A DNA stretch of 64,000 nt from Halioglobus japonicus (GTDB lineage: Bacteria > Pseudomonadota > Gammaproteobacteria > Pseudomonadales > Halieaceae): positions 620,001 through 684,000 of the forward strand of contig NZ_CP019450.1 of the NCBI RefSeq assembly GCF_001983995.1, given 5' to 3'. Shown here in pieces: positions 1 to 64,000 of this stretch (within the stretch, counting starts at the first letter, position 1; every line of letters starts with the position of its first letter). A program made the position numbers and the translations under genes. Under the pieces are notes generated by a model. That model had not been told where the DNA came from. It ran no database searches and saw only the letters and a program-made list of their open reading frames with translations.

Positions 1-2
1 TA

Positions 3-1490
3 GATGCGGTGTACTACATCTTCAAAGCTGACCTAGCCGGGTTGGCGATCATGGGCGCCATGTGCGACGCGGTCAAGCGCGGCGTCGATATCCGCCTGAT
101 GGTCGACGCGATCGGCTCAATGACTCTGAGCAAGCGCTGGCTGCGGGCGCTACACAGTTGTGAACGGGAAGCCGGCTTTATTCGCAACAAGGCGGGAGAA
201 ATGACGACCCGGCGCGCGCGCATACAGGTCTTCCTATTCAATGCGCCTTCAAAGTCACCATTTACAGTCAACCGTCGCTCCCACGACAAATTGATGGTTG
301 TCGATGGTTTCGTACCAGAGATCGCCAAAGTCATTACTGGCGGACGCAATGTGTCGCTGTCTTACTACGGTATTAAAGAAGATGGGTCGCCCAACCCTGA
401 CACGTACAACGACGCTGAGATTTTACTACGCGCCAGGGATATGACAGAGCACCGCGAAACCGTTGGGGCGATCTCTGAAATCTACTTCAGCCTACTGTCA
501 CTCCATGAAACCAATCGGAGGATCCGCTCCCGACAGTTCATTACAGGATTAGACCTCTATACCAAACGACGCGAGCGATTTAAAGAATCACTCAATCAGC
601 TGAAGTCACTATCGCGCATCCAACCATACTTCGCAGACATGGAAGTCTACCTATCCGAAGACTGGCGAGACGCGGACGTACAGATAGCCCACGAGTTCGC
701 CAATCTGACCAATCGGAAAGTGATTACCGATGCCGCCAACAATCTCGCCAATAACCCGAACTCCATCATCTACCAGCTCGAACAGGTGCGTGAGCTTGAT
801 GACCGCACCCACATTCGAGTTGTCTCACCCTATCTGTTTCTCGCTAAATACTACGACAAGCAAGGCAATCTATTCCTAGACGAAGCCCAGCGGATACTTG
901 ACTGGCTTGCAGAGGCTCCAGAACACCGATACGAAATGATTACCAATTCTGTGCTCACCTCAGACAACGCGGCCGCGCAAGCCATTGTGGATATGGACAT
1001 GGCACCGCGCATGCTTTTGGGAAAAGACTACAAACACGTCTGGCAGCGCGAAGTGGGCGCAGATGAAACAAGTCACGAGCTAGTGGGCAGTGACACCTGG
1101 CTGAAGCTCGTCAATCACCCCCAGCTACAGATCTATGAAACCGGCAAGCTTGATGATGTAGCGCTCGGTGGTGACAAACATTACGGAAAACTGCACGCCA
1201 AGTACCTGATAGGCGACAAATACGGTTTTATCGGAACAGCCAACTTCGATCACCGGTCTCGATTATTCAACAACGAAATGGGTTTCTTGTTCGAGAGCGA
1301 AGGCCTTCGCCAGGACCTGATCGACGAGTTTGAGCGCTTGAAGAACGAATCCTACCTGTGGGGTTCACCCGAATGGCTGGAAATGCGGCGACAGGTTATA
1401 GAAGCGGGTGGTATGAAAGGCACTGCGGTGCGAAATCAGCGACGCATCTTTCGGACCCTGAGGGCCACGGGCCTTGAATATCAATTCTAG
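3..1490 (+). CDS. Phospholipase D-like / cardiolipin synthase-like protein, 5' partial
   Basis: The reading frame is open from the first bases of the window, so the true start lies upstream. Two HxK(x)4D phospholipase D motifs are visible: HDKLMVVD near residue 92 and HAKYLIGD near residue 396. The second is followed by GTANFDHRS, typical of the family. Proteins with two such motifs transfer or hydrolyse phosphatidyl groups at the membrane, for example in cardiolipin synthesis. Part of the first lobe is missing here. The gene is convergent with dnaN, with 32 bases between the stops, which is not the usual dnaN neighbourhood. The substrate cannot be told from the sequence. Confidence 0.8.
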   Translation, partial: DAVYYIFKADLAGLAIMGAMCDAVKRGVDIRLMVDAIGSMTLSKRWLRALHSCEREAGFIRNKAGEMTTRRARIQVFLFNAPSKSPFTVNRRSHDKLMVVDGFVPEIAKVITGGRNVSLSYYGIKEDGSPNPDTYNDAEILLRARDMTEHRETVGAISEIYFSLLSLHETNRRIRSRQFITGLDLYTKRRERFKESLNQLKSLSRIQPYFADMEVYLSEDWRDADVQIAHEFANLTNRKVITDAANNLANNPNSIIYQLEQVRELDDRTHIRVVSPYLFLAKYYDKQGNLFLDEAQRILDWLAEAPEHRYEMITNSVLTSDNAAAQAIVDMDMAPRMLLGKDYKHVWQREVGADETSHELVGSDTWLKLVNHPQLQIYETGKLDDVALGGDKHYGKLHAKYLIGDKYGFIGTANFDHRSRLFNNEMGFLFESEGLRQDLIDEFERLKNESYLWGSPEWLEMRRQVIEAGGMKGTAVRNQRRIFRTLRATGLEYQF

Positions 1491-1522
1491 ACCCGCGATG
1501 GGGCTGGATAGACTTGCGCCCG

Positions 1523-2626
1523 CTACAGCCTCATAGGCATTACCACGTAAACTGAGTCACCTTCGTCCGATTCCTCCAGCAATGCGCTGCTGTTGGCATC
1601 AGACAGTGACATTTTGATCTGCTCGCCGCTCAATACAGACAACACGTCCAGCAAATAACTGACGTTAAAGCCAATCTCCAGGGATTCACCCTGGTAATCC
1701 ACGGGCACGGCCTCTTCTGCTTCTTCCTGCTCGGGGTTGTTAGCCACAATATCCAGGCTATTGTCAGTCAGTTTCAGCCTGACGCCACGATACTTTTCGT
1801 TGGACAGAATCGCTGTACGGGTAAAGGCCTGGCGCAGTTCCAGACGAGATCCGAGCACTATCTTGTTCGGGTTGCGGGGCAATACCCGCTGATAATCCGG
1901 AAATTTGCCGTCTACCAGCTTGGAGGTAAAGGTAAACTCATTGGTAGTAGCGCGAATATGATTGCTGCCAATCACGATAGCGATATCTTCATCGTCTTCC
2001 ATTAACAGGCGCGCCATTTCCAACACACCCTTGCGTGGCAGAATCACCTGGGTGTCGTCATTGACCTGCACCGGCTCTGGTAGGGTGCACAGTGCCAGGC
2101 GGTGTCCATCGGTGGCCACAACACGCAGGCTCTGCTCCTTGAGCTCCCACAACATCCCGTTCAGGTAGTAGCGAACGTCCTGCTGCGCCATGGCAAAACC
2201 GGTGCGGTCGATCAGGCGCTTGAGCTGGCCCTGCTTAATCGTGAACTGGTGAGTTCCCATACTGTCTTCGACGTTAGGAAACTCCCGGGCCGGCAGGGTA
2301 GACAGAGTAAATCGGCTGCGGCCCGATTTAACAGTGACCTTGCAATCTTCAGCGGTGAAACTGATGTCACTGCCTTCCGGAAGTGATTTGCAGATATCCA
2401 CCAGTTTACGGGCAGGCACGGTAACTTCACCGGGTTCGCCTGCCGCCGGCAGCTGCACACGACCAACAAGCTCTACCTCTAGGTCAGTACCTGTCAGAGA
2501 CAGCCGGTCACCTTCGAGCTCCAATAACACATTGGCGAGAATAGGGAGAGTTTGACGGCGTTCTACCACGCCCGCCACAAGATTCAACGGCTTGATCAAT
2601 GCATCCCGTGAAATCGTGAATTTCAT
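1523..2626 (-). CDS. dnaN: DNA polymerase III beta subunit (sliding clamp)
   Basis: A 367-residue protein of the usual length for the ring-shaped clamp that tethers DNA polymerase III to DNA. It begins MKFTISRDALIKPLN, ends in YVVMPMRL, and contains the conserved LSNEKYRGVRL stretch. I chose the ATG at 2626 because homologues start at this MKF; an upstream in-frame start at 2650 would add eight unconserved residues. It lies 80 bases downstream of dnaA on the same strand and is probably co-transcribed with it. Unusually, recF and gyrB do not follow; a convergent phospholipase D-like gene does. Confidence 0.97.
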   Translation of the reverse strand: MKFTISRDALIKPLNLVAGVVERRQTLPILANVLLELEGDRLSLTGTDLEVELVGRVQLPAAGEPGEVTVPARKLVDICKSLPEGSDISFTAEDCKVTVKSGRSRFTLSTLPAREFPNVEDSMGTHQFTIKQGQLKRLIDRTGFAMAQQDVRYYLNGMLWELKEQSLRVVATDGHRLALCTLPEPVQVNDDTQVILPRKGVLEMARLLMEDDEDIAIVIGSNHIRATTNEFTFTSKLVDGKFPDYQRVLPRNPNKIVLGSRLELRQAFTRTAILSNEKYRGVRLKLTDNSLDIVANNPEQEEAEEAVPVDYQGESLEIGFNVSYLLDVLSVLSGEQIKMSLSDANSSALLEESDEGDSVYVVMPMRL

Positions 2627-2706
2627 ATGATTCGTTATTCCTTGGCCCAATCGGCGAACAATGCATTCGCGCTATTAAAAAACAAAACTTCCCATCTCTC
2701 TCACCC

Positions 2707-4251
2707 TCAGGTGGTGAGAGATCTCAGCAGGTTCTTATAATCTTCGCGAATATCAGAGTTAGTTTCACGAAGTTCTTTGATTTTACGACATGCGTGAAGA
2801 ACTGTCGTGTGATCTCTGCCACCAAAGCTGTCACCAATCTCAGGAAGGCTGTGATTTGTCAGCTCCTTGGCCAGCGCCATGGCGACCTGACGCGGCCGGG
2901 CAACGGAACGACTGCGGCGACGCGACATCAGATCGGCCACTTTAATCTTGTAATACTCAGCGACGGTGCGCTGAATATTATCCAGGCTCACTTGCTTGTC
3001 CTGCAGTGCGAGCAAATCCTTGAGACTGTCCTTGATCAGGTCAATATCGATGTCCCGACCTGTGAAGTGAGCACTTGCTATCACCCTTTTCAGCGCACCT
3101 TCGAGCTCCCGTACATTGGATCTGACACGCTGGGCAATGAAGAATGCGGCATCAGGCGACAGATCAACCCGCGCCTGATTGGCCTTTTTCATCAGAATCG
3201 CCACCCGCGTTTCCAGCTCCGGTGGTTCAACGGCTACCGTAAGCCCCCAACCAAAGCGCGACTTCAAACGCTCCTCAAGTCCATCGATCTCCTTGGGATA
3301 ACGATCGCAGGTGAGAATCATCTGCTGGCCGCCTTCCAACAAGGCATTAAAGGTGTGGAAAAATTCTTCCTGAGAACGATCTTTCTTGGCGAAAAACTGA
3401 ATGTCATCGATGAGCAAGGCATCCACCGACCGGTAATAGCGCTTGAAATCACTGATTGCATTCAACTGCAGTGCCTTGACCATATCGGCGACAAAACGCT
3501 CGGAGTGCAGATAGACAATTTTGGCATCCGGCTTTTGCTGACGCAGCGCATTGCCTACCGCGTGCATCAGGTGCGTCTTGCCGAGACCGACACCGCCATA
3601 AAGAAACAGCGGGTTGTAAGAATCGCCGGGATTTTCCGCCACCTGACGCGCCGCAGCCAATGCCAGCTGGTTTGATTTACCCTCCACAAAGTTGGTGAAA
3701 GTGTAATTTTCCACCAGACCATTTTGATGCTGCAGTGATCCGGCTATTTCGGATTGCCGTGCCGGATTCTGAGCCGGTTCGCTTACAGCCGCTTTGACGC
3801 CGTCAGGGTTACGCGAAACCGCAAAGCCAGACACAGCGGGGGCCATGTCGCTACTGGGCGGGGGCGTAAATGCTGCAGGTGTGGCTGGCGCTGGCGTCTC
3901 TTGAATCGGTTGTGGTCGACTTGCCGGCACAACTGGGTCTGCAGACATGCTCATAGACGCCCGCGCCACACGAGGCTGTTCCACTGCTACCCGTTCAGGC
4001 ACTGGCCGACCCGCGCCGATCTCAAGCACCACGTCCAGCTGGTTGCTCGGCTCTAACTCACTTACCAACTCGGCGATCCGAGTTGCGAATTTATCGGATA
4101 CGAAATCTTTAATAAAACGATTGGGCGCAAACAGGGTGAGACTCTGTCCGTCCGTTGAGGCCTCTAAAGGCCGAATCCAGGTATTAAACTGCTGCGAAGG
4201 CAATTCGTCTTGCAGCCGGTCGATACACTGTTGCCAAACTACTCCAGGCAA
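2707..4251 (-). CDS. dnaA: Chromosomal replication initiator DnaA
   Basis: Initiator ATPase that binds DnaA boxes at oriC and opens the origin. Domain I starts with [20 protein letters not shown], followed by a Pro/Ala-rich linker (about 85-165). The AAA+ domain carries GGVGLGKT (about 219-226) and LLIDDIQFF, and the C-terminal DNA-binding domain has the signature [16 protein letters not shown] prefer a TTG start at 4251: it is preceded by AAGGGGA at good spacing and gives 514 residues starting where homologues start. An ATG at 4296 adds 15 unconserved residues and lacks a Shine-Dalgarno sequence. A short inverted repeat (2698-2720) overlaps the stop codon. Confidence 0.97.
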
Positions 4252-4296
4252 AGCTATCCCCTTAAAGCGAGGCCCAATGCCGCGCCTTTCTATCAT

Positions 4297-4753
4297 CAGA
4301 AGTATATAAAAACGTTATTTTAGCCAAGCATCAGAGCCGCCTGGCGGTCAAAGAATAATAGCGCCACGTGCGCCACTTATCCACAACAATTTTTAGAGGA
4401 TAAATTTTTTAAAAATGTATATATTTCAATCACTTATTAATGGTTAGATTATTTTTTAACCAAGGTGGTTGGAAATAGTTTTTATAAGTTTTTCTGTGGA
4501 TAACCTGTCTATTTATTATGCAAAAAGTGTGAGCTGATGGCGCTACCCCAGTACTGGCGCGGGATTGCCAATCAATCCAGGTTTCGGCGCTCTGCAAGCT
4601 TTTTAGCGCGCTCGCGACACCCGGAAAATTACCAAGCAATAGATTGAATTAACCACGCCATTTCAATAGAATACCCCACCTTTTTTCGGCCAGACCAAAG
4701 CAAGTCGGTCCGGCCTAATCTTCTTTCATATATATAGATATTGGATTGCAGTC
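4297..4753. other. oriC: dnaA-rpmH intergenic replication origin
   Basis: About 450 bases with no supportable gene between divergent dnaA and rpmH, the Pseudomonas-type position of oriC. Two perfect DnaA boxes face each other: TTATCCACA at 4377-4385 and its complement at 4495-4503. Between and beside them lies a very AT-rich stretch (about 4389-4495) suited to be the unwinding element. Genes on both sides point away from this region. The right part also carries the rpmH promoter. Assignment rests on position, boxes and AT content; no skew was computed. Confidence 0.85.
4644..4672 (+). promoter_or_regulatory. Putative sigma-70 promoter of rpmH-rnpA
   Basis: TTGAAT at 4644-4649, a 17-base spacer and TAGAAT at 4667-4672 form a near-consensus promoter about 80 bases before the rpmH ATG. 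It would drive rpmH, rnpA, yidD and probably yidC. Confidence 0.55.
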
Positions 4754-4888
4754 ATGAAAAGAACATTCCAGCCCAGCGTACTCAAGCGCAAGCGTACTCA
4801 CGGTTTCCGCTCCCGCATGGCGACCAAAGGTGGTCGCGCGGTTTTGAACCGTCGCCGTGCCAAGGGCCGCAAGGTCCTGTCCGCTTAA
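4754..4888 (+). CDS. rpmH: 50S ribosomal protein L34
   Basis: A 44-residue, highly basic protein beginning [19 protein letters not shown] and ending AKGRKVLSA, which is the complete L34 family sequence and length. It is a component of the large ribosomal subunit. Its place between oriC and rnpA is conserved in nearly all bacteria. It is translated from an ATG and followed after 14 bases by rnpA. Confidence 0.98.
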
Positions 4889-4902
4889 GGATTTGGCCCT
4901 GA

Positions 4903-5286
4903 GTGGGCAGTCAAACGGCCAGCGCCAGTTTCGGCAAAGCCAAGCGCCTACTCAATGCCAGGGACTATAGCCGAGTATTTGACGGCGCTGAGGCCAGAGC
5001 CTCACACAAGCATTTACTGCTCCTGGCAAAAAGCAATAACGAACCCGGGCATCGCCTGGGTTTAGTTATAGCTAAAAAAAATGTACGTCTTGCTGTACAG
5101 CGCAATAGAATCAAGCGCATTGCCAGAGAAGTGTTCCGCCAACTCCCCGACGCTGAACAGCACCTCGATGTAGTGCTACTCGCCAGGCGAGGCCTGGATC
5201 AGTTGGATAACGCAGAGCTATCCTCTATATTGCAGCAGCAATGGCAGAAACTCATTCGCCGTACTTCCGACCGCCGAGATTCCTAA
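4903..5286 (+). CDS. rnpA: Ribonuclease P protein component
   Basis: A 127-residue basic protein, the protein subunit that helps RNase P RNA cleave 5' leaders from pre-tRNA. The family motif region reads [22 protein letters not shown], closely matching the RNR signature of RnpA. The start is GTG at 4903, with AAGGA overlapping the rpmH stop serving as ribosome binding site at rather long spacing. Its TAA overlaps the ATG of yidD by one base (TAATG), so the two genes are translationally coupled. Confidence 0.96.
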
Positions 5287-5534
5287 TGCGCCGCCTCTTT
5301 ATACAGCTCATCTCCTGTTACAAGCTGCTGCTGAGCCCGTTTCTTGGCCATCACTGTCGTTTTTACCCGACCTGTTCCAGCTATGCCCAGGAGGCAATCG
5401 CTGAATACGGGGTTCTGAAGGGCTGCTACCTGGCGCTTCGCCGACTCGGTAAATGCCACCCCTGGCACGAAGGCGGTATTGACCCGGTCCCGCCGCGGGA
5501 TTCCAAACAACCCTGCTGTCACCACAGTCACTAA
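5286..5534 (+). CDS. yidD: Membrane protein insertion efficiency factor YidD
   Basis: An 82-residue protein with the family core: [15 protein letters not shown], then [14 protein letters not shown]. It begins with a hydrophobic or amphipathic stretch ([18 protein letters not shown]) that associates with the inner membrane. YidD assists YidC-mediated insertion and sits between rnpA and yidC as usual. The ATG at 5286 overlaps the rnpA stop; a longer in-frame start at 5241 lies inside rnpA and is not conserved. A run of Cys and His residues closes the protein. Confidence 0.94.
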
Positions 5535-5547
5535 CCCAGAGATCAAC

Positions 5548-7245
5548 ATGGATCTGCAACGCTCACTACTTATAGGCGCTATCGCCGTACTTTCTTTCAT
5601 GCTTCTCACTGAGTGGGTGGCTTTCAAAGACGAGAGAGAAAGCAGCCGACTCCCAGATACCACACGCATTCTCAACAGCGATGCCTCATCTGACCAGGAA
5701 ATGCCTACAGCGCCCGCACTGAGCGAGGCCGCGGGTGAAGACGATATTCCCACTGCGCCGGCACTCGATCAGGCTTCGAAAGACGTCCCGGCTACGACTA
5801 CTGACTCCGGTAATATCATCCAGGTTCACACCGACAGCCTGCAGGTAGCCATTGATCTCAACGGTGGCGACATCATCGAGCTGGCGCTGCCACGCCACCT
5901 GGCCGATATCGACGATCCCAACAGCGCTTTCGTCCTGCTCGAACAAAACGAGCGCCGCATTTACGTCGCCCAAAGTGGTCTGATTGGGCAGGATGGTATC
6001 GACAGCAACGGCCGCGCACTGTTTACCGCCAGTGCTGAACGCTTCGAAATGACCGACAGCGATGACAAGCTCGCTGTCGACCTGGTGTGGCAAGGCGATA
6101 ATGGTGTAAAAGTCACCAAACGCTTCACATTCACCCGCGGTGACTACCTCGTTAACGTGGACTACCTGATTGAAAACGGTTCCGACACGCGCTGGCAGGC
6201 TAACCTGTTCGGCCAGATCAAGCGCGACAGCACTGTCGCTCCCTCAGCCAGCGCTTCAGGTATGGGCATGCAACCGTTCCTAGGTGCAGCGCTGACCCAA
6301 CCCGAAGAACGCTTTACCAAGTTCACCTTTGAGGACATGGCAGAAGAGCCCTTCAAGGCTCAGCTTCCCGCGGGTTGGATTGCCATGCTGCAGCATTATT
6401 TCCTCAGCGCCTGGGTGCCCAACCAGGAGCAGTCACATACCTACAGCACGCGTGTGACCCGTTCCGGTTTCAATATCGCCGGCTTTACCAGCCCGGCTAT
6501 CACCCTGGACCCCGGCCAGAACGGTCAGGTAGGTGCGGGTTTCTGGGCCGGTCCGAAAGATCAGTACCGACTCAAGGAGATCTCTCCCTACCTTGATCTG
6601 GTGGTCGACTATGGCTGGCTGTGGTGGATTGCCCAGCCGCTGTTCTGGCTACTGACCAAGATGTACGCACTGGTGGGCAACTGGGGCGGCGCCATTATTC
6701 TTCTGACCCTGTTGGTGAAAGCCGCCTTCTTCAAGCTGTCTGCTACCAGTTACAAGTCCATGGCACGCATGCGCAAAGTACAGCCCAAGATGCTCGAAAT
6801 CCGCGAGATGTATGCCGACGACAAACAAAAGCAATCCCAGGCCATGATGGACCTGTACCGCAAGGAAAAGGTCAATCCCATGGGCGGCTGTCTGCCCATT
6901 CTGGTTCAGATGCCGGTGTTTATCGCCTTGTATTGGGTGTTAATGGAGAGCGTTGAATTGCGCCATGCGCCATTTGCCCTCTGGATTAACGACCTGTCAG
7001 TGATGGACCCGTACTTTGTGCTGCCCATTCTCATGGGCGCCAGCATGTGGTTTATGCAGAAGCTGAACCCACCGCCCACGGATCCCATGCAAGCCAAGAT
7101 CATGCAGTGGCTGCCGATTGTTTTCACATTCTTCTTCCTGTGGTTCCCCGCAGGCCTGGTACTGTACTGGGTAGTGAACAACCTTCTGTCTATGGCACAG
7201 CAGTACGTGATTACACGCCAGATCGAAAAAGGCGACATCGCCTGA
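5548..7245 (+). CDS. yidC: Membrane protein insertase YidC
   Basis: A 565-residue inner-membrane insertase that acts with SecYEG or alone to insert and fold membrane proteins, including F0 subunits such as those encoded downstream. The N-terminal transmembrane helix (MDLQRSLLIGAIAVLSFML) is followed by a large periplasmic beta domain (about 60-330). The C-terminal five-helix core carries KMYALVGNWGGAIILLTLLV, MGGCLPILVQMPVFIALYW and the final LYWVVNNLLSMAQQ. The ATG at 5548 was chosen because it gives the canonical first helix; the frame extends further upstream inside yidD. Confidence 0.97.
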   Translation: MDLQRSLLIGAIAVLSFMLLTEWVAFKDERESSRLPDTTRILNSDASSDQEMPTAPALSEAAGEDDIPTAPALDQASKDVPATTTDSGNIIQVHTDSLQVAIDLNGGDIIELALPRHLADIDDPNSAFVLLEQNERRIYVAQSGLIGQDGIDSNGRALFTASAERFEMTDSDDKLAVDLVWQGDNGVKVTKRFTFTRGDYLVNVDYLIENGSDTRWQANLFGQIKRDSTVAPSASASGMGMQPFLGAALTQPEERFTKFTFEDMAEEPFKAQLPAGWIAMLQHYFLSAWVPNQEQSHTYSTRVTRSGFNIAGFTSPAITLDPGQNGQVGAGFWAGPKDQYRLKEISPYLDLVVDYGWLWWIAQPLFWLLTKMYALVGNWGGAIILLTLLVKAAFFKLSATSYKSMARMRKVQPKMLEIREMYADDKQKQSQAMMDLYRKEKVNPMGGCLPILVQMPVFIALYWVLMESVELRHAPFALWINDLSVMDPYFVLPILMGASMWFMQKLNPPPTDPMQAKIMQWLPIVFTFFFLWFPAGLVLYWVVNNLLSMAQQYVITRQIEKGDIA

Positions 7246-7288
7246 TTCCTTTCGCCCCGGTCCTCGCCGGGGCGCTATACTCTGCCGA

Positions 7289-8670
7289 ATGAACGCCAGC
7301 TCACAGCTCGACGGAGACACCATTGTTGCTATTGCCACCGCCCCGGACGCGGAGGCGTAGGCATTATTCGGCTATCCGGCGGCAAGGCACTCGACATTGC
7401 CCAGGCGATAACGCAGCTTAAACTCTCCCCTCGTCACGCCCATTTCTGTCAGTTTCGCAGCCGCGAAGGCCAAGTGCTCGATACCGGCGTTGCCCTGTAT
7501 TTTCCCGGGCCGAACTCCTTTACCGGTGAGACCGTTGTGGAACTACAGGGACACGGTGGTCCGGTTATCCTCGATTTACTCGTCGGCACTTGCATCGCCC
7601 ACGGGGCGAGACAGGCAAGGCCTGGGGAATTCTCTGAGCGCGCCTTCCTCAATGACAAGATGGACCTCGCCCAGGCTGAAGCCATCGCCGACCTCATCAA
7701 TAGCACCACCGAACACGCAGCGCTCAATGCGACACGCTCACTGCAGGGCGAGTTCTCCGCACAGATCGACGCCCTGGTGCAGAAAGTCACTGCCCTGAGA
7801 GTGTACGTGGAAGCGGCTATCGACTTTCCCGAAGAGGAGATCGATTTCATCGGCGACGGCCAGGTCCGCGAACAATTGCTTGGCATTATTAAACAATTGG
7901 ACAAAGTCCGCGCTGCTGCCCGTCAGGGCACCTTGATCCAGGAAGGCATGAAGCTGGTTATTGCGGGCAAACCCAATGCCGGCAAATCCAGCCTGCTGAA
8001 TGCGTTGTCAGGGCAGGACACTGCGATTGTAACGCCTATCGAGGGAACTACCCGCGACGTGCTACGCGAACGGATTCAGGTAGATGGACTGCCGCTACAC
8101 ATCGTCGACACCGCAGGGCTGCGCGACAGTGGCGACGCCGTTGAGCAGGAAGGCATACGCAGGGCCTGGTCAGAAATGGAAAGCGCCGACCGGATCCTGC
8201 TGGTGGTTGACGGCGCCGACTCTGGCCACAACAACGATGACCCGGGAGTCATATGGCCTGAGATCAGCGAGCACTTGACCCGCACTATCCCGGTGACGGT
8301 GATTCACAATAAGTGTGATCTCAGCAATCGGCCGATAGGCATTAGCGAAAGCCAGGGTCGCACTGTCATCGAGCTCTCCGCCCGCACCGGCGATGGGATG
8401 TCTCTGCTGAGAGAACACCTCAAAGACTGTATGGGCTACAGCGCCGTCAACGAAGGCAGCTTCAGCGCACGCAGACGTCACCTGGCGGCCCTGGACCAAG
8501 CGGCAGACGCACTGGCCACAGGCCGCTATCAACTGGAAAACGCTGGCGCCGGAGAGTTATTGGCTGAAGACCTGCGCCTATGTCAGGACGCCCTGGGCGA
8601 AATTACCGGCAAAGTCACCTCCGACCAGTTACTCGGTGAGATTTTTTCCAGCTTCTGTATTGGCAAATGA
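7289..8670 (+). CDS. mnmE: tRNA modification GTPase MnmE, frameshifted as assembled
   Basis: MnmE works with MnmG to make the cmnm5 modification at U34 of certain tRNAs. The frame starting at 7289 reads [20 protein letters not shown] and then hits a TAG. The frame resumes as [13 protein letters not shown] if one G is added in CCCCGGACGC (7341-7350). The rest is intact: G1 motif [10 protein letters not shown]3 DTAG, G4 NKCD, and the C-terminal CIGK with the catalytic Cys. Total length is 1382 bases, 3n+2; restoring one base gives 460 residues, the normal size. A consensus error is more likely than real loss. The intact downstream part alone would begin at 7474. Confidence 0.9.
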
Positions 8671-9091
8671 TCCAGCGTTTATCCACACATCTTCCCCTCC
8701 CTGCCCACAAGCTATGAATGAACAGCGTTTTACCCACAAACTACGCACATATCTGCAACGCGTTCTTAAGGTGCTCGACGAGCATGAACAACGGCAGTGA
8801 ATAAAACTTTGATGACTGTGGGAGGAAAGGTGAATAACAACGCGGCTTTTTCTGTTGACGCTGTCGCGTCGATTTTTACCCAGAACTCATCACCGGGCTT
8901 TCAACGCCTGCTCACCAGTTAACACAGCGTTTATCGTTAGGCTTATCATCTCTGTAAATTATTGATTTATATAAATATAAAGGAGTTAATCACAGGTCTG
9001 GACGCCCCTAATAATTACAACAACAACAATCCTATATATACATATCAATACATATATATCTTTATATTCTTATATTCAGACAGGGCACGTT
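8671..9091. other. AT-rich intergenic region with DnaA-box-like sequences downstream of mnmE
   Basis: About 420 bases without a convincing gene. The left half has a perfect DnaA box TTATCCACA (8679-8687) and a one-mismatch copy TTACCCACA near 8729. The right half (about 8940-9075) is extremely AT-rich with TATATA runs. This is the location of oriC in Vibrio, Shewanella and E. coli relatives (between mnmE and mnmG), so it may be a second or ancestral origin-like site. A 28-codon reading frame at about 8714-8800 is not supported by anything else. Confidence 0.4.
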
Positions 9092-9390
9092 TTACTCAAA
9101 TTCATAACCGTTCCCGACCATCATGTATGCCTCTGCAGGCGTGCTTGCTCTTCCCAGAGCCTGGTTTCTAACAGGTAAGTGCCCGTATAGCCTGACGATT
9201 TCCCGGCGCCGTTCTGCCAGCGCCTGAAAACTTTCAAGTAACGGTTGCTGATCGATGGGCACTCGAACGAGGTGAGTGTCGAACCAGGCGAGTCCAACAT
9301 CATGCCAGTCCAAGGACTCCATATTGCTGAGACACATCACTACGGCCAACTGTTGCGCAATCGGTGTACGACGCAGGGCTGATGGGCCTG
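9092..9390 (-). pseudogene. DUF924-family protein, C-terminal remnant
   Basis: The minus-strand frame reads ...VVMCLSNMESLDWHDVGLAWF... and later RRREIVRLYGHLPVRNQALGR, then STPAE. This matches the C-terminal half of DUF924 proteins, whose usual pattern is HRDII.RFG.FPHRN..LGR.ST. A full member has about 180-200 residues; only about 95 remain, and no start or N-terminal half is present before the sequence turns into a dehydrogenase remnant on the other strand. Function of the family is unknown. I see it as a truncated relic. Confidence 0.55.
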
Positions 9391-9555
9391 GAGGTCGATG
9401 ATAAATATGGCGGTGTGGTAGGCGGCCTCGATGAAGACACCGGCATGTTAAGCCTGTGGCGCACCACGCGAGCTATGCGCATTGCGCCGATTAACAATGA
9501 AATGGTGCTGAACTATATTGCCCAGCACGGTTTGGGCATGCAGCGCTCGTACTAG
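9352..9555 (+). pseudogene. Acyl-CoA dehydrogenase, C-terminal remnant
   Basis: The last about 65 codons of a frame ending in RIAPINNEMVLNYIAQHGLG and QRSY resemble the C-terminal tail of FadE-like acyl-CoA dehydrogenases (pattern RI.P..NEM.LN.I....LGLPRSY). The flavin-binding and catalytic parts are absent. Its 5' side fuses into the DUF924 remnant on the opposite strand, which suggests a deletion junction near 9340-9390. Recognition is by the tail motif only, so the family call is moderate. Confidence 0.4.
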
Positions 9556-9607
9556 CGCTGGGGGTCGCAGGTAAGCCACAGGATGTGGCCTACCTGAGTG
9601 AAGTGCG

Positions 9608-11407
9608 TTACCAGCCGCACTGGCGATTTTTATTCTGCTCGTCCAGCCAGGTCTGCAGCGGGGCAAAGTAATTCAACATAGCGCTGGGATTTACATCGCG
9701 CTCGCCGCTGAACGCTTCCAGAGTGTCTTGCCAGGGCTGTGAGGCACCCGCCACCATCAACTCGTTCAGGGCTGCTCCCGCTTCCTTGCTGTTGTAAATC
9801 GTACAGCGGTGCAGTGGTCCTTTGTGTCCGGCAAGCTCACACATCCGCTCGTGCAGTTGGAATTGCAGTAGGTGGGCCAGGAAGTAGCGTGTGTAGGACA
9901 CATTGCCCGGGATGTGGTACTTGGCGCCCGGATCAAAGTTGGATTCGTCGCGCGCTACCGGTGGCGTTACGCCCTGGTACTGCTCACGGAGCTTCCACCA
10001 GGCGGCGTTGTAGTCTTCTGGACCGACTTCACCGGCAAATACCTGCCAGCGCCACTTGTCCATGACCAGCGCAAAGGGCAGGAATGCCACTTTGTCGAGT
10101 GCCAGTTTCATCAGCCCCGCAATTTCTGTCTCCGGGTCTGCCTTGGGTGCAGCGTCCAGCAAACCGATCTGATGCAGGTAGTTGCCATTGACCGACAGCG
10201 CAATCACGTCGCCCAGCGCCTCGTGGAAGCCGGGATTGGCACTGCCCTGATGAAAATAGTTCTGCGATTTGTAGGCGCGCTGGTAGTAGTTGTGACCCAA
10301 CTCGTGATGGATGACTTTCACTTCGTCTTCGGTGCGCTGGATGCACATCTTGATGCGCAGGTCATCCTGGGAATCCACATCCCAGGCACTGGCGTGGCAG
10401 ACCACCTCGCGATCGCGAGGCTTGGTGAACTGGGAGCGGGCCCAGAACGTGTCTGGCAGCGGATCCAGCCCCAGGGAGACAAAGAACATCTCTGCCATTT
10501 CGACCATGGCGATCTCGTCCATTTCCTTGTCTTCGAGGATCTGGGTGAGGTTGTAGGGTGCTTTGGCATTACTGCCCATGACCACATTTTCTATGCCAGA
10601 CCAGGCCTGGGCCCACATGTTGCCCGTGAGGTGTGCGGGAATCATGCCGTTGCCAGGCATGACATCGGCACCATAGAACTCGGTTAACTTGGCTTGGACA
10701 TGGCACTGCAGAGATTCGTACAGCGGCTTGGCTTCATCCCAGTAGCGCTCCATGCTGGCGGAGAATTCGTCGCCCGACATGTCGTAACGGCTCCGCCAAT
10801 AGTCGCCCATATCAGCAAACCCAAGGTCTCTTGCTCCCTGGTTGGACAGCTCTACCTGACGGCTAAAGGGCGCGCGCATGGGTGGTGCGATCGTGCGCCA
10901 GCCCTCCCACAACTCAGCTTGCTCGCTGGCGTCCCGCGATGTACTCAGGGTCAGCTCCATGTCGCGCAGTGACAGGCAGTTTCCTTCTTCAGGGCAATAT
11001 TTGCCCGTTGAATACAGGTTCTTCAGGTGGGCCCCGATCTCTACCAGCTCGGCGGTGGCGGCCTCGCTGGCGGGTGCGGGCAGATTGACCCCTTGGCGCA
11101 CCCGATTCAGGTTGCGGCGATTAACGTTACTCAAACCATCCTGGGCCAGAAGTTCATTCGCCTGGCGGGCGAGCTCGAGAAAGATCAGGCTGCGTTCCCG
11201 GCCGGTTTCGATAACCAGCTGCTGGGTGTCGTAAGTGATATGCGTATTGAATATCCACTGCGCGCGGGCATCGCGCAGGGCAATTTCAGAGGCGGTGGCC
11301 CCGGCTTGTTCGAAGAATGCTTCCGCGGTCTTGTTGGGGTTAGCCAGCGTGGCTGAAGCCAGCGTGGCTGTGGCGATGGCGGGCAGCGCCAGTCGGAATA
11401 GGTTCAT
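9608..11407 (-). CDS. M2-family peptidyl-dipeptidase (ACE-like zinc metallopeptidase), exported
   Basis: A 599-residue protein with a signal peptide (MNLFRLALPAIATATLASATLA) and the zinc motif HHELGH near residue 368. A second zinc-ligand region follows, FHQGSANPGFHEALGDVIALS, as in angiotensin-converting-enzyme relatives. Family members remove C-terminal dipeptides from peptides in the periplasm or outside the cell, probably for peptide scavenging. The start at ATG 11407 has GGAG upstream and begins at the signal peptide; a TTG four codons earlier sits directly on the GGAG. It stands alone in the accessory block between mnmE and mnmG. Confidence 0.9.
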   Translation of the reverse strand: MNLFRLALPAIATATLASATLANPNKTAEAFFEQAGATASEIALRDARAQWIFNTHITYDTQQLVIETGRERSLIFLELARQANELLAQDGLSNVNRRNLNRVRQGVNLPAPASEAATAELVEIGAHLKNLYSTGKYCPEEGNCLSLRDMELTLSTSRDASEQAELWEGWRTIAPPMRAPFSRQVELSNQGARDLGFADMGDYWRSRYDMSGDEFSASMERYWDEAKPLYESLQCHVQAKLTEFYGADVMPGNGMIPAHLTGNMWAQAWSGIENVVMGSNAKAPYNLTQILEDKEMDEIAMVEMAEMFFVSLGLDPLPDTFWARSQFTKPRDREVVCHASAWDVDSQDDLRIKMCIQRTEDEVKVIHHELGHNYYQRAYKSQNYFHQGSANPGFHEALGDVIALSVNGNYLHQIGLLDAAPKADPETEIAGLMKLALDKVAFLPFALVMDKWRWQVFAGEVGPEDYNAAWWKLREQYQGVTPPVARDESNFDPGAKYHIPGNVSYTRYFLAHLLQFQLHERMCELAGHKGPLHRCTIYNSKEAGAALNELMVAGASQPWQDTLEAFSGERDVNPSAMLNYFAPLQTWLDEQNKNRQCGW

Positions 11408-11622
11408 AGTGTTTGGCAACTCCAGGTTATGGATGAATACCCCAGTAGAACGAAATAACAGCCTGCGACCTCAGTCGTGTAATGGGGTGTAATTGAGCGG
11501 ATAATCATTTTTCGCGAGAGTAGATCAGGTGCAGGGGAGCACCAACATGCGAACACGGACGTTCACTCTTCCTGCACTCTTTTCCTCTATCGACATCCAT
11601 CCACACCCCTTAACCTGAGCGG

Positions 11623-11987
11623 CTAGCTGAAGGCGGGGATTATTTCTACCCTGGAATCGGAAAGTGCTCTGCCGAGTGTGCAGGGCGTGTTCTCGTTTTC
11701 CTGCCAGGCCGAGATGGCCACTTTGGCTACCTGGAGCCCCTTTTGCGTCACCACGCAGCGCGCGTAGGTGTCACGGAGCCGGCAGACACGCAGGTAATCC
11801 AGCGAGAAGTTGATGATTTTGGGCACCACGGGTTGGTCTATACGCGCGATGAGGAACTGGGACGCACATTACTCCATAAATCCGCCTATGACACCGCCAT
11901 GCATTGCGGGCACCATGGGATTTTCACCAGCCATGCAGATAACGTTGCGGCACTGGGTGACTTGTTGAGCAACTCGTCGAGGATCAT
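11623..11987 (-). pseudogene. Hotdog-fold (PaaI-like) thioesterase, degenerate second copy
   Basis: Starting at ATG 11987, which overlaps the stop of the preceding thioesterase relic (ATGA), the sequence reads MILDELLNK. It then needs a frame change to reach NPMVPAMHGGVIGGFME, the active-site region of PaaI-type thioesterases. An in-frame TAA follows, then CASQFLIARI ... VVPKIINFSLDYLR ... TYARC to a normal C-terminus at 11623. The segment between the N-terminus and the active site is also shorter than in relatives. One frameshift, one internal stop and an apparent deletion together indicate a true pseudogene. Confidence 0.65.
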
Positions 11988-12391
11988 TGGGCCATTTCCT
12001 CAGTGAGATCGACATCGCGCATGATGACAAAGGAGCCGGTGGCGCGATGTTGTCCAGGCGATACCTTCCATAAAGGCGACCCGTTCCGCAGCCCGACAGG
12101 CCCGGCCTGCGGCAACTAGGTCATGTCCCCCTTTGGCAACCCTATGTGATCGATACGCAAATCCAGAGTGGGCGTAATGTGCGTTCCGACTTGGTCGTGG
12201 GCGATCCCGGAAAGCCCTAGCGTCTGGTCAAGCAGCATGGTGATCACTCCGCCGTGCAGAGCGCCGGTATCCGGATTGCCCACCATGGAGGGGTCGTAGG
12301 GCAAACGGAGGGTGATTTCGCTGTTATCAATACTGACAACGTCGATGCCCTTGAGTTGGGAATGCACCACAAATTCGCATATCCGGCGCAA
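11984..12391 (-). pseudogene. Hotdog-fold (PaaI-like) thioesterase, frameshifted first copy
   Basis: Frame one reads RRICEFVVHSQLKGIDVV ... GALHGGVITMLLDQTLGLSG ... LDLRIDHIGLPKG, the thioesterase core with its conserved HGGV. It breaks at a run of five G (12127-12131) and continues in another frame as HDLVAAGRACRAAERVAFMEG. It breaks again near 12055 and ends as QHRATGSFVIMRDVDLTEEM. Adding G residues at both places would restore about 138 residues, so this copy could be an intact gene with undercalled G runs. No good start codon is visible: TTG at 12391 is used here, and an ATT at 12421 lies behind a strong AAAGGAGG. Confidence 0.6.
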
Positions 12392-12460
12392 CGTGGTGTA
12401 CTGATGTTCGGTAGAGACAATTCACGGGGCCTCCTTTAGCCCCGTGATTCTGCGCCGAAA

Positions 12461-14455
12461 TTACAGCAAGGGGGCGATGACCAGGCTGACGATAGCCATC
12501 ACATTGATAAGAATATTCATCGATGGGCCAGATGTATCCTTGAAGGGGTCGCCCACAGTGTCGCCGACCACGGTCGCTGAGTGAGTCTCTGACCCTTTGC
12601 CGCCGAGGTTGCCCTTCTCGACAAACTTCTTGGCGTTGTCCCAGGCGCCACCGGCATTCGCCATCATCAGCGCCATCAGCACGCAGCCCAGAAGAGCCCC
12701 GCCGAGCATGCCGCCCAGTGCCTGGGCGCCCAGGGCAAACCCAACCAACACCGGTGTTGCGACAGCGATAGCGCCAGGGCCAATCATTCTGCGCAGGGCC
12801 GCGGATGTGGCAATGTCGACACAGCGCGCGGTATCCGGTTCAGCCTTGCCCTCCAGCAGCCCGGGAATCTCGCGAAACTGGCGACGGATCTCGGTAATCA
12901 TATCGAAAGCGGCTTCGCCCACGGCTGTCATGGTGATCGAGGCAATCAGGAACGGTACTGCTCCGCCGATAAACATACCCACCAGAACGGTGGGGTCAGA
13001 CAGTTCCAGCGAGAACCCGGGGTTATTGGCTTCGACGGTTTCCACGAACGCGGCAATAATCGCCAGTGCCGCGAGCGCCGCCGCGCCAATGGCGAAGCCC
13101 TTGCCAATCGCTGCGGTGGTATTGCCGACTTCATCGAGACCATCGGTGATTTTGCGGGTTTCTTCGCCCATGCCAGCCATTTCAGCGATACCACCGGCGT
13201 TATCGGCGACAGGTCCATAGGCATCAATAGCCATGGTAATACCCACCGTGGCCAGCATGCCGACCGCCGAAATCCCTACCCCGTAGAGACCTGACAGTGA
13301 GGTCGATACCCAGATAATCGCGGCCAGAAAGAGAATCGGCAGCACAACCGACTGCATACCGACAGCCAGTCCCGTAATCATGACGGTGGCTGGCCCGGTC
13401 TCGCCGGATTTGGCAATTTTCTCGACCGGCGAAGAGCCGGTGTAGTACTCGGTGATAAGGCCAATGGCGACACCACCGACTGCGCCTGCCACTACGGACC
13501 AGAAGATGTCAGTTTTCAGCCCCAGTGCGGCAATGAGAAACCAGGCCATGGCCGCAAAAATGACCGGCGCGGCCAGGGTGCCGGTGCGCAAGGCCACTTC
13601 CGGGGCTGCTTTACTGCGCGCCCGCACAATCAGGATGCCGCACAATGAGGCGATCAGGCCAATGGTTGCCAGCGAGAGCGGTAAAAACATCATCGCCGCC
13701 ATTTGTTCCGAGGAGATCGCCATGGTGGAGGCAATGGCGATACAGGCGATCATGGAACCGCAGTAGGATTCAAAAATATCCGAGCCCATACCGGCGATAT
13801 CGCCGACGTTGTCACCCACGTTGTCCGCGATGACACCCGGATTGCGGGGGTCGTCCTCTGGAATCCCGGCTTCAACCTTACCGACCAGGTCGGCCCCGAC
13901 ATCGGCACTTTTGGTGAAAATACCGCCGCCGACCCGTGAAAACAGTGCAACGACCGAGGCGCCCATACCAAAACCGTGAATAGCGTGGGCCGTCTCCGGA
14001 TCGCCACCGAAGTACCAGTAGAGGCTGCCCAGGCCAATCAAGCCCAGTGAAGCGACACACAGGCCCATAATCGAGCCCCCGTAAAAAGAGATCGAGAGCG
14101 CGGCATCCTGGCCGTGGGTGTGTGCTGCGACGGCGGTACGAACATTGGCCTTGGTCGCGGCAAACATGCCGAGGAAACCGGCGATTGCGGATGAAAGTGC
14201 GCCGACCAGGAATGAAATCGCGGTATTGGCGCCCAGAGGTGAGACAAATATCGCGACCAGCAATACCAGGCCGAACAGCCCCAGCATTTTGTATTCGCGC
14301 TGCATAAAGACCATGGCGCCCAGGTGGATCTGGTCACCGATTTTCTTAACCTGACCTTCGCCGTGATTATGGCGAACCATGATGTGATAAATAATGAAGG
14401 CGATGGCCAGACCGGCCAGACCGAGCAAGGGGGGTACCACATGATATTCAGACAT
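12461..14455 (-). CDS. hppA: Membrane-bound ion-translocating pyrophosphatase
   Basis: A 664-residue protein with about 15-16 hydrophobic segments that couples pyrophosphate hydrolysis to proton or sodium export. The catalytic signature [22 protein letters not shown] is present, as are VADNAGG and the C-terminal [15 protein letters not shown]. The position that separates K+-dependent from K+-independent enzymes reads [10 protein letters not shown] (Ala rather than Lys), so this is predicted to be K+-dependent. Whether it pumps H+ or Na+ is not decided by what I can see. It sits in the accessory block with no obvious operon partner. Confidence 0.95.
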
Positions 14456-14602
14456 AAGCTGACTCCATGTTGACTATTATTTGATCTTGCACCTGCATGC
14501 TACCTAATGTGTGACGGGGGTGACAAGATCAGACATCCGGGCTTGTATCACGGCGTTGGGGCCGCGAGAATGCAGGCATAAGTTAAAAGAATAGGTGAAC
14601 AC

Positions 14603-15661
14603 ATGACCTGGTTGTGGTTTCTGGCCGTTGTGATAGCTGTGGTCTGGTTGATAGGCCGCTTGCATCTCAGCGGTGCCGATTTGCGCCAGTACGATGCCCC
14701 TGCAGGTGAGCAATTTCCCGGTACGGACTTCAGTGACGAGCGCGATCACGTGGAAGCGTCCCTCAAAGTCGGTAGCGGTGCGATCCGCGAACAGCCCAGA
14801 CGCGAGCAATTGAAGCTGCTGCGGGAATACCTCGACAACATGTCGACGGGACTCGACCTGCCTGCCACATTTACCCCGGTAGACGCCGGCGGTGTGCCCG
14901 CAGAATGGGTGATTGCGCCAGAGTCAGACCCAGATCGACGCTTGCTGTATATCCATGGCGGTGGATTTGTCATGGGCAGCCCCCGCAGTCACCGCAATAT
15001 CACAGCCCATTTTGCCAAGCTGTGCGGCGTGTCGGTGTTGTCGGTTGATTACCGGCTAATGCCCGAGCATCCGCGGCTGGCGGGGGTAGAAGACTGTCAG
15101 CTGGCGTACCAGTGGCTCCTGGAAAATGGGCCCGAGGGCAGTTGCGCGCCCTCGCTGATACTGGTCGCAGGTGATTCTGCCGGCGGTAATTTGTCGTTAA
15201 TGATTAGCGCCTGGAGTCGCGATCATGCTTCGCGCAAGGTTGATGGGGTTGTTGCACTGTCGCCGGTGACCGACCTCACGCTGGGTTCACCGAGCATGAA
15301 AGATAATATCGAAACTGACGCTATGCTCGGCCCCATGTTTGCCGGGCTGGCGAAAATACCGCGCCCGCTCCTGCTCTGGATGAGCTGGTTCCAGGGCCGG
15401 ACTACGCCCGCCAATCCGGTGATATCACCGGTATTTGGTGATCTGAGCAACTTGCCGCCAACACTGGTGCATGCCAGTGAATCGGAGATGTTGCGCGATG
15501 ACGGCAGGCGTTATGTGAACCGCACTGTATCACAGGGCTCACCGGCCAGGCTGCAAACCTGGCCTGCCGTGGTACACGTGTGGCACATGTTTTATCCCGA
15601 TCTAACTGAGGCCAGGGAGGCCTGGGAAGAAATCCGCAAATTTATAGCCGAACTGGGCTAG
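14603..15661 (+). CDS. Alpha/beta hydrolase (HSL-type esterase/lipase), membrane-anchored
   Basis: A 352-residue protein with an N-terminal membrane helix (MTWLWFLAVVIAVVWLIG) followed by a hormone-sensitive-lipase type hydrolase domain. The oxyanion motif HGGGF (about 117-121), the nucleophile elbow GDSAGG (about 192-197), an acidic residue in the SESEMLRDD region and His in VVHVWHMF form the catalytic set. It probably hydrolyses short- or medium-chain esters at the membrane. A second, unrelated-subfamily hydrolase follows after 11 bases, so the two are likely one transcription unit for ester or lipid use. Confidence 0.85.
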   Translation: MTWLWFLAVVIAVVWLIGRLHLSGADLRQYDAPAGEQFPGTDFSDERDHVEASLKVGSGAIREQPRREQLKLLREYLDNMSTGLDLPATFTPVDAGGVPAEWVIAPESDPDRRLLYIHGGGFVMGSPRSHRNITAHFAKLCGVSVLSVDYRLMPEHPRLAGVEDCQLAYQWLLENGPEGSCAPSLILVAGDSAGGNLSLMISAWSRDHASRKVDGVVALSPVTDLTLGSPSMKDNIETDAMLGPMFAGLAKIPRPLLLWMSWFQGRTTPANPVISPVFGDLSNLPPTLVHASESEMLRDDGRRYVNRTVSQGSPARLQTWPAVVHVWHMFYPDLTEAREAWEEIRKFIAELG

Positions 15662-15672
15662 GGGGTTTACCC

Positions 15673-16506
15673 ATGCAACAGCGTGATGGCCGCTTCCAGG
15701 GCGCCGCAGGTCATACCATTTACTACCAGTACTGGACACCAGAAGAACCGCCCCGCGCGGTGGTTCTGCTGGTGCATGGTTCCGGTGAACACAGTAATCG
15801 CTACGTCCATGTGGCCGAGTTTCTGACTGCCAGGGGCTTTGCGGTAGCGGCAATTGACCACATTGGGCATGGCAAATCCGATGGCCAGTATGGCCATATG
15901 GAGAAATTTCAGCACTATCTGGACACCTTGGAAATTTTCCATCGCCAGGTCAGCTGGGATTTCGACAAAGTCCCCATGTTCCTGTTTGGCCATAGTATGG
16001 GCGGCTTGATTTCCGCGCTCTATCTGTTGGACTTTCAGGATGAATTTGCCGGTGCGGCTCTGTCAGGGCCGGCGATCAAGCCCGATCTTGAGCCGAGTAA
16101 GGGGCAGTTGTTATCCATTAAGCTGCTCTCGAAAACTACGCCGTCCCTGGGTGTGTTGCAGCTGGATGCCGCAGGTGTCAGCCGCGATCCGGCCGTGGTC
16201 AAGGCGTACAATGAGGACCCCCTGGTTTTCCACGGCAAAATGTCTGCCCGCTATGTGGCTGAGTTGTTCGGGGCCATGACCCGGATTCAGGCTGAGGCCA
16301 ATAAAATCACGCTGCCGTTGTTAATGATGCACGGTGAGGCTGACACGCTAACCTCACCCGAGGGAACCCGGATGCTCAATGGCCGGATTCGCTCTGAGGA
16401 CAAGACGGTGAAGCTCTATCCCGAGCTGTATCACGAGATTCTGAACGAGCCTGAGCAGGGCGAGGTTCTCGAAGACCTCGTCAGCTGGATGCAAGCCCGG
16501 TTGTAG
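15673..16506 (+). CDS. Alpha/beta hydrolase, monoacylglycerol lipase / lysophospholipase type
   Basis: A 277-residue protein with the serine-lipase elbow GHSMGG, the oxyanion region VHGSGEHSNRY, a likely acid in HGEADTLTS and His in LYHEILNEPE. The layout GHGKSDGQYGHMEKFQHYLDTL is typical of monoacylglycerol lipase and PldB-like enzymes, which release fatty acid from monoacylglycerols or lysolipids. No signal peptide is seen, so it should act in the cytoplasm. It follows the membrane esterase directly and precedes mnmG by about 110 bases. Confidence 0.85.
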   Translation: MQQRDGRFQGAAGHTIYYQYWTPEEPPRAVVLLVHGSGEHSNRYVHVAEFLTARGFAVAAIDHIGHGKSDGQYGHMEKFQHYLDTLEIFHRQVSWDFDKVPMFLFGHSMGGLISALYLLDFQDEFAGAALSGPAIKPDLEPSKGQLLSIKLLSKTTPSLGVLQLDAAGVSRDPAVVKAYNEDPLVFHGKMSARYVAELFGAMTRIQAEANKITLPLLMMHGEADTLTSPEGTRMLNGRIRSEDKTVKLYPELYHEILNEPEQGEVLEDLVSWMQARL

Positions 16507-16617
16507 CAGGCGGGATGGGTGGTTTCGCAGCAATATTCACCTTGCTCGCTTTTTGAACAATGCCGGTCCTCTGCGTATAATCTCGCCCCCTGATTCAGGT
16601 GGCGGACGAGGCCAGCG

Positions 16618-18522
16618 GTGGAATTCAAACAGACCTACGATGTGATAGTGGTTGGCGGCGGACATGCCGGGACCGAGGCGTGCCTGGCGGCCGCCCGTAT
16701 GGGCTGTCGCACCCTGTTGTTGACCCACAGTGTCGACACGCTGGGCCAGATGTCCTGCAACCCCGCGATTGGCGGTATTGGCAAGAGCCATCTGGTGAAA
16801 GAAGTGGACGCGCTGGGCGGCGCGATGGGCCGGGCTACCGATCGTGCCGGTATTCAATTCCGGATTCTCAATTCCCGCAAGGGACCCGCGGTGCGGGCTA
16901 CCCGCGCCCAGGCCGACCGGGTGCTTTACCGCAACGCTATTCGCGAAATTCTCGAAGCCCAGGAAAACCTGTCGATCTTCCAGCAACCGGTGGATGACCT
17001 GCTGATCGAGAACGGTGTGGTGGCCGGTGCCATTACCCAGATGGGCGTGATCTTCCGGGCGCCTCGCGTGGTGCTCACCACCGGTACTTTTCTCGGTGGC
17101 AAGCTGCATATTGGTTTGGAAAATTCCGCCGGCGGCCGGGCGGGAGATCCACCGTCGATTGCCCTTGCCAACCGGCTGCGCGAACTGCCGTTCCGGGTGG
17201 AGCGACTGAAGACCGGCACACCGCCACGTATCGATGCTCGCAGCGTGGACTTCTCCGGGCTCGAAGAGCAGTGGGGTGAAGAACCCCTGCCGGTAATGTC
17301 TTTTATGGGTTCTGTCGATGAACATCCCGAGCAGCGCTGTTGCTGGATTACCCATACCAATGAACGCACCCATGACATTATCCGCGCGAGCCTCGATCGC
17401 TCGCCGATGTTTTCCGGTGTGATTGAAGGGGTGGGCCCGCGTTATTGCCCCAGTGTCGAAGACAAAATTCACCGCTTCGCTGACAAAAATTCTCACCAGG
17501 TGTTTATCGAGCCCGAGGGTTTGTCGACGCCTGAGCTGTACCCTAATGGCATTTCCACCAGCCTGCCCTTTGATGTGCAGATTGAACTGGTGCATTCGAT
17601 CAAGGGCTTTGAAAACGCCCACATCACCCGGCCCGGGTATGCGATCGAGTACGATTTTTTCGATCCACGTGATCTGCAGTATTCGCTGGAAACCAAAGCG
17701 CTGCCAGGACTGTACTTCGCTGGCCAGATCAATGGCACTACCGGTTACGAAGAGGCAGCTGCCCAGGGATTGTTGGCCGGCATGAACGCGGCCCTCGCCG
17801 CGCGTAGCGAAGCGCCATGGTGCCCGCGTCGCGATGAAGCCTATCTCGGTGTGCTGGTAGATGACTTGATCACCATGGGCACAATCGAGCCCTATCGCAT
17901 GTTTACCTCCCGCGCCGAGCATCGGTTGTTGTTGCGCGAGGACAACGCAGATCTGCGCCTGACTCCAGCGGGCCGTAAGTTTGGTCTGGTGGATGACGCG
18001 CGCTGGCAGCGATTTGAGGCAAAACAGGAAGCCATGGAGCGCGAGAGCCAGCGCCTGGCTAGTACCTGGATCCAGCCGGGAACCGCCGAGGCCGACCAGT
18101 TGGCCGACAAGCTTTCCAGCCCACTGACCAGGGAGTATTCCCTGGCCGACCTGCTCAAACGCCCGGAACTTGAGTACGCCGACATCGCTGCGGTTAAGGG
18201 TGAACCCACCCCAGATACCCAGGCTGCCGAACAAGTGGCAATCCAGGCCAAGTACGCCGGTTACATCGACCGTCAGAAAGATGAGATCGAGCGACTGCGT
18301 CGCTATGAGAACACTGCGCTGCCTGAAGATCTCGATTATGAGCAGATTGATGGTTTGTCCAACGAGATGAAGCAGAAGTTGGGTGAAGCGCGGCCCGCGA
18401 CCCTGGCCCGTGCCAGCCGTATTCCAGGAGTCACTCCGGCGGCGGTATCGCTGCTGCTGATTTACCTCAAGAAGCGCGGGGCCCTGGCTGCGGCGGCGGA
18501 TGACACCCGCCAGTTGGCCTGA
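16618..18522 (+). CDS. mnmG: tRNA uridine-5-carboxymethylaminomethyl(34) synthesis enzyme MnmG
   Basis: A 634-residue FAD enzyme that partners MnmE in wobble-uridine modification. The FAD-binding motif [19 protein letters not shown] is at the N-terminus. [41 protein letters not shown] and the C-terminal [15 protein letters not shown] are family signatures. The start is a GTG at 16618. Normally it sits next to mnmE; here about 8 kb of accessory genes separate them. rsmG follows after six bases. Confidence 0.97.
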
Positions 18523-18528
18523 TCCAGT

Positions 18529-19158
18529 TTGGACAGCGCACTTACTTCACAGCTCGAAGAGGGCTGCCGGATACTCAACGTCGCCCAGCAACCCCAGGAC
18601 CAGCCGCAATTACTGGCTTACCTTGAACTGCTGATCAAGTGGAACAAGGCCTATAACCTAACGGCGGTTCGCGACCCAGCGCAGATGGTTACCAAGCATT
18701 TGCTCGACAGCCTGGCCATCGCGCCGCACCTGCGCGGCCAGCGGCTGATCGATGTGGGCACCGGTGGCGGATTGCCCGGCGTGCCCATGGCGATTCTATT
18801 CCCTGAACGCGAATTTCACCTGCTTGATAGCAATGGCAAGAAGACCCGCTTCCTGTTTCAGGTGAAAACTGCGCTGCGCTTGGATAATATGACAGTTCAC
18901 CAGGCGCGCGTGGAATCATTTGCGCCAGAAGCCCCTTACGACACTGTGCTGTCACGGGCGTTCGCCACGATAGGGGACATGGTGGGCGGTTGCCGCCACC
19001 TGCTTGGCCCGGATGGCCACTTTCTCGCCATGAAGGGTGTCTACCCGGAGGAGGAAATCGCCGTCGTTGCCGAAAGTTGCAGGCTGGAAGCCGTGCACGA
19101 ACTGCATGTTCCCGGTTTGGACGAACAACGTCACCTGGTGGATATGACACCGCGTTAG
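18529..19158 (+). CDS. rsmG: 16S rRNA (guanine527-N7)-methyltransferase RsmG
   Basis: A 209-residue class I methyltransferase that makes m7G527 in 16S rRNA. The N-terminal WNKAYNLTAVRDP and the SAM motif LIDVGTGGGLPGVPMAI are diagnostic, and the protein ends near the conserved QRHLV. The start is TTG at 18529, six bases after the mnmG stop, so the genes are co-transcribed. It is the usual link between mnmG and parA in this block. Confidence 0.95.
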   Translation: MDSALTSQLEEGCRILNVAQQPQDQPQLLAYLELLIKWNKAYNLTAVRDPAQMVTKHLLDSLAIAPHLRGQRLIDVGTGGGLPGVPMAILFPEREFHLLDSNGKKTRFLFQVKTALRLDNMTVHQARVESFAPEAPYDTVLSRAFATIGDMVGGCRHLLGPDGHFLAMKGVYPEEEIAVVAESCRLEAVHELHVPGLDEQRHLVDMTPR

Positions 19159-19200
19159 CAGCGCAAAGCAATAACAGACCAGGGGTAACAGGGGTTAATA

Positions 19201-20013
19201 GTGGCAAGAGTTCTCGCAATAGCGAACCAGAAAGGCGGCGTGGGCAAGACCACCACCTGTGTCAATCTCGCTGCTTCCCTGGCTGCCATGAAAAAGCAGG
19301 TTCTCCTCGTTGATCTCGACCCCCAGGGCAATGCCACCATGGGCAGCGGCATCGACAAATATTCCGCCGAAAAAACGATCTACGATGTGCTCGTACAGCG
19401 GGCACCGGTTATGCAGGTGCGCCAGACGGCTGCTGCCGCTGGCTATGATGTGCTGCCGGCCAATGGCGATCTGACCGCAGCTGAAGTTGAGCTGCTTGAA
19501 GTGGAAAACAAAGAGGCGCGGCTGCGAGCGGCGCTGATGGAAGTTGACGCCCACTACGATTACGTACTGATCGACTGTCCACCCTCACTGAATATGCTGA
19601 CGCTCAATGCGTTGATCGCCGCCGACGGTGTCGTCATTACCATGCAGTGTGAGTATTTTGCGCTCGAGGGGCTCTCTTCCCTGGTGGAAACCATTAACGG
19701 CATCGCCGGTTCGGTGAATCCGGACCTGATGATCGAAGGCATTCTGCGCACCATGTACGACCCTCGCAACAGCCTGACCACAGAGGTCTCCAGCCAGCTG
19801 CACGAGTACTTTGGCGACAAGGTGTACCGAACTGTTGTACCGCGCAATATTCGCCTCGCCGAGGCACCTAGCCACGGCGTGCCGACCATGTACTATGACA
19901 AGTATTCCCGCGGCTCCAAGGCCTACATGGCGCTGGCCGGCGAAATGATTCGTCGCGAGGAAAAATCCGTCGCTGCCGCCGCATCTGCAATTAGCCCCAA
20001 CCTGCTGACCTGA
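19201..20013 (+). CDS. parA: Chromosome partitioning ATPase ParA (Soj)
   Basis: A 270-residue deviant Walker ATPase beginning [20 protein letters not shown], with the signature KGGVGKTT and DLDPQGNAT near residue 39. It moves ParB-parS origin complexes and so segregates the nearby oriC. GTG start at 19201. parB follows after ten bases. Close relatives on plasmids exist, but the rsmG-parA-parB-atp order marks this as the chromosomal copy. Confidence 0.96.
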
Positions 20014-20023
20014 GGAGACCATA

Positions 20024-20917
20024 ATGTCAGGCAAGAAACGACACCTCGGGCGTGGTTTGGATGCCCTGCTCGGCGCTGCTGCCCAGCAGCAGCCCGCAGC
20101 CACCGGTGATGCCTCGCCCGGCGCTGGTTCTGTTGCTGACAAAACCCTTAAAGAGCTGCCCGTCGATCTGGTGCAGCGCGGTAAATACCAGCCCCGTCGT
20201 GACATGGAGCCTGAATCGCTGCAGGAACTGGCCGACAGTATCAAGGCCCAGGGTGTGATGCAGCCTATTGTGGTGCGGCCGATCTCCGATAAGAAATACG
20301 AAATTATTGCCGGTGAGCGCCGCTGGCGCGCCACTCAGTTGGCGGGTCTGGATGTCATTCCCGCGGTTATCCGCGAAGTGCCCGACGAAGCGGCCATCGC
20401 CATGGCGCTGATTGAGAACATTCAGCGGGAAGATCTCAACCCTATAGAAGAAGCGGTTGCCCTGCAGCGCCTGCAGCAGGAATTTGAGCTGACCCAGCAG
20501 GAGGTGGCCGATGCAGTGGGTAAGTCCCGCTCCACGGTCACCAATCTATTGCGCCTGATGAGTCTGCAGGAAGATGTGCGCCGCCTGGTGGAGCACGGCG
20601 ACCTGGAGATGGGCCATGCCCGTACGCTGCTGGCGCTGAATGGCGGGGACCAGTCCCACGCCGCGGCACAAGTGGTTGGCAATGGCATGAGCGTGCGTCA
20701 GACCGAAGCACTGGTGCGCAGCCTGCTGGCCGCCAAGGACAAACCCGCTGCCGAGCCCAAGGCCCTGGACCCCAACATTCGCCATTTGCAGGACGACCTG
20801 TCCCAGCGCCTGGGTACAAAAGTCCAAATACAGCACTCAGCCAAAGGCAAGGGCAAGCTGGTACTAAACTACAGCTCTCTGGATGAACTGGACGGTATCC
20901 TCGCCCATATCAAGTAG
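20024..20917 (+). CDS. parB: Chromosome partitioning protein ParB (Spo0J)
   Basis: A 297-residue DNA-binding CTPase that loads at parS sites near the origin. It begins KRHLGRGLDALLG. The N-terminal ParB domain contains QPIVVRPISDKKYEIIAGERRWRA (boxes I and II), then the helix-turn-helix QQEVADAVGKSRSTVTNLLRLM, and a C-terminal dimer domain. I looked for a canonical parS (TGTTNCACGTGNAACA) in the window and did not find a clear one, so the sites may lie outside. Confidence 0.96.
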   Translation: MSGKKRHLGRGLDALLGAAAQQQPAATGDASPGAGSVADKTLKELPVDLVQRGKYQPRRDMEPESLQELADSIKAQGVMQPIVVRPISDKKYEIIAGERRWRATQLAGLDVIPAVIREVPDEAAIAMALIENIQREDLNPIEEAVALQRLQQEFELTQQEVADAVGKSRSTVTNLLRLMSLQEDVRRLVEHGDLEMGHARTLLALNGGDQSHAAAQVVGNGMSVRQTEALVRSLLAAKDKPAAEPKALDPNIRHLQDDLSQRLGTKVQIQHSAKGKGKLVLNYSSLDELDGILAHIK

Positions 20918-21170
20918 CGATTTCTCATCACTGAAACGCCCTGGCATTGAGCCCGTCGCCTTCGGGATCTGGGTATATTAATCGATGATTGGCATGGGTG
21001 CGTCTGCACCATTCGAGTTGCCACCACCGCGCCATGCCTTGCATGAGCATTCGCACTGATATTTTTGAACCATGGCAGGTCCAATGGCCACTTAGCAACG
21101 GCTTACTGGGAACTGATATAGATGCTTAAATCTACCGTATATAGTGAATAAAAAATAATCAGGCACTAGA

Positions 21171-21207
21171 TAGGGGATTTGTTGCATATCCGCTGTGAAA
21201 ACCCCTA
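21171..21207. repeat. Inverted repeat upstream of the atp promoter
   Basis: TAGGGGATTT at 21171-21180 and AAAACCCCTA at 21198-21207 are complementary at nine of ten positions with a 17-base loop. It lies 65 bases upstream of the -35 box and could be an operator or a hairpin. A function is not shown. Confidence 0.4.
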
Positions 21208-21271
21208 TATATTGTAGGGATCGTGCAGCTAAAAGCGGCTATTTCATGTTCAAATACCGACTATTGGCCGG

Positions 21272-21300
21272 TTGCTCCGGTCTTCTATAGCACCTATAAT
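21272..21300 (+). promoter_or_regulatory. Putative sigma-70 promoter of the ATP synthase operon
   Basis: TTGCTC at 21272-21277, a 17-base spacer and a perfect TATAAT at 21295-21300 stand 65 bases before the atpI ATG. It is the best promoter-like sequence upstream of the operon. Confidence 0.65.
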
Positions 21301-21364
21301 GCGCGCGCCCTTATAGAGGATGAAACCCGTGTGGCTATTGGTTTGGGGAGTAAGGTGAGGCTTC

Positions 21365-21748
21365 ATGCCCGGTGCTAAAATTGCACGCCCTCCTGTCCAT
21401 CGCATCACTCTGACTCAACTGGCGGTACTCACATTACTGTGCCTGGCTCTGCTGGTGTACAACGAGGTGGTCGCCTGGTCATTGGCCGCGGGAGGCCTGG
21501 TGGCTGTTATTCCTCAGGCATATTTTGCCCATCTCGCCTTTCGTTGGCGGGGGGCAAAATCCGCCAGGGACATGGCTCGCGCCAGCTATGCCGGTGAAAT
21601 CGGCAAGTTCATGCTCAGCGTGGCGGGCTTTGCGGTAGTTTTTGCCGCAATACGGCCGATTGACGGCCTGGCAGTGTTCGCCGGATATCTGGCGATGCTT
21701 ACGATACAGATTATTGGTAGCTGGCTGCTGCTCACGCGCAGCCAGTGA
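21365..21748 (+). CDS. atpI: ATP synthase protein I (assembly factor)
   Basis: A 127-residue membrane protein with four hydrophobic segments (LAVLTLLCLALLVY, WSLAAGGLVAVIPQAYFAHLAF, GKFMLSVAGFAVVFAAI and the last helix). AtpI helps assemble the c-ring and is the usual first gene of the atp operon in proteobacteria. The sequence is poorly conserved in this family, so position and topology carry much of the call. ATG at 21365. Confidence 0.85.
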   Translation: MPGAKIARPPVHRITLTQLAVLTLLCLALLVYNEVVAWSLAAGGLVAVIPQAYFAHLAFRWRGAKSARDMARASYAGEIGKFMLSVAGFAVVFAAIRPIDGLAVFAGYLAMLTIQIIGSWLLLTRSQ

Positions 21749-21777
21749 ACAGAGAACAGACGCAAGAGTTCTTATAG

Positions 21778-22662
<885 letters not shown>

Positions 22663-22703
22663 TTAACTTTAACTTTAACCTTTTGGTTATTTACACACTC
22701 TAG

Positions 22704-22952
<249 letters not shown>

Positions 22953-23006
22953 GGCATAGTCTAACTAGGGACCTTTCGGGTCCTGACAACCGGTGAGGAA
23001 AACAGC

Positions 23007-23477
23007 GTGAACATTAATCTTACGCTTATCGGACAAATGATCGCCTTCGTGTGCTTCGTGTGGTTCTGCATGAAGTTCGTATGGCCGCCTATCCTGGCCG
23101 CCATGCAGGAGCGCGAGCAGAAGATCGCCGACGGCCTGGCAGCCGCAGACCGCGCCAGCCATGACCTCGAACTGGCTCAAGAGAAGGCGGTAGAACGCCT
23201 GAAAGAAGCCAAGGAAGAGGCCGCAGGTATTGTCGACGCCGCCAACAAGCGCGCCAATCAGCTGGTTGAAGAAGCCAAGGACGCCGCTGTCGTAGAGGCA
23301 GACCGCGTTAAAGCTTCTGCCCAGGCTGAGATCGAGCAGGAATCCAACCGCGCACGTGAAACACTGCGTGGCGAGGTTGCAGCTCTGTCTCTGGCCGGCG
23401 CTGAAAAGGTTCTGGGTGCAGCCATCGACCAGGAAGCTCATAAGGAGCTGGTCGACAAGCTGGCCACAGAGCTGTAA
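23007..23477 (+). CDS. atpF: F0F1 ATP synthase subunit b
   Basis: A 156-residue peripheral-stalk subunit: one N-terminal membrane helix ([22 protein letters not shown]) followed by a long, charged, helical dimerisation region rich in Ala, Glu and Lys. The start is GTG at 23007. It links F0 to F1 through the delta subunit, encoded next. Length and composition are normal. Confidence 0.95.
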
Positions 23478-23490
23478 TCGCGAGGGAGCT

Positions 23491-24027
23491 ATGGCTGAAC
23501 TAAGCACACTGGCACGCCCCTACGCCAAGGCAGCGTTTGAATACGCACGCGAGAAAGACGCACTTGCGCAGTGGTCAGAGCAGCTGGCCACCGCCGCAGC
23601 GGTTTCCGCGGCTGAGGGCATGGATAAGGTTCTGGACAATCCGTCCATGACTGACGCGCAGCAGGCAGCAACCCTCAACGAGGTTTGCGGTGATGCTACC
23701 GGCGCTGAAGTTAAGAACTTCGTCAACATTCTTTCCGACAACAAGCGGCTGTCGCTGCTGCCGGAAATTTCTGCCCAGTTCGAACTGTTCAAGGCAAATC
23801 TGGAGAAGTCAGTAGACGTAGAAGTTGTCTCTGCCTTTGACCTGGATGACGCCACCGCCGAAAAACTGGCGGGTGTATTGGGCAAGAAACTCGAGCGCGA
23901 AGTGAAGGTCAGCACATCTACCGATGCTGGCCTTCTGGGTGGCGTATTAATTCGGGCCGGTGATCTGGTGATCGATGGCTCCGTGCGCGGCAGGCTGAAC
24001 AAGCTCGCCGAAGCAATGAATTCCTGA
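23491..24027 (+). CDS. atpH: F0F1 ATP synthase subunit delta
   Basis: A 178-residue protein beginning MAELSTLARPYAKAAFEYAR, the conserved OSCP/delta start. It ends with VLIRAGDLVIDGSVRGRLNKLAEAM, the family C-terminal signature. It caps F1 and binds subunit b. The ATG at 23491 has GAGGGAG in front; the open frame extends upstream within atpF but that part is not coding. Confidence 0.96.
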   Translation: MAELSTLARPYAKAAFEYAREKDALAQWSEQLATAAAVSAAEGMDKVLDNPSMTDAQQAATLNEVCGDATGAEVKNFVNILSDNKRLSLLPEISAQFELFKANLEKSVDVEVVSAFDLDDATAEKLAGVLGKKLEREVKVSTSTDAGLLGGVLIRAGDLVIDGSVRGRLNKLAEAMNS

Positions 24028-24065
24028 GCTTTTATAGATAGCAATAGGATTGAGGAACAAACAGC

Positions 24066-25609
24066 ATGCAGCAACTGAATCCATCTGAGATTAGCGAGAT
24101 TATCAAGTCGCGCATCGATTCACTCGATGTGTCGTCTGAAGCTCGCAACGAAGGTACCGTGGTTTCCGTAACCGACGGTATTATTCGTATCCACGGTCTC
24201 GCCGAAGTTATGTACGGTGAGATGATTGAATTTGAAGGCGGCATCTACGGTATGGCGCTGAACCTTGAGCGCGACTCCGTTGGTGCGGTAGTACTGGGCG
24301 ACTACAAAGGCCTGAAAGAAGGCCAGAGCTGTCGTTGCACAGGCCGTATTCTGGAAGTGCCCGTTGGTCCTGAACTGCAGGGCCGCGTAGTAGACGCGCT
24401 GGGTAACCCGATTGACGGTAAAGGCCCGTGAACGCGGCCATGACTGACGCACTTGAAAAAGTTGCTCCCGGCGTAATCGCCCGTCAGTCAGTTGATGAGC
24501 CCGTTCAGATTGGTCTGAAAGCGGTTGACGCGATGGTACCCATCGGCCGTGGCCAGCGTGAGCTGATTATTGGCGACCGCCAGATTGGTAAGACTGCGAT
24601 TGCGGTTGACGCCATCATCAACCAGAAAGGCTCCGGCATTAAGTGTATCTACGTAGCGGTTGGTCAGAAGGCCTCCTCTGTTGCTGCTGTAGTGCGCAAG
24701 CTGGAAGAGCACGGCGCCATGGACCACACTATTGTGGTTGCTGCGACTGCTTCTGACCCTGCTGCTATGCAGTACCTGGCACCTTTCGCCGGTTGCACCA
24801 TGGGTGAGTACTACCGCGACCGCGGTGAAGACGCCCTGATTATTTACGATGACCTGACCAAGCAGGCCTGGGCTTACCGCCAGATCTCCCTGCTGCTGCG
24901 TCGTCCTCCGGGCCGTGAAGCCTACCCTGGTGACGTGTTCTACCTCCACTCGCGTCTGCTCGAACGCGCCGCGCGCGTTAACGCCGACTACGTTGAGAAG
25001 TTCACCAACGGCGAAGTGAAAGGCCAGACCGGTTCTCTGACAGCACTGCCTGTCATTGAGACTCAGGCAGGTGACGTTTCTGCGTTCGTACCGACCAACG
25101 TGATTTCTATTACCGACGGTCAGATCTTCCTGGAAGCTGACATGTTTAACGCGGGCATCCGTCCTGCGATGAACGCCGGTATCTCCGTATCCCGTGTAGG
25201 TGGTTCGGCCCAGACCAAGATCATGAAGAAGCTGTCCGGTGGCATTCGTACCGCACTGGCACAGTATCGCGAACTGGCGGCGTTCTCGCAGTTTGCTTCT
25301 GACCTCGACGATGCTACCAAGGCCCAGCTGGATCACGGTGAGCGCGTAACCGAGCTGATGAAGCAGAAGCAGTACTCACCCCGTTCCATCGCTGAGATGG
25401 GCCTGGTGATTTACGCTGCGGACAACGGTTTCCTGAACGACGTTGAAGTTGCCAAGATCCTGGACTTTGAAGATGCACTGTTGTCCTACGCCCACGCCGA
25501 ACAGGGTGAGCTGATGAACAACATCGTCGCAACCGGTGACTGGAACGACGAGATTGAAGGTGCCTTTAAGGCCCTGCTCGAAAACTTCAAGTCTACCCAG
25601 ACCTGGTAA
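24066..25609 (+). CDS. atpA: F0F1 ATP synthase subunit alpha, frameshifted as assembled
   Basis: Non-catalytic nucleotide-binding subunit of F1. The first part (24066-24431) runs [18 protein letters not shown] to GNPIDGKGP and then a TGA. The second frame (from 24428) continues [20 protein letters not shown], with the Walker [10 protein letters not shown], to the normal C-terminus. Adding one G in GGCCCGTGAACG (about 24422-24433) gives GPVNAAM and one frame of 514 residues. The as-read length, 1544 bases, is 3n+2. Because the enzyme is central and all its other subunits are intact, a base-calling error is the likeliest cause. Confidence 0.93.
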
Positions 25610-25626
25610 ACCCCGAGGACCAGTAA

Positions 25627-26490
25627 ATGGCAGTCGGAAAAGAAATCCGGACCAAGATCTCGAGCATCCAGAGCACGCAGAAGATCACCAGCGCCATGGA
25701 AATGGTTGCTGCTTCCAAAATGCGTAAAGCTCAGGACCGCATGCAGCTGGGCAAGCCTTATGCCCGCCGCATGCGCGCTGTGGTCAGTCACATCGCTAAC
25801 GCCGCCCCCGAGTACAAGCACATGTACATGGAGCAGCGTGAAGTTAAGCGTGTGGGCTACATTGTTGTCTCTACCGATCGCGGCCTTTGCGGTGGCTTGA
25901 ACGTCAACCTGTTCAAGAAGACCGTCAAGGACATGAAAACCTGGAACGACCAGGGCATCGATATCGATTTGTCCCTGGTAGGTGCCAAGGCCATCGCCTT
26001 CTTTAACAGCTATGGCGGCAATGTCACTGCAGCCGTTCGCGACCTGGGCGAAGAGCCCTCGGTTGCCGACCTTATCGGTGGCGTAAAAGCCATGCTGGAT
26101 GCTTATGCAGAAGGCAAGATTGATCGCCTGTTCCTGGTGAGCAACGAGTTCGTCAACACCATGACTCAGGACCCACAGGTGGAGCAGTTGCTGCCCCTGG
26201 AGCCCAAAGAGTCTGACGAGATGAAGCACCACTGGGACTACATCTACGAGCCCGACGCAAAAGAACTGCTGGAAGCACTGCTGACTCGTTACATCGAGTC
26301 TCAGGTATACCAGGCGGTTGTTGAAAACGGTGCCTGTGAGCAGGCCGCGCGTATGTTGGCGATGAAGAACGCCACCGACAACGCTGGTGAGCTGATCGAA
26401 GATCTGCAGTTGGTTTACAACAAGGCGCGCCAGGCGGCGATTACCCAGGAGCTGTCTGAGATTGTCAGCGGCGCTGCGGCGATCGGCTAA
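25627..26490 (+). CDS. atpG: F0F1 ATP synthase subunit gamma
   Basis: A 287-residue rotor shaft subunit. The N-terminus [32 protein letters not shown] in its two conserved pieces and the C-terminal [28 protein letters not shown] form the coiled coil that turns inside the alpha3beta3 hexamer. Normal length; it starts 17 bases after atpA. Confidence 0.97.
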
Positions 26491-26559
26491 GCGATTAGAA
26501 ACAATAGGCGGCAGACCACTATTTTCGCGACCAGAAAATAGGCTCTGTTCCCGGTTTGA

Positions 26560-27984
<1,425 letters not shown>

Positions 27985-28012
27985 TCCAGCTGTCATTTAG
28001 AGAGGCCATACC

Positions 28013-28441
28013 ATGGCAATGACCATTCACTGCGATATCGCCAGCGCCGAAGAAGAAATTTTCTCCGGCCTGGTGGAGCTGCTGGTAGCCACCGGCAGCG
28101 AAGGTGAGCTCGGCGTCAGCTACGGTCACGCGCCGTTGCTGACCTCGCTGGTGCCCGGCCCGGTTCGCGTCGTTACCCAGAGCGGTGACGAAGAGGTGTA
28201 CTACGTTTCTGGCGGCTTCCTGGAAGTTCAGCCTGGCGTGGTTTCTATCCTGGCCGATACTGCCCTGCGTGCCGACGATGTCGACGAAGCAGCCGCTGAA
28301 GAGGCGCGTCGCGAAGCAGAGCAGGCCCTGACCAACCAGTCCGGTGAGTTCGACTACGGTCGCGCTTCCGCACAGTTGGCCGAGGCAGCCGCCCAGCTCG
28401 CTACCCTGCGTAAGATGAAGAATCGGGCTGGCCGCGGTTAA
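28013..28441 (+). CDS. atpC: F0F1 ATP synthase subunit epsilon
   Basis: A 142-residue regulatory subunit: an N-terminal beta sandwich ([20 protein letters not shown] ... [13 protein letters not shown]) and a C-terminal helical hairpin rich in Ala, Glu and Arg. It can inhibit ATP hydrolysis and couples gamma to the c-ring. Last gene of the operon; a strong terminator follows 25 bases later. Confidence 0.96.
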
Positions 28442-28466
28442 ACGCAGCTCTTGTTCCGGTTTGAAG

Positions 28467-28494
28467 AAACCCCGGTATTACCGGGGTTTTTTTT
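28467..28494 (+). terminator. Intrinsic terminator of the atp operon
   Basis: A nearly perfect palindrome with arms AAACCCCGGTA and TACCGGGGTTT is followed by a run of eight T. It stands just after atpC and is the clearest terminator in the window. Confidence 0.92.
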
Positions 28495-28543
28495 GTCTGT
28501 CAGTTATGGGCGGTTGTTGTGATAGAGCGTTTATCGCCTAGCT

Positions 28544-29260
28544 TCAGCCATCCAGGCAGAGCAGCTCCGGGCTCAGGCCTAACGAACCCAGCCTGGAACC
28601 GATCTCAGCTTCATAGACAGGGTTAACGACGATTACGGTGTCAGGCGGCGCTGCACGCAAATCAGCTGTCGCAATAACCATCTGACCTGTACCCGGCATA
28701 AATGCACCTTGCTTGTGAGGATTGATGTCGACCATCTGCTCGATGCTATCGCTACCTTCGATCCGGGTGAGAAACGATACCGCTTTTGAGCCTCCGCCCC
28801 ACAGCACCACGCGTTTTCCCTGCTGTCCAACAGGTTTTGCCAGCGTGTGCTTTGTTGCTGCTAGTGCTGGAGATAATGCGCAGCCGCTGCCAGTTCCTCA
28901 TGTGGGTCACTTATTGTCGAAGACGTTCGTGCACAAGGCTTGGCTACCAACATGATGTACTGGTCATCGTACTCAAGCCGGCTATCGAGTACCTCGAAAT
29001 CACAACGTTCAAAAATTCGCCGCAGCGATGTTTCGCTGAAATAGGAACAGTGCTCGTAGTAAATGCCCCAGAAAGCGCCTTCACGAAGAACACGTAGTAC
29101 ATCGGGTAGCTCAAAGAACACCAGCGTGTCTTGCGCATCATCGAGTGCGTCACGCAGTTGCTCGACAAAGTCGCCTGCGTTGGGGATAGCTCCAGAGTGT
29201 GGCGGCAGACAACGACATTTGCAGATAGGAGCTGGTCAACCCGCCTATGGGTTCACCGGG
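28544..29260 (-). pseudogene. Class I SAM-dependent C-methyltransferase, truncated and frameshifted remnant
   Basis: Reading leftward, three frames carry consecutive pieces of one protein. These are NVVVCRHTLE (about 29215); then PNAGDFVEQLRDALDDA with FFELPDVLRVLREGAFWGIYYEHCSYF; then LAATKHTLAKPVGQQGKRVVLWGGGSKAV to the end at 28544. These match the SAM-binding and C-terminal domains of sugar C-methyltransferase-like proteins of about 400 residues. The first frame change lies near 29195, the second near 28861, where one added C would restore QHLAATKH. The first 150-200 residues are absent upstream, so the gene is truncated even if the indels are sequencing errors. Confidence 0.6.
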
Positions 29261-29617
29261 CTCTGCATGCAGAGAGGGCGCCGCCCATTCGCTACCCACT
29301 GCAGGGTCTGGGTAGAAATCATAGTTGGTGACAGCAAGCGTACACACGTGCTCGTCACGCGTTCGTTCATCGGCTATTGCCAGGCAGGGAAATTAAAAGG
29401 GTGATAAAAAGCGTTTTTAGTAGATCCATTTTGACTTTCCTCAATGTCACCCGGGCGAGAACTCGCCTGCGGGTTCCGCAGACTATAGTTGCTGGGTATT
29501 GGAGCGCCCTTGAATCAGTCGATCAATTTCTGATTTATTCCTGATCAGGAAAAAGCAGCGTAAATTCAGGGGTTAGTGCGCTACCGGAGGGCGCTAGACA
29601 CCGCGGTTTAGTGTGCC
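29261..29617. other. Intergenic region without a recognisable gene
   Basis: About 350 bases between the methyltransferase remnant and the aguA stop. A minus-strand open stretch around 29240-29347 (containing CTLAVTNYDFYPDPAVGSEW) could be further gene debris, but I do not recognise it. No clear terminator or promoter is seen. Confidence 0.4.
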
Positions 29618-30709
29618 TCAGCTCGCAGGAATCTGCTGGGTAATGCAGTGGATGTTGCCGCCGCCGAGCAGAATTTCCCGGCCCGGCACACCAATTAGCG
29701 TATGTGCTGGGAACACGCGTTGCAGTAGCTGCCTCGCGGCTTCGTCGGTGGCGGAATCCAGCAAGGGGAAGACGACCCGCTGGTTGGTGATGAGAAAATT
29801 GGCATAGGAGCCGGCCAGTCGTTCGCCTGGTTCGCGCACCATATTGGACGAGGGCTGAATGCCTGCGGCCTCTTCGTCGGTCATGTACAGCGGGCCAGGT
29901 AATGGCAGCTTGTGCACCTTGATTTTGCGGCCGCGCGCATCGGGCTTGGCCTCGAGCACAGCCAGTGCTTCGCGGCAGATGTCGTACACCGGATCCTGAG
30001 GATCGTCGCACCAGCTCAACAGGACTTCGCCGGGGCGCGCGATGTGCAGAATATTGTCTACATGACCGTCGGTTTCGTCATTAACAACCCCCCGTGGTAG
30101 CCAGAAGAAAGTCTCTACGTTCAGGTATTCACGCAACAGGTTTTCTATGTCGGCTTGATCGAGGTGCGGGTTGCGCCCCGGATGGAGCAGGCACTCGGCC
30201 GTGGTGATACAGGTACCATCACCGTCGACGTGAATGGAGCCACCTTCCAAAACCAGCGGTGCACTGTAGCGTGCCTCGCCCCTGACGCTGAGGAGCTCAG
30301 CTGCCAGCGCAGCGTCCAGTGACCAGTCTTCGTACAAGCCGTTGACCTCGCCGCCCCAGGCATTGAACTGCCAGTCTACACCGCGTACCTGACCCGTATC
30401 GTCGCGCACATAGGTGGGGCCGATGTCGCGCATCCAGCTATCGTTGCAGGGTATTTCGAGTACGGAAACGTCCGTGGGCAACATGGCCCGAGCGCCTGCG
30501 GCCCCCTCTGCAGAGGTACACATGATGACGGGTGTTTCAGCGGCGATGGCACTGGCGATTGCAGCAAAAGCCGCCTGGGCGGGTCCGGCATTGTTGCGCC
30601 AGTTATCACCGCGCTCCGGCCAGGCCATCACTACTGCCTGTTGCGGTTCATGTTCGCCGGGCATCTGAAAGCCGTCGGCCCTCGGTGTAGAGGCCAGGGT
30701 ATCGCTCAT
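29618..30709 (-). CDS. aguA: Agmatine deiminase
   Basis: A 363-residue enzyme converting agmatine to N-carbamoylputrescine and ammonia. The family markers are CNDSWMRDIGPT, LEGGSIHVDGDGT, NDETDGHVDNI and the C-terminal GGGNIHCITQQ, whose Cys355 is the expected nucleophile. Its ATG overlaps the aguB stop by four bases (ATGA), so it is translated after aguB in a two-gene operon that makes putrescine from agmatine. A TrmB-like regulator lies directly upstream of the pair on the same strand. Confidence 0.95.
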   Translation of the reverse strand: MSDTLASTPRADGFQMPGEHEPQQAVVMAWPERGDNWRNNAGPAQAAFAAIASAIAAETPVIMCTSAEGAAGARAMLPTDVSVLEIPCNDSWMRDIGPTYVRDDTGQVRGVDWQFNAWGGEVNGLYEDWSLDAALAAELLSVRGEARYSAPLVLEGGSIHVDGDGTCITTAECLLHPGRNPHLDQADIENLLREYLNVETFFWLPRGVVNDETDGHVDNILHIARPGEVLLSWCDDPQDPVYDICREALAVLEAKPDARGRKIKVHKLPLPGPLYMTDEEAAGIQPSSNMVREPGERLAGSYANFLITNQRVVFPLLDSATDEAARQLLQRVFPAHTLIGVPGREILLGGGNIHCITQQIPAS

Positions 30710-31584
30710 GTGTTGTCGCCGCAGGCCAGGTTGGCGATCGGGCTGTAGAGTTCAGGGCGACGATCCCGGAATAAGCCCCAGGCACGGCGGTATTCAGCCG
30801 CTGCCTCCAGATCGATTTCTGCGATCAGGATTTTCTCTTCGTCTCTGCCGGCTTCGGCGATCTTCTCGCCGGTGTGGTCGGTGATGAATGACGAGCCATA
30901 GAATGTGGTGGTAATGCCATCGTCTTCTTCCACGCCGGTGCGATTGGAAGCGATAACAGGCAGAACATTGGCGGCGGCATGGCCCTGCATCACCCGCTGC
31001 CAGTGAGCGCTGGAATCGAGGGTGGGGTCCTGGGGTTCGGAACCGATAGCGGTTGGGTAAAACATGGCTTCGGCGCCCATTAACGCGCAGCAGCGGGCGG
31101 TTTCCGGGAACCACTGATCCCAGCAAATGCCGGCGCCGAACGTGCCGTAGCGTGTTTTCCACACTTTGAAGCCAGTATCGCCGGGCGTGAAATAAAACTT
31201 CTCGCAATACCCTGGGCCGTCGGGAATGTGGCTCTTGCGATAGTTCTCCATGACTGTGCCGTCGGCGTCGATCATCACCAGGGAATTGAAAAACGTGTTG
31301 GTGTCTCGCTCGTAGTAGCTGATGGGCAACACCACCTCGAGCTCAGCAGCCAGGTGGGAGAAACGCTCGATCAGCGGATTGCCAGCCAGGGGTTTCGCCA
31401 GGTCAAGATAGCGATACTGCTGGGTCTTACAGAAGTAGGGCGCCTCGAACAGCTCCTGCAGCAGAATAACCTGAGCGCCGCCGGCATGGGCGTCGCGAAT
31501 GGCCTGCTCGGCCTTGGCCATATTGGCGTCGATATCCCAGCCAATGGTCAGTTGTGTGGCGGCGAAGGTAACAGTGCGGCTCAT
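30706..31584 (-). CDS. aguB: N-carbamoylputrescine amidase
   Basis: A 292-residue nitrilase-superfamily enzyme that hydrolyses N-carbamoylputrescine to putrescine, CO2 and ammonia, completing the AguA pathway. The catalytic triad is visible as Glu44 (LLQELFE), Lys117 (NYRKSHIPDGPGY) and Cys154 (GAGICWDQWFPE). ATG at 31584, 90 bases after the end of the regulator gene. The frame is intact and of normal length. Confidence 0.95.
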   Translation of the reverse strand: MSRTVTFAATQLTIGWDIDANMAKAEQAIRDAHAGGAQVILLQELFEAPYFCKTQQYRYLDLAKPLAGNPLIERFSHLAAELEVVLPISYYERDTNTFFNSLVMIDADGTVMENYRKSHIPDGPGYCEKFYFTPGDTGFKVWKTRYGTFGAGICWDQWFPETARCCALMGAEAMFYPTAIGSEPQDPTLDSSAHWQRVMQGHAAANVLPVIASNRTGVEEDDGITTTFYGSSFITDHTGEKIAEAGRDEEKILIAEIDLEAAAEYRRAWGLFRDRRPELYSPIANLACGDNT

Positions 31585-31674
31585 AAGGTCTTCCAGTGAA
31601 CGAAAATATCCCTACAAGCATAGAAGAAAATGGACTTGGCTGGATTACCACCAAGGGGTTAACCACTCGGTGGG

Positions 31675-32415
31675 TTACAGCAGCTCCCATAAAGTATCGA
31701 ACAGAATTTGCTGGGTAGAGGCGATGGCGGCTGAATCGATGATGACCACCACGGGGTAATTTTTGTCCGCCAGGGTAATCATGGCCACCTTGGGTGGGTA
31801 AATAGCAATATAGGACGCGTCGGTGGTTTGCGATGCAGGCAGCCATTTGCGCTCCGCGTACTCGGCTTCGTCACCCCCTTCGCCTACAGCCAGGGCGCGC
31901 ACGCGAATACCGCGGGCCTCGCGCTGGCGGGTGAAATTGGGGAAAGGCCGGTACAGGTGTTCGCGCAGGGTCTTAGTGGAGATGACCGAGTATCCGCGCT
32001 CCGGGTCACTGGCGGTACTGTCGAGAATATCGCGCAGGACAAGCTCGACGCCGTCGTCGCCCTCGTAGAAGCGCACATTGCCAGGGCTGAATTGCCCCTG
32101 GGACTGTTTGAGCTCGGGAATGACCTCGGCGCGCAGCTGTTCCATCGCAACCGTCAGTGCCTGTTGGCGGCGTTCGGCCAGTTGCAGTAGTTGCTCCGGT
32201 TCTTCCGCCTGGAATACCCGCCGCTTGCCGCGGGGCAGGTAGTTCACCACGCCTTTGGTGGCCAATTGTTTGAGGGTTTCGTAGGTGGTGCCGCGATTGA
32301 CGCCGGCCTCGGCAGCAACATCGCGAATAGAGGCAGGGCCCAGGCGCAGCAGGGCTTTATAGATATTGATTTCGCGATCGTCGAGACCGATCTGGTACAG
32401 GCTATCGTTTTTCAT
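31675..32415 (-). CDS. TrmB-like transcriptional regulator
   Basis: A 246-residue protein with an N-terminal winged helix: LDDREINIYKALLRLGPASI, then DVAAEAGVNRGTTYETLKQL, with a basic wing PRGKRRVF. A coiled region follows (about 70-105), then an effector domain containing YSVISTKTLREHLY and VVVIIDSAAIASTQ. This layout fits the TrmB/PLD-like regulators found in proteobacteria. It probably controls aguBA downstream and itself: a perfect inverted repeat lies four bases upstream of its ATG. The ligand is unknown; agmatine or a polyamine is only a guess from context. Confidence 0.75.
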   Translation of the reverse strand: MKNDSLYQIGLDDREINIYKALLRLGPASIRDVAAEAGVNRGTTYETLKQLATKGVVNYLPRGKRRVFQAEEPEQLLQLAERRQQALTVAMEQLRAEVIPELKQSQGQFSPGNVRFYEGDDGVELVLRDILDSTASDPERGYSVISTKTLREHLYRPFPNFTRQREARGIRVRALAVGEGGDEAEYAERKWLPASQTTDASYIAIYPPKVAMITLADKNYPVVVIIDSAAIASTQQILFDTLWELL

Positions 32416-32418
32416 TTG

Positions 32419-32439
32419 TTGTCATTTTATTTGTGACAA
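32419..32439. promoter_or_regulatory. Operator-like palindrome 1 (TTGTCA-N9-TGACAA)
   Basis: A perfect inverted repeat with six-base arms and a nine-base AT-rich centre stands directly before the start codon of the TrmB-like regulator. It is well placed for autoregulation. A second copy with the same arms and spacing lies 73 bases away at 32493-32511. Confidence 0.6.
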
Positions 32440-32445
32440 AAAGCG

Positions 32446-32473
32446 TTGTAATGAATAAAGCTAAGACTAATAT
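32446..32473 (+). promoter_or_regulatory. Putative promoter of glmU-glmS
   Basis: TTGTAA at 32446-32451, a 16-base spacer and TAATAT at 32468-32473 lie between the two operator-like palindromes, 75 bases before the glmU ATG. Confidence 0.45.
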
Positions 32474-32492
32474 GCGCTTATAAAGCAATTTA

Positions 32493-32511
32493 TGTCAAAA
32501 AATATCTGACA
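32493..32511. promoter_or_regulatory. Operator-like palindrome 2 (TGTCA-N9-TGACA)
   Basis: Perfect five-base arms with the same nine-base spacing as the copy at 32419-32439. Centre-to-centre distance is 73 bases, close to seven helical turns. It falls in the expected 5' leader of glmU. Confidence 0.55.
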
Positions 32512-32547
32512 GGTGATGCCTGATCAGGGCTTGCTGGACACATTTAA

Positions 32548-33918
32548 ATGAATCTTGAAATTATTATTCTCGCCGCGGGCAAGGGCTCGCGCATGAAATC
32601 CCCGTTGCCAAAAGTACTGCACCCTGTGGCCGGTAGCCCGATGCTGCAGCGCGTGGTCGACACGGCGCAAACCCTGGCACCCCGTGCCATCCATGTGGTG
32701 GTGGGTCATGGGGCAGATGACGTCAAACAGGCCATGGGCGATGCTGCGGTGAACTGGGTCACACAGGCCGAGCAGAAAGGCACAGGTCACGCCGTGCTTC
32801 AGGCGCTGCCTGTGATTGGCGAAGACAGCGTGGTGTTGGTGCTCTACGGCGATGTGCCCCTGATTCGCACCGAAACCCTGACTGAACTTGTTGCCGCAGC
32901 GGCGTCCGCACCGGCGGTGCTGACGGCGCGTGTCTCCAACCCGGCCGGGCTGGGACGTATTTTGCGCGACAACACCGGTAAGTTGCTGGGCGTTGTTGAG
33001 CACAAGGATGCCAGCCAGGCTGAGCTGGCCATCGACGAAATCAATACCGGCGTGATGGCGGTGCCTGCCGCCGATCTGTGCTCCTACCTGCCCCGGGTCG
33101 GGAATGAAAATGCCCAGGGTGAATACTACCTGCCGGACGTTCTGTCGCTGGCGGTTGCTGACGGCAGGGCGGTCGCCAGTTGCATGGCCACCTCCGAGGT
33201 TGAAGTACTCGGGGTTAACGACCGGGTGCAGCTCAATCGGGTGGAGCGTGAGTTCCAGCGGCGCCGCGCCGAAGATCTGTTGCTGCAGGGTGTGGCCGTG
33301 GCTGACGTGAGCCGTTTGGATATTCGCGGCGAGCTGACCTGTGGCAGCGATGTATTTATCGACGTGAACGTCGTGATCGAGGGTGTCGTGCAGCTCGAAG
33401 ATGGCGCCAGGATCGGCCCCAACTGCGTGCTCAAAAACGCTGTTGTCGGTGCCGGAGCCCAGATACACGCAATGAGCCACATTGAAGAAGCGACGATAGG
33501 CCCCGATGCGAACGTCGGGCCCTATGCGCGCTTGCGTCCCGGTACCGAGCTGGCGGCCGGTGCCCGCGTCGGTAATTTCGTGGAGACCAAAAAGGCGCGG
33601 ATTGGTGTCGGCAGCAAGATTAACCACCTCTCCTATGTGGGCGATTGCGAGATGGGCGCAGGTGTAAATATCGGTGCCGGCACCATCACCTGTAACTACG
33701 ACGGTGTGAACAAACACAAGACCACCATGGGCGACGGCGTCTTCGTGGGGTCCAACAGCACATTGGTGGCGCCTATTGAGATTGCCGACGGCGGCTTTGT
33801 CGGCGCGGGCTCCACCGTGACCAAGGCGGTGGGCGAGGATGAGCTAGCGGTCAGCCGCGCCAAGCAACGTAATATCCAGGGCTGGAATCGCCCCGGCAAA
33901 CCCGACGGGGAGCAGTAA
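32548..33918 (+). CDS. glmU: Bifunctional N-acetylglucosamine-1-phosphate uridyltransferase / glucosamine-1-phosphate acetyltransferase
   Basis: A 456-residue enzyme making UDP-GlcNAc for peptidoglycan and lipopolysaccharide. The N-terminal uridyltransferase domain has [20 protein letters not shown] and YGDVPL. The C-terminal half is a left-handed beta helix of hexapeptide repeats ([20 protein letters not shown] onward) with the acetyltransferase region [14 protein letters not shown] and [13 protein letters not shown]. glmS starts one base after its stop, so both steps are co-expressed. Confidence 0.97.
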
Positions 33919-33919
33919 T

Positions 33920-35749
33920 ATGTGTGGCATTGTAGCCGCCGCCGCGCGGCGTGAAGTCAGTGAGATTCTGCTTGAGGGGCTGCGCCGTCTTGAGTATCGC
34001 GGCTACGATTCTGCCGGCCTGGCTGTTCTGGATGACGACGCCAGACTGCTGGTGCACAAACGCCTGGGCAAAGTCGCGGAGCTGGAGAAAGCCCAGCACG
34101 CGCAGCCCTATTACGGGCCCACGGGTATTGCGCATACTCGCTGGGCGACCCATGGCGAACCTTCCGCAGCCAACGCACACCCGCACACCTCAGGCGATCG
34201 CATTGCGTTGGTCCACAACGGCATTATCGAAAACCACAGCGTACTGCGTCAGCAGTTGGAAGCGGAAGGTTATGTGTTTACCTCCGCGACTGATACCGAG
34301 GTCATTGTTCATTTGCTCCATCGGGCCATGAACGGCTGCGACGATATACTCAAAGCAATGGCTACCGTGGTTGATCAGCTTGAGGGCGCCTATGCCCTGG
34401 CAGCGATTGATCGGGAGAACCCCGGCCAGATTGTCGGAGCCCGCCAGGGTAGCCCGCTGGTGATCGGTGTGGGCATTGGCGAGAACTTTATGGCCTCCGA
34501 CCAGATGGCTTTGCGCCAGGTCACGGACCGTTTCATCTACCTCGAGGAGGGTGACATGGTACGCATCACACCCGCCAGCATCGCGGTATTCGATGCCCAG
34601 GGTGATGCGGTAGAGCGCGAAACCACCCGTATCGCTGAGGCCGAAGAGACCGTAGAGCTGGGTGACTACGATCACTACATGCTCAAGGAAATCTACGAAC
34701 AACCCCGCGCTCTGGCAGCGACGTTTAGTGCAGCCGGCGGCCATGAAGTTGCCGACAGCGCATTTGGCGAGTGCGCTGCCGAGATTTTCGATCGGGTAAA
34801 AGCGGTGCAGATTGTCGCCTGCGGCACCAGTTTCCACGCCGGTATGGTGGCGCGTTACTGGCTGGAGGAGCTGGCGGGTATTCCCTGTGAGGTAGAGGTA
34901 GCGTCTGAGTTTCGCTACCGCAAGCGGGTGCAGATTCCCGGCACTTTGTTGCTGACCATATCCCAGTCAGGTGAAACTGCTGACACACTGGCAGCCTTGC
35001 GCGATGCGGGCACCGATGATTTTGTCGGTAGCCTGGTGATTGCCAATGTCGACAACAGCTCATTGGTGCGCGAAAGCGATCTGGTATTCCTGACCCGTGC
35101 CGGTGCTGAAATTGGTGTGGCCTCTACCAAGGCTTTCACCACCCAGTTGGTAGGCCTGCTAATGCTCACCATCGCACTGGGGCGTCGCAACGGATTGCCG
35201 CAAGGGCGTGAGCAGGAATTGGTCAATGCTCTGCATGCACTGCCTGATTATGTGCAGCAGACCCTGGCACTCGATACCGCCATCAAGGCATTGTCCGAAG
35301 CCTTTATTCCCAAGCACCATGCATTGTTCCTCGGCCGTGGAATTCACTATCCGGTGGCGATGGAGGGTTCACTCAAGCTCAAGGAGATTTCCTATATCCA
35401 TGCCGAGGCTTATCCCGCGGGAGAGCTCAAGCACGGCCCACTGGCGCTGGTCGATGACGACATGCCGGTGGTGGCAGTTGCTCCCGGTGATGAATTGCTG
35501 GAGAAGCTGAAGTCCAACCTCGAGGAAGTGCGCTCGCGCGGGGGTGAACTGTTTGTGTTTGCCGATCGCCAGGCGGGCTTTACCAGCGAGCCCCGGGTCA
35601 GGGTGTTGGCCATGCCGCACTGCCCGGAAGTGGCCAAGCCCATCATCTATACAGTGGCGTTACAGCTGCTGTCCTATCATGTGGCGGTACAGAAAGGCAC
35701 TGATGTCGATAAGCCGCGTAACCTCGCCAAGTCGGTTACGGTGGAGTAA
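33920..35749 (+). CDS. glmS: Glutamine-fructose-6-phosphate aminotransferase (isomerising)
   Basis: A 609-residue enzyme that makes glucosamine-6-phosphate, the first step toward UDP-GlcNAc. It begins MCGIVAA with the Cys that becomes the N-terminal nucleophile of the glutaminase domain. Two SIS sugar-isomerase domains follow ([23 protein letters not shown], then [19 protein letters not shown]), and it ends [10 protein letters not shown] as in all GlmS. An inverted repeat GGTTAC-GTAACC overlaps the stop codon. Confidence 0.98.
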
Positions 35750-35799
35750 CCGCTGGCTCTGGCGCCGTGCTGATGCGCGAGCGCTGGGGCATACATGTC

Positions 35800-37716
35800 T
35801 CAGCGAAGGCCCCTGGTAGTCTGTTTCTCACGGCGCTCGTCGACTTTGCGCATGACCGGGTGTTTATGTTCATGCGCGGGCTGCAGCGCGTGCAATCGCG
35901 GCAGAGTGCGAGTGGCCTTGGCTTGACCATTGACACTTTGAGGCGCGACTGAGAACAGCGCATCGAGGTTTTCACACAGGCTTAGCCCTGGCTGCAGTGT
36001 TCGCTGCGCGGGTACGGCGTTGAGGTATTTAGAGACATCGGCTTCATCTAGAATGGTGCTCAGTACCAGTCGCGCGCGTTCCTTGATCTGAGGGACCGAC
36101 GCACGGTTGAGGCTGCCCCACTGCAAGATGTAATCGGTACAGTCCTGGGGTTCCTGTGCGGGCTCATCCAGGAATGACTGAAGCTTGTCGACGCCGAAGA
36201 AGTACGACATCAACACTTCCTCGACCAGGGTAGCGGTGTCTTCGTAAATGGTGGAGTAGGAGTACATGCTGTTGGCTGTGTCGGAGGCAAAGGCCTGGCC
36301 GACATCGGCTGCGGTCAGGTTGAGTATGGTGTTATTGGCCTCCACTCCCCGGTACAGCACGTCGGCGACCTGGTACAGCAATTGTGAAGAGAGTGGATAG
36401 GTGTTGCCCAAGCCGGCGCTGGCCTCAAGCCCCCACAGTCGGAAGTAAAAGTCCAGCGGCGTCAGCGTGCTGTTCGCGGGTGGCATGATGGCGGGGTGAA
36501 TGAAATCGTTGGCGTGGGCCAGTTCGTGGGCAATGACATAGCCCAGCGGCAGAATGATCTCCACAAGACTTCGCGTGACGCCTTCGGGATAGTCACCGCT
36601 GAAACCCCAGGCGAGGTTGCGCCCGGACAGGTAAGTCCCTGCGGGAATAAATTGCAGCGCGTTGCCAAAGTCGGAACGGAAATCTGGGGTCCAGTCGATG
36701 CTTTCACGTTCTCTCGGGGTCAGCCACAAATCCTGCGGGTCGATATAAATGGCGCCGGTTAACGCAGTGAAGAACGCGGGGCGAATGTCTGAGCCAATGA
36801 CGATGGCGGTAACACCGCGGAACATTTTGAGCATTTCCGGTGGCAGGTTCTGGAGCACCTGGGAATAACGGTTACCCATCCAGCCATGGCTGACCACGAC
36901 GCGTTGCATAATGTCGCTGACCGATGGGTTGCTGGTCACTGCGCCAATGTATGGCAGGGTCTGCATGGAGCACACGCTGTGCGGGTTGCTGGCGGCAGCA
37001 CAGTTCACCAGGACATCTTTCCAGGGAGAGGATTGGCTGTATGGCTTCAACTCAGCGATCGGGTTGAGGGACTCTGCAATGCCGAAATCGTAGCTCACGG
37101 TTGCCAGCGTACCCGCTTCATCGAGGGTCGAGATCATTAGCCAATAATCATCGGGAATGTAATCCGCGGTGGGCAGAGTGAATTCATAGTTCGGTCCTAC
37201 TCGCGTCCCCGGGATGATCATGGGCATGCCGGGAGGGGCGACGAAGGTGCGCATAGGGGCGGCGGGGTCACTGCCTTCCAGAACGATAGAGGCGGCGGGA
37301 ATAGTCAGCGTGCGCGTGCCTGCATCCCAGAAGAACTGGTAGTCGTTCAACACCATCGGGCCCTGGTAGCCGGCGGTAAATGTCGCGTCCAGCGGGATCT
37401 CGTCATCCCTGCCCCAGGCGTCTTCTGTGAGAGTCAGGGAGCACTCGAGGACCTGGCCAACACTACAGATTTCATTCCAGGCGCTGAATGAGTGCCCCGG
37501 TGCAGGTACTGGCCAGAACGTTTCCTGGAAATCCTCGTTAATCTCGAACACGTACCCGTCGCGATACACCGTGTTGGCCTGTTCCCCAAACACAAAGCCC
37601 TGGCCCTGGATGGCGACCGGCATACGGCAGGCCGACAGGAGTACCAGAAACGACAGGCCTAACAGGCGTAAACTGGTTTTATTGAGGCTAGACAGCAGGG
37701 TTGCCACAGTGTGCAT
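35800..37716 (-). CDS. Putative lipoprotein with HExxH metalloprotease motif, family not recognised
   Basis: A 638-residue protein starting with a lipoprotein signal peptide whose lipobox is LVLLSAC (Cys30), so it should be anchored to a membrane outside the cytoplasm. Near residue 396 it has VIAHELAHANDF, a zinc-peptidase HExxH motif. No further protease signature is obvious to me. The N-terminal 250 residues look beta-rich and the C-terminal 40 residues are basic. ATG at 37716 was chosen for the signal peptide and a GGAG eight bases upstream. It is convergent with glmS. Function is unknown; a peptidase acting on envelope proteins is a possibility. Confidence 0.7.
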   Translation of the reverse strand: MHTVATLLSSLNKTSLRLLGLSFLVLLSACRMPVAIQGQGFVFGEQANTVYRDGYVFEINEDFQETFWPVPAPGHSFSAWNEICSVGQVLECSLTLTEDAWGRDDEIPLDATFTAGYQGPMVLNDYQFFWDAGTRTLTIPAASIVLEGSDPAAPMRTFVAPPGMPMIIPGTRVGPNYEFTLPTADYIPDDYWLMISTLDEAGTLATVSYDFGIAESLNPIAELKPYSQSSPWKDVLVNCAAASNPHSVCSMQTLPYIGAVTSNPSVSDIMQRVVVSHGWMGNRYSQVLQNLPPEMLKMFRGVTAIVIGSDIRPAFFTALTGAIYIDPQDLWLTPRERESIDWTPDFRSDFGNALQFIPAGTYLSGRNLAWGFSGDYPEGVTRSLVEIILPLGYVIAHELAHANDFIHPAIMPPANSTLTPLDFYFRLWGLEASAGLGNTYPLSSQLLYQVADVLYRGVEANNTILNLTAADVGQAFASDTANSMYSYSTIYEDTATLVEEVLMSYFFGVDKLQSFLDEPAQEPQDCTDYILQWGSLNRASVPQIKERARLVLSTILDEADVSKYLNAVPAQRTLQPGLSLCENLDALFSVAPQSVNGQAKATRTLPRLHALQPAHEHKHPVMRKVDERREKQTTRGLR

Positions 37717-37918
37717 GTAAGTATCTCCGGACTTAATCCCCTGCGCTGTAAGCGAGGGCATGTGCTGTTACTCGATGCCGTGAGTCTATCAGCGCCAGTG
37801 CCGAACGGCACCTTGCTGCATGCGAAAATATGACGAATGCGGAAGCTTTGTAGGTGTTGTGTCCAGGCCGTGGTGGCCCGCGTCCCAGAGCGGCGCGCGG
37901 GCCGACGACCTGTGAGGT

Positions 37919-38278
37919 TTACTGGGGGTTGGCCGCTTTGTATTCGCGAACCTCAGTATTGAACTGGCCGGCAACCGCTTCTTCGGCAGACACCGCGGCG
38001 TTGTAGGTTTCCTCGGCGGCTTTCAGTGCGTCTGCGGCACCCTCAGCACCTTCGGTAACCTGTGCCTGTGCAGCATTCAGGGCGGGTTCGAGGCACTTCA
38101 TGTAATCCAGGTTGGCGGCCTGAAATGCCTTCACCGCTTTCTGGCCAGCGAGCATTTGCTCCATGGAAGCGGTGGCTCCATCGGGCAGTTCGGGGGCGTC
38201 TGGCGCAGTACAATCGGCTGCGATAGTAGAGGTGCTGCCCAGTGCCAGTGCCAGGGCGGAATACTTGATCAGTTTCAT
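37919..38278 (-). CDS. Small secreted protein of unknown function
   Basis: A 119-residue protein with a clear signal peptide (MKLIKYSALALALGSTSTIAA) and a helical mature part rich in Ala and Glu. Two cysteines stand in DCTAPD and MKCLEP. I recall similar proteins as conserved hypotheticals in marine gammaproteobacteria, with the tail EVAGQFNTEVREYKAANPQ typical, but no function is known. A GC-rich hairpin without a T tract follows at 37875-37903. Probably periplasmic. Confidence 0.75.
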   Translation of the reverse strand: MKLIKYSALALALGSTSTIAADCTAPDAPELPDGATASMEQMLAGQKAVKAFQAANLDYMKCLEPALNAAQAQVTEGAEGAADALKAAEETYNAAVSAEEAVAGQFNTEVREYKAANPQ

Positions 38279-38335
38279 TGTTGTAGTCTCCTTTTGGGGA
38301 GGAAAACCTTAGCAGGCCTTATCGAGCCTGCCAAG

Positions 38336-39496
38336 TCAGCTCGATTGCCCCACCCAGAGTTTGGGCAGGTCGTAGCGGGCTTCCAGTGTGCGTGCAGTCG
38401 CATCTGCCTGAGCCTTGTCAGACAGGTTAATTACCCGGACGCGGTAGAAGGTGCGGCCGGACTTTTCGCCGGTGACCACGACGACCTTGCCTGCGCCGGG
38501 CTGCAGGCGCCGCGCCCAACCCTGAGCGGTTTGCTCCTGGCTATAGGAGCCAAAGTTCACGAACCAGGTGCCGCTTTCCACGGCGAGGGTCGGTGTTGGT
38601 GCCGCAGGTTTCGGGCTTGGTGACGTATTGCGGGCCACGGGCTTGGGTGCAGGCTTGGTGGCCGCAACGGGCTTGGCGGGCGGGGCAGGCTCCGGTTTGG
38701 TCATCGCGTCCTGTTGCGCTGCCAATTGCTTTTCCAGGCCGGTGACAATCGCCTGCAGGCTGCGGTTTTCAGCGTTCACAAGATCCAGCTCGGCTTCGAG
38801 GTCCGCGTTAAGTGCCACCAGCGCCTCGTTGTTGGCGCGCGTTTCGGCAACTTCGTTGGGATTGGCAGCAGTGGCCAGGTTGGACTGCAGGCGGCGAATC
38901 TCTTCCTGCATTTCGGCGCGTTGCTGCATAACGCCATAGCCGCCGGCACCTAGCAGTACGAGTGCCACCAGGCCCACCAGGATCAGGCCTAGCGGCAGGG
39001 TGATTTCGCGTTCTTCCTCTTCGTAATATTCGGTGCCCTCATCCAGCTCGTCATCGCGGGGATCCCATTCGGGTTGCTCAGATTCCAACCTGGTTACAGG
39101 GGGCAGTGGTTTGGTCACGGGCTCGGCGACGGGGGCTTCTGCTGTTGTTTGCTCGACAGTCTGCAGGCGATCTTCTTCATCCCAGGGGTCATCCTCTTCA
39201 GTGGACTCGGCGTCCCAGGTCTCCTCCTCGGAGGCAGCGTTCTCCCAGCTATCTTCTACCTGGGGTGCATCATGCTGATCCTCGGGCAGGTCATCGAAGT
39301 AGTCGGGTTCGTCTTCTTCGAGGTCGTCTTCGGCGGCCGCGCTGTCAAACATGGCGGTGTGGTCGGTGTCGCGATCATCGTCGGGTGCGTCGCTATCGTC
39401 GAAGTCGTCAAACAGTCGTTCGCCGGGCGTCCAGCCCTGCTCATTGCCGACGTCGAGATCCAGTTGTTCTTCCTGGCGATCCTTATCGTTATTCAT
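38336..39496 (-). CDS. SPOR-domain membrane protein
   Basis: A 386-residue bitopic protein. Residues 1-165 are very acidic (long Asp/Glu stretches) and probably cytoplasmic. One transmembrane helix follows (about 167-189, LPLGLILVGLVALVLLGAGG), then a coiled coil (about 190-260), a Pro/Lys-rich linker, and a SPOR domain at about 307-385 (GTWFVNFGSYSQEQTAQGWA). SPOR domains bind denuded peptidoglycan at division sites, so a role in cell division or envelope maintenance is likely. The unusually acidic N-terminus is the odd feature. Confidence 0.85.
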   Translation of the reverse strand: MNNDKDRQEEQLDLDVGNEQGWTPGERLFDDFDDSDAPDDDRDTDHTAMFDSAAAEDDLEEDEPDYFDDLPEDQHDAPQVEDSWENAASEEETWDAESTEEDDPWDEEDRLQTVEQTTAEAPVAEPVTKPLPPVTRLESEQPEWDPRDDELDEGTEYYEEEEREITLPLGLILVGLVALVLLGAGGYGVMQQRAEMQEEIRRLQSNLATAANPNEVAETRANNEALVALNADLEAELDLVNAENRSLQAIVTGLEKQLAAQQDAMTKPEPAPPAKPVAATKPAPKPVARNTSPSPKPAAPTPTLAVESGTWFVNFGSYSQEQTAQGWARRLQPGAGKVVVVTGEKSGRTFYRVRVINLSDKAQADATARTLEARYDLPKLWVGQSS

Positions 39497-39561
39497 GTTC
39501 AGCTCACCCCATCCCCTTTGTCGGGATAGTACCAGACCTCTACCGCCAATGCTGCCAAAAC

Positions 39562-40413
39562 TCAGCTGCGCAAGTCCTGCAGGCCCCGACTTAATCGACC
39601 GAGATGGCGACTGACGACGGCGCCCTTGGACTTGGACACGCCCGCCGCGAGAATATCGATGACCGTGAGATGCGCGATACGCGATGGCAGTGGTGTATAG
39701 CGGGCGCCGGCCTGGTCCTGGACGTCGATGGGGATGGCGATACTGCAGCGTTCTATCACCGGCGTACCGCCGGGCGCGAGGCCGATGGTGACAGCGCCTG
39801 ATTCGCTGACGCGATCGAGCGCCTCCAGCAGCGCGGTGCTGCGACCTGACTGGGATATTGCCACCACGACATCGCGCGGGGTCAGGGACATGGCCACCAT
39901 GGCCTGAATGTGCGGGTCTGAATGGGCGGCGCTGGGTATCTGCAGACGAAAAAACTTGTGCTGGGCATCAATGGCAACCGGAGCGGATGCGCCAAAGCCG
40001 TAAAACTCTGCCCTATTGGCGTTGGCAAGTGCCTCGACAGCGGCTTCAATCGCATCCAGGTCGAGTGAGTCGCGCACCTGGGTAAGGGTTTCCAGTGTGG
40101 CGTCAAACACCTTGTAGGTATAGTCGCGCGCGGTATCCCGCTCGTTGAGCGAGAACGGTTCGGAAGAGGTTGGCATTGCATTGCGGGCCAGTGCCAATTT
40201 GAAGTTGCCAAAGCCCTCGCAGCCAATGGCGCGGCAGAAGCGCACAACGGTGGGCTCACTGACACCGGCGGCTGCAGCCAGGTCCACAACGCGCATGTGC
40301 ATGACCTGGTCAGGCTGGGCGAGTACCAGCTCCGCCACCTTTCGTTCCGAGCGGCGCAGGCTGTGCAGGCGAGATTCAATCTCGGGAAGTATGGGTCTGT
40401 CGGTGGCCGCCAT
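39562..40413 (-). CDS. hexR: RpiR-family regulator HexR
   Basis: A 283-residue repressor with an N-terminal RpiR helix-turn-helix (VVDLAAAAGVSEPTVVRFCRAIG) and a C-terminal SIS sugar-phosphate domain (FYGFGASAPVAIDAQHKFFRL, AISQSGRSTALLEAL). HexR senses KDPG and controls glucose and central carbon genes in gammaproteobacteria. The usual neighbours zwf, pgl, eda or edd are not adjacent here. ATG at 40413 matches homologue starts. It is divergent from uvrD with a 97-base gap in which I see no HexR-type operator. Confidence 0.88.
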   Translation of the reverse strand: MAATDRPILPEIESRLHSLRRSERKVAELVLAQPDQVMHMRVVDLAAAAGVSEPTVVRFCRAIGCEGFGNFKLALARNAMPTSSEPFSLNERDTARDYTYKVFDATLETLTQVRDSLDLDAIEAAVEALANANRAEFYGFGASAPVAIDAQHKFFRLQIPSAAHSDPHIQAMVAMSLTPRDVVVAISQSGRSTALLEALDRVSESGAVTIGLAPGGTPVIERCSIAIPIDVQDQAGARYTPLPSRIAHLTVIDILAAGVSKSKGAVVSRHLGRLSRGLQDLRS

Positions 40414-40510
40414 GGCGAGAAATTCCTGTGCAGTGCCGCGTGAGTATAGCGCCCGTGGCGGATGGAAAAAATGTGAACCGCAGACCTTGGCTGTCGGGTA
40501 GAATGCGGGC

Positions 40511-42664
40511 ATGGATGTATCAGATATTCTCTCCCCCCTTAACGAAGCCCAGCGAGAAGCCGTCGCTGCCGACAGCGGTAACCTGTTGGTGCTGGCCGGT
40601 GCCGGCAGTGGCAAAACCCGGGTGCTCGTGCACCGCATTGCGTGGCTGATTCGCGCCGAAGGGCTGTCGCCCTGGTCGATTCTCGCCGTGACCTTTACCA
40701 ATAAAGCGGCGCGTGAAATGCGCTCGCGTATCGAGGAAATGCTCCAGGTGCCGTCCCATGGCATGTGGGTGGGTACTTTCCACGGTCTCGCCCACCGCCT
40801 GTTGAAAGCGCATTGGAAAGAGGCGGGGCTTCCGCAGAATTTTCAGATTCTCGACAGCGATGACCAGCTGCGCCTGGTGAAGCGCGTTTGCCGCGAACTC
40901 GAACTGGACGAGGGCCGCTGGCCGCCCAAGCAGGCCATGTGGTACATCAACTCGCAAAAGGATGAGGGGCTGCGGTCGCGGCATATCGATGTGCCCCATA
41001 GCGACCTGTTTGGCCAGACTATGTTGCAGGTATACCGCGCCTATGAGGAAGCCTGTGAGCGCGGCGGCATGGTGGACTTTGCCGAGCTGCTATTGCGCGC
41101 TCATGAGCTCTGGCTCAAAGCGCCGGAAGTCCTGGCGCACTACCAGGGACGCTTCAAGCAAATTCTGGTGGACGAGTTTCAGGACACCAATACGATTCAG
41201 TACGCATGGCTGCGGGTGCTGGCGGGGAAGCATATTCCGGTCATAGCCGTCGGCGATGACGACCAGTCTATCTACGGTTGGCGCGGCGCCAAGATCGAGA
41301 ATATCCAGCGCTTTGCGGATGACTTCGAAGGCACGCGCACGGTGCGCCTGGAGCAGAACTACCGTTCCACTCAGACCATATTGCAGGCTGCCAATGGGGT
41401 GATTGGCTTTAACTTTGGCAGGCTGGGTAAAGAGCTATGGACTGCGGGTGAGTCCGGTGATCCCATTACGCTCTACGCTGGTTTCAATGAACACGACGAA
41501 GCCCGCTTCATCGTCGAACAGGCCCAGGACTGGATTGACGGTGGCCAGAACCGGTCGTCAGTGGCCGTGCTGTATCGCTCCAATGCCCAGTCCCGGGTGT
41601 TGGAAGAGGGATTGATCAGGGCTGGCTTGCCCTATCGCATTTACGGCGGCCAGCGGTTCTATGAGCGGCTCGAGATTCGCAACGCACTGGCATACCTGCG
41701 CCTGATCCAGAGTCGCGGCGACGACGCTGCTATCGAGCGTGTCATCAATACACCGCCGCGTGGCATTGGTTCGAAAACGCTCGAGGTGGTTCGCGAGGTC
41801 GCTCGCAGCCGTACCGTTTCCCTGTGGCAGGCCATTGCCGCAGCGATTGAGGAGAAACTGCTGCCCGCCCGGGCGCTGGGTGCTCTCGAGGGCTTTGCGG
41901 TGTTGATCAATGAACTCGACACGGGCACGGATGAGCTATCCCTCGAAGAGCTGGTCGAGCATGTGATTCACGCCTCTGGACTCATTGAATTTCACCAGAA
42001 AGAAAAAGGTGAGAAGGGGCAGGCGCGTATCGAAAACCTCGAGGAACTGGTCAGCGCTGCCAAGCAGTTCGTGGCAGAAGAGGGCGACGATGCGTCGCCA
42101 TTGCAGCAGTTTCTGGATAACGCCGCGCTGGATGCCGGCGATGCCCAGGCGGATGAGCACGAGGACAGTGTGCAATTGATGACCCTGCACTCCGCCAAGG
42201 GGCTTGAATTCCCCCTGGTGTTTCTCGCCGGCATGGAGGAAAACCTGTTTCCCCACCGTATGTCTGCCGAGGAGCCCGGGCGCATGGAGGAAGAGCGTCG
42301 TCTCTGCTATGTGGGTATTACCCGCGCCATGGAAAAGCTGGTGCTGACTTATGCCGAGTCGCGACGCCTGCACGGCAGCGAAACTTTTAACGCACCATCG
42401 CGCTTTGTGCGTGAGATCCCCGCGGAGTTGCTGCAGGAAGTGCGGCTCAATACCACCGTGGCTCGGCCAGTGAGTACGCTTTCCCAGGCAGAGGTGCCAG
42501 ACACGGGCCTGAGCCTCGGCCAGCGTGTTTACCACCAGATTTTTGGTGAGGGCACCGTGTTAAACTTTGAAGGCCGAGGCAACACCGCCCGGGTTGAAGT
42601 CAACTTCGACACCGAGGGCAGCAAGTGGCTGGTATTGCAGTACGCGAACCTGCAGCTGGTCTGA
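40511..42664 (+). CDS. uvrD: DNA helicase II (UvrD)
   Basis: A 717-residue superfamily 1A helicase for nucleotide-excision and mismatch repair. Motifs in order: Walker A AGAGSGKT, TFTNKAAREM, DEFQDTN, DDQSIYGWRGA, QNYRST, VQLMTLHSAKGLEF and VGITRAMEKL. The C-terminal GQRVYHQIFGEGTVLNFEG-type tail is typical of UvrD. Normal length and intact frame. It is upstream of the TRAP solute-binding gene on the same strand, with a 53-base gap. Confidence 0.97.
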   Translation: MDVSDILSPLNEAQREAVAADSGNLLVLAGAGSGKTRVLVHRIAWLIRAEGLSPWSILAVTFTNKAAREMRSRIEEMLQVPSHGMWVGTFHGLAHRLLKAHWKEAGLPQNFQILDSDDQLRLVKRVCRELELDEGRWPPKQAMWYINSQKDEGLRSRHIDVPHSDLFGQTMLQVYRAYEEACERGGMVDFAELLLRAHELWLKAPEVLAHYQGRFKQILVDEFQDTNTIQYAWLRVLAGKHIPVIAVGDDDQSIYGWRGAKIENIQRFADDFEGTRTVRLEQNYRSTQTILQAANGVIGFNFGRLGKELWTAGESGDPITLYAGFNEHDEARFIVEQAQDWIDGGQNRSSVAVLYRSNAQSRVLEEGLIRAGLPYRIYGGQRFYERLEIRNALAYLRLIQSRGDDAAIERVINTPPRGIGSKTLEVVREVARSRTVSLWQAIAAAIEEKLLPARALGALEGFAVLINELDTGTDELSLEELVEHVIHASGLIEFHQKEKGEKGQARIENLEELVSAAKQFVAEEGDDASPLQQFLDNAALDAGDAQADEHEDSVQLMTLHSAKGLEFPLVFLAGMEENLFPHRMSAEEPGRMEEERRLCYVGITRAMEKLVLTYAESRRLHGSETFNAPSRFVREIPAELLQEVRLNTTVARPVSTLSQAEVPDTGLSLGQRVYHQIFGEGTVLNFEGRGNTARVEVNFDTEGSKWLVLQYANLQLV

Positions 42665-42717
42665 CCCAGGCGCCCCATCGTTCGATTGAATAACAACAAT
42701 ATTGAGGAAACCAAGGC

Positions 42718-43878
42718 ATGGCCACTGGCGATATGGAAAAGCGCTTAAGCCCCCTGATTATTCTGGTACTGGTCGCCGCGTTGGTGGCTGTTATTGCCCT
42801 ATGGGCAACGGATACGTCACGCAATAGCGGCCCGGTTTACGCCGGAGGTGGTGTCAGCAATGCCGAGGTGATCGAGTGGAAACTGGTCACCACCTGGCCG
42901 AAGAACTTTCCCGGCCTTGGTTCTGCCGCCGTTAACCTCAGCCGCAACGTCGAAGCGATGAGCGGTGGGCGCCTCAAGATTCACGTTTATGGCGCAGGAG
43001 AGATTGTGCCGGCCCTGGGGGTGTTTGATGCCGTGAGCCAGGGGGTGGCCGATGCCGGCCACGGCGCCGCATACTACTGGAAGGGCAAGGTGCCCTCATC
43101 GGTATTCTTTACCGCCGTGCCGTTTGGCCTTAACGCCCAGGAAACCTATGGCTGGCTGCACTACGGCGGCGGCCTCGAATTGTGGCGCGAAGCCTATGCG
43201 CCTTTTAACCTGGTCCCGTTTGCCGGGGGTAGCACAGGTGTGCAGATGGCCGGCTGGTTTAACAAAGAGCTGAACACCGCGGATGACCTGCGCGGCCTGA
43301 AAATGCGTATTCCCGGCCTGGCCGGCGAGGTATTTGCCGCCGCCGGCGGGACCGCAGTCACTATACCGGGGGGTGAGCTTTACACCTCACTGCAAACCGG
43401 CGTTATCGATGCACTCGAATGGGTGGGGCCCTATAACGATCGTATTCTGGGTTTCCACGAGGTGGCCAGATACTACTACTACCCGGGCTGGCACGAACCC
43501 GGTTCAGTACTGGAATTCATCGTCAATGAAGATTCACTGAATGCGCTGCCGGAGGATTTGCGCGCAATTGTTGAGCACGCCGCGCGCGCGGCCAGTCAGG
43601 ATATGCTCGATGAATACACCGGCCGCAACAACCAGGCGCTACAGTCTCTGGTAGATGAACATGATGTACAGCTGCGTCGCCTGCCGGACGACGTGCTGCG
43701 GGCGCTGTGGCAGGGTACGCGTCAGGCGATGGATGAGCTCGTTGCGCGCGACCCCATGGCGGCCAAGGTGTATGCCTCGTACAGCGAATTTTACAAAGGG
43801 GTGCGCAACTACCACCACATTTCAGAGCAGGCGTACTACAATCTGCGCGATGAAGTGATGGGTGATGGGGATTATTAA
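42718..43878 (+). CDS. TRAP transporter solute-binding subunit (DctP family)
   Basis: A 386-residue periplasmic receptor with an N-terminal hydrophobic helix that acts as anchor or uncleaved signal. The DctP/TakP-like domain begins EWKLVTTWPKNFPGLG and contains GLKMRIPGLAGEVFAAAGG with the ligand-binding Arg, and GVIDALEWVGPYND. This pattern resembles receptors for 2-oxo acids or hydroxy acids such as lactate and pyruvate. The permease genes lie 0.4 kb away on the opposite strand, an unusual arrangement. ATG at 42718; ATG at 42733 is an alternative. Confidence 0.88.
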   Translation: MATGDMEKRLSPLIILVLVAALVAVIALWATDTSRNSGPVYAGGGVSNAEVIEWKLVTTWPKNFPGLGSAAVNLSRNVEAMSGGRLKIHVYGAGEIVPALGVFDAVSQGVADAGHGAAYYWKGKVPSSVFFTAVPFGLNAQETYGWLHYGGGLELWREAYAPFNLVPFAGGSTGVQMAGWFNKELNTADDLRGLKMRIPGLAGEVFAAAGGTAVTIPGGELYTSLQTGVIDALEWVGPYNDRILGFHEVARYYYYPGWHEPGSVLEFIVNEDSLNALPEDLRAIVEHAARAASQDMLDEYTGRNNQALQSLVDEHDVQLRRLPDDVLRALWQGTRQAMDELVARDPMAAKVYASYSEFYKGVRNYHHISEQAYYNLRDEVMGDGDY

Positions 43879-44270
43879 GGGTTCTCGATAGCCCGGGTGC
43901 GGCCATTCTCGTCGATGGCCACGAACACGAATTCACCTTCGGTCACTTTAATGGGTTCGCCGTCGTGTTTGGAGTTGATCCACACTTCTACCACGATGCG
44001 GATTGAGCTACGGCCAATCTCGAGCACGTCGCAGTAGCAGGACACCACCGCTCCCACATGTACCGGAGTCAGGAAAACCATGCCGTTAATGGCAACGGTA
44101 GCTACGCGGCCGCCGGCCACGTCACCGGCGGTGACCATGCCGGCAATATCCATTTGCGACATTAACCAGCCACCGAAAATATCCCCGGAGGGGTTGGTGT
44201 CGGCGGGCATGGCCACGGTCTGCAGAGCCAGTTCCCCGTGAGGAACCGGGGTGGAATCGATATCATTCAT
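43875..44270 (-). CDS. yciA: Acyl-CoA thioesterase, YciA type
   Basis: A 131-residue hotdog thioesterase. It has ALQTVAMPADTNPSGDIFGGWLMSQMDIAG, the family core with the catalytic Asp region, and later TVAINGMVFLTPVHVGAVV. It hydrolyses short acyl-CoAs in the cytoplasm. It follows dctQM on the minus strand after 25 bases and its stop overlaps the stop of the convergent dctP-like gene by four bases. Confidence 0.85.
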   Translation of the reverse strand: MNDIDSTPVPHGELALQTVAMPADTNPSGDIFGGWLMSQMDIAGMVTAGDVAGGRVATVAINGMVFLTPVHVGAVVSCYCDVLEIGRSSIRIVVEVWINSKHDGEPIKVTEGEFVFVAIDENGRTRAIENP

Positions 44271-44295
44271 GATCAGTCTCGAATAGTTATCTTGG

Positions 44296-45657
44296 TCACT
44301 GCTTGAGCTGGCCCGGTAGCCAGGTGGCCATTTCCGGCCAGACCCAAAGGGCTGAAATCAGTAGCAGCTGGATAATTATAAAGGGAACCACGCCACGGTA
44401 AATAGCACTTGTGGGTAGGCTGGCCGGGGCGACCCCGCGCAGGTAGAACAGCGCAAAGCCAAAGGGCGGCGTCAGGAAGGAGGTTTGCAGGTTCAGCGCT
44501 ATCACCACACCCAGCCAGATCGGGTCCAGCCCCATGGCCAGCAGGATCGGGCCGACAATGGGCACAACCACGTAGGTAATCTCGATAAAATCGAGAATAA
44601 AGCCGAGCAGGAAGATGGCGACCATCACTACCATGGTGGCGCCCATGACACCGCCGGGGATGTCCTGGAAGAAGCCGTGGATCAATTCCTCGCCGCCAAA
44701 GCCGCGGAACACCAGCGAGAACAGGGCTGCGCCGAGCAGGATGAGGAAGACCATGCAGGTGACTTCCATGGTGCTCACCACGACTTCGCGCAGGCGCTGG
44801 CAGTCCATCTGGCCTTTTGCGTAGGCGAGGATAAGTGCGCCTACGGCACCGATGCCGGCAGCTTCGGTGGGTGTGGCGGCGCCCGCGAGAATCGAGCCAA
44901 GTACCACCACGATAAGCGCCAGCGGTGGCAATAGTCCTTTCAGCAACTGCGCCGGGCCGATGCGGGTACTTTTGGCCGCGGGCGCTGCCTCAGGCTTGAG
45001 GAACGAGTACACCAGAATGTAGAGAATATAGAGGCCCACCAGTACCAGCCCCGGTATCAGGGCGCCGACAAACAAGTCGCCCACTGACACGGTTTTGGGT
45101 TGGTATACGTTCATGGACAGTTGTGCCTGTTGATAGGCATTGGCCAGCACGTCGCCCAGCAGTACCAGCGCAATCGAAGGCGGAATAATCTGGCCCAGGG
45201 TGCCGGTCGCGCAAATCGTGCCCGCAGCCAGGGAGGGACTGTAGTTATTGCGCAGCATGGTAGGCAGTGACAGCAGCCCCATGGTGACCACGGTGGCGCC
45301 GACAATACCGGTGCTGGCGGCCAGCAGCATGCCGACCACCACCACTGAGATACCCAGGCCGCCGCGCAGGCCGCCGAAGGCCTTGGCCATGCTGTCCAGT
45401 AACTCCTCGGCTATTTTGGATTTCTCGAGGATGTTGCCCATAAGAATGAACAGCGGCACCGCGATCAGCGTGATGTTGTTAATGGTGCCGAAAATGCGGC
45501 CGGGCAGAGCGTTGAGAAAACCTACGTCAAATACACCCGTCAGTACACCGCCGGCGGCAAAGGCCAGGGCGGTGCCGGCGAGGGTGAGGGCCACAGGGTA
45601 GCCGAGCATAAGCAGCAGACATACGGCGGCAAACAGGTAGAGGGACAAGTACTCCAT
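44296..45657 (-). CDS. TRAP transporter large permease (DctM family)
   Basis: A 453-residue integral membrane protein with about 12 hydrophobic segments that carries out sodium-coupled uptake of the substrate delivered by the binding protein. Family patterns include PLFILMGNILEKSKIAEELLDS, GVVGATVVTMGLLSLP, GTICATGTLGQIIPPSI and NLQTSFLTPPFGFALFYLRG. ATG at 45657 begins MEYLSLYLFAAVCLLLMLG, one base after the small-permease stop. It is also near yciA, forming a dctQ-dctM-yciA unit. Confidence 0.92.
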   Translation of the reverse strand: MEYLSLYLFAAVCLLLMLGYPVALTLAGTALAFAAGGVLTGVFDVGFLNALPGRIFGTINNITLIAVPLFILMGNILEKSKIAEELLDSMAKAFGGLRGGLGISVVVVGMLLAASTGIVGATVVTMGLLSLPTMLRNNYSPSLAAGTICATGTLGQIIPPSIALVLLGDVLANAYQQAQLSMNVYQPKTVSVGDLFVGALIPGLVLVGLYILYILVYSFLKPEAAPAAKSTRIGPAQLLKGLLPPLALIVVVLGSILAGAATPTEAAGIGAVGALILAYAKGQMDCQRLREVVVSTMEVTCMVFLILLGAALFSLVFRGFGGEELIHGFFQDIPGGVMGATMVVMVAIFLLGFILDFIEITYVVVPIVGPILLAMGLDPIWLGVVIALNLQTSFLTPPFGFALFYLRGVAPASLPTSAIYRGVVPFIIIQLLLISALWVWPEMATWLPGQLKQ

Positions 45658-45658
45658 G

Positions 45659-46165
45659 TCAGTCCTCCACCAGCACCAGGGCGCTGCGCAGGGTCTCTGC
45701 AATGCCCTGAAGCAGCAGATTGATCGCCATGGCGGGAATCAGGCTCTTGAGCAGGAAGACGGCGGGAATGCCCCCTGGTTCTGAGGATATCTCGCGGATC
45801 GCCCAGGATTCGGTCACAAATTGCCAGCTCACGACGATGACAAAGACGCAAAACGGCAGCAGAAACACGATACCTCCCAGGGCGTTCACCCATGCTTTGC
45901 CGCGCTCGCTGAAATCCCGATAAAAAATATCGACGCGCACATGAGCGCCGGCTTTCAGGGCATAGGCCGCACCGAGCATGAACAGGCAGCCGTGCATATA
46001 GGTGACCATTTCCTGGGCGAAAATCGAGTTGGTGTTAAAACCGTAGCGCATGACGACAATGACGGCAGTGACCAGGCCCATGGCCAGTGCCAGCCATGCC
46101 AGCAGGCGGCCGCTGAGCTCGGTAATCCGATCAATGACGTGAACGACAGCGTGAGGGCTGGGCAT
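45659..46165 (-). CDS. TRAP transporter small permease (DctQ family)
   Basis: A 168-residue four-helix membrane protein with the DctQ pattern VVMRYGFNTNSIFAQEMVTYMHGCLFMLGAAYALKAGAHVRVDIFY, here read in two conserved pieces. It pairs with the large permease encoded one base downstream. It is divergent from yaaA. Confidence 0.88.
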   Translation of the reverse strand: MPSPHAVVHVIDRITELSGRLLAWLALAMGLVTAVIVVMRYGFNTNSIFAQEMVTYMHGCLFMLGAAYALKAGAHVRVDIFYRDFSERGKAWVNALGGIVFLLPFCVFVIVVSWQFVTESWAIREISSEPGGIPAVFLLKSLIPAMAINLLLQGIAETLRSALVLVED

Positions 46166-46277
46166 GAACAGAACTTATCCCGGGGGTTTTTGATTATTGG
46201 GGCGCAGAGTATCATAGCAACCGCAGCAATGGGCGCGCCTCGGCGCCGCCCGCTCAATTCATCACAAGGCAGGCATT

Positions 46278-47060
46278 ATGCTCACAGTAATTTCCCCGGC
46301 CAAAACACTGGATTACGACACCCCACCGACCACTCGCAAGTCCACTCAGCCCCAGTTCCTGGCGCAGGCCGAGCAGCTGGTTGAAGACGCACGGCAGTTG
46401 AGCCCTGACGATATTCGCAGCCTGATGGGGGTGAGCGAAAACATTGCCGAGCTGAACCACGCCCGTTTCATGAATTGGGGCACACCCTTCACGCTCGACA
46501 ATGCCAAGCAGGCGGTGCTGGCGTTTAAGGGCGACGTGTATACCGGTCTCGAGGCAGAGACGTTGACCGCGTCACAGCTGACATTTGCCCAGAAGCACCT
46601 GTGCATACTGTCAGGCTTGTATGGCCTGCTCCGTCCCCTGGACCTGATGCAGCCTTACCGGCTGGAGATGGGTCTGAAGTTCGCAAATTCCGGCGGCAAA
46701 AACCTTTACGAATTCTGGGGAACAGACATTACCGGTCTGTTGCAGAAGCATTTGAAGAAGTCCGGCTCAGCGGTGCTGGTTAACCTGGCGTCCAATGAGT
46801 ACTTCAAGTCCGTGAAGTCGCGAGAACTGGAGGCCGATATTGTTACGCCGGTCTTCAAGGACCTCAAAGGCGGCAAATACAAGGTCATCAGCTTCTACGC
46901 CAAGAAGGCCCGTGGCCAGATGGCGCGCTATATCATTGACAATGAACTGAATGATCCCGAAGCGCTGAAGAAGTACAAAGTAGATGGCTACAAGTATAAC
47001 CGCGCCGAATCCAGTGCCCGCGACCTGGTGTTCACTCGCGATGTGCCGCCCGGGGCCTAG
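46278..47060 (+). CDS. yaaA: Peroxide stress protein YaaA
   Basis: A 260-residue DUF328/YaaA protein starting MLTVISPAKTLDYDTPP, with GLYGLLRPLDLMQPYRLEMG and the C-terminal ARGQMARYIIDN, all family hallmarks. In E. coli it lowers intracellular iron and protects DNA during peroxide stress. A DUF938 gene starts two bases after the stop. oxyR lies about 8 kb away in this window, but the two are not linked in one operon. Confidence 0.92.
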   Translation: MLTVISPAKTLDYDTPPTTRKSTQPQFLAQAEQLVEDARQLSPDDIRSLMGVSENIAELNHARFMNWGTPFTLDNAKQAVLAFKGDVYTGLEAETLTASQLTFAQKHLCILSGLYGLLRPLDLMQPYRLEMGLKFANSGGKNLYEFWGTDITGLLQKHLKKSGSAVLVNLASNEYFKSVKSRELEADIVTPVFKDLKGGKYKVISFYAKKARGQMARYIIDNELNDPEALKKYKVDGYKYNRAESSARDLVFTRDVPPGA

Positions 47061-47062
47061 CC

Positions 47063-47659
47063 TTGAGCGATCTGCCTTACTCTCAGGCCTGCGAAAATAA
47101 TAAGGACCCGATTCTGGCGGTGTTGCGCCGGGTCTTTGCCGATCGCAGCGAGGTGCTGGAGATAGCTTCAGGTACAGGCCAACATGCGACCTGGTTTGCC
47201 GAGCACATGCCGCACCTGCACTGGTTGCCCACCGACCAGCCCTCGCATCTGGACGCGGTAAGACCACGCTGCCAGGCCTATGCGGGTGACAATCTTGCGG
47301 CGCCGGTGGCGCTGGATGTGAGTACACGCCCCTGGTCCGTGGAGCGGATTCCCAGTGCCTTGTTTACCGCCAATAGCCTGCACATCATGCCGTGGTCATC
47401 GGTGTGTGATTTGTTTGCTGAACTGGGTGAGCGCGCTGAGGCAGATACACGGCTGGCGATATACGGGCCGTTTAACTATGGCGGCGAGTACACGTCGCCC
47501 AGTAACGCCCGGTTCGATCAGTGGCTGGCACAGCAGTCGGAGTACAGTGCGATTCGCGACTTTGAGCGGGTGAACGAACTTGCCAGCGAGGCCGGCTTTG
47601 AATTACTCGAAGACAATCCTATGCCTGCCAATAACCGGCTGATTGTCTGGTCCAGTTAG
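47063..47659 (+). CDS. DUF938 protein, methyltransferase-like
   Basis: A 198-residue protein with the SAM-binding-like motif VLEIASGTGQHATWFAEHMP and the family segments WLPTDQPSHLDAV, FTANSLHIMPWSSV and IYGPFNYGGEYTSPSN. DUF938 proteins have a methyltransferase fold but no established substrate. The start is TTG at 47063, two bases after yaaA, so it is probably co-translated. The C-terminus NNRLIVW is typical. Confidence 0.85.
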   Translation: MSDLPYSQACENNKDPILAVLRRVFADRSEVLEIASGTGQHATWFAEHMPHLHWLPTDQPSHLDAVRPRCQAYAGDNLAAPVALDVSTRPWSVERIPSALFTANSLHIMPWSSVCDLFAELGERAEADTRLAIYGPFNYGGEYTSPSNARFDQWLAQQSEYSAIRDFERVNELASEAGFELLEDNPMPANNRLIVWSS

Positions 47660-47682
47660 ATTCGCCTGCCAATTGCCCCCGA

Positions 47683-48831
47683 TTAATCCGGGCTGTTGGT
47701 GTTCTTGAACGGCAATAAGGTTTGAGCTTCCCGTTTGTATTCGGCGGTGTGTGGTAATTCGGAGCGGGTAAAGTCAGCTACGGCGGCGCTCAGGTTCGGA
47801 TCGGCAATCCAGTGGTTGGACCAGGTGTCTGTAGGCCGGAAACCGCGTTGAATTTTGTGCTCACCCTGGGCGCCGGGATCGAACCGTGCAACACCGTTTT
47901 CTATGCAGTATTCGATGCCACGGTAATAACAGGCCTCAAAGTGCAGGCAGTCGTATTCTTCCAGGCAGCCCCAATAGCGCCCGAACAGGGTGTCGGATGA
48001 GCGGAAGTAGAGCGCGGCCGCCACCGCTCGCTGTTCGCGCCGCGCGATAACCATCACCACCTGCTGACCCAGGGTTGGCAGGAGCTCCGTGAAGAATTCG
48101 CGGCTCAGATAGCCGCCGTGGCCACTGCGCTTGGCGTAGGTAATTTGGTAAAAATGGTGAAAGCGCTCCCAGTCCTCGGCGCTGATCTGTTCACCCTCCA
48201 GGGTGCTTAGTTCCAGTCCCTGTTCGTCAATGCGGCGACGCTCCCGCCTCAGGTTTTTGCGTTTGCGGCTGGAAAACTCCGCAAGAAAGGCATCGAAGTT
48301 GTCGTAGCCGTTGTTAAACCAGTGGAACTGTACCGCCGCGCGCTGGTGGCATTGGCGCGCCAGAAACCCGTCCGATACGTCCTTTTCTGGAAACAGCAAA
48401 TGCCAGCTGGAAATGTCCTGGCCGGCGGCGAATTGCTGGATAGCGCTGAGCGCGGCGTCCATGGCGGCTGCGGCGTTCAGCGCCGGTGTGTGTGCCAGGC
48501 GTGGGCCGGTGGCGGGGGTAAAGGGAATCGCTGACACCAGTTTGGGGTAGTACTGCAGGCCGCTGCGTTCCCAGGCTCGCGCCCAGGACCAGTCGAACAC
48601 GTATTCACCGTAGGAGTGTGACTTCAGGTATAGCGGCAGGGCCGCCACAACTACCCCGGCGTCGCGAAGCACAAGGTGGCAGGGCTGCCAGCCGGATTCG
48701 GCCGTGGTGCAGTCGGTCTGTTCCAGCCCCAGCAGAAACTTATGGCGGGTGAACGGATAATCGGTGCCGAACAGGCCATCCCAGTCTGACGCGTCAACCT
48801 GTTCCAGGCTGGTGATAAATTCTGCTTCCAT
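47683..48831 (-). CDS. GNAT-like (DUF482 / peptidogalycan-type) protein
   Basis: A 382-residue protein with the conserved blocks LPLYLKSHSYGEYVFDWSWARAWERSG in two pieces, YYPKLVSAIPFTPATGPR, SSRKRKNLRRERRR, and RGIEYCIENGVARFDPGAQGEHKIQRGF. This is the DUF482 family of FemAB/GNAT-like acyltransferases with unproven substrate. ATG at 48831 fits the homologue start; the open frame extends upstream over ubiA only by chance. It is 11 bases downstream of ubiA on the same strand. Confidence 0.85.
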   Translation of the reverse strand: MEAEFITSLEQVDASDWDGLFGTDYPFTRHKFLLGLEQTDCTTAESGWQPCHLVLRDAGVVVAALPLYLKSHSYGEYVFDWSWARAWERSGLQYYPKLVSAIPFTPATGPRLAHTPALNAAAAMDAALSAIQQFAAGQDISSWHLLFPEKDVSDGFLARQCHQRAAVQFHWFNNGYDNFDAFLAEFSSRKRKNLRRERRRIDEQGLELSTLEGEQISAEDWERFHHFYQITYAKRSGHGGYLSREFFTELLPTLGQQVVMVIARREQRAVAAALYFRSSDTLFGRYWGCLEEYDCLHFEACYYRGIEYCIENGVARFDPGAQGEHKIQRGFRPTDTWSNHWIADPNLSAAVADFTRSELPHTAEYKREAQTLLPFKNTNSPD

Positions 48832-48842
48832 GTCAGTCGTGT

Positions 48843-49703
48843 TTACAGGGCATAGTCCAGGGCGAGGCCGATAAATATCACGGCGCCTACCCAGTTGTTG
48901 TGCAGAAAAGCCTGGAAACAGGCTGCGGGATCGCGCTCGCGAATGAGATATTGATGGTACGCGCACAGCCCCGCAGCGGATGCCAGGCCCAGGTAATAGA
49001 ACGTACCCAGCTCAAAGGCCTGCCCCGTGGCTACCATCAGGCCCAGGAACAGCAGCTGTAACAGGCCGACGATAATTCTGTCGTAGCGACCGAACAATAT
49101 GGCGGTAGATTTAATCCCCACCACCAGATCATCGTCTCGATCTACCATGGCGTACTTGGTGTCGTAAGCCACCGTCCAGGCGAGATTGGCGAAATACACC
49201 AGCCACAAGGGTGTGGGCAGCGCATTGTTCTGTGCTGCGAATGCCATGGGTATGCCCCAGGAAAACGCCGCCCCGAGCACCACCTGGGGCAAGTGGGTAT
49301 AGCGCTTCATAAAGGGGTAGGTCGACGCCAATGCGACGGCCGCAAAAGAAAGCTTAATGGTGAGCGGATTGGTAAACAGCACCAGTACAAAGGCCGCCAG
49401 CAGCAGCGCGACAAACAGGATACGCGCTTCCTTTACCGTGACCGCGCCGGTGACTAGTGGGCGTGCCTCAGTGCGCGTCACTTCGCCGTCCCAGTGCCGG
49501 TCTGCGAGGTCGTTGACCACACAGCCCGCCGAGCGCATTAAAAACGTGCCGAGCGTAAATATTATGAGCAGTTTGAGGTCGGGGAGCCCGCCTGCGGCCA
49601 GCCACAGGGCCCACAGCGTCGGCCACAGCAGCAGCGTTGTGCCTATGGGTTTGTCGAAGCGAATGAGGGCAAGCAGCGCCTGGGCTTTGGAGCGTGACAT
49701 CAA
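48843..49703 (-). CDS. ubiA: 4-hydroxybenzoate polyprenyltransferase
   Basis: A 286-residue membrane prenyltransferase attaching the isoprenoid tail to 4-hydroxybenzoate in ubiquinone synthesis. The two Asp-rich Mg-pyrophosphate motifs are present: [12 protein letters not shown] and [12 protein letters not shown]. About eight membrane helices are visible. It follows ubiC by 27 bases on the minus strand, so the first two dedicated steps of ubiquinone synthesis are together. Confidence 0.96.
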
Positions 49704-49730
49704 TGAATACTGGGCCGGAAAGCCCCCAGC

Positions 49731-50363
49731 TTAATGCTTCGGGCGGACAATTGCAGCGCTGACTTTGCCGCGCTGGGTGCGGTGCACTGGCAACACAGCG
49801 CGCCAGGGTTCGAACGCCTCGAGAAAGACCTCGCTGACCATGACGCTGCGGCCGCCCATATCAAAGCGCGACCGACGCGCCCAGGCCTCGTCCGGCTGCT
49901 GAACCTGGGGCGGCAAGTATTCGCTATCGCCGGTAATCCTGGCGAGCTCGAATGGGCTGCGGCGCATATTGGGGTCGCTGAACAGAATGGCCCCGAGGGG
50001 TTTGGTCTGTAATCTGCGCAGGTGGGTGAGATCACCGGTGAGGCTCGAAAGTGGCATGACGCTGCGGGCGAATACCACCCGCTGGTCGCCTTGCTTGAGC
50101 AGCACCTCGCGGATGATGGCCAGTTGGCGCTGTCCCAGCTCCAACAAGCGCTGCTCGGTTGGCAGTGGCACTTCCCAGCCCTGGAACAGGCGCTGCACCG
50201 AGAACGTCCCACGGCGCTGTTCTATCAGCCTGCCCGTGAGGGAACCGTCGTCCAGCAACCAGCGGCGGACATGCGCCGACAACTCCCCGGACGTGAAGCG
50301 CTGATGAGGGCGCCACAGGGGTTCGTGCTGGACTCGATTGCGGGTTTCAGGGCTGTCTTGCAT
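49731..50363 (-). CDS. ubiC: Chorismate pyruvate-lyase
   Basis: About 210 residues. It splits chorismate into 4-hydroxybenzoate and pyruvate for ubiquinone synthesis. The family pattern is seen in RWLLDDGSLTGRLIEQRRGTFSV in two pieces, FARSVMP, PLGAILFSDPNMRRSPFELARI and ARRSRFDMGGRSVMVSEVFLEAF. ATG at 50363 is the most plausible start, but no good Shine-Dalgarno is seen, and 50417 remains possible. Upstream of ubiA in the same direction; divergent from the rubredoxin fusion. Confidence 0.88.
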   Translation of the reverse strand: MQDSPETRNRVQHEPLWRPHQRFTSGELSAHVRRWLLDDGSLTGRLIEQRRGTFSVQRLFQGWEVPLPTEQRLLELGQRQLAIIREVLLKQGDQRVVFARSVMPLSSLTGDLTHLRRLQTKPLGAILFSDPNMRRSPFELARITGDSEYLPPQVQQPDEAWARRSRFDMGGRSVMVSEVFLEAFEPWRAVLPVHRTQRGKVSAAIVRPKH

Positions 50364-50446
50364 GGCCCGGGGAGAATGCTTGATAGCGCCTTCCCTTGCA
50401 AGTTGCCGGTGGCTCAAATTGTCAGCTCGCGGGTTGCGAATTGCCC

Positions 50447-50474
50447 TTGCACATTTTTCACACGACCCTATAGT
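50447..50474 (+). promoter_or_regulatory. Putative promoter of the rubredoxin-reductase fusion gene
   Basis: TTGCAC at 50447-50452, a 16-base spacer and TATAGT at 50469-50474 stand 36 bases before the ATG at 50510. Confidence 0.5.
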
Positions 50475-50509
50475 GGTCCGTCCCCAATTAACCCTTGAGC
50501 GAGTTCGAA

Positions 50510-51880
50510 ATGAGTAGATGGGAATGTATTGTCTGTGGCCTGGTGTACGACGAGAAGGAAGGCTGGCCTGACGATGGCATCGCCCCCGGCACCAAGTGGG
50601 AAGATGTGCCTGAAGACTGGCTTTGCCCCGACTGTGGCGTCGGCAAAGAAGACTTTGAGCTGCTCGAGGAGTCGCCGATTGAGGACACCCCGCATCACGA
50701 GGAACCGGTGGTGGACAAGGTCCACGCCCCGGTCGTCATTCTGGGCACGGGCCTCGCCGGCTACGGTCTCGCTAAGGAGTTCCGCAAGCACGACGCCGAG
50801 ACCCCGCTGATTCTGATCACTTCAGACGATGGCCGCTCTTACTCCAAGCCGATGTTGTCCACAGGCTACACCAAGGACATGAGCACCGACGATCTGGCAC
50901 AAATGGATGCCGGCTCCATGGGCCGTATGCTCAAGGCCAGTGTATGGACCATGACCAAGGTGGGCGAAATCGACACCGCCAACCAGTTGATCAAGGTCGG
51001 CGACAACGAAACCGCCGTGCACTACAGCAAGCTGGTACTGGCGCTGGGCGCCGATGTTATCCGCCCGCCCATTGAAGGCGATGGCCTGGACAAGGTGTAC
51101 TCCATTAACGACCTGCTGGACTTCGACGATTTCCGCACGGCCATGAAGAAGAACGATGCCAAGAAGGTCTGCCTGATTGGTGGCGGCCTGATCGGTTGCG
51201 AGTACACCAACGACCTGATTAACGGTGGCTTTGCTACTGAGACTGTCGACCCCCTGGGTTACTGTCTGCCGACGTTGTTGCCAGAACCTGCCGGCAAGGC
51301 TGTTCAGGCCGCGCTTGAAGAAAAAGGCGCCAAGTTCCACTTCGGCCCGCTCGTGACCGCGGTTAATAATGCCGATAGCGGTGTGAAGGTCAGCCTGAAC
51401 AACGGCGAGACCATTGACGCCGATCTGGTGGTTTCGGCCGTGGGCGTTCGCCCCCGTGTCGATCTGGCCCAGGCCTCTGGTATCAATACCAATCGCGGTG
51501 TCGTCACCAACCGCCTGCTGGAAACCAGTGCTCCCAACGTGTACGCCATGGGCGATTGCGCCGAGGTGAACGGCCACGTACTGGTGTACGTTGCGCCGCT
51601 GATGGCCCAGGCTCGCGCCCTAGCCAAGACCCTCACTGGCGAGCCGACCGAGGTGAGCTATCCGGCCATGCCCGTCACCATCAAGGTGCCCGCCTGCCCG
51701 GTTACCGTTGCGCCACCGGCACAGGGCGCTGAGGGTGAATGGTCCTTCGAGATCGACGGCAATAACGTCAAGGGTGAATTCCGCAATGCCGCGGGCGACC
51801 TGCTCGGGTTTGCCCTGACTGGCGATGCTACCAAGCAGAAGATGGCGCTGCAGAAAGAACTGCCGCCCATCATGCCCTGA
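50510..51880 (+). CDS. Fused rubredoxin / FAD-dependent rubredoxin reductase
   Basis: A 456-residue two-domain protein. Residues 1-50 are a rubredoxin with the iron ligands in CIVCG and CPDCG. After an acidic linker (about 55-75), the reductase domain has an FAD motif [17 protein letters not shown], an NAD motif [16 protein letters not shown] and the C-terminal [10 protein letters not shown]. It should pass electrons from NADH through FAD to the attached rubredoxin, for example for alkane hydroxylase or oxygen detoxification. In Pseudomonas these are separate genes near ubiC-ubiA, so position is conserved and the fusion replaces the separate genes. A TTG at 50495 is an alternative start. Confidence 0.9.
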
Positions 51881-51884
51881 GGCA

Positions 51885-52442
51885 ATGCCTGACCGGGATG
51901 CGGTAGAGCGGCAGACGCGCGCATGGCTGACAGAGTTCGTTGTCGGCCTCAACCTCTGCCCCTTCGCCCGCCCGGTCCTCGACAGCCCGGCCCTGCGGGT
52001 CGCGGTCTGTGACAAAACAGAAGGCCCGGACTTGCTCCGGGCTTTTTTGTTGGAGCTGGATCTACTGCAGTCCACCCCGGAAGAAGATGTGGCCACCACG
52101 CTGCTGGTGTTTGCCAATGCCCTGCAGTCCTTCGATGACTATCTCGATCTTCTTGCCGACGCCCAGGATCTCCTGCATGAGTCCGGCCTGGAAGGCGTGG
52201 TCCAACTGGCGAGTTTTCATCCGGACTATCTGTTCGATGGCGAAGACCCTGCTGCCACCAGCCATTTCAGCAATCGCGCACCCTGGCCGACGATCCATTT
52301 CCTGCGCGAAGACATGCTGTCCCGGGTGCTCGGCGACTACCCTGATCCCGAGCCGATTCCCCAGCGCAATATGCAGACTCTGGCGTCAATTGGGTTGCCC
52401 GCACTCAAGTCGAAAACCCGGGAGCTTCGCGAGGGATCTTGA
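51885..52442 (+). CDS. DUF1415 family protein
   Basis: A 185-residue protein with the family blocks VVGLNLCPFARP, FANALQSFDDYLD, LASFHPDYLF, NRAPWPTIHFLRE and IPQRNMQTL. Function of DUF1415 is unknown. The ATG at 51885 is four bases after the upstream stop, so the gene is co-transcribed with the rubredoxin-reductase gene. A perfect terminator-like hairpin with a T6 tract lies inside it at 52024-52048, which would limit read-through into its second half. Confidence 0.88.
   Translation: MPDRDAVERQTRAWLTEFVVGLNLCPFARPVLDSPALRVAVCDKTEGPDLLRAFLLELDLLQSTPEEDVATTLLVFANALQSFDDYLDLLADAQDLLHESGLEGVVQLASFHPDYLFDGEDPAATSHFSNRAPWPTIHFLREDMLSRVLGDYPDPEPIPQRNMQTLASIGLPALKSKTRELREGS
52024..52048 (+). terminator. 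Terminator-like hairpin inside the DUF1415 gene
   Basis: Arms GCCCGGA and TCCGGGC with a five-base loop are followed by TTTTTT. The sequence is coding, yet it has the full form of an intrinsic terminator about 140 bases after the rubredoxin-reductase stop. Confidence 0.55.
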
Positions 52443-52465
52443 TTTTTGGACGGTGCTGGCTAGCC

Positions 52466-52661
52466 GCACCTCCGTGGAATGATTGCTTGCTGAACGGCCA
52501 CATGCTCCGCTTCGGCAGCTTCGGCAGCTACGGCCGCGGGGCAACTCGGAGTGGGATTGCTGCGTAATCCTCAAACACTCCCCGCGGAAAGCCCTTCGCT
52601 GCCTCTGGCTGCGTATAAGCGTGGCCTGATGGTTCAGCAAGCAATCATTCCACGGAGGCGC
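52466..52661. repeat. 196-bp nested palindromic element (MITE-like or structured RNA)
   Basis: The outer arms 52469-52495 and 52632-52658 are perfect 27-base inverted repeats, extended by two of three further bases on each side. Inner paired segments include GGCCAC (52496-52501) with GTGGCC (52621-52626), GGCAGC (52523-52528) with GCTGCC (52598-52603), CCGCGGGG (52534-52541) with CCCCGCGG (52580-52587), and GGATT-AATCC at the tip (52554-52570). No protein is encoded and no target-site duplication is obvious. It fills the gap between DUF1415 and recG, which converge. Confidence 0.8.
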
Positions 52662-52719
52662 TCGGTTGCGTCAGTGATGTGGGACCTGTGGTTCTACTGA
52701 TCTAGCTGGAAGAGAGCGG

Positions 52720-54786
52720 TTAAACTTTGGCAAACTGCCGAGTACTACCCGTCCACCGCTGAACCAGCGGTTCCACCAGTGCCGGATGATGCGCCTGAAT
52801 ATCCGCCGCAATCTCCTGTACCTTGTTTAGCAGGTGATTGTGGGCTGGAAGCTGCGCCACGCGAAACTCCATCAGCCCCGTCTGTCGGGTGCCCAGCACT
52901 TCGCCCGGCCCGCGCAATTCCAGATCTTTCTCGGCAATATAAAACCCGTCGCTGCTCTCGCGCATGGCGGTGAGGCGCTGTTTGCCGTTGGCGGACAACG
53001 GTGACTGGTAGAGCAGCACGCAGTGGCTGGCTGCCTCGCCGCGGCCGACCCGGCCGCGCAACTGGTGTAGCTGTGCCAGGCCCAGTCGCTCCGGATTCTC
53101 GATAATCATCAGGCTGGCATTGGGTACGTCGACGCCCACTTCGATGACAGTGGTGGCGACCAGCAGGTCGAGGTCGCCGGCTTTGAAGGCGGCCATTACC
53201 GTGTCTTTCTCCGCCGGTTTCAGGCGCCCGTGCACCAGGCCGATGCGCAGTTGTGGCAGCGCGGCCTGCAATTCGGTCGCGGTGGCTTCGGCGGCCTGGG
53301 CCTGGAGAACATCACTTTCTTCAACCAGCGTGCACACCCAGTAGGTCTGGCGTCCGCTCTCGCAGGCAGCGGCGACGCGTTCGACGATACGCTCGCGGCG
53401 GGTGTTGTCAATGAGTACCGTCTCCACCGGCTTTCTGCCCGGGGGCAGTTCGTCGATGATTGAGCAGTCCAGGTCAGCGTAGGCGACCATGGACAGCGTG
53501 CGCGGAATGGGTGTGGCAGTCATCACCAGCTGGTGCGGCCGGCCGACATCGGGCCCGGATTTCTCGGTCAGCGACAGACGCTGGTGAACCCCAAAGCGGT
53601 GTTGTTCGTCGACAACCACCAGGCCCAGGCGGAGGAACATGACGTCGTCCTGGAACAGGGCGTGGGTGCCCACGACCAGGCCGGCACTGCCGCTGGCGAT
53701 TTGCTCGAGGGCGGCCTTGCGTGTTTTACCCTTGCTGCGACCGCTCAACCAGGCGATTTCGATATCGAGATCGGCGAACCAGGTCGCAAAATTATTGCGG
53801 TGCTGCTCGGCGAGAATTTCGGTAGGGGCCATGATGGCGACCTGATAGCCGCTGGCAATGGCCCGCAGGGCGGCCGCGGCTGCTACCAGGGTTTTACCGG
53901 AGCCGACATCGCCCTGGACCAGTCGCATCATCGGGTGGGTACGGGCAATATCGGCGTCGATCTCGGCGATAACGCGCCGCTGCGCACCGGTGGGTGTAAA
54001 GGGCAGTGCCGCGAAAAAGCGTTCCAGCAATGCGTCGCCGCCGGTGAGGGCGGGTGAACCTTCGGCCTGTTGCTGCTGGCGCAGGCCTTGCAGGGTGAGG
54101 TTGTGGGCGACCAGTTCTTCGAGTGCCAGACGCAGTTGTGCCGGGTGTTCACCTGCGACCAGTTGTGCCTGGGGGGCTTCTGGCGGCGGCGTGTGCAAAA
54201 ACGCCAGTGCGGCCGCCAGATCGTAGTTCAGTTGATGGCCCGGGGGCAGTAGGTCAGCGGGAGGATCGCGGCGCAGGCGCAACAGCGCTTGCTCGCAGAG
54301 CTTGCGCCACTGGTTCTGGCCAATGCCATTGGTAGTGGGATAAACCGGTGTCAGCGCTTCCTCGTCGGTGACCTCATCGTCGGCCACCTGGCGATACTCC
54401 GGGTGATACATTTCCAGGCCACTGGCGCCGCGGCGGGCCTGGCCGAAGCAGCGCAGGCGCGTGCCCGGTTTGAGATTGTTCTTCTGCGCCGCTGAAAAGT
54501 GAAAGAACCTCAGGGTAAGCGTGCCGCTGCCGTCCTGAATCCGCACCACCAGCGAACGGCGTTTGCCAAAGGCGATATCGGCGACGCGAACGTCGCCCTC
54601 GACAACGACATCGTTCCCGGCCTGGAGTGCGCCTATGGGGGTTACCCGGGTGCGGTCCTGGTAGCGCAGTGGCAGGTGGAAGAGGAGGTCTTCTACCCGG
54701 TGAACACCGTAGTCTGCGAGCTTGTTGGCGAGGGCGGGGCCCACGCCGCGCAGTTCCTGTACCGGTGCGCCGGCAATGCCGCTCAT
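52720..54786 (-). CDS. recG: ATP-dependent DNA helicase RecG
   Basis: A 688-residue helicase that reverses stalled replication forks and branches Holliday junctions. It has an N-terminal wedge/OB domain (ELRGVGPALANKLADYGV, LPLRYQDRTRV) and then superfamily 2 motifs: Walker A VQGDVGSGKT, VVDEQHRFGV, MTATPIPRTL and QLRGRVGRG. It ends with the conserved RecG tail. Its ATG overlaps the stop of oxyR by four bases (ATGA), so it is coupled to oxyR. Confidence 0.97.
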   Translation of the reverse strand: MSGIAGAPVQELRGVGPALANKLADYGVHRVEDLLFHLPLRYQDRTRVTPIGALQAGNDVVVEGDVRVADIAFGKRRSLVVRIQDGSGTLTLRFFHFSAAQKNNLKPGTRLRCFGQARRGASGLEMYHPEYRQVADDEVTDEEALTPVYPTTNGIGQNQWRKLCEQALLRLRRDPPADLLPPGHQLNYDLAAALAFLHTPPPEAPQAQLVAGEHPAQLRLALEELVAHNLTLQGLRQQQQAEGSPALTGGDALLERFFAALPFTPTGAQRRVIAEIDADIARTHPMMRLVQGDVGSGKTLVAAAAALRAIASGYQVAIMAPTEILAEQHRNNFATWFADLDIEIAWLSGRSKGKTRKAALEQIASGSAGLVVGTHALFQDDVMFLRLGLVVVDEQHRFGVHQRLSLTEKSGPDVGRPHQLVMTATPIPRTLSMVAYADLDCSIIDELPPGRKPVETVLIDNTRRERIVERVAAACESGRQTYWVCTLVEESDVLQAQAAEATATELQAALPQLRIGLVHGRLKPAEKDTVMAAFKAGDLDLLVATTVIEVGVDVPNASLMIIENPERLGLAQLHQLRGRVGRGEAASHCVLLYQSPLSANGKQRLTAMRESSDGFYIAEKDLELRGPGEVLGTRQTGLMEFRVAQLPAHNHLLNKVQEIAADIQAHHPALVEPLVQRWTGSTRQFAKV

Positions 54787-55685
54787 GCTTCCCGCAGGGC
54801 GTCCGTTAGTGCGTCGATGGCCTGGTGGCGAGGGTAGCTGACCCGCCAGGCCAGGGCGATGGTCCGCGCGGGTGCCGGATCAGTAAAGGGCCGCACTGTC
54901 AGCGGCGTGTCGCCGTACAGGGCCAGGCTGGCGGCGGAGTCAGGCAACACGGTAATACCCATGCCGCCGGCAACCATGTGCTTCAGGGTTTCCAGGGAGC
55001 TGCCCTCTACGGTCGCTTGGTCCCGGGCGTTGTGTTCGACGATCGATTCCTGCAGCCCCGGGCAGGCCTCCAGCACCTGGTCGCGAAAGCAGTGTCCCTC
55101 GCCCATCATCAGGACTTTGTGCGCGGCGAGGGCCGCGGGGTCGATGGCTTTTTCTTTCGCCAGGGGGTGATCTTCCGGCATCAGCACCACAAAGGGCTCG
55201 TCGTAGAGTGAGCGGGTCACCACGTCCGGTTCGGTAAAGGGCAGGGCAACGAAAATTGCATCCAGGGCGCCGCGGCTCAATTTGCCGCGCAGCGACGCGG
55301 TAAAGTTTTCCTCGATATACAGTGGCATCTCCGGCACCTGCTTGCGCAGGCTGGAGACCAATCGCGGGAACAGGTAAGGGCCGACGGTATAAATGGCACC
55401 GACCGACAAGACCGTGCCCAAGGGGTCTTTGCCCTGCTCCGCCAATTGGACCAGGTTGCTGGCTTCCTGCAATACCGTGCGCGCCTGGTTGACCACTTGC
55501 TCGCCAATGGGCGTGGGGCTGACCTTGTGCCGGGCCCGCTCGAACAGGTCGATACCCAGTTCTTCTTCCAGCTTTTTGATGGCGATGCTGAGCGTCGGCT
55601 GGCTGACATTGCACGTGTCGGCAGCCTTGCGAAAATGCCCGCACTCAGCGAGTGCAACCAGGTAGCGCAGTTCGGTGAGGGTCAT
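54783..55685 (-). CDS. oxyR: Hydrogen peroxide-inducible regulator OxyR
   Basis: A 300-residue LysR-type activator. The N-terminal helix-turn-helix is LRYLVALAECGHFRKAADTC followed by NVSQPTLS. The redox pair is Cys199 and Cys208 in GEGHCFRDQVLEAC, the same numbering as in E. coli OxyR. It senses H2O2 by disulfide formation and activates catalase and peroxidase genes. It is followed in the same direction by recG (four-base overlap), a linkage of OxyR and RecG also known from other gammaproteobacteria. Confidence 0.95.
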   Translation of the reverse strand: MTLTELRYLVALAECGHFRKAADTCNVSQPTLSIAIKKLEEELGIDLFERARHKVSPTPIGEQVVNQARTVLQEASNLVQLAEQGKDPLGTVLSVGAIYTVGPYLFPRLVSSLRKQVPEMPLYIEENFTASLRGKLSRGALDAIFVALPFTEPDVVTRSLYDEPFVVLMPEDHPLAKEKAIDPAALAAHKVLMMGEGHCFRDQVLEACPGLQESIVEHNARDQATVEGSSLETLKHMVAGGMGITVLPDSAASLALYGDTPLTVRPFTDPAPARTIALAWRVSYPRHQAIDALTDALREA

Positions 55686-55688
55686 GAC

Positions 55689-56072
55689 CTAAACCGACAG
55701 AATGGCCTCGACTTCGATATCAACGGCTTTGGGCAGGGCCGCCACCTGCACACAGGCTCGGGCCGGATAGGGCTCGTCGAAGTAGCTGGCCATGACCTCG
55801 TTGACCGCGGCGAAGTCGCCCAGGTCGGTGAGCGAGATATTGATTTTCACGGCGCTGTTGAGGTTGCCACCGGCGGCCTCGGCTATGGCTGCCAGGTTAT
55901 CGAATACCTGTCGTGCCTGGGCGGCTATATCGCCGGTGATCAATTCCATGGAGCCGGGAACCAGCGGAATCTGGCCAGAGATCCAGACAGTGTTGCCCAC
56001 TTTGACCGCCTGCGAGTAGGGGCCAATAGCTTCGGGGGCGTCGGGCGTGGAAATAACGGCGCGATTAGTCAA
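55689..56072 (-). CDS. ridA: RidA-family reactive intermediate/imine deaminase
   Basis: A 127-residue RidA protein: APEAIGPYSQAVKVGNTVWISGQIP at the N-terminus and the catalytic Arg region YPARACVQVAALPK. It hydrolyses 2-aminoacrylate and similar imines formed by PLP enzymes. It lies three bases before oxyR and 30 bases after spoT on the same strand, the conserved spoT-ridA arrangement. Confidence 0.95.
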   Translation of the reverse strand: MTNRAVISTPDAPEAIGPYSQAVKVGNTVWISGQIPLVPGSMELITGDIAAQARQVFDNLAAIAEAAGGNLNSAVKINISLTDLGDFAAVNEVMASYFDEPYPARACVQVAALPKAVDIEVEAILSV

Positions 56073-56102
56073 TGGTGTGCTCCTGTGGGTGTCGCTGTGC
56101 GA

Positions 56103-58223
56103 TCAGTTCTTCAGTCGGGTTACCTTGCGCACGGAGTTTACGCTGCGCAGGCGTTTCATGATTCTGGCGAGGTGGACGCGATTCTCGACCAGGACTTCCA
56201 GATCTACGAAGGTGAACTGGTGGTCTTTGTCTTCGGTGGAGATCTTCTCGATGTTCACGCCCATGGCATTAATGCGGGTGGCGATCACGGCAATCATACC
56301 GCGCCGGTTTTCCACTTCGATCCGCAGCTCGACGGCGTACTCACCCTCGACTTTTTCGTCCCAGCGCAGCGCCACCAGGCGATCGGTATTCTCGCGCATG
56401 TCGGCGAGATTGTTGCACCGCTCACGGTGCACGACCACGCCTTTCTCCGAGCTCAGATAACCCTCGATCGGGTCGCCCGGAATCGGGTGGCAGCACTTGG
56501 CATAGGACAGCATGAAGCCTTCGGTACCGCGAATCGCCACCGGTTGGGCGTTGTCGCTGCTGGCCTCCTGTTCGGGCGCGGTCACCCCGAGAATCTGCTG
56601 GGCGGTAATCGCCGGCAGTCGATGTCCGCGGGCAATATCCTCGAGCAGGTCTTCGAGCACCGCGTAGTTGTTGCTGCCCAAAAACTCCTGCAACTCATCT
56701 TCGGGAACCGAATCCAGGCTGCTGTCCAGGGCGGCCATGGCGCGTTCCAGCAGGCGTCTTCCCAGTGACACGGAGTCTTCCCGGGTCTGGTTCTTGAGGT
56801 AGTGGCGGATATTGGTGCGCGCTTTGGCCGTTACCGCGTAGTTGAACCAGGACGGATTGGGGCTGGCCCCTGGTGCCGTCAGAATCTCCACCGTCTGGCC
56901 GCTGGCCAGCGGTTCGGACAGGGGGGCGAGGCGGCGGTTAATACGGCAGGCCACGCAGTTGTTGCCCACGTCGGTGTGCACGGCATAGGCAAAGTCGACC
57001 GCGGTGGCGCCGCGGGGCAATTCGAGAATTCTGCCTTTGGGGGTGAATACGTAGATCTCGTCCGGGAACAAATCGATTTTGACGCTCTCGATAAATTCCA
57101 GTGAGTTGCCGGCGCGCTGCTGCATTTCAAGCAGGCCCTGTACCCACTCGCGGGCCCGGGCGTGGCTGCCATTGGCGGACTGGGTGTCACTCTTGTAGAG
57201 CCAGTGGGCGGCAATCCCGTTGTTGGCCATATCTTCCATTTCGCGGGTGCGGATCTGGATCTCGATCGGCACACCGTGCATACCGATCAATACCGTGTGC
57301 AGCGACTGGTAGCCATTGGCCTTGGGGATGGCAATGTAATCCTTGAATTCACCGGGTACAGGCTTGTACAGACTGTGCACACAGCCGAGCACGCGATAGC
57401 AGGTGTCCACGGAGTCGACGATGATACGGAAGGCGTACACGTCCATGATCTCGGCGAACGACTTGCGCTTGGACTTCATCTTTTTGTAGATGCTGTACAA
57501 GTGCTTCTCGCGGCCGATCACTTCCGCCTCATGGCCCTCATGGGTCAGGGTGGTCTCGATCTGGCTGCGAATCTTGTCGACCAGTTCTTTGCGGTTGCCG
57601 CGCGCATTGCGCAGGGCTGCATCGATACGGCTGGCCCGCATGGGGTACATGGCGGAGAAGCCCAGGTCCTCGAACTCCATACGCACGTTGTTCATCCCCA
57701 GGCGCATGGCGATGGGGGCGTAGATTTCCAGAGTCTCGCGGGAAATCCGCCGGGCCTTGGCGGGCTGGAGCACACCGAGAGTGCGCATGTTGTGCAGGCG
57801 GTCCGCCAGCTTAACCAGGATGACGCGGATATCGCGTGCCATGGCCAGGGCCATTTTCTGGAAATTCTCCGCCTGCTTCTCTTCCAGCGACTCGAACTCC
57901 ATCTGGGTGAGCTTGCTCACGCCATCGACTAGCTCAGCGACGTCGTTGCCGAACTGGTCGCCAATGGCCGATTTGGGAATGCCGGTGTCTTCGATCACGT
58001 CGTGCAGCATGGCGGCCATCAGGCTTTGATGATCCATGTGCATGTCGGCGAGTATGCCGGCTACCGCCAGCGGATGGGTGACATAGGGGTCGCCACTGCG
58101 CCGCATCTGCCCGAAGTGGGCCTGTTCGGCGAAGTAGTAAGAACGTATGACGTTGTTGGTCTGCTCCGGGGTCAGGTAGGTGTGGAGCGTGTTCTCGAGG
58201 GCATCCAGTGTCTGCGTAGCCAT
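56103..58223 (-). CDS. spoT: Bifunctional (p)ppGpp synthetase/hydrolase SpoT
   Basis: A 706-residue stringent-response enzyme. The N-terminal HD hydrolase has YVTHPLAVAGILADMHMD, HDVIEDTG and LVKLADRLHNMRTL. The synthetase domain has EIMDVYAFRIIV and EFKDYIAIPKANGYQSLHT. Then come a TGS domain (about 385-450, VFTPKGRILELPRGATAVDFAY) and a C-terminal ACT domain. The intact HD motifs support hydrolase activity. It stands between rpoZ and ridA, as in E. coli and Pseudomonas. Confidence 0.97.
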   Translation of the reverse strand: MATQTLDALENTLHTYLTPEQTNNVIRSYYFAEQAHFGQMRRSGDPYVTHPLAVAGILADMHMDHQSLMAAMLHDVIEDTGIPKSAIGDQFGNDVAELVDGVSKLTQMEFESLEEKQAENFQKMALAMARDIRVILVKLADRLHNMRTLGVLQPAKARRISRETLEIYAPIAMRLGMNNVRMEFEDLGFSAMYPMRASRIDAALRNARGNRKELVDKIRSQIETTLTHEGHEAEVIGREKHLYSIYKKMKSKRKSFAEIMDVYAFRIIVDSVDTCYRVLGCVHSLYKPVPGEFKDYIAIPKANGYQSLHTVLIGMHGVPIEIQIRTREMEDMANNGIAAHWLYKSDTQSANGSHARAREWVQGLLEMQQRAGNSLEFIESVKIDLFPDEIYVFTPKGRILELPRGATAVDFAYAVHTDVGNNCVACRINRRLAPLSEPLASGQTVEILTAPGASPNPSWFNYAVTAKARTNIRHYLKNQTREDSVSLGRRLLERAMAALDSSLDSVPEDELQEFLGSNNYAVLEDLLEDIARGHRLPAITAQQILGVTAPEQEASSDNAQPVAIRGTEGFMLSYAKCCHPIPGDPIEGYLSSEKGVVVHRERCNNLADMRENTDRLVALRWDEKVEGEYAVELRIEVENRRGMIAVIATRINAMGVNIEKISTEDKDHQFTFVDLEVLVENRVHLARIMKRLRSVNSVRKVTRLKN

Positions 58224-58259
58224 GGGATTATGCAGGAATGCCCTCGATCAGAGGTGGGG

Positions 58260-58526
58260 TTACTGAGGCTCTACGGAGGCTTCCATCATCACTTCAGCCA
58301 GCTCTTCCTCGGCTTCCAGCTCGTCTTCACGAGTGAGGATGTCGGGAGTCACCAGGCCTTCAGCGATTTCGCGCAGGGCGATAACGGTGGGCTTGTCAGA
58401 CTCTTCTTCCACCATGGGGTCTTTGCCGCCGGTGGCCATCTGGCGAGCCCGCTTGCTCGCAACCATAACCAGTTCAAAGCGGTTGGCGACATTGTTCAGG
58501 CAATCTTCAACGGTAACGCGTGCCAT
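58260..58526 (-). CDS. rpoZ: RNA polymerase omega subunit
   Basis: An 88-residue protein starting [20 protein letters not shown], with ASKRARQM and [15 protein letters not shown], all invariant in omega. It helps fold beta' and, with DksA, mediates ppGpp effects, which fits its place directly before spoT. ATG at 58526 is the conserved start; the frame is open further upstream without coding meaning. Confidence 0.97.
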
Positions 58527-58615
58527 TAGTGTGTCCTGTATAAAAGGTTGATTAAAAAAAGAACCAGAAATTATACCTTGCCAGGGCCAATCCCCCAAGC
58601 GGGAATTTTGCCATC

Positions 58616-60143
<1,528 letters not shown>

Positions 60144-60253
60144 TGGGCGGTAAGCGGAAAGTGTAGCAGCATTGCCCGGGCCTGTTTATCAAAGAGTGCT
60201 CTGGAGGCGCTTGCAGGCGTATACTTGGCGCCTCAATTTTTAGGAGTACTCCC

Positions 60254-60973
60254 ATGCAGCGACCCAGCGGCCGTCAGCCCAACCAGCTTCGCGATATCGA
60301 AATCACCCGCAACTTCACCTGCCACGCCGAAGGCTCGGTCCTGGTGAGCTTCGGCAACACCCGTGTCATCTGTACCGCCTCGGTCGAGCAGGGTGTGCCC
60401 CGCTTCCTGCGCGGCGAAGGCCAGGGCTGGATTACGGCCGAGTACGGCATGCTGCCGAGATCCACTGGCTCACGCATGGGACGCGAAGCGGCCCGTGGCA
60501 AGCAGGGCGGCCGCACCGTCGAAATCCAGCGCCTGATTGGCCGCTCCCTGCGCGCCGCCGTAGACCTGAAAAAGCTCGGTGAGAACACGATTACCATCGA
60601 CTGCGATGTGATTCAGGCCGATGGCGGTACCCGTACAGCTTCCATTACTGGCGCCTGTGTGGCTCTGGTGGACGCCATCAACTACCTCCAGCGCGAGAAA
60701 ATCATTACTACCGATCCTCTGCTGCAGATGATTGCCTCGGTGTCTGTCGGTGTATATCAGGGTGTCCCGGTCCTCGACCTCGACTATCCGGAAGATTCAG
60801 CAGCCGATACCGACATGAATGTCATCATGGGCGAGGACGGCGGTTTTATCGAAGTCCAGGGTACTGCCGAAGGTGCGCCGTTTGCCCGTGAAGAGCTTAA
60901 TGCCATGTTGGATTTGGCCGCGTCTGGTATTGATGGGTTGGTGGCCAAGCAGAAGGCGGCTCTCGCTGGCTGA
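60254..60973 (+). CDS. rph: Ribonuclease PH
   Basis: A 239-residue phosphorolytic 3' exoribonuclease for tRNA 3' ends. It begins [20 protein letters not shown], with [21 protein letters not shown] in two conserved pieces, [20 protein letters not shown], and the C-terminal [16 protein letters not shown]. Frame and length are normal. The 458 bases after it hold structured repeats instead of the usual direct run into the next gene. Confidence 0.97.
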
Positions 60974-61001
60974 TACTCATGGGCTTCGTGGGGTGAAGCC
61001 A

Positions 61002-61117
61002 GTTCGGAATCGCCATGCCACCCTGCGGAACCGCTACGAGCCCATCGATGGGGTCGCTTCGGTGTCCGGCATCCATGCCTCCCGACGATTCCGCAGGATG
61101 ACACGGCGACCCCGAAC
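61002..61117 (-). repeat. Structured repeat element, copy 1
   Basis: A long stem-loop whose motif-sense strand is minus. Arms 61010-61033 and 61086-61109 pair over 24 positions; the only four mismatches are G-U pairs in the minus-strand RNA. A further six-base stem (GTTCGG 61002-61007 with CCGAAC 61112-61117) extends it. The loop has two small perfect hairpins (61068-61079 and 61041-61052) separated by GGACACCGAAGCG. It shares its loop with copy 3 at 61291-61395. Confidence 0.75.
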
Positions 61118-61176
61118 CTCAGTTCCGGGGTCTACGAAGGCGATAGCTGAGAGGTGTAGAGGCTGAAGACTTCTTC

Positions 61177-61244
61177 TGAGACCGTCGAGAGCCAGGGAGG
61201 GCGCGGCCGGCGATCCTGGGCGTCGAAGCGCGCCATGGAATGCT
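61177..61244 (+). repeat. Structured repeat element, weak copy 2
   Basis: Shares blocks with the other copies (ACCGTCGAGAGCCA near 61181-61194 and CGTCGAAGCGCGCCATGGA near 61221-61239) but has an altered centre and no long outer stem that I can see. Probably a degenerate copy. Confidence 0.4.
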
Positions 61245-61290
61245 TGGAACTGACCCTCCAACGAAATCGCGGGGAGAACGATCGGGGTGT

Positions 61291-61395
61291 GGAAGTTGTT
61301 AAGGGCTTTCGAGATCGTCGGGAGCCATGGATGGCGGACGCCGAAGCGCGCCACGGATGGCCTTGCAGCGGTCTCGGAAGCCCTTAACAGCTTCC
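61291..61395 (+). repeat. Structured repeat element, copy 3
   Basis: Arms 61291-61317 and 61369-61395 pair over 27 positions; the three mismatches are all U-G in the plus-strand RNA. The loop contains hairpin A (61324-61335, GCCATGGATGGC), the spacer GGACGCCGAAGCGC and hairpin B (61350-61361, GCCACGGATGGC), then GCAGCGG before the right arm. The loop matches copy 1 closely while the outer stems are unrelated in sequence. Confidence 0.78.
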
Positions 61396-61431
61396 GCACT
61401 GTTAATTCTATGACCTATGAACTCCCGAGCC

Positions 61432-62196
61432 TTACAGCTCGATATCGTAATCCATGATGATCGGCGCGTGATTAGAGAACTCACGGCTCTTATAGATCGC
61501 GCCGTAGTCCACCGCGTACTGCAGACCTTTGGAAATCACGTGGAAGTCTGTGCGCCAGCCGTTGGAGCTGCGGTCACCTTCCGGCCACCAGCTGAACTCG
61601 TCCTGGTCTGAGTTGATTTCGCGGAAGGCGTCGACATAGCCTTCTTCCAGCAGAGAGTTAATCCACTGGCGCTCCTCGGCGAGGAAACCCGGCACCGTGC
61701 TGTTGCGCTCGGTGTCCTGGAGGTCGCCCGGCGTGTGGACGATGTTCCAGTTGCCGCAGATGATGAATTCTCGGCGCTTGTTGCGCACTTTCTGCAGGTG
61801 ATTGCCCAGCAGCTCGAAGAACTCGTTCTTGCGGGCCAGCTGGTCCGCATTGCCCGGTTCGGCATAGGGTGCCAGCAGGCAGCCCACGCTGATGTTTTCA
61901 TAGTCCGCCTGGATATAGCGGCCTTCCATGTCGAAGTCGGCGAAGCCCAGGCCCGTCATGATGGCCTTGGGCAGCTGGCGGCAGTAAATGGCCACGCCAT
62001 TGGCCTTGCCGTCGACGTCGTCAAAGAAATAGGGGTTGTACTCTTCAGGGAAGTAGAGGTTGTCCTGCAGGTCGTATTCCGAGCACCGCAAATCCTGGAT
62101 GCAGATAAAATCTGCGTCCTGCTCTTTCAGCCAGTCGTAAAAACCTTTGTCGGCGGCGTTTTTAACGCCGTCAGCGCTGAAACTGATGATCCTCAT
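61432..62196 (-). CDS. Crc-like protein of the exonuclease III (EEP) superfamily
   Basis: A 254-residue protein with the exonuclease III fold pattern (MRIISFSADGVKNAADKGFYDWL, GLGFADFDMEGRYIQADY in pieces, RREFIICGNWN, SWWPEGD). Catalytic residues are altered: the Glu of LQE is Asp35 in ICIQD, the GDxN Asp is Asn in GNWN, and the SDH Asp is Asn in SNHAP. Pseudomonas Crc, a non-nuclease partner of Hfq in carbon catabolite repression, shows similar losses and sits between rph and pyrE as here. I therefore favour a Crc-like regulator over an active exonuclease III. Confidence 0.75.
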   Translation of the reverse strand: MRIISFSADGVKNAADKGFYDWLKEQDADFICIQDLRCSEYDLQDNLYFPEEYNPYFFDDVDGKANGVAIYCRQLPKAIMTGLGFADFDMEGRYIQADYENISVGCLLAPYAEPGNADQLARKNEFFELLGNHLQKVRNKRREFIICGNWNIVHTPGDLQDTERNSTVPGFLAEERQWINSLLEEGYVDAFREINSDQDEFSWWPEGDRSSNGWRTDFHVISKGLQYAVDYGAIYKSREFSNHAPIIMDYDIEL

Positions 62197-62467
62197 TGCT
62201 TACGTGGTCCCTTTATATATGAGGGTGTATGATACCCAGCCGGTGCCGTCACAGCATGCTGTGATGAGCGCGAACTATTCATTATGCAATTTTCGATTGC
62301 AACAGACTATCGTTATGACCACCATTAATTATTACTATTCTGGCTCACAGGGCCGGCTCGTGGTCATGACCTAAATCAGCATTTTAGCTGGGAATCAGAC
62401 GAATACAAAGTGGGATGATGCCCGGACCGGGGTCGGACCCAAGCTAATCAGAGGAGTTTGTAGACCC
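62197..62467. other. pyrE upstream intergenic region with a perfect palindrome
   Basis: About 270 bases between the divergent crc-like gene and pyrE. At 62249-62264 lies the perfect 16-base palindrome TCACAGCATGCTGTGA. Further right is an AT-rich stretch (62265-62340). A ribosome binding site AGAGGAG precedes pyrE. The palindrome has the CRP half-site words in inverted order, so it is not a canonical CRP site. Confidence 0.5.
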
Positions 62468-63109
62468 ATGGAGGCCTACCAGAAAGAATTTATCGAGCTC
62501 GCGCAGGACTACGAAGTACTGAAATTCGGCGAGTTCACCCTGAAGTCGGGCCGCATCAGCCCCTACTTTTTCAATGCTGGTGCTTTTGCCAGCGGCCGCG
62601 CTCTGGCTGCGTTGGGCCGCTGTTATGCTCGGCGCATTGTTGAATCCGGTATCGAGTTTGATGTTTTGCTGGGCCCCGCTTACAAGGGGATTCCCCTGGC
62701 GGCTGTGACGGCTGTGGCGCTTGCCGATGAACACGGCATGGATGTGCCCTTTGCCTATAACCGCAAGGAGGCCAAGGATCATGGTGAAGGTGGCGTGCTC
62801 GTTGGGGCGCCCCTGGAAGGGCGGGTGCTGGTGATTGATGATGTGATTACAGCCGGCACCGCAGTGCGCGAAGTCATCACCATGATTGAGTCCGCCGGTG
62901 CCACCCTCGCGGGTGTGGCCATCGGGCTGGATCGACAGGAGCGCGGCAAGGGCGAGCAGTCTGCCATCCAGGAACTGGAGCAGGCTTACGGCATCCCGGT
63001 GATGGGCATTATTCAGATGGGCCACATCATCGATTACCTCGAGGCGCGTGGCGATCGGGCGCTAGCCCTGGCCGCTATGAAGGAATACCGCAGCCAATAT
63101 GGCGTTTGA
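62468..63109 (+). CDS. pyrE: Orotate phosphoribosyltransferase
   Basis: A 213-residue enzyme of pyrimidine synthesis converting orotate and PRPP to OMP. It begins [29 protein letters not shown] in two conserved pieces. The PRPP-binding motif [16 protein letters not shown] and the flexible-loop region [14 protein letters not shown] are present. It is the usual neighbour of crc/rph and slmA. Frame and length are normal. Confidence 0.97.
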
Positions 63110-63147
63110 GCTTGTCGGCTGCGTTCCTTAAGCCTTATATTGGCCCC

Positions 63148-63813
63148 ATGAAGATAACGGAATATCTCACACTTGGGGCCTTTGTGGCTGCGCTACTGTT
63201 TGGCTCTACAGCCCAGGCAGCGAACCTCTATCGCTACAAGAACGACCAGGGCAACACCGTTGTGGACGATCACGTCCCACCGGAGCACGTCAAGAAAGGC
63301 TATGAGATTCTCAACTCCAAGGGTGTGGTGGTTGGCGTCGTACCGCGTGAATTGACCCCCGAAGAGCAGAAAATGGCGGATGCCGAAGAGCGCCGCGCGG
63401 CCCGGGCCAAGGCGGAAGAGCAGCGCCTGCGGGAATGGGATGAGTCCCTGTTGCTGCGATACTCCACGATTGAGGACATCGAGGCCGCCCAGGAGCGCGC
63501 TCTGATGGACCTGCGCATCCGCGTATCGATTCTGAAAGGCAATAAGCGCTCACTCAAACAGCAAATTGAGAACTACCAGACCCAGGCCGCAGAGATGGAA
63601 CGTCTGGGCCAGAAGGTCGATGACAAGCGCCTCCAGGCGATTGACGATCTGCAGCGTGAAGTCGCGGCCACAGACAAGGCTATTGCCGAGCGTGAGCGGG
63701 AGATTCAGTCAGTGAACGCCGGCTACGCGGCCGATATTGAACGCTTCACCATGCTGCTGGATATGGTGGAATTCCGCCGCCAGCAATCCCTCAAGAAAGA
63801 CGATCCCTACTAG
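63148..63813 (+). CDS. DUF4124-domain exported protein with coiled coil
   Basis: A 221-residue protein with a signal peptide (about 1-24, ending AQA) and an N-terminal DUF4124 segment (NLYRYKNDQGNTVVDDHVPP). A long, highly charged coiled-coil region follows to about residue 200 (repeating Glu/Arg/Gln/Leu). The function of DUF4124 is unknown; such proteins are periplasmic. ATG at 63148 was chosen because it gives the signal peptide; the frame is open to 63106. It is convergent with slmA. Confidence 0.82.
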   Translation: MKITEYLTLGAFVAALLFGSTAQAANLYRYKNDQGNTVVDDHVPPEHVKKGYEILNSKGVVVGVVPRELTPEEQKMADAEERRAARAKAEEQRLREWDESLLLRYSTIEDIEAAQERALMDLRIRVSILKGNKRSLKQQIENYQTQAAEMERLGQKVDDKRLQAIDDLQREVAATDKAIAEREREIQSVNAGYAADIERFTMLLDMVEFRRQQSLKKDDPY

Positions 63814-63835
63814 CCCCATTGGCGGCTGGCTGAAC

Positions 63836-64000
63836 TCAGGAGTGGGCGTAGCTGCTGCTCGGTCCGGGTGCTGGCTGGCTGACAGCCTCGCGGAAGAAAC
63901 CATCGATCAACAGATCCCACTGGGCCTTCCAGCCTTCGGTGGGGGTGCGCTTGAAGCCGGAGCGAACGTATTGCGAGATACGCCCTTCGGCGGCGGCCAT
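63836..64000 (-). CDS. slmA: Nucleoid occlusion factor SlmA, C-terminal part (runs off the window)
   Basis: The minus strand encodes 54 residues before a TGA: AEGRISQYVRSGFKRTPTEGW followed by KAQWDLLIDGFF and a short tail. The core matches the end of SlmA (pattern EGR..Q.VRS.FK..PTE.W..QW), a TetR-fold protein that blocks FtsZ assembly over DNA. Position next to pyrE is as in E. coli and Pseudomonas. The start and DNA-binding domain lie beyond the right edge. Confidence 0.85.
   Translation of the reverse strand: MAAAEGRISQYVRSGFKRTPTEGWKAQWDLLIDGFFREAVSQPAPGPSSSYAHS

Follow-up and report, generated by a model that had tools for sequence, protein, structure and literature searches.

The window, a stretch of 64,000 nucleotides of the genome of the gammaproteobacterium Halioglobus japonicus, contains a 458-bp gap between two convergent genes (from ORFs and profile matches), namely rph, which codes for ribonuclease PH, and a crc-like gene of the exodeoxyribonuclease III family. 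Within this gap, a palindromic element is present as two intact copies, one on each strand, with a decayed third copy between them (Table 1). Copy 1 and rph face each other with their 3' ends, as do copy 3 and the crc-like gene. In the sense direction, an intact copy opens with AGG and a 5' arm of roughly 30 nt, followed by GTCGGGAG, hairpin A, a linker that ends in CCGAAGCG, hairpin B, AGC, a 3' arm and, last, CCG.

Table 1. The rph/crc-like gap, its flanking genes and the parts of the element copies, in window coordinates
Feature	Position	Strand	Basis
Copy 1, intact	61002..61117	-	model match C1:680998-681120, 120.4 bits
Copy 1, 5' arm of outer stem	61087..61118	-	stem alignment
Copy 1, hairpin A, GGC-ATGGAT-GCC, CsrA-like ANGGAN hexaloop	61068..61079	-	sequence and alignment
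Copy 1, hairpin B, CCC-ATCGAT-GGG	61041..61052	-	sequence and alignment
Copy 1, 3' arm of outer stem	61001..61032	-	stem alignment
Copy 2, decayed, long form with extra GGCCGGCG hairpin, without outer stem	61182..61267	+	motifs
Copy 3, intact	61287..61399	+	model match C1:681283-681403, 121.1 bits
Copy 3, 5' arm of outer stem	61286..61316	+	stem alignment
Copy 3, hairpin A, GCC-ATGGAT-GGC	61324..61335	+	sequence and alignment
Copy 3, hairpin B, GCC-ACGGAT-GGC	61350..61361	+	sequence and alignment
Copy 3, 3' arm of outer stem	61370..61400	+	stem alignment
rph, ribonuclease PH	60254..60973	+	TIGR01966, 384.8 bits, cut-off 141.5
crc-like gene, exodeoxyribonuclease III family	61432..62196	-	TIGR00633, 185.3 bits, cut-off 99.05

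A preliminary description of this DNA had reported two good copies on opposite strands of the gap, and both are present where it placed them. It had given their outer stems as 24 and 27 bp with four and three mismatches, all of them wobbles. The wobble-only character stands, but the arms reach further: the extended stem is 32 bp with seven G-U pairs in copy 1 and 31 bp with five in copy 3, with no other mismatch in either (this extension used scoring in favour of G-U; the count blind to pair type, given below, was done separately). The compensatory changes noted in the hairpins are there as well, GGC/GCC becoming GCC/GGC in hairpin A and CCC/GGG becoming GCC/GGC in hairpin B. GGA is present in three of the four window loops, the exception being the ATCGAT loop of hairpin B in copy 1. 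With 200 dinucleotide shuffles for each test, the fold z-scores were -11.7 (sense) and -8.2 (antisense) for copy 3 and -8.0 and -5.6 for copy 1, and none of the 200 shuffles folded equally well in any of the four tests. Copy 2 had a z-score of -0.7, with 39 of 200 shuffles equal or better, a weak stem score of 7.5 and only a partial covariance-model trace (10.6 bits, E 0.44).

The family was searched with a pattern and then with a covariance model built from 18 copies; the pattern contained ATGGAT with up to two mismatches and may favour intact loops among the H. japonicus copies. The model returned 42 matches at E <= 1 in the 4.1-Mb H. japonicus genome, which come to 36 places after removal of six opposite-strand duplicates, the weakest of them with an E-value of 0.008. 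Thus, the structured repeat family proposed from the window has copies at 36 places in this genome, spanning 94-137 bp each. Beyond it, the element was matched in 35 of 58 genomes (H. japonicus and its relatives), two genomes of the same genus being without a match, and in a survey of the phylum it was matched in 34 of 397 genomes, all from one class; this survey scored nine candidates per genome, so its copy counts are lower bounds. A fuller search of five genomes gave 29 to 92 matches each, opposite-strand duplicates included. In a further set of named genomes, the model matched 77 of the 80 stretches on which it was run, out of at least 119 found, and the carriers among the matches listed include Stenotrophomonas, Xanthomonas, Arenimonas, Marinobacter, Shewanella, Rheinheimera, Microbulbifer, Saccharospirillum and several Halieaceae. 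The exact H. japonicus-type pattern had no match in the named genomes. The relatives and named sets overlap (L085=L224, L084=L214, L096=L192), and a few copies are counted in both. Viral carriage was considered and set aside, as neither of two viral-contig pattern matches was matched by the model. One record labelled as Bacillus subtilis (L208) has an element flank 80% identical to a Stenotrophomonas maltophilia locus and is probably contamination.

Comparison of the copies predicts the element to be a rod of about 30 bp, with a near-constant length and a nearly free sequence, topped by a three-way junction that carries two short hairpins. The outer stem has a median length of 30 bp in H. japonicus (quartiles 29-30, range 24-37; 35 of 36 copies), 31 bp in the relatives (quartiles 30-31; all 43 copies) and 29 bp in the named genomes (quartiles 27-31; 109 of 117 copies, among the matches listed). 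Among the 18 aligned copies, the core has a mean pairwise identity of 86%, whereas the 5' arm reaches 47% and its middle part 33%. The stem sequence, described earlier as free, is nearly so; the inner pairs (GAAATC/GGTTTC) and the outer ends (AGG and CCG) keep a consensus. The proposed covariation was put to a test: standard pairs make up 92.4% of the pair cells of the 18 copies, and both partners vary in 31 of 42 pairs, in 182 cells, compared to 32-53 cells for slid registers and a value of 182 that none of 500 shuffles reached. The helices of the cap covary too, with two pairs flipped in one copy in the helix enclosing hairpin A, and with G-C replaced by A-U at the foot of hairpin B in two copies. 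A long form, in which a further GC-rich hairpin (GGCCGGCGNTCC) separates hairpins A and B, is seen in five H. japonicus copies (C1:3172495, 3225682, 3632156, 3657806 and 3926584), in the decayed window copy and also in another genus (L076:1265-1405).

Because covariation alone could come from any process that perfects palindromes, we counted the stem mismatches with an aligner blind to pair type, setting the strand from the core and not from the stem. On the sense strand, the G-U:A-C count was 81:5 in H. japonicus (35 of 36 copies), 53:2 in the relatives (43 of 43) and 118:19 in the named genomes (111 of 117, among the matches listed). When restricted to the outer 30 nt, which drops the inner stem that holds a conserved U-G, the respective counts were 63:4 (35 of 36 copies), 50:2 (43 of 43) and 106:15 (110 of 117, among the matches listed). 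Taken copy by copy, G-U exceeds A-C in 31 H. japonicus, 28 relatives' and 68 named copies, and A-C exceeds G-U in none, 2 of 43 and 6 of 111, respectively, the remainder being ties (named figures among the matches listed). The earlier observation of wobble-only mismatches in two stems thus extends to the genome, A-C being rare on the sense strand. This excess of G-U over A-C shows, by comparison of the copies, that the sense strand is selected as a folded single strand. It also bears on the reading in which the palindromes are kept perfect by template-switch correction, so that the covariation is a mutational by-product and the folded strand is not itself selected. Such correction would account for stems that diverge and yet stay paired, but it yields Watson-Crick pairs and has no strand preference, whereas about 16 G-U are observed per A-C on the H. 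japonicus sense strand, and the U-G near the top of the stem is retained in 14 of 18 copies. We consider this reading highly improbable. In one Marinobacter orthologue pair, five arm positions differ, three as exchanges of Watson-Crick with G-U and two as exchanges of a pair with C-U, with no A-C, which fits drift under selection for pairing. The folded sense strand is either RNA or single-stranded DNA, and the mismatch bias alone separates neither, as single-stranded DNA folding also tolerates G-T over A-C. More generally, strand-specific wobble bias can serve as a simple criterion for finding palindromic repeats under selection as a folded single strand.

The hairpin loops were analysed in the copies of H. 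japonicus and its relatives, with the named set omitted as it had been found with a loop-containing pattern. With gapped cells omitted, these 76 copies show departures in 6 of 597 cells at the fixed hexaloop bases (A, G, G and A), compared to 51 of 291 cells at the two N positions. An unaltered ATGGAT loop is seen in hairpin A of 44 of the 76 copies and in hairpin B of 52, and most of the other loops are close variants. The pair closing the ANGGAN loop is C-G in 134 of 140 loops, and the next pair out is CG in 76, AT in 33, GC in 18, TA in 5 and another combination in 4 (n=136). Further, the first two ANGGA motifs are 23 to 27 nt apart in 61 of the 66 copies showing two. CsrA/RsmA is a dimeric RNA-binding protein that recognizes CANGGANG within a hairpin, with a fixed A and GGA and a free N, and one dimer can bridge two such hairpin sites. 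Judged from sequence, the loop pattern C-ANGGAN-G, closing pair included, matches this recognition consensus. A canonical CsrA is encoded in the H. japonicus genome, which also has another CsrA-like ORF (C1:1720213) of 80 aa that has diverged and carries an insertion. All 33 phylum-wide carriers other than H. japonicus possess csrA; among the 58 genomes, H. japonicus included, csrA is found in 54 and the element in 35, and with csrA near-universal this co-occurrence says little. The two carriers without a csrA match are both incomplete: G016 is 66% complete with one element match, and G031 is 93% complete, in 310 contigs, with six. One relative (G051) has nine CsrA-family matches and 31 element matches.

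Gene neighbours were taken from ORF calls and not from annotation. The crc-like gene is present in all eight genomes of the genus and adjoins rph in each (by eye), and the model finds the element in this gap in one of the eight, H. japonicus; in one sister genome the two genes are separated by just a few dozen bases. Thus, the element was either inserted there in H. japonicus or lost from the others. The intergenic DNA is unalignable between species of the genus (by eye), and the boundaries of an empty site were not recovered. The same gap of another genome of the genus (G001) holds a different palindrome-rich insertion of a few hundred bases without a model match. A gap adjoining metK carries one or two elements with quite different stems in three genera of the family and one metagenome bin (L078, L097, L100, L096/L192 and L256), with ahcY on its other side in the locus read (L078:1500-1786; metK and ahcY recognized by eye from translation). 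Compared across genomes, the element appears to be a dispersed, insertion-polymorphic repeat of Gammaproteobacteria, and we regard it as new in this respect: in a literature search mostly outside subscription journals, none of the matches listed describes it as a dispersed repeat.

Of the 36 H. japonicus copies, 21 fall in 10 clusters and 15 are single. Neighbouring copies within 400 bp are predominantly divergent, with their 5' ends facing (46 of 53 pairs, with three convergent and four tandem; one divergent pair was counted twice, leaving 45 of 52 distinct). This pairing does not follow from convergent gene neighbours alone, as all seven pairs in tandem gene gaps are divergent too. Nor does a pair with its spacer behave as the mobile unit: nine H. 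japonicus spacers share 4 nine-mers compared to 5.4 expected from base shuffles, and arm likeness is 0.43 among clustered copies against 0.39 among others. With no sequence common to the spacers, the unit is the single element and not the pair. In Xanthomonas hortorum, a divergent element pair adjoins a match to the Rfam sX9 sRNA (L251:129-567).

These patterns lend themselves to an explanation at the level of DNA, in which a REP/BIME- or MITE-like element has its folded strand recognized by a transposase or another DNA-binding protein through the ANGGAN loops, with no role for RNA or CsrA. The element is indeed dispersed, mostly intergenic and, at one locus, variable in its presence among species of a single genus; the tolerance of G-T over A-C in single-stranded DNA would accommodate the mismatch bias; and the divergent neighbours recall the head-to-head dimers of REPs, as these are described in the available part of one study (PMC3733652). 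On the other hand, the presence of a Y1 transposase shows no association with that of the element (both are present in 21 genomes, the element alone in 14, Y1 alone in 11 and neither in 12; Fisher p 0.42), the copies of 94-137 bp are well apart from the 20-40 bp of REPs, and the loop pattern, with its C-G closing pair, is that of the CsrA consensus. We found an element near just one of 30 Y1 transposase loci, and the H. japonicus Y1_Tnp locus has none. No mobilising enzyme was identified, tyrosine transposases neither tracking the element nor adjoining it at 29 of the 30 loci. The single case lies about 440 bp from a Y1 match of 33 bits (L108:1162-1280). On balance, we hold the DNA-level explanation to be rather unlikely.

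The orientation of the copies raises the alternative of an element for the processing or stability of RNA 3' ends, in which the long hairpin blocks exonucleases or serves as an RNase III site and the GGA loops are incidental. In H. japonicus, 28 of the 34 copies with a gene beyond their sense 3' end face the 3' end of that gene, though only 26 of 42 single copies elsewhere do so. Of the 60 gaps that bear an element, 24 are convergent, compared to 52 of the 308 other gaps (by crude ORF calling, with a few loci repeated). A 30-bp duplex is, moreover, a plausible RNase III substrate. However, this orientation places the sense strand antisense to the facing gene. Within 60 nt beyond the sense 3' end, an A6 run occurs in 12 of 36 H. 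japonicus copies and a T6 run in none, as if the copies were sited beyond the terminator of the neighbouring gene and outside its mRNA. Finally, the loops and their closing pair are more conserved than the stem, which processing would not need. We hold a role in processing at 3' ends to be improbable.

In our favoured explanation, which we consider probable, the element is non-autonomous and dispersed, measures about 120 bp and gives rise to an RNA that is homologous to TwoAYGGAY and binds CsrA. Its copies would have been inserted between genes, in many cases at the 3' end of a gene and in many cases in divergent pairs. Sense transcription of a copy may then come by read-through, when a gene lies on its 5' side, or from the spacer. 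These two sources are favoured by the sense strand being antisense to the gene that it faces; this placement also leaves room for a role at the DNA level, and it counts against the favoured explanation in so far as a 3'-UTR element of the facing gene would not be expected there (28 of 34 H. japonicus copies). In such a transcript, the two hairpins would be well placed for a single CsrA dimer, with the stiff stem presenting the hairpins and keeping the ends of the element together. Each copy could thereby act as a small CsrA trap, as a CsrA site in a 3'-UTR or as both. More broadly, it is conceivable, though doubtful at present, that mobile RNA-rod elements selected as RNA and not as DNA have spread paired CsrA hairpins through many Gammaproteobacteria, so that the tens of transposed copies form a distributed CsrA sponge or an evolving set of sites in each genome; a divergent pair, if this is true, would put four CsrA sites in one place. 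The finding suggests that a mobile repeat can spread binding sites of a global post-transcriptional regulator.

Several known systems can be set beside the element. An intrinsic terminator was rejected, since TTTT occurs within 20 nt past the stem in none of 36 copies in the sense direction and in one of 36 in the antisense. An sRNA gene with a conserved promoter was likewise rejected, the 40 columns upstream of the element holding at most 0.26 bits each. The element resembles REPs in being an intergenic palindrome that often forms head-to-head pairs; the available part of the study cited above describes REPs as intergenic palindromes, often head-to-head dimers, found mainly between convergent or unidirectional genes, with those of the CGTC type having 8-9 bp stems, 4-5 nt loops and a CCA tail (PMC3733652). 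CGTC does stand at the start of the cap in most aligned H. japonicus copies, but the resemblance to CGTC REPs, so far as the available part describes them, stops at this tag and does not extend to stem, loop or tail: the stem of the element has 30 bp, its cap is branched and its end is CCG. REPs are tagged palindromes of 20-40 bp, those of the GTAG type flanking a RAYT gene. A REP of the RAYT-linked kind was also rejected, given that presence is independent of Y1, that 29 of 30 Y1 loci are without the element and that size, stem, loop and tail differ. The preliminary description had set the element apart from ordinary REPs, and the absence of any association with tyrosine transposases in our searches agrees with this. 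Like MITEs, the element is short, dispersed and placed between genes. MITEs, however, conserve the sequence of their terminal inverted repeats, whereas the 5' arms of the element are 47% identical between copies, compared to 86% for the core.

The sRNAs CsrB/CsrC and RsmX/Y/Z also present ANGGA-loop hairpins, which there bind CsrA dimers. They are promoter-driven sRNAs of single loci with many CsrA sites, in contrast to the element, which carries two sites in each of its tens of copies and lacks a conserved promoter. The RsmZ model (RF00166) gave no match above its cut-off in any of 19 genomes, H. japonicus included. Matches below the cut-off mean little, as they occur in 6 of 14 control genomes; one such match in H. 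japonicus (C1:4015146-4015282, 27.8 bits, cut-off 44) may be its canonical Csr sRNA. The available part of a paper on Csr sRNAs of Alcanivorax makes no mention of such a repeat (PMC9788540).

The closest relative is TwoAYGGAY (RF01731), and here the preliminary description, right on the structure, went wrong, mainly in knowing of no described class that matches. RF01731 matches copy 3 over its full length (model positions 1-168) with 32.9 bits and an E-value of 0.002; this is below the gathering score of 43, which makes copy 3 a homologue and not a curated member. The H. japonicus genome has 14 RF01731 matches, all below the cut-off and the best at 39.4 bits, and none of 18 named loci reaches it. 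Among 17 chosen carrier genomes, however, 16 are matched, six of them above the cut-off with up to 52.7 bits. Several eukaryotic microRNA models also match the long stems below their cut-offs (up to 48.6 bits, cut-off 128), so a weak RF01731 match by itself proves little, and the case is made by the over-cut-off matches together with the loops. On this comparison, the element is homologous to TwoAYGGAY. Both combine a long, poorly conserved outer stem with two hairpins bearing loops of the AYGGAY type. The hairpin stems differ, being mostly of 3-4 Watson-Crick pairs in the element (110 of 136), compared to 10 and 15 in the Rfam model line. The Rfam record gives RF01731 the type Cis-reg and places it in clan CL00106, which we take to be the clan of the CsrB/CsrC and RsmX/Y/Z sponge RNAs. 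According to the available part of the 2010 report, TwoAYGGAY was listed from human gut, gamma-Proteobacteria and Clostridiales and marked as probably RNA and probably not cis-regulatory (PMC2864571). Its binding of CsrA was predicted in 2014, and was untested there, in the part of that paper available (PMC4333381). The available parts of these descriptions do not mention multi-copy dispersal, a near-constant stem, a mismatch bias or divergent pairs. For an RNA candidate that dates from 2010 and still has a predicted function only, occurrence as a dispersed repeat across many gammaproteobacterial genera provides a large set of copies for comparison and a tie to the CsrA of the host.
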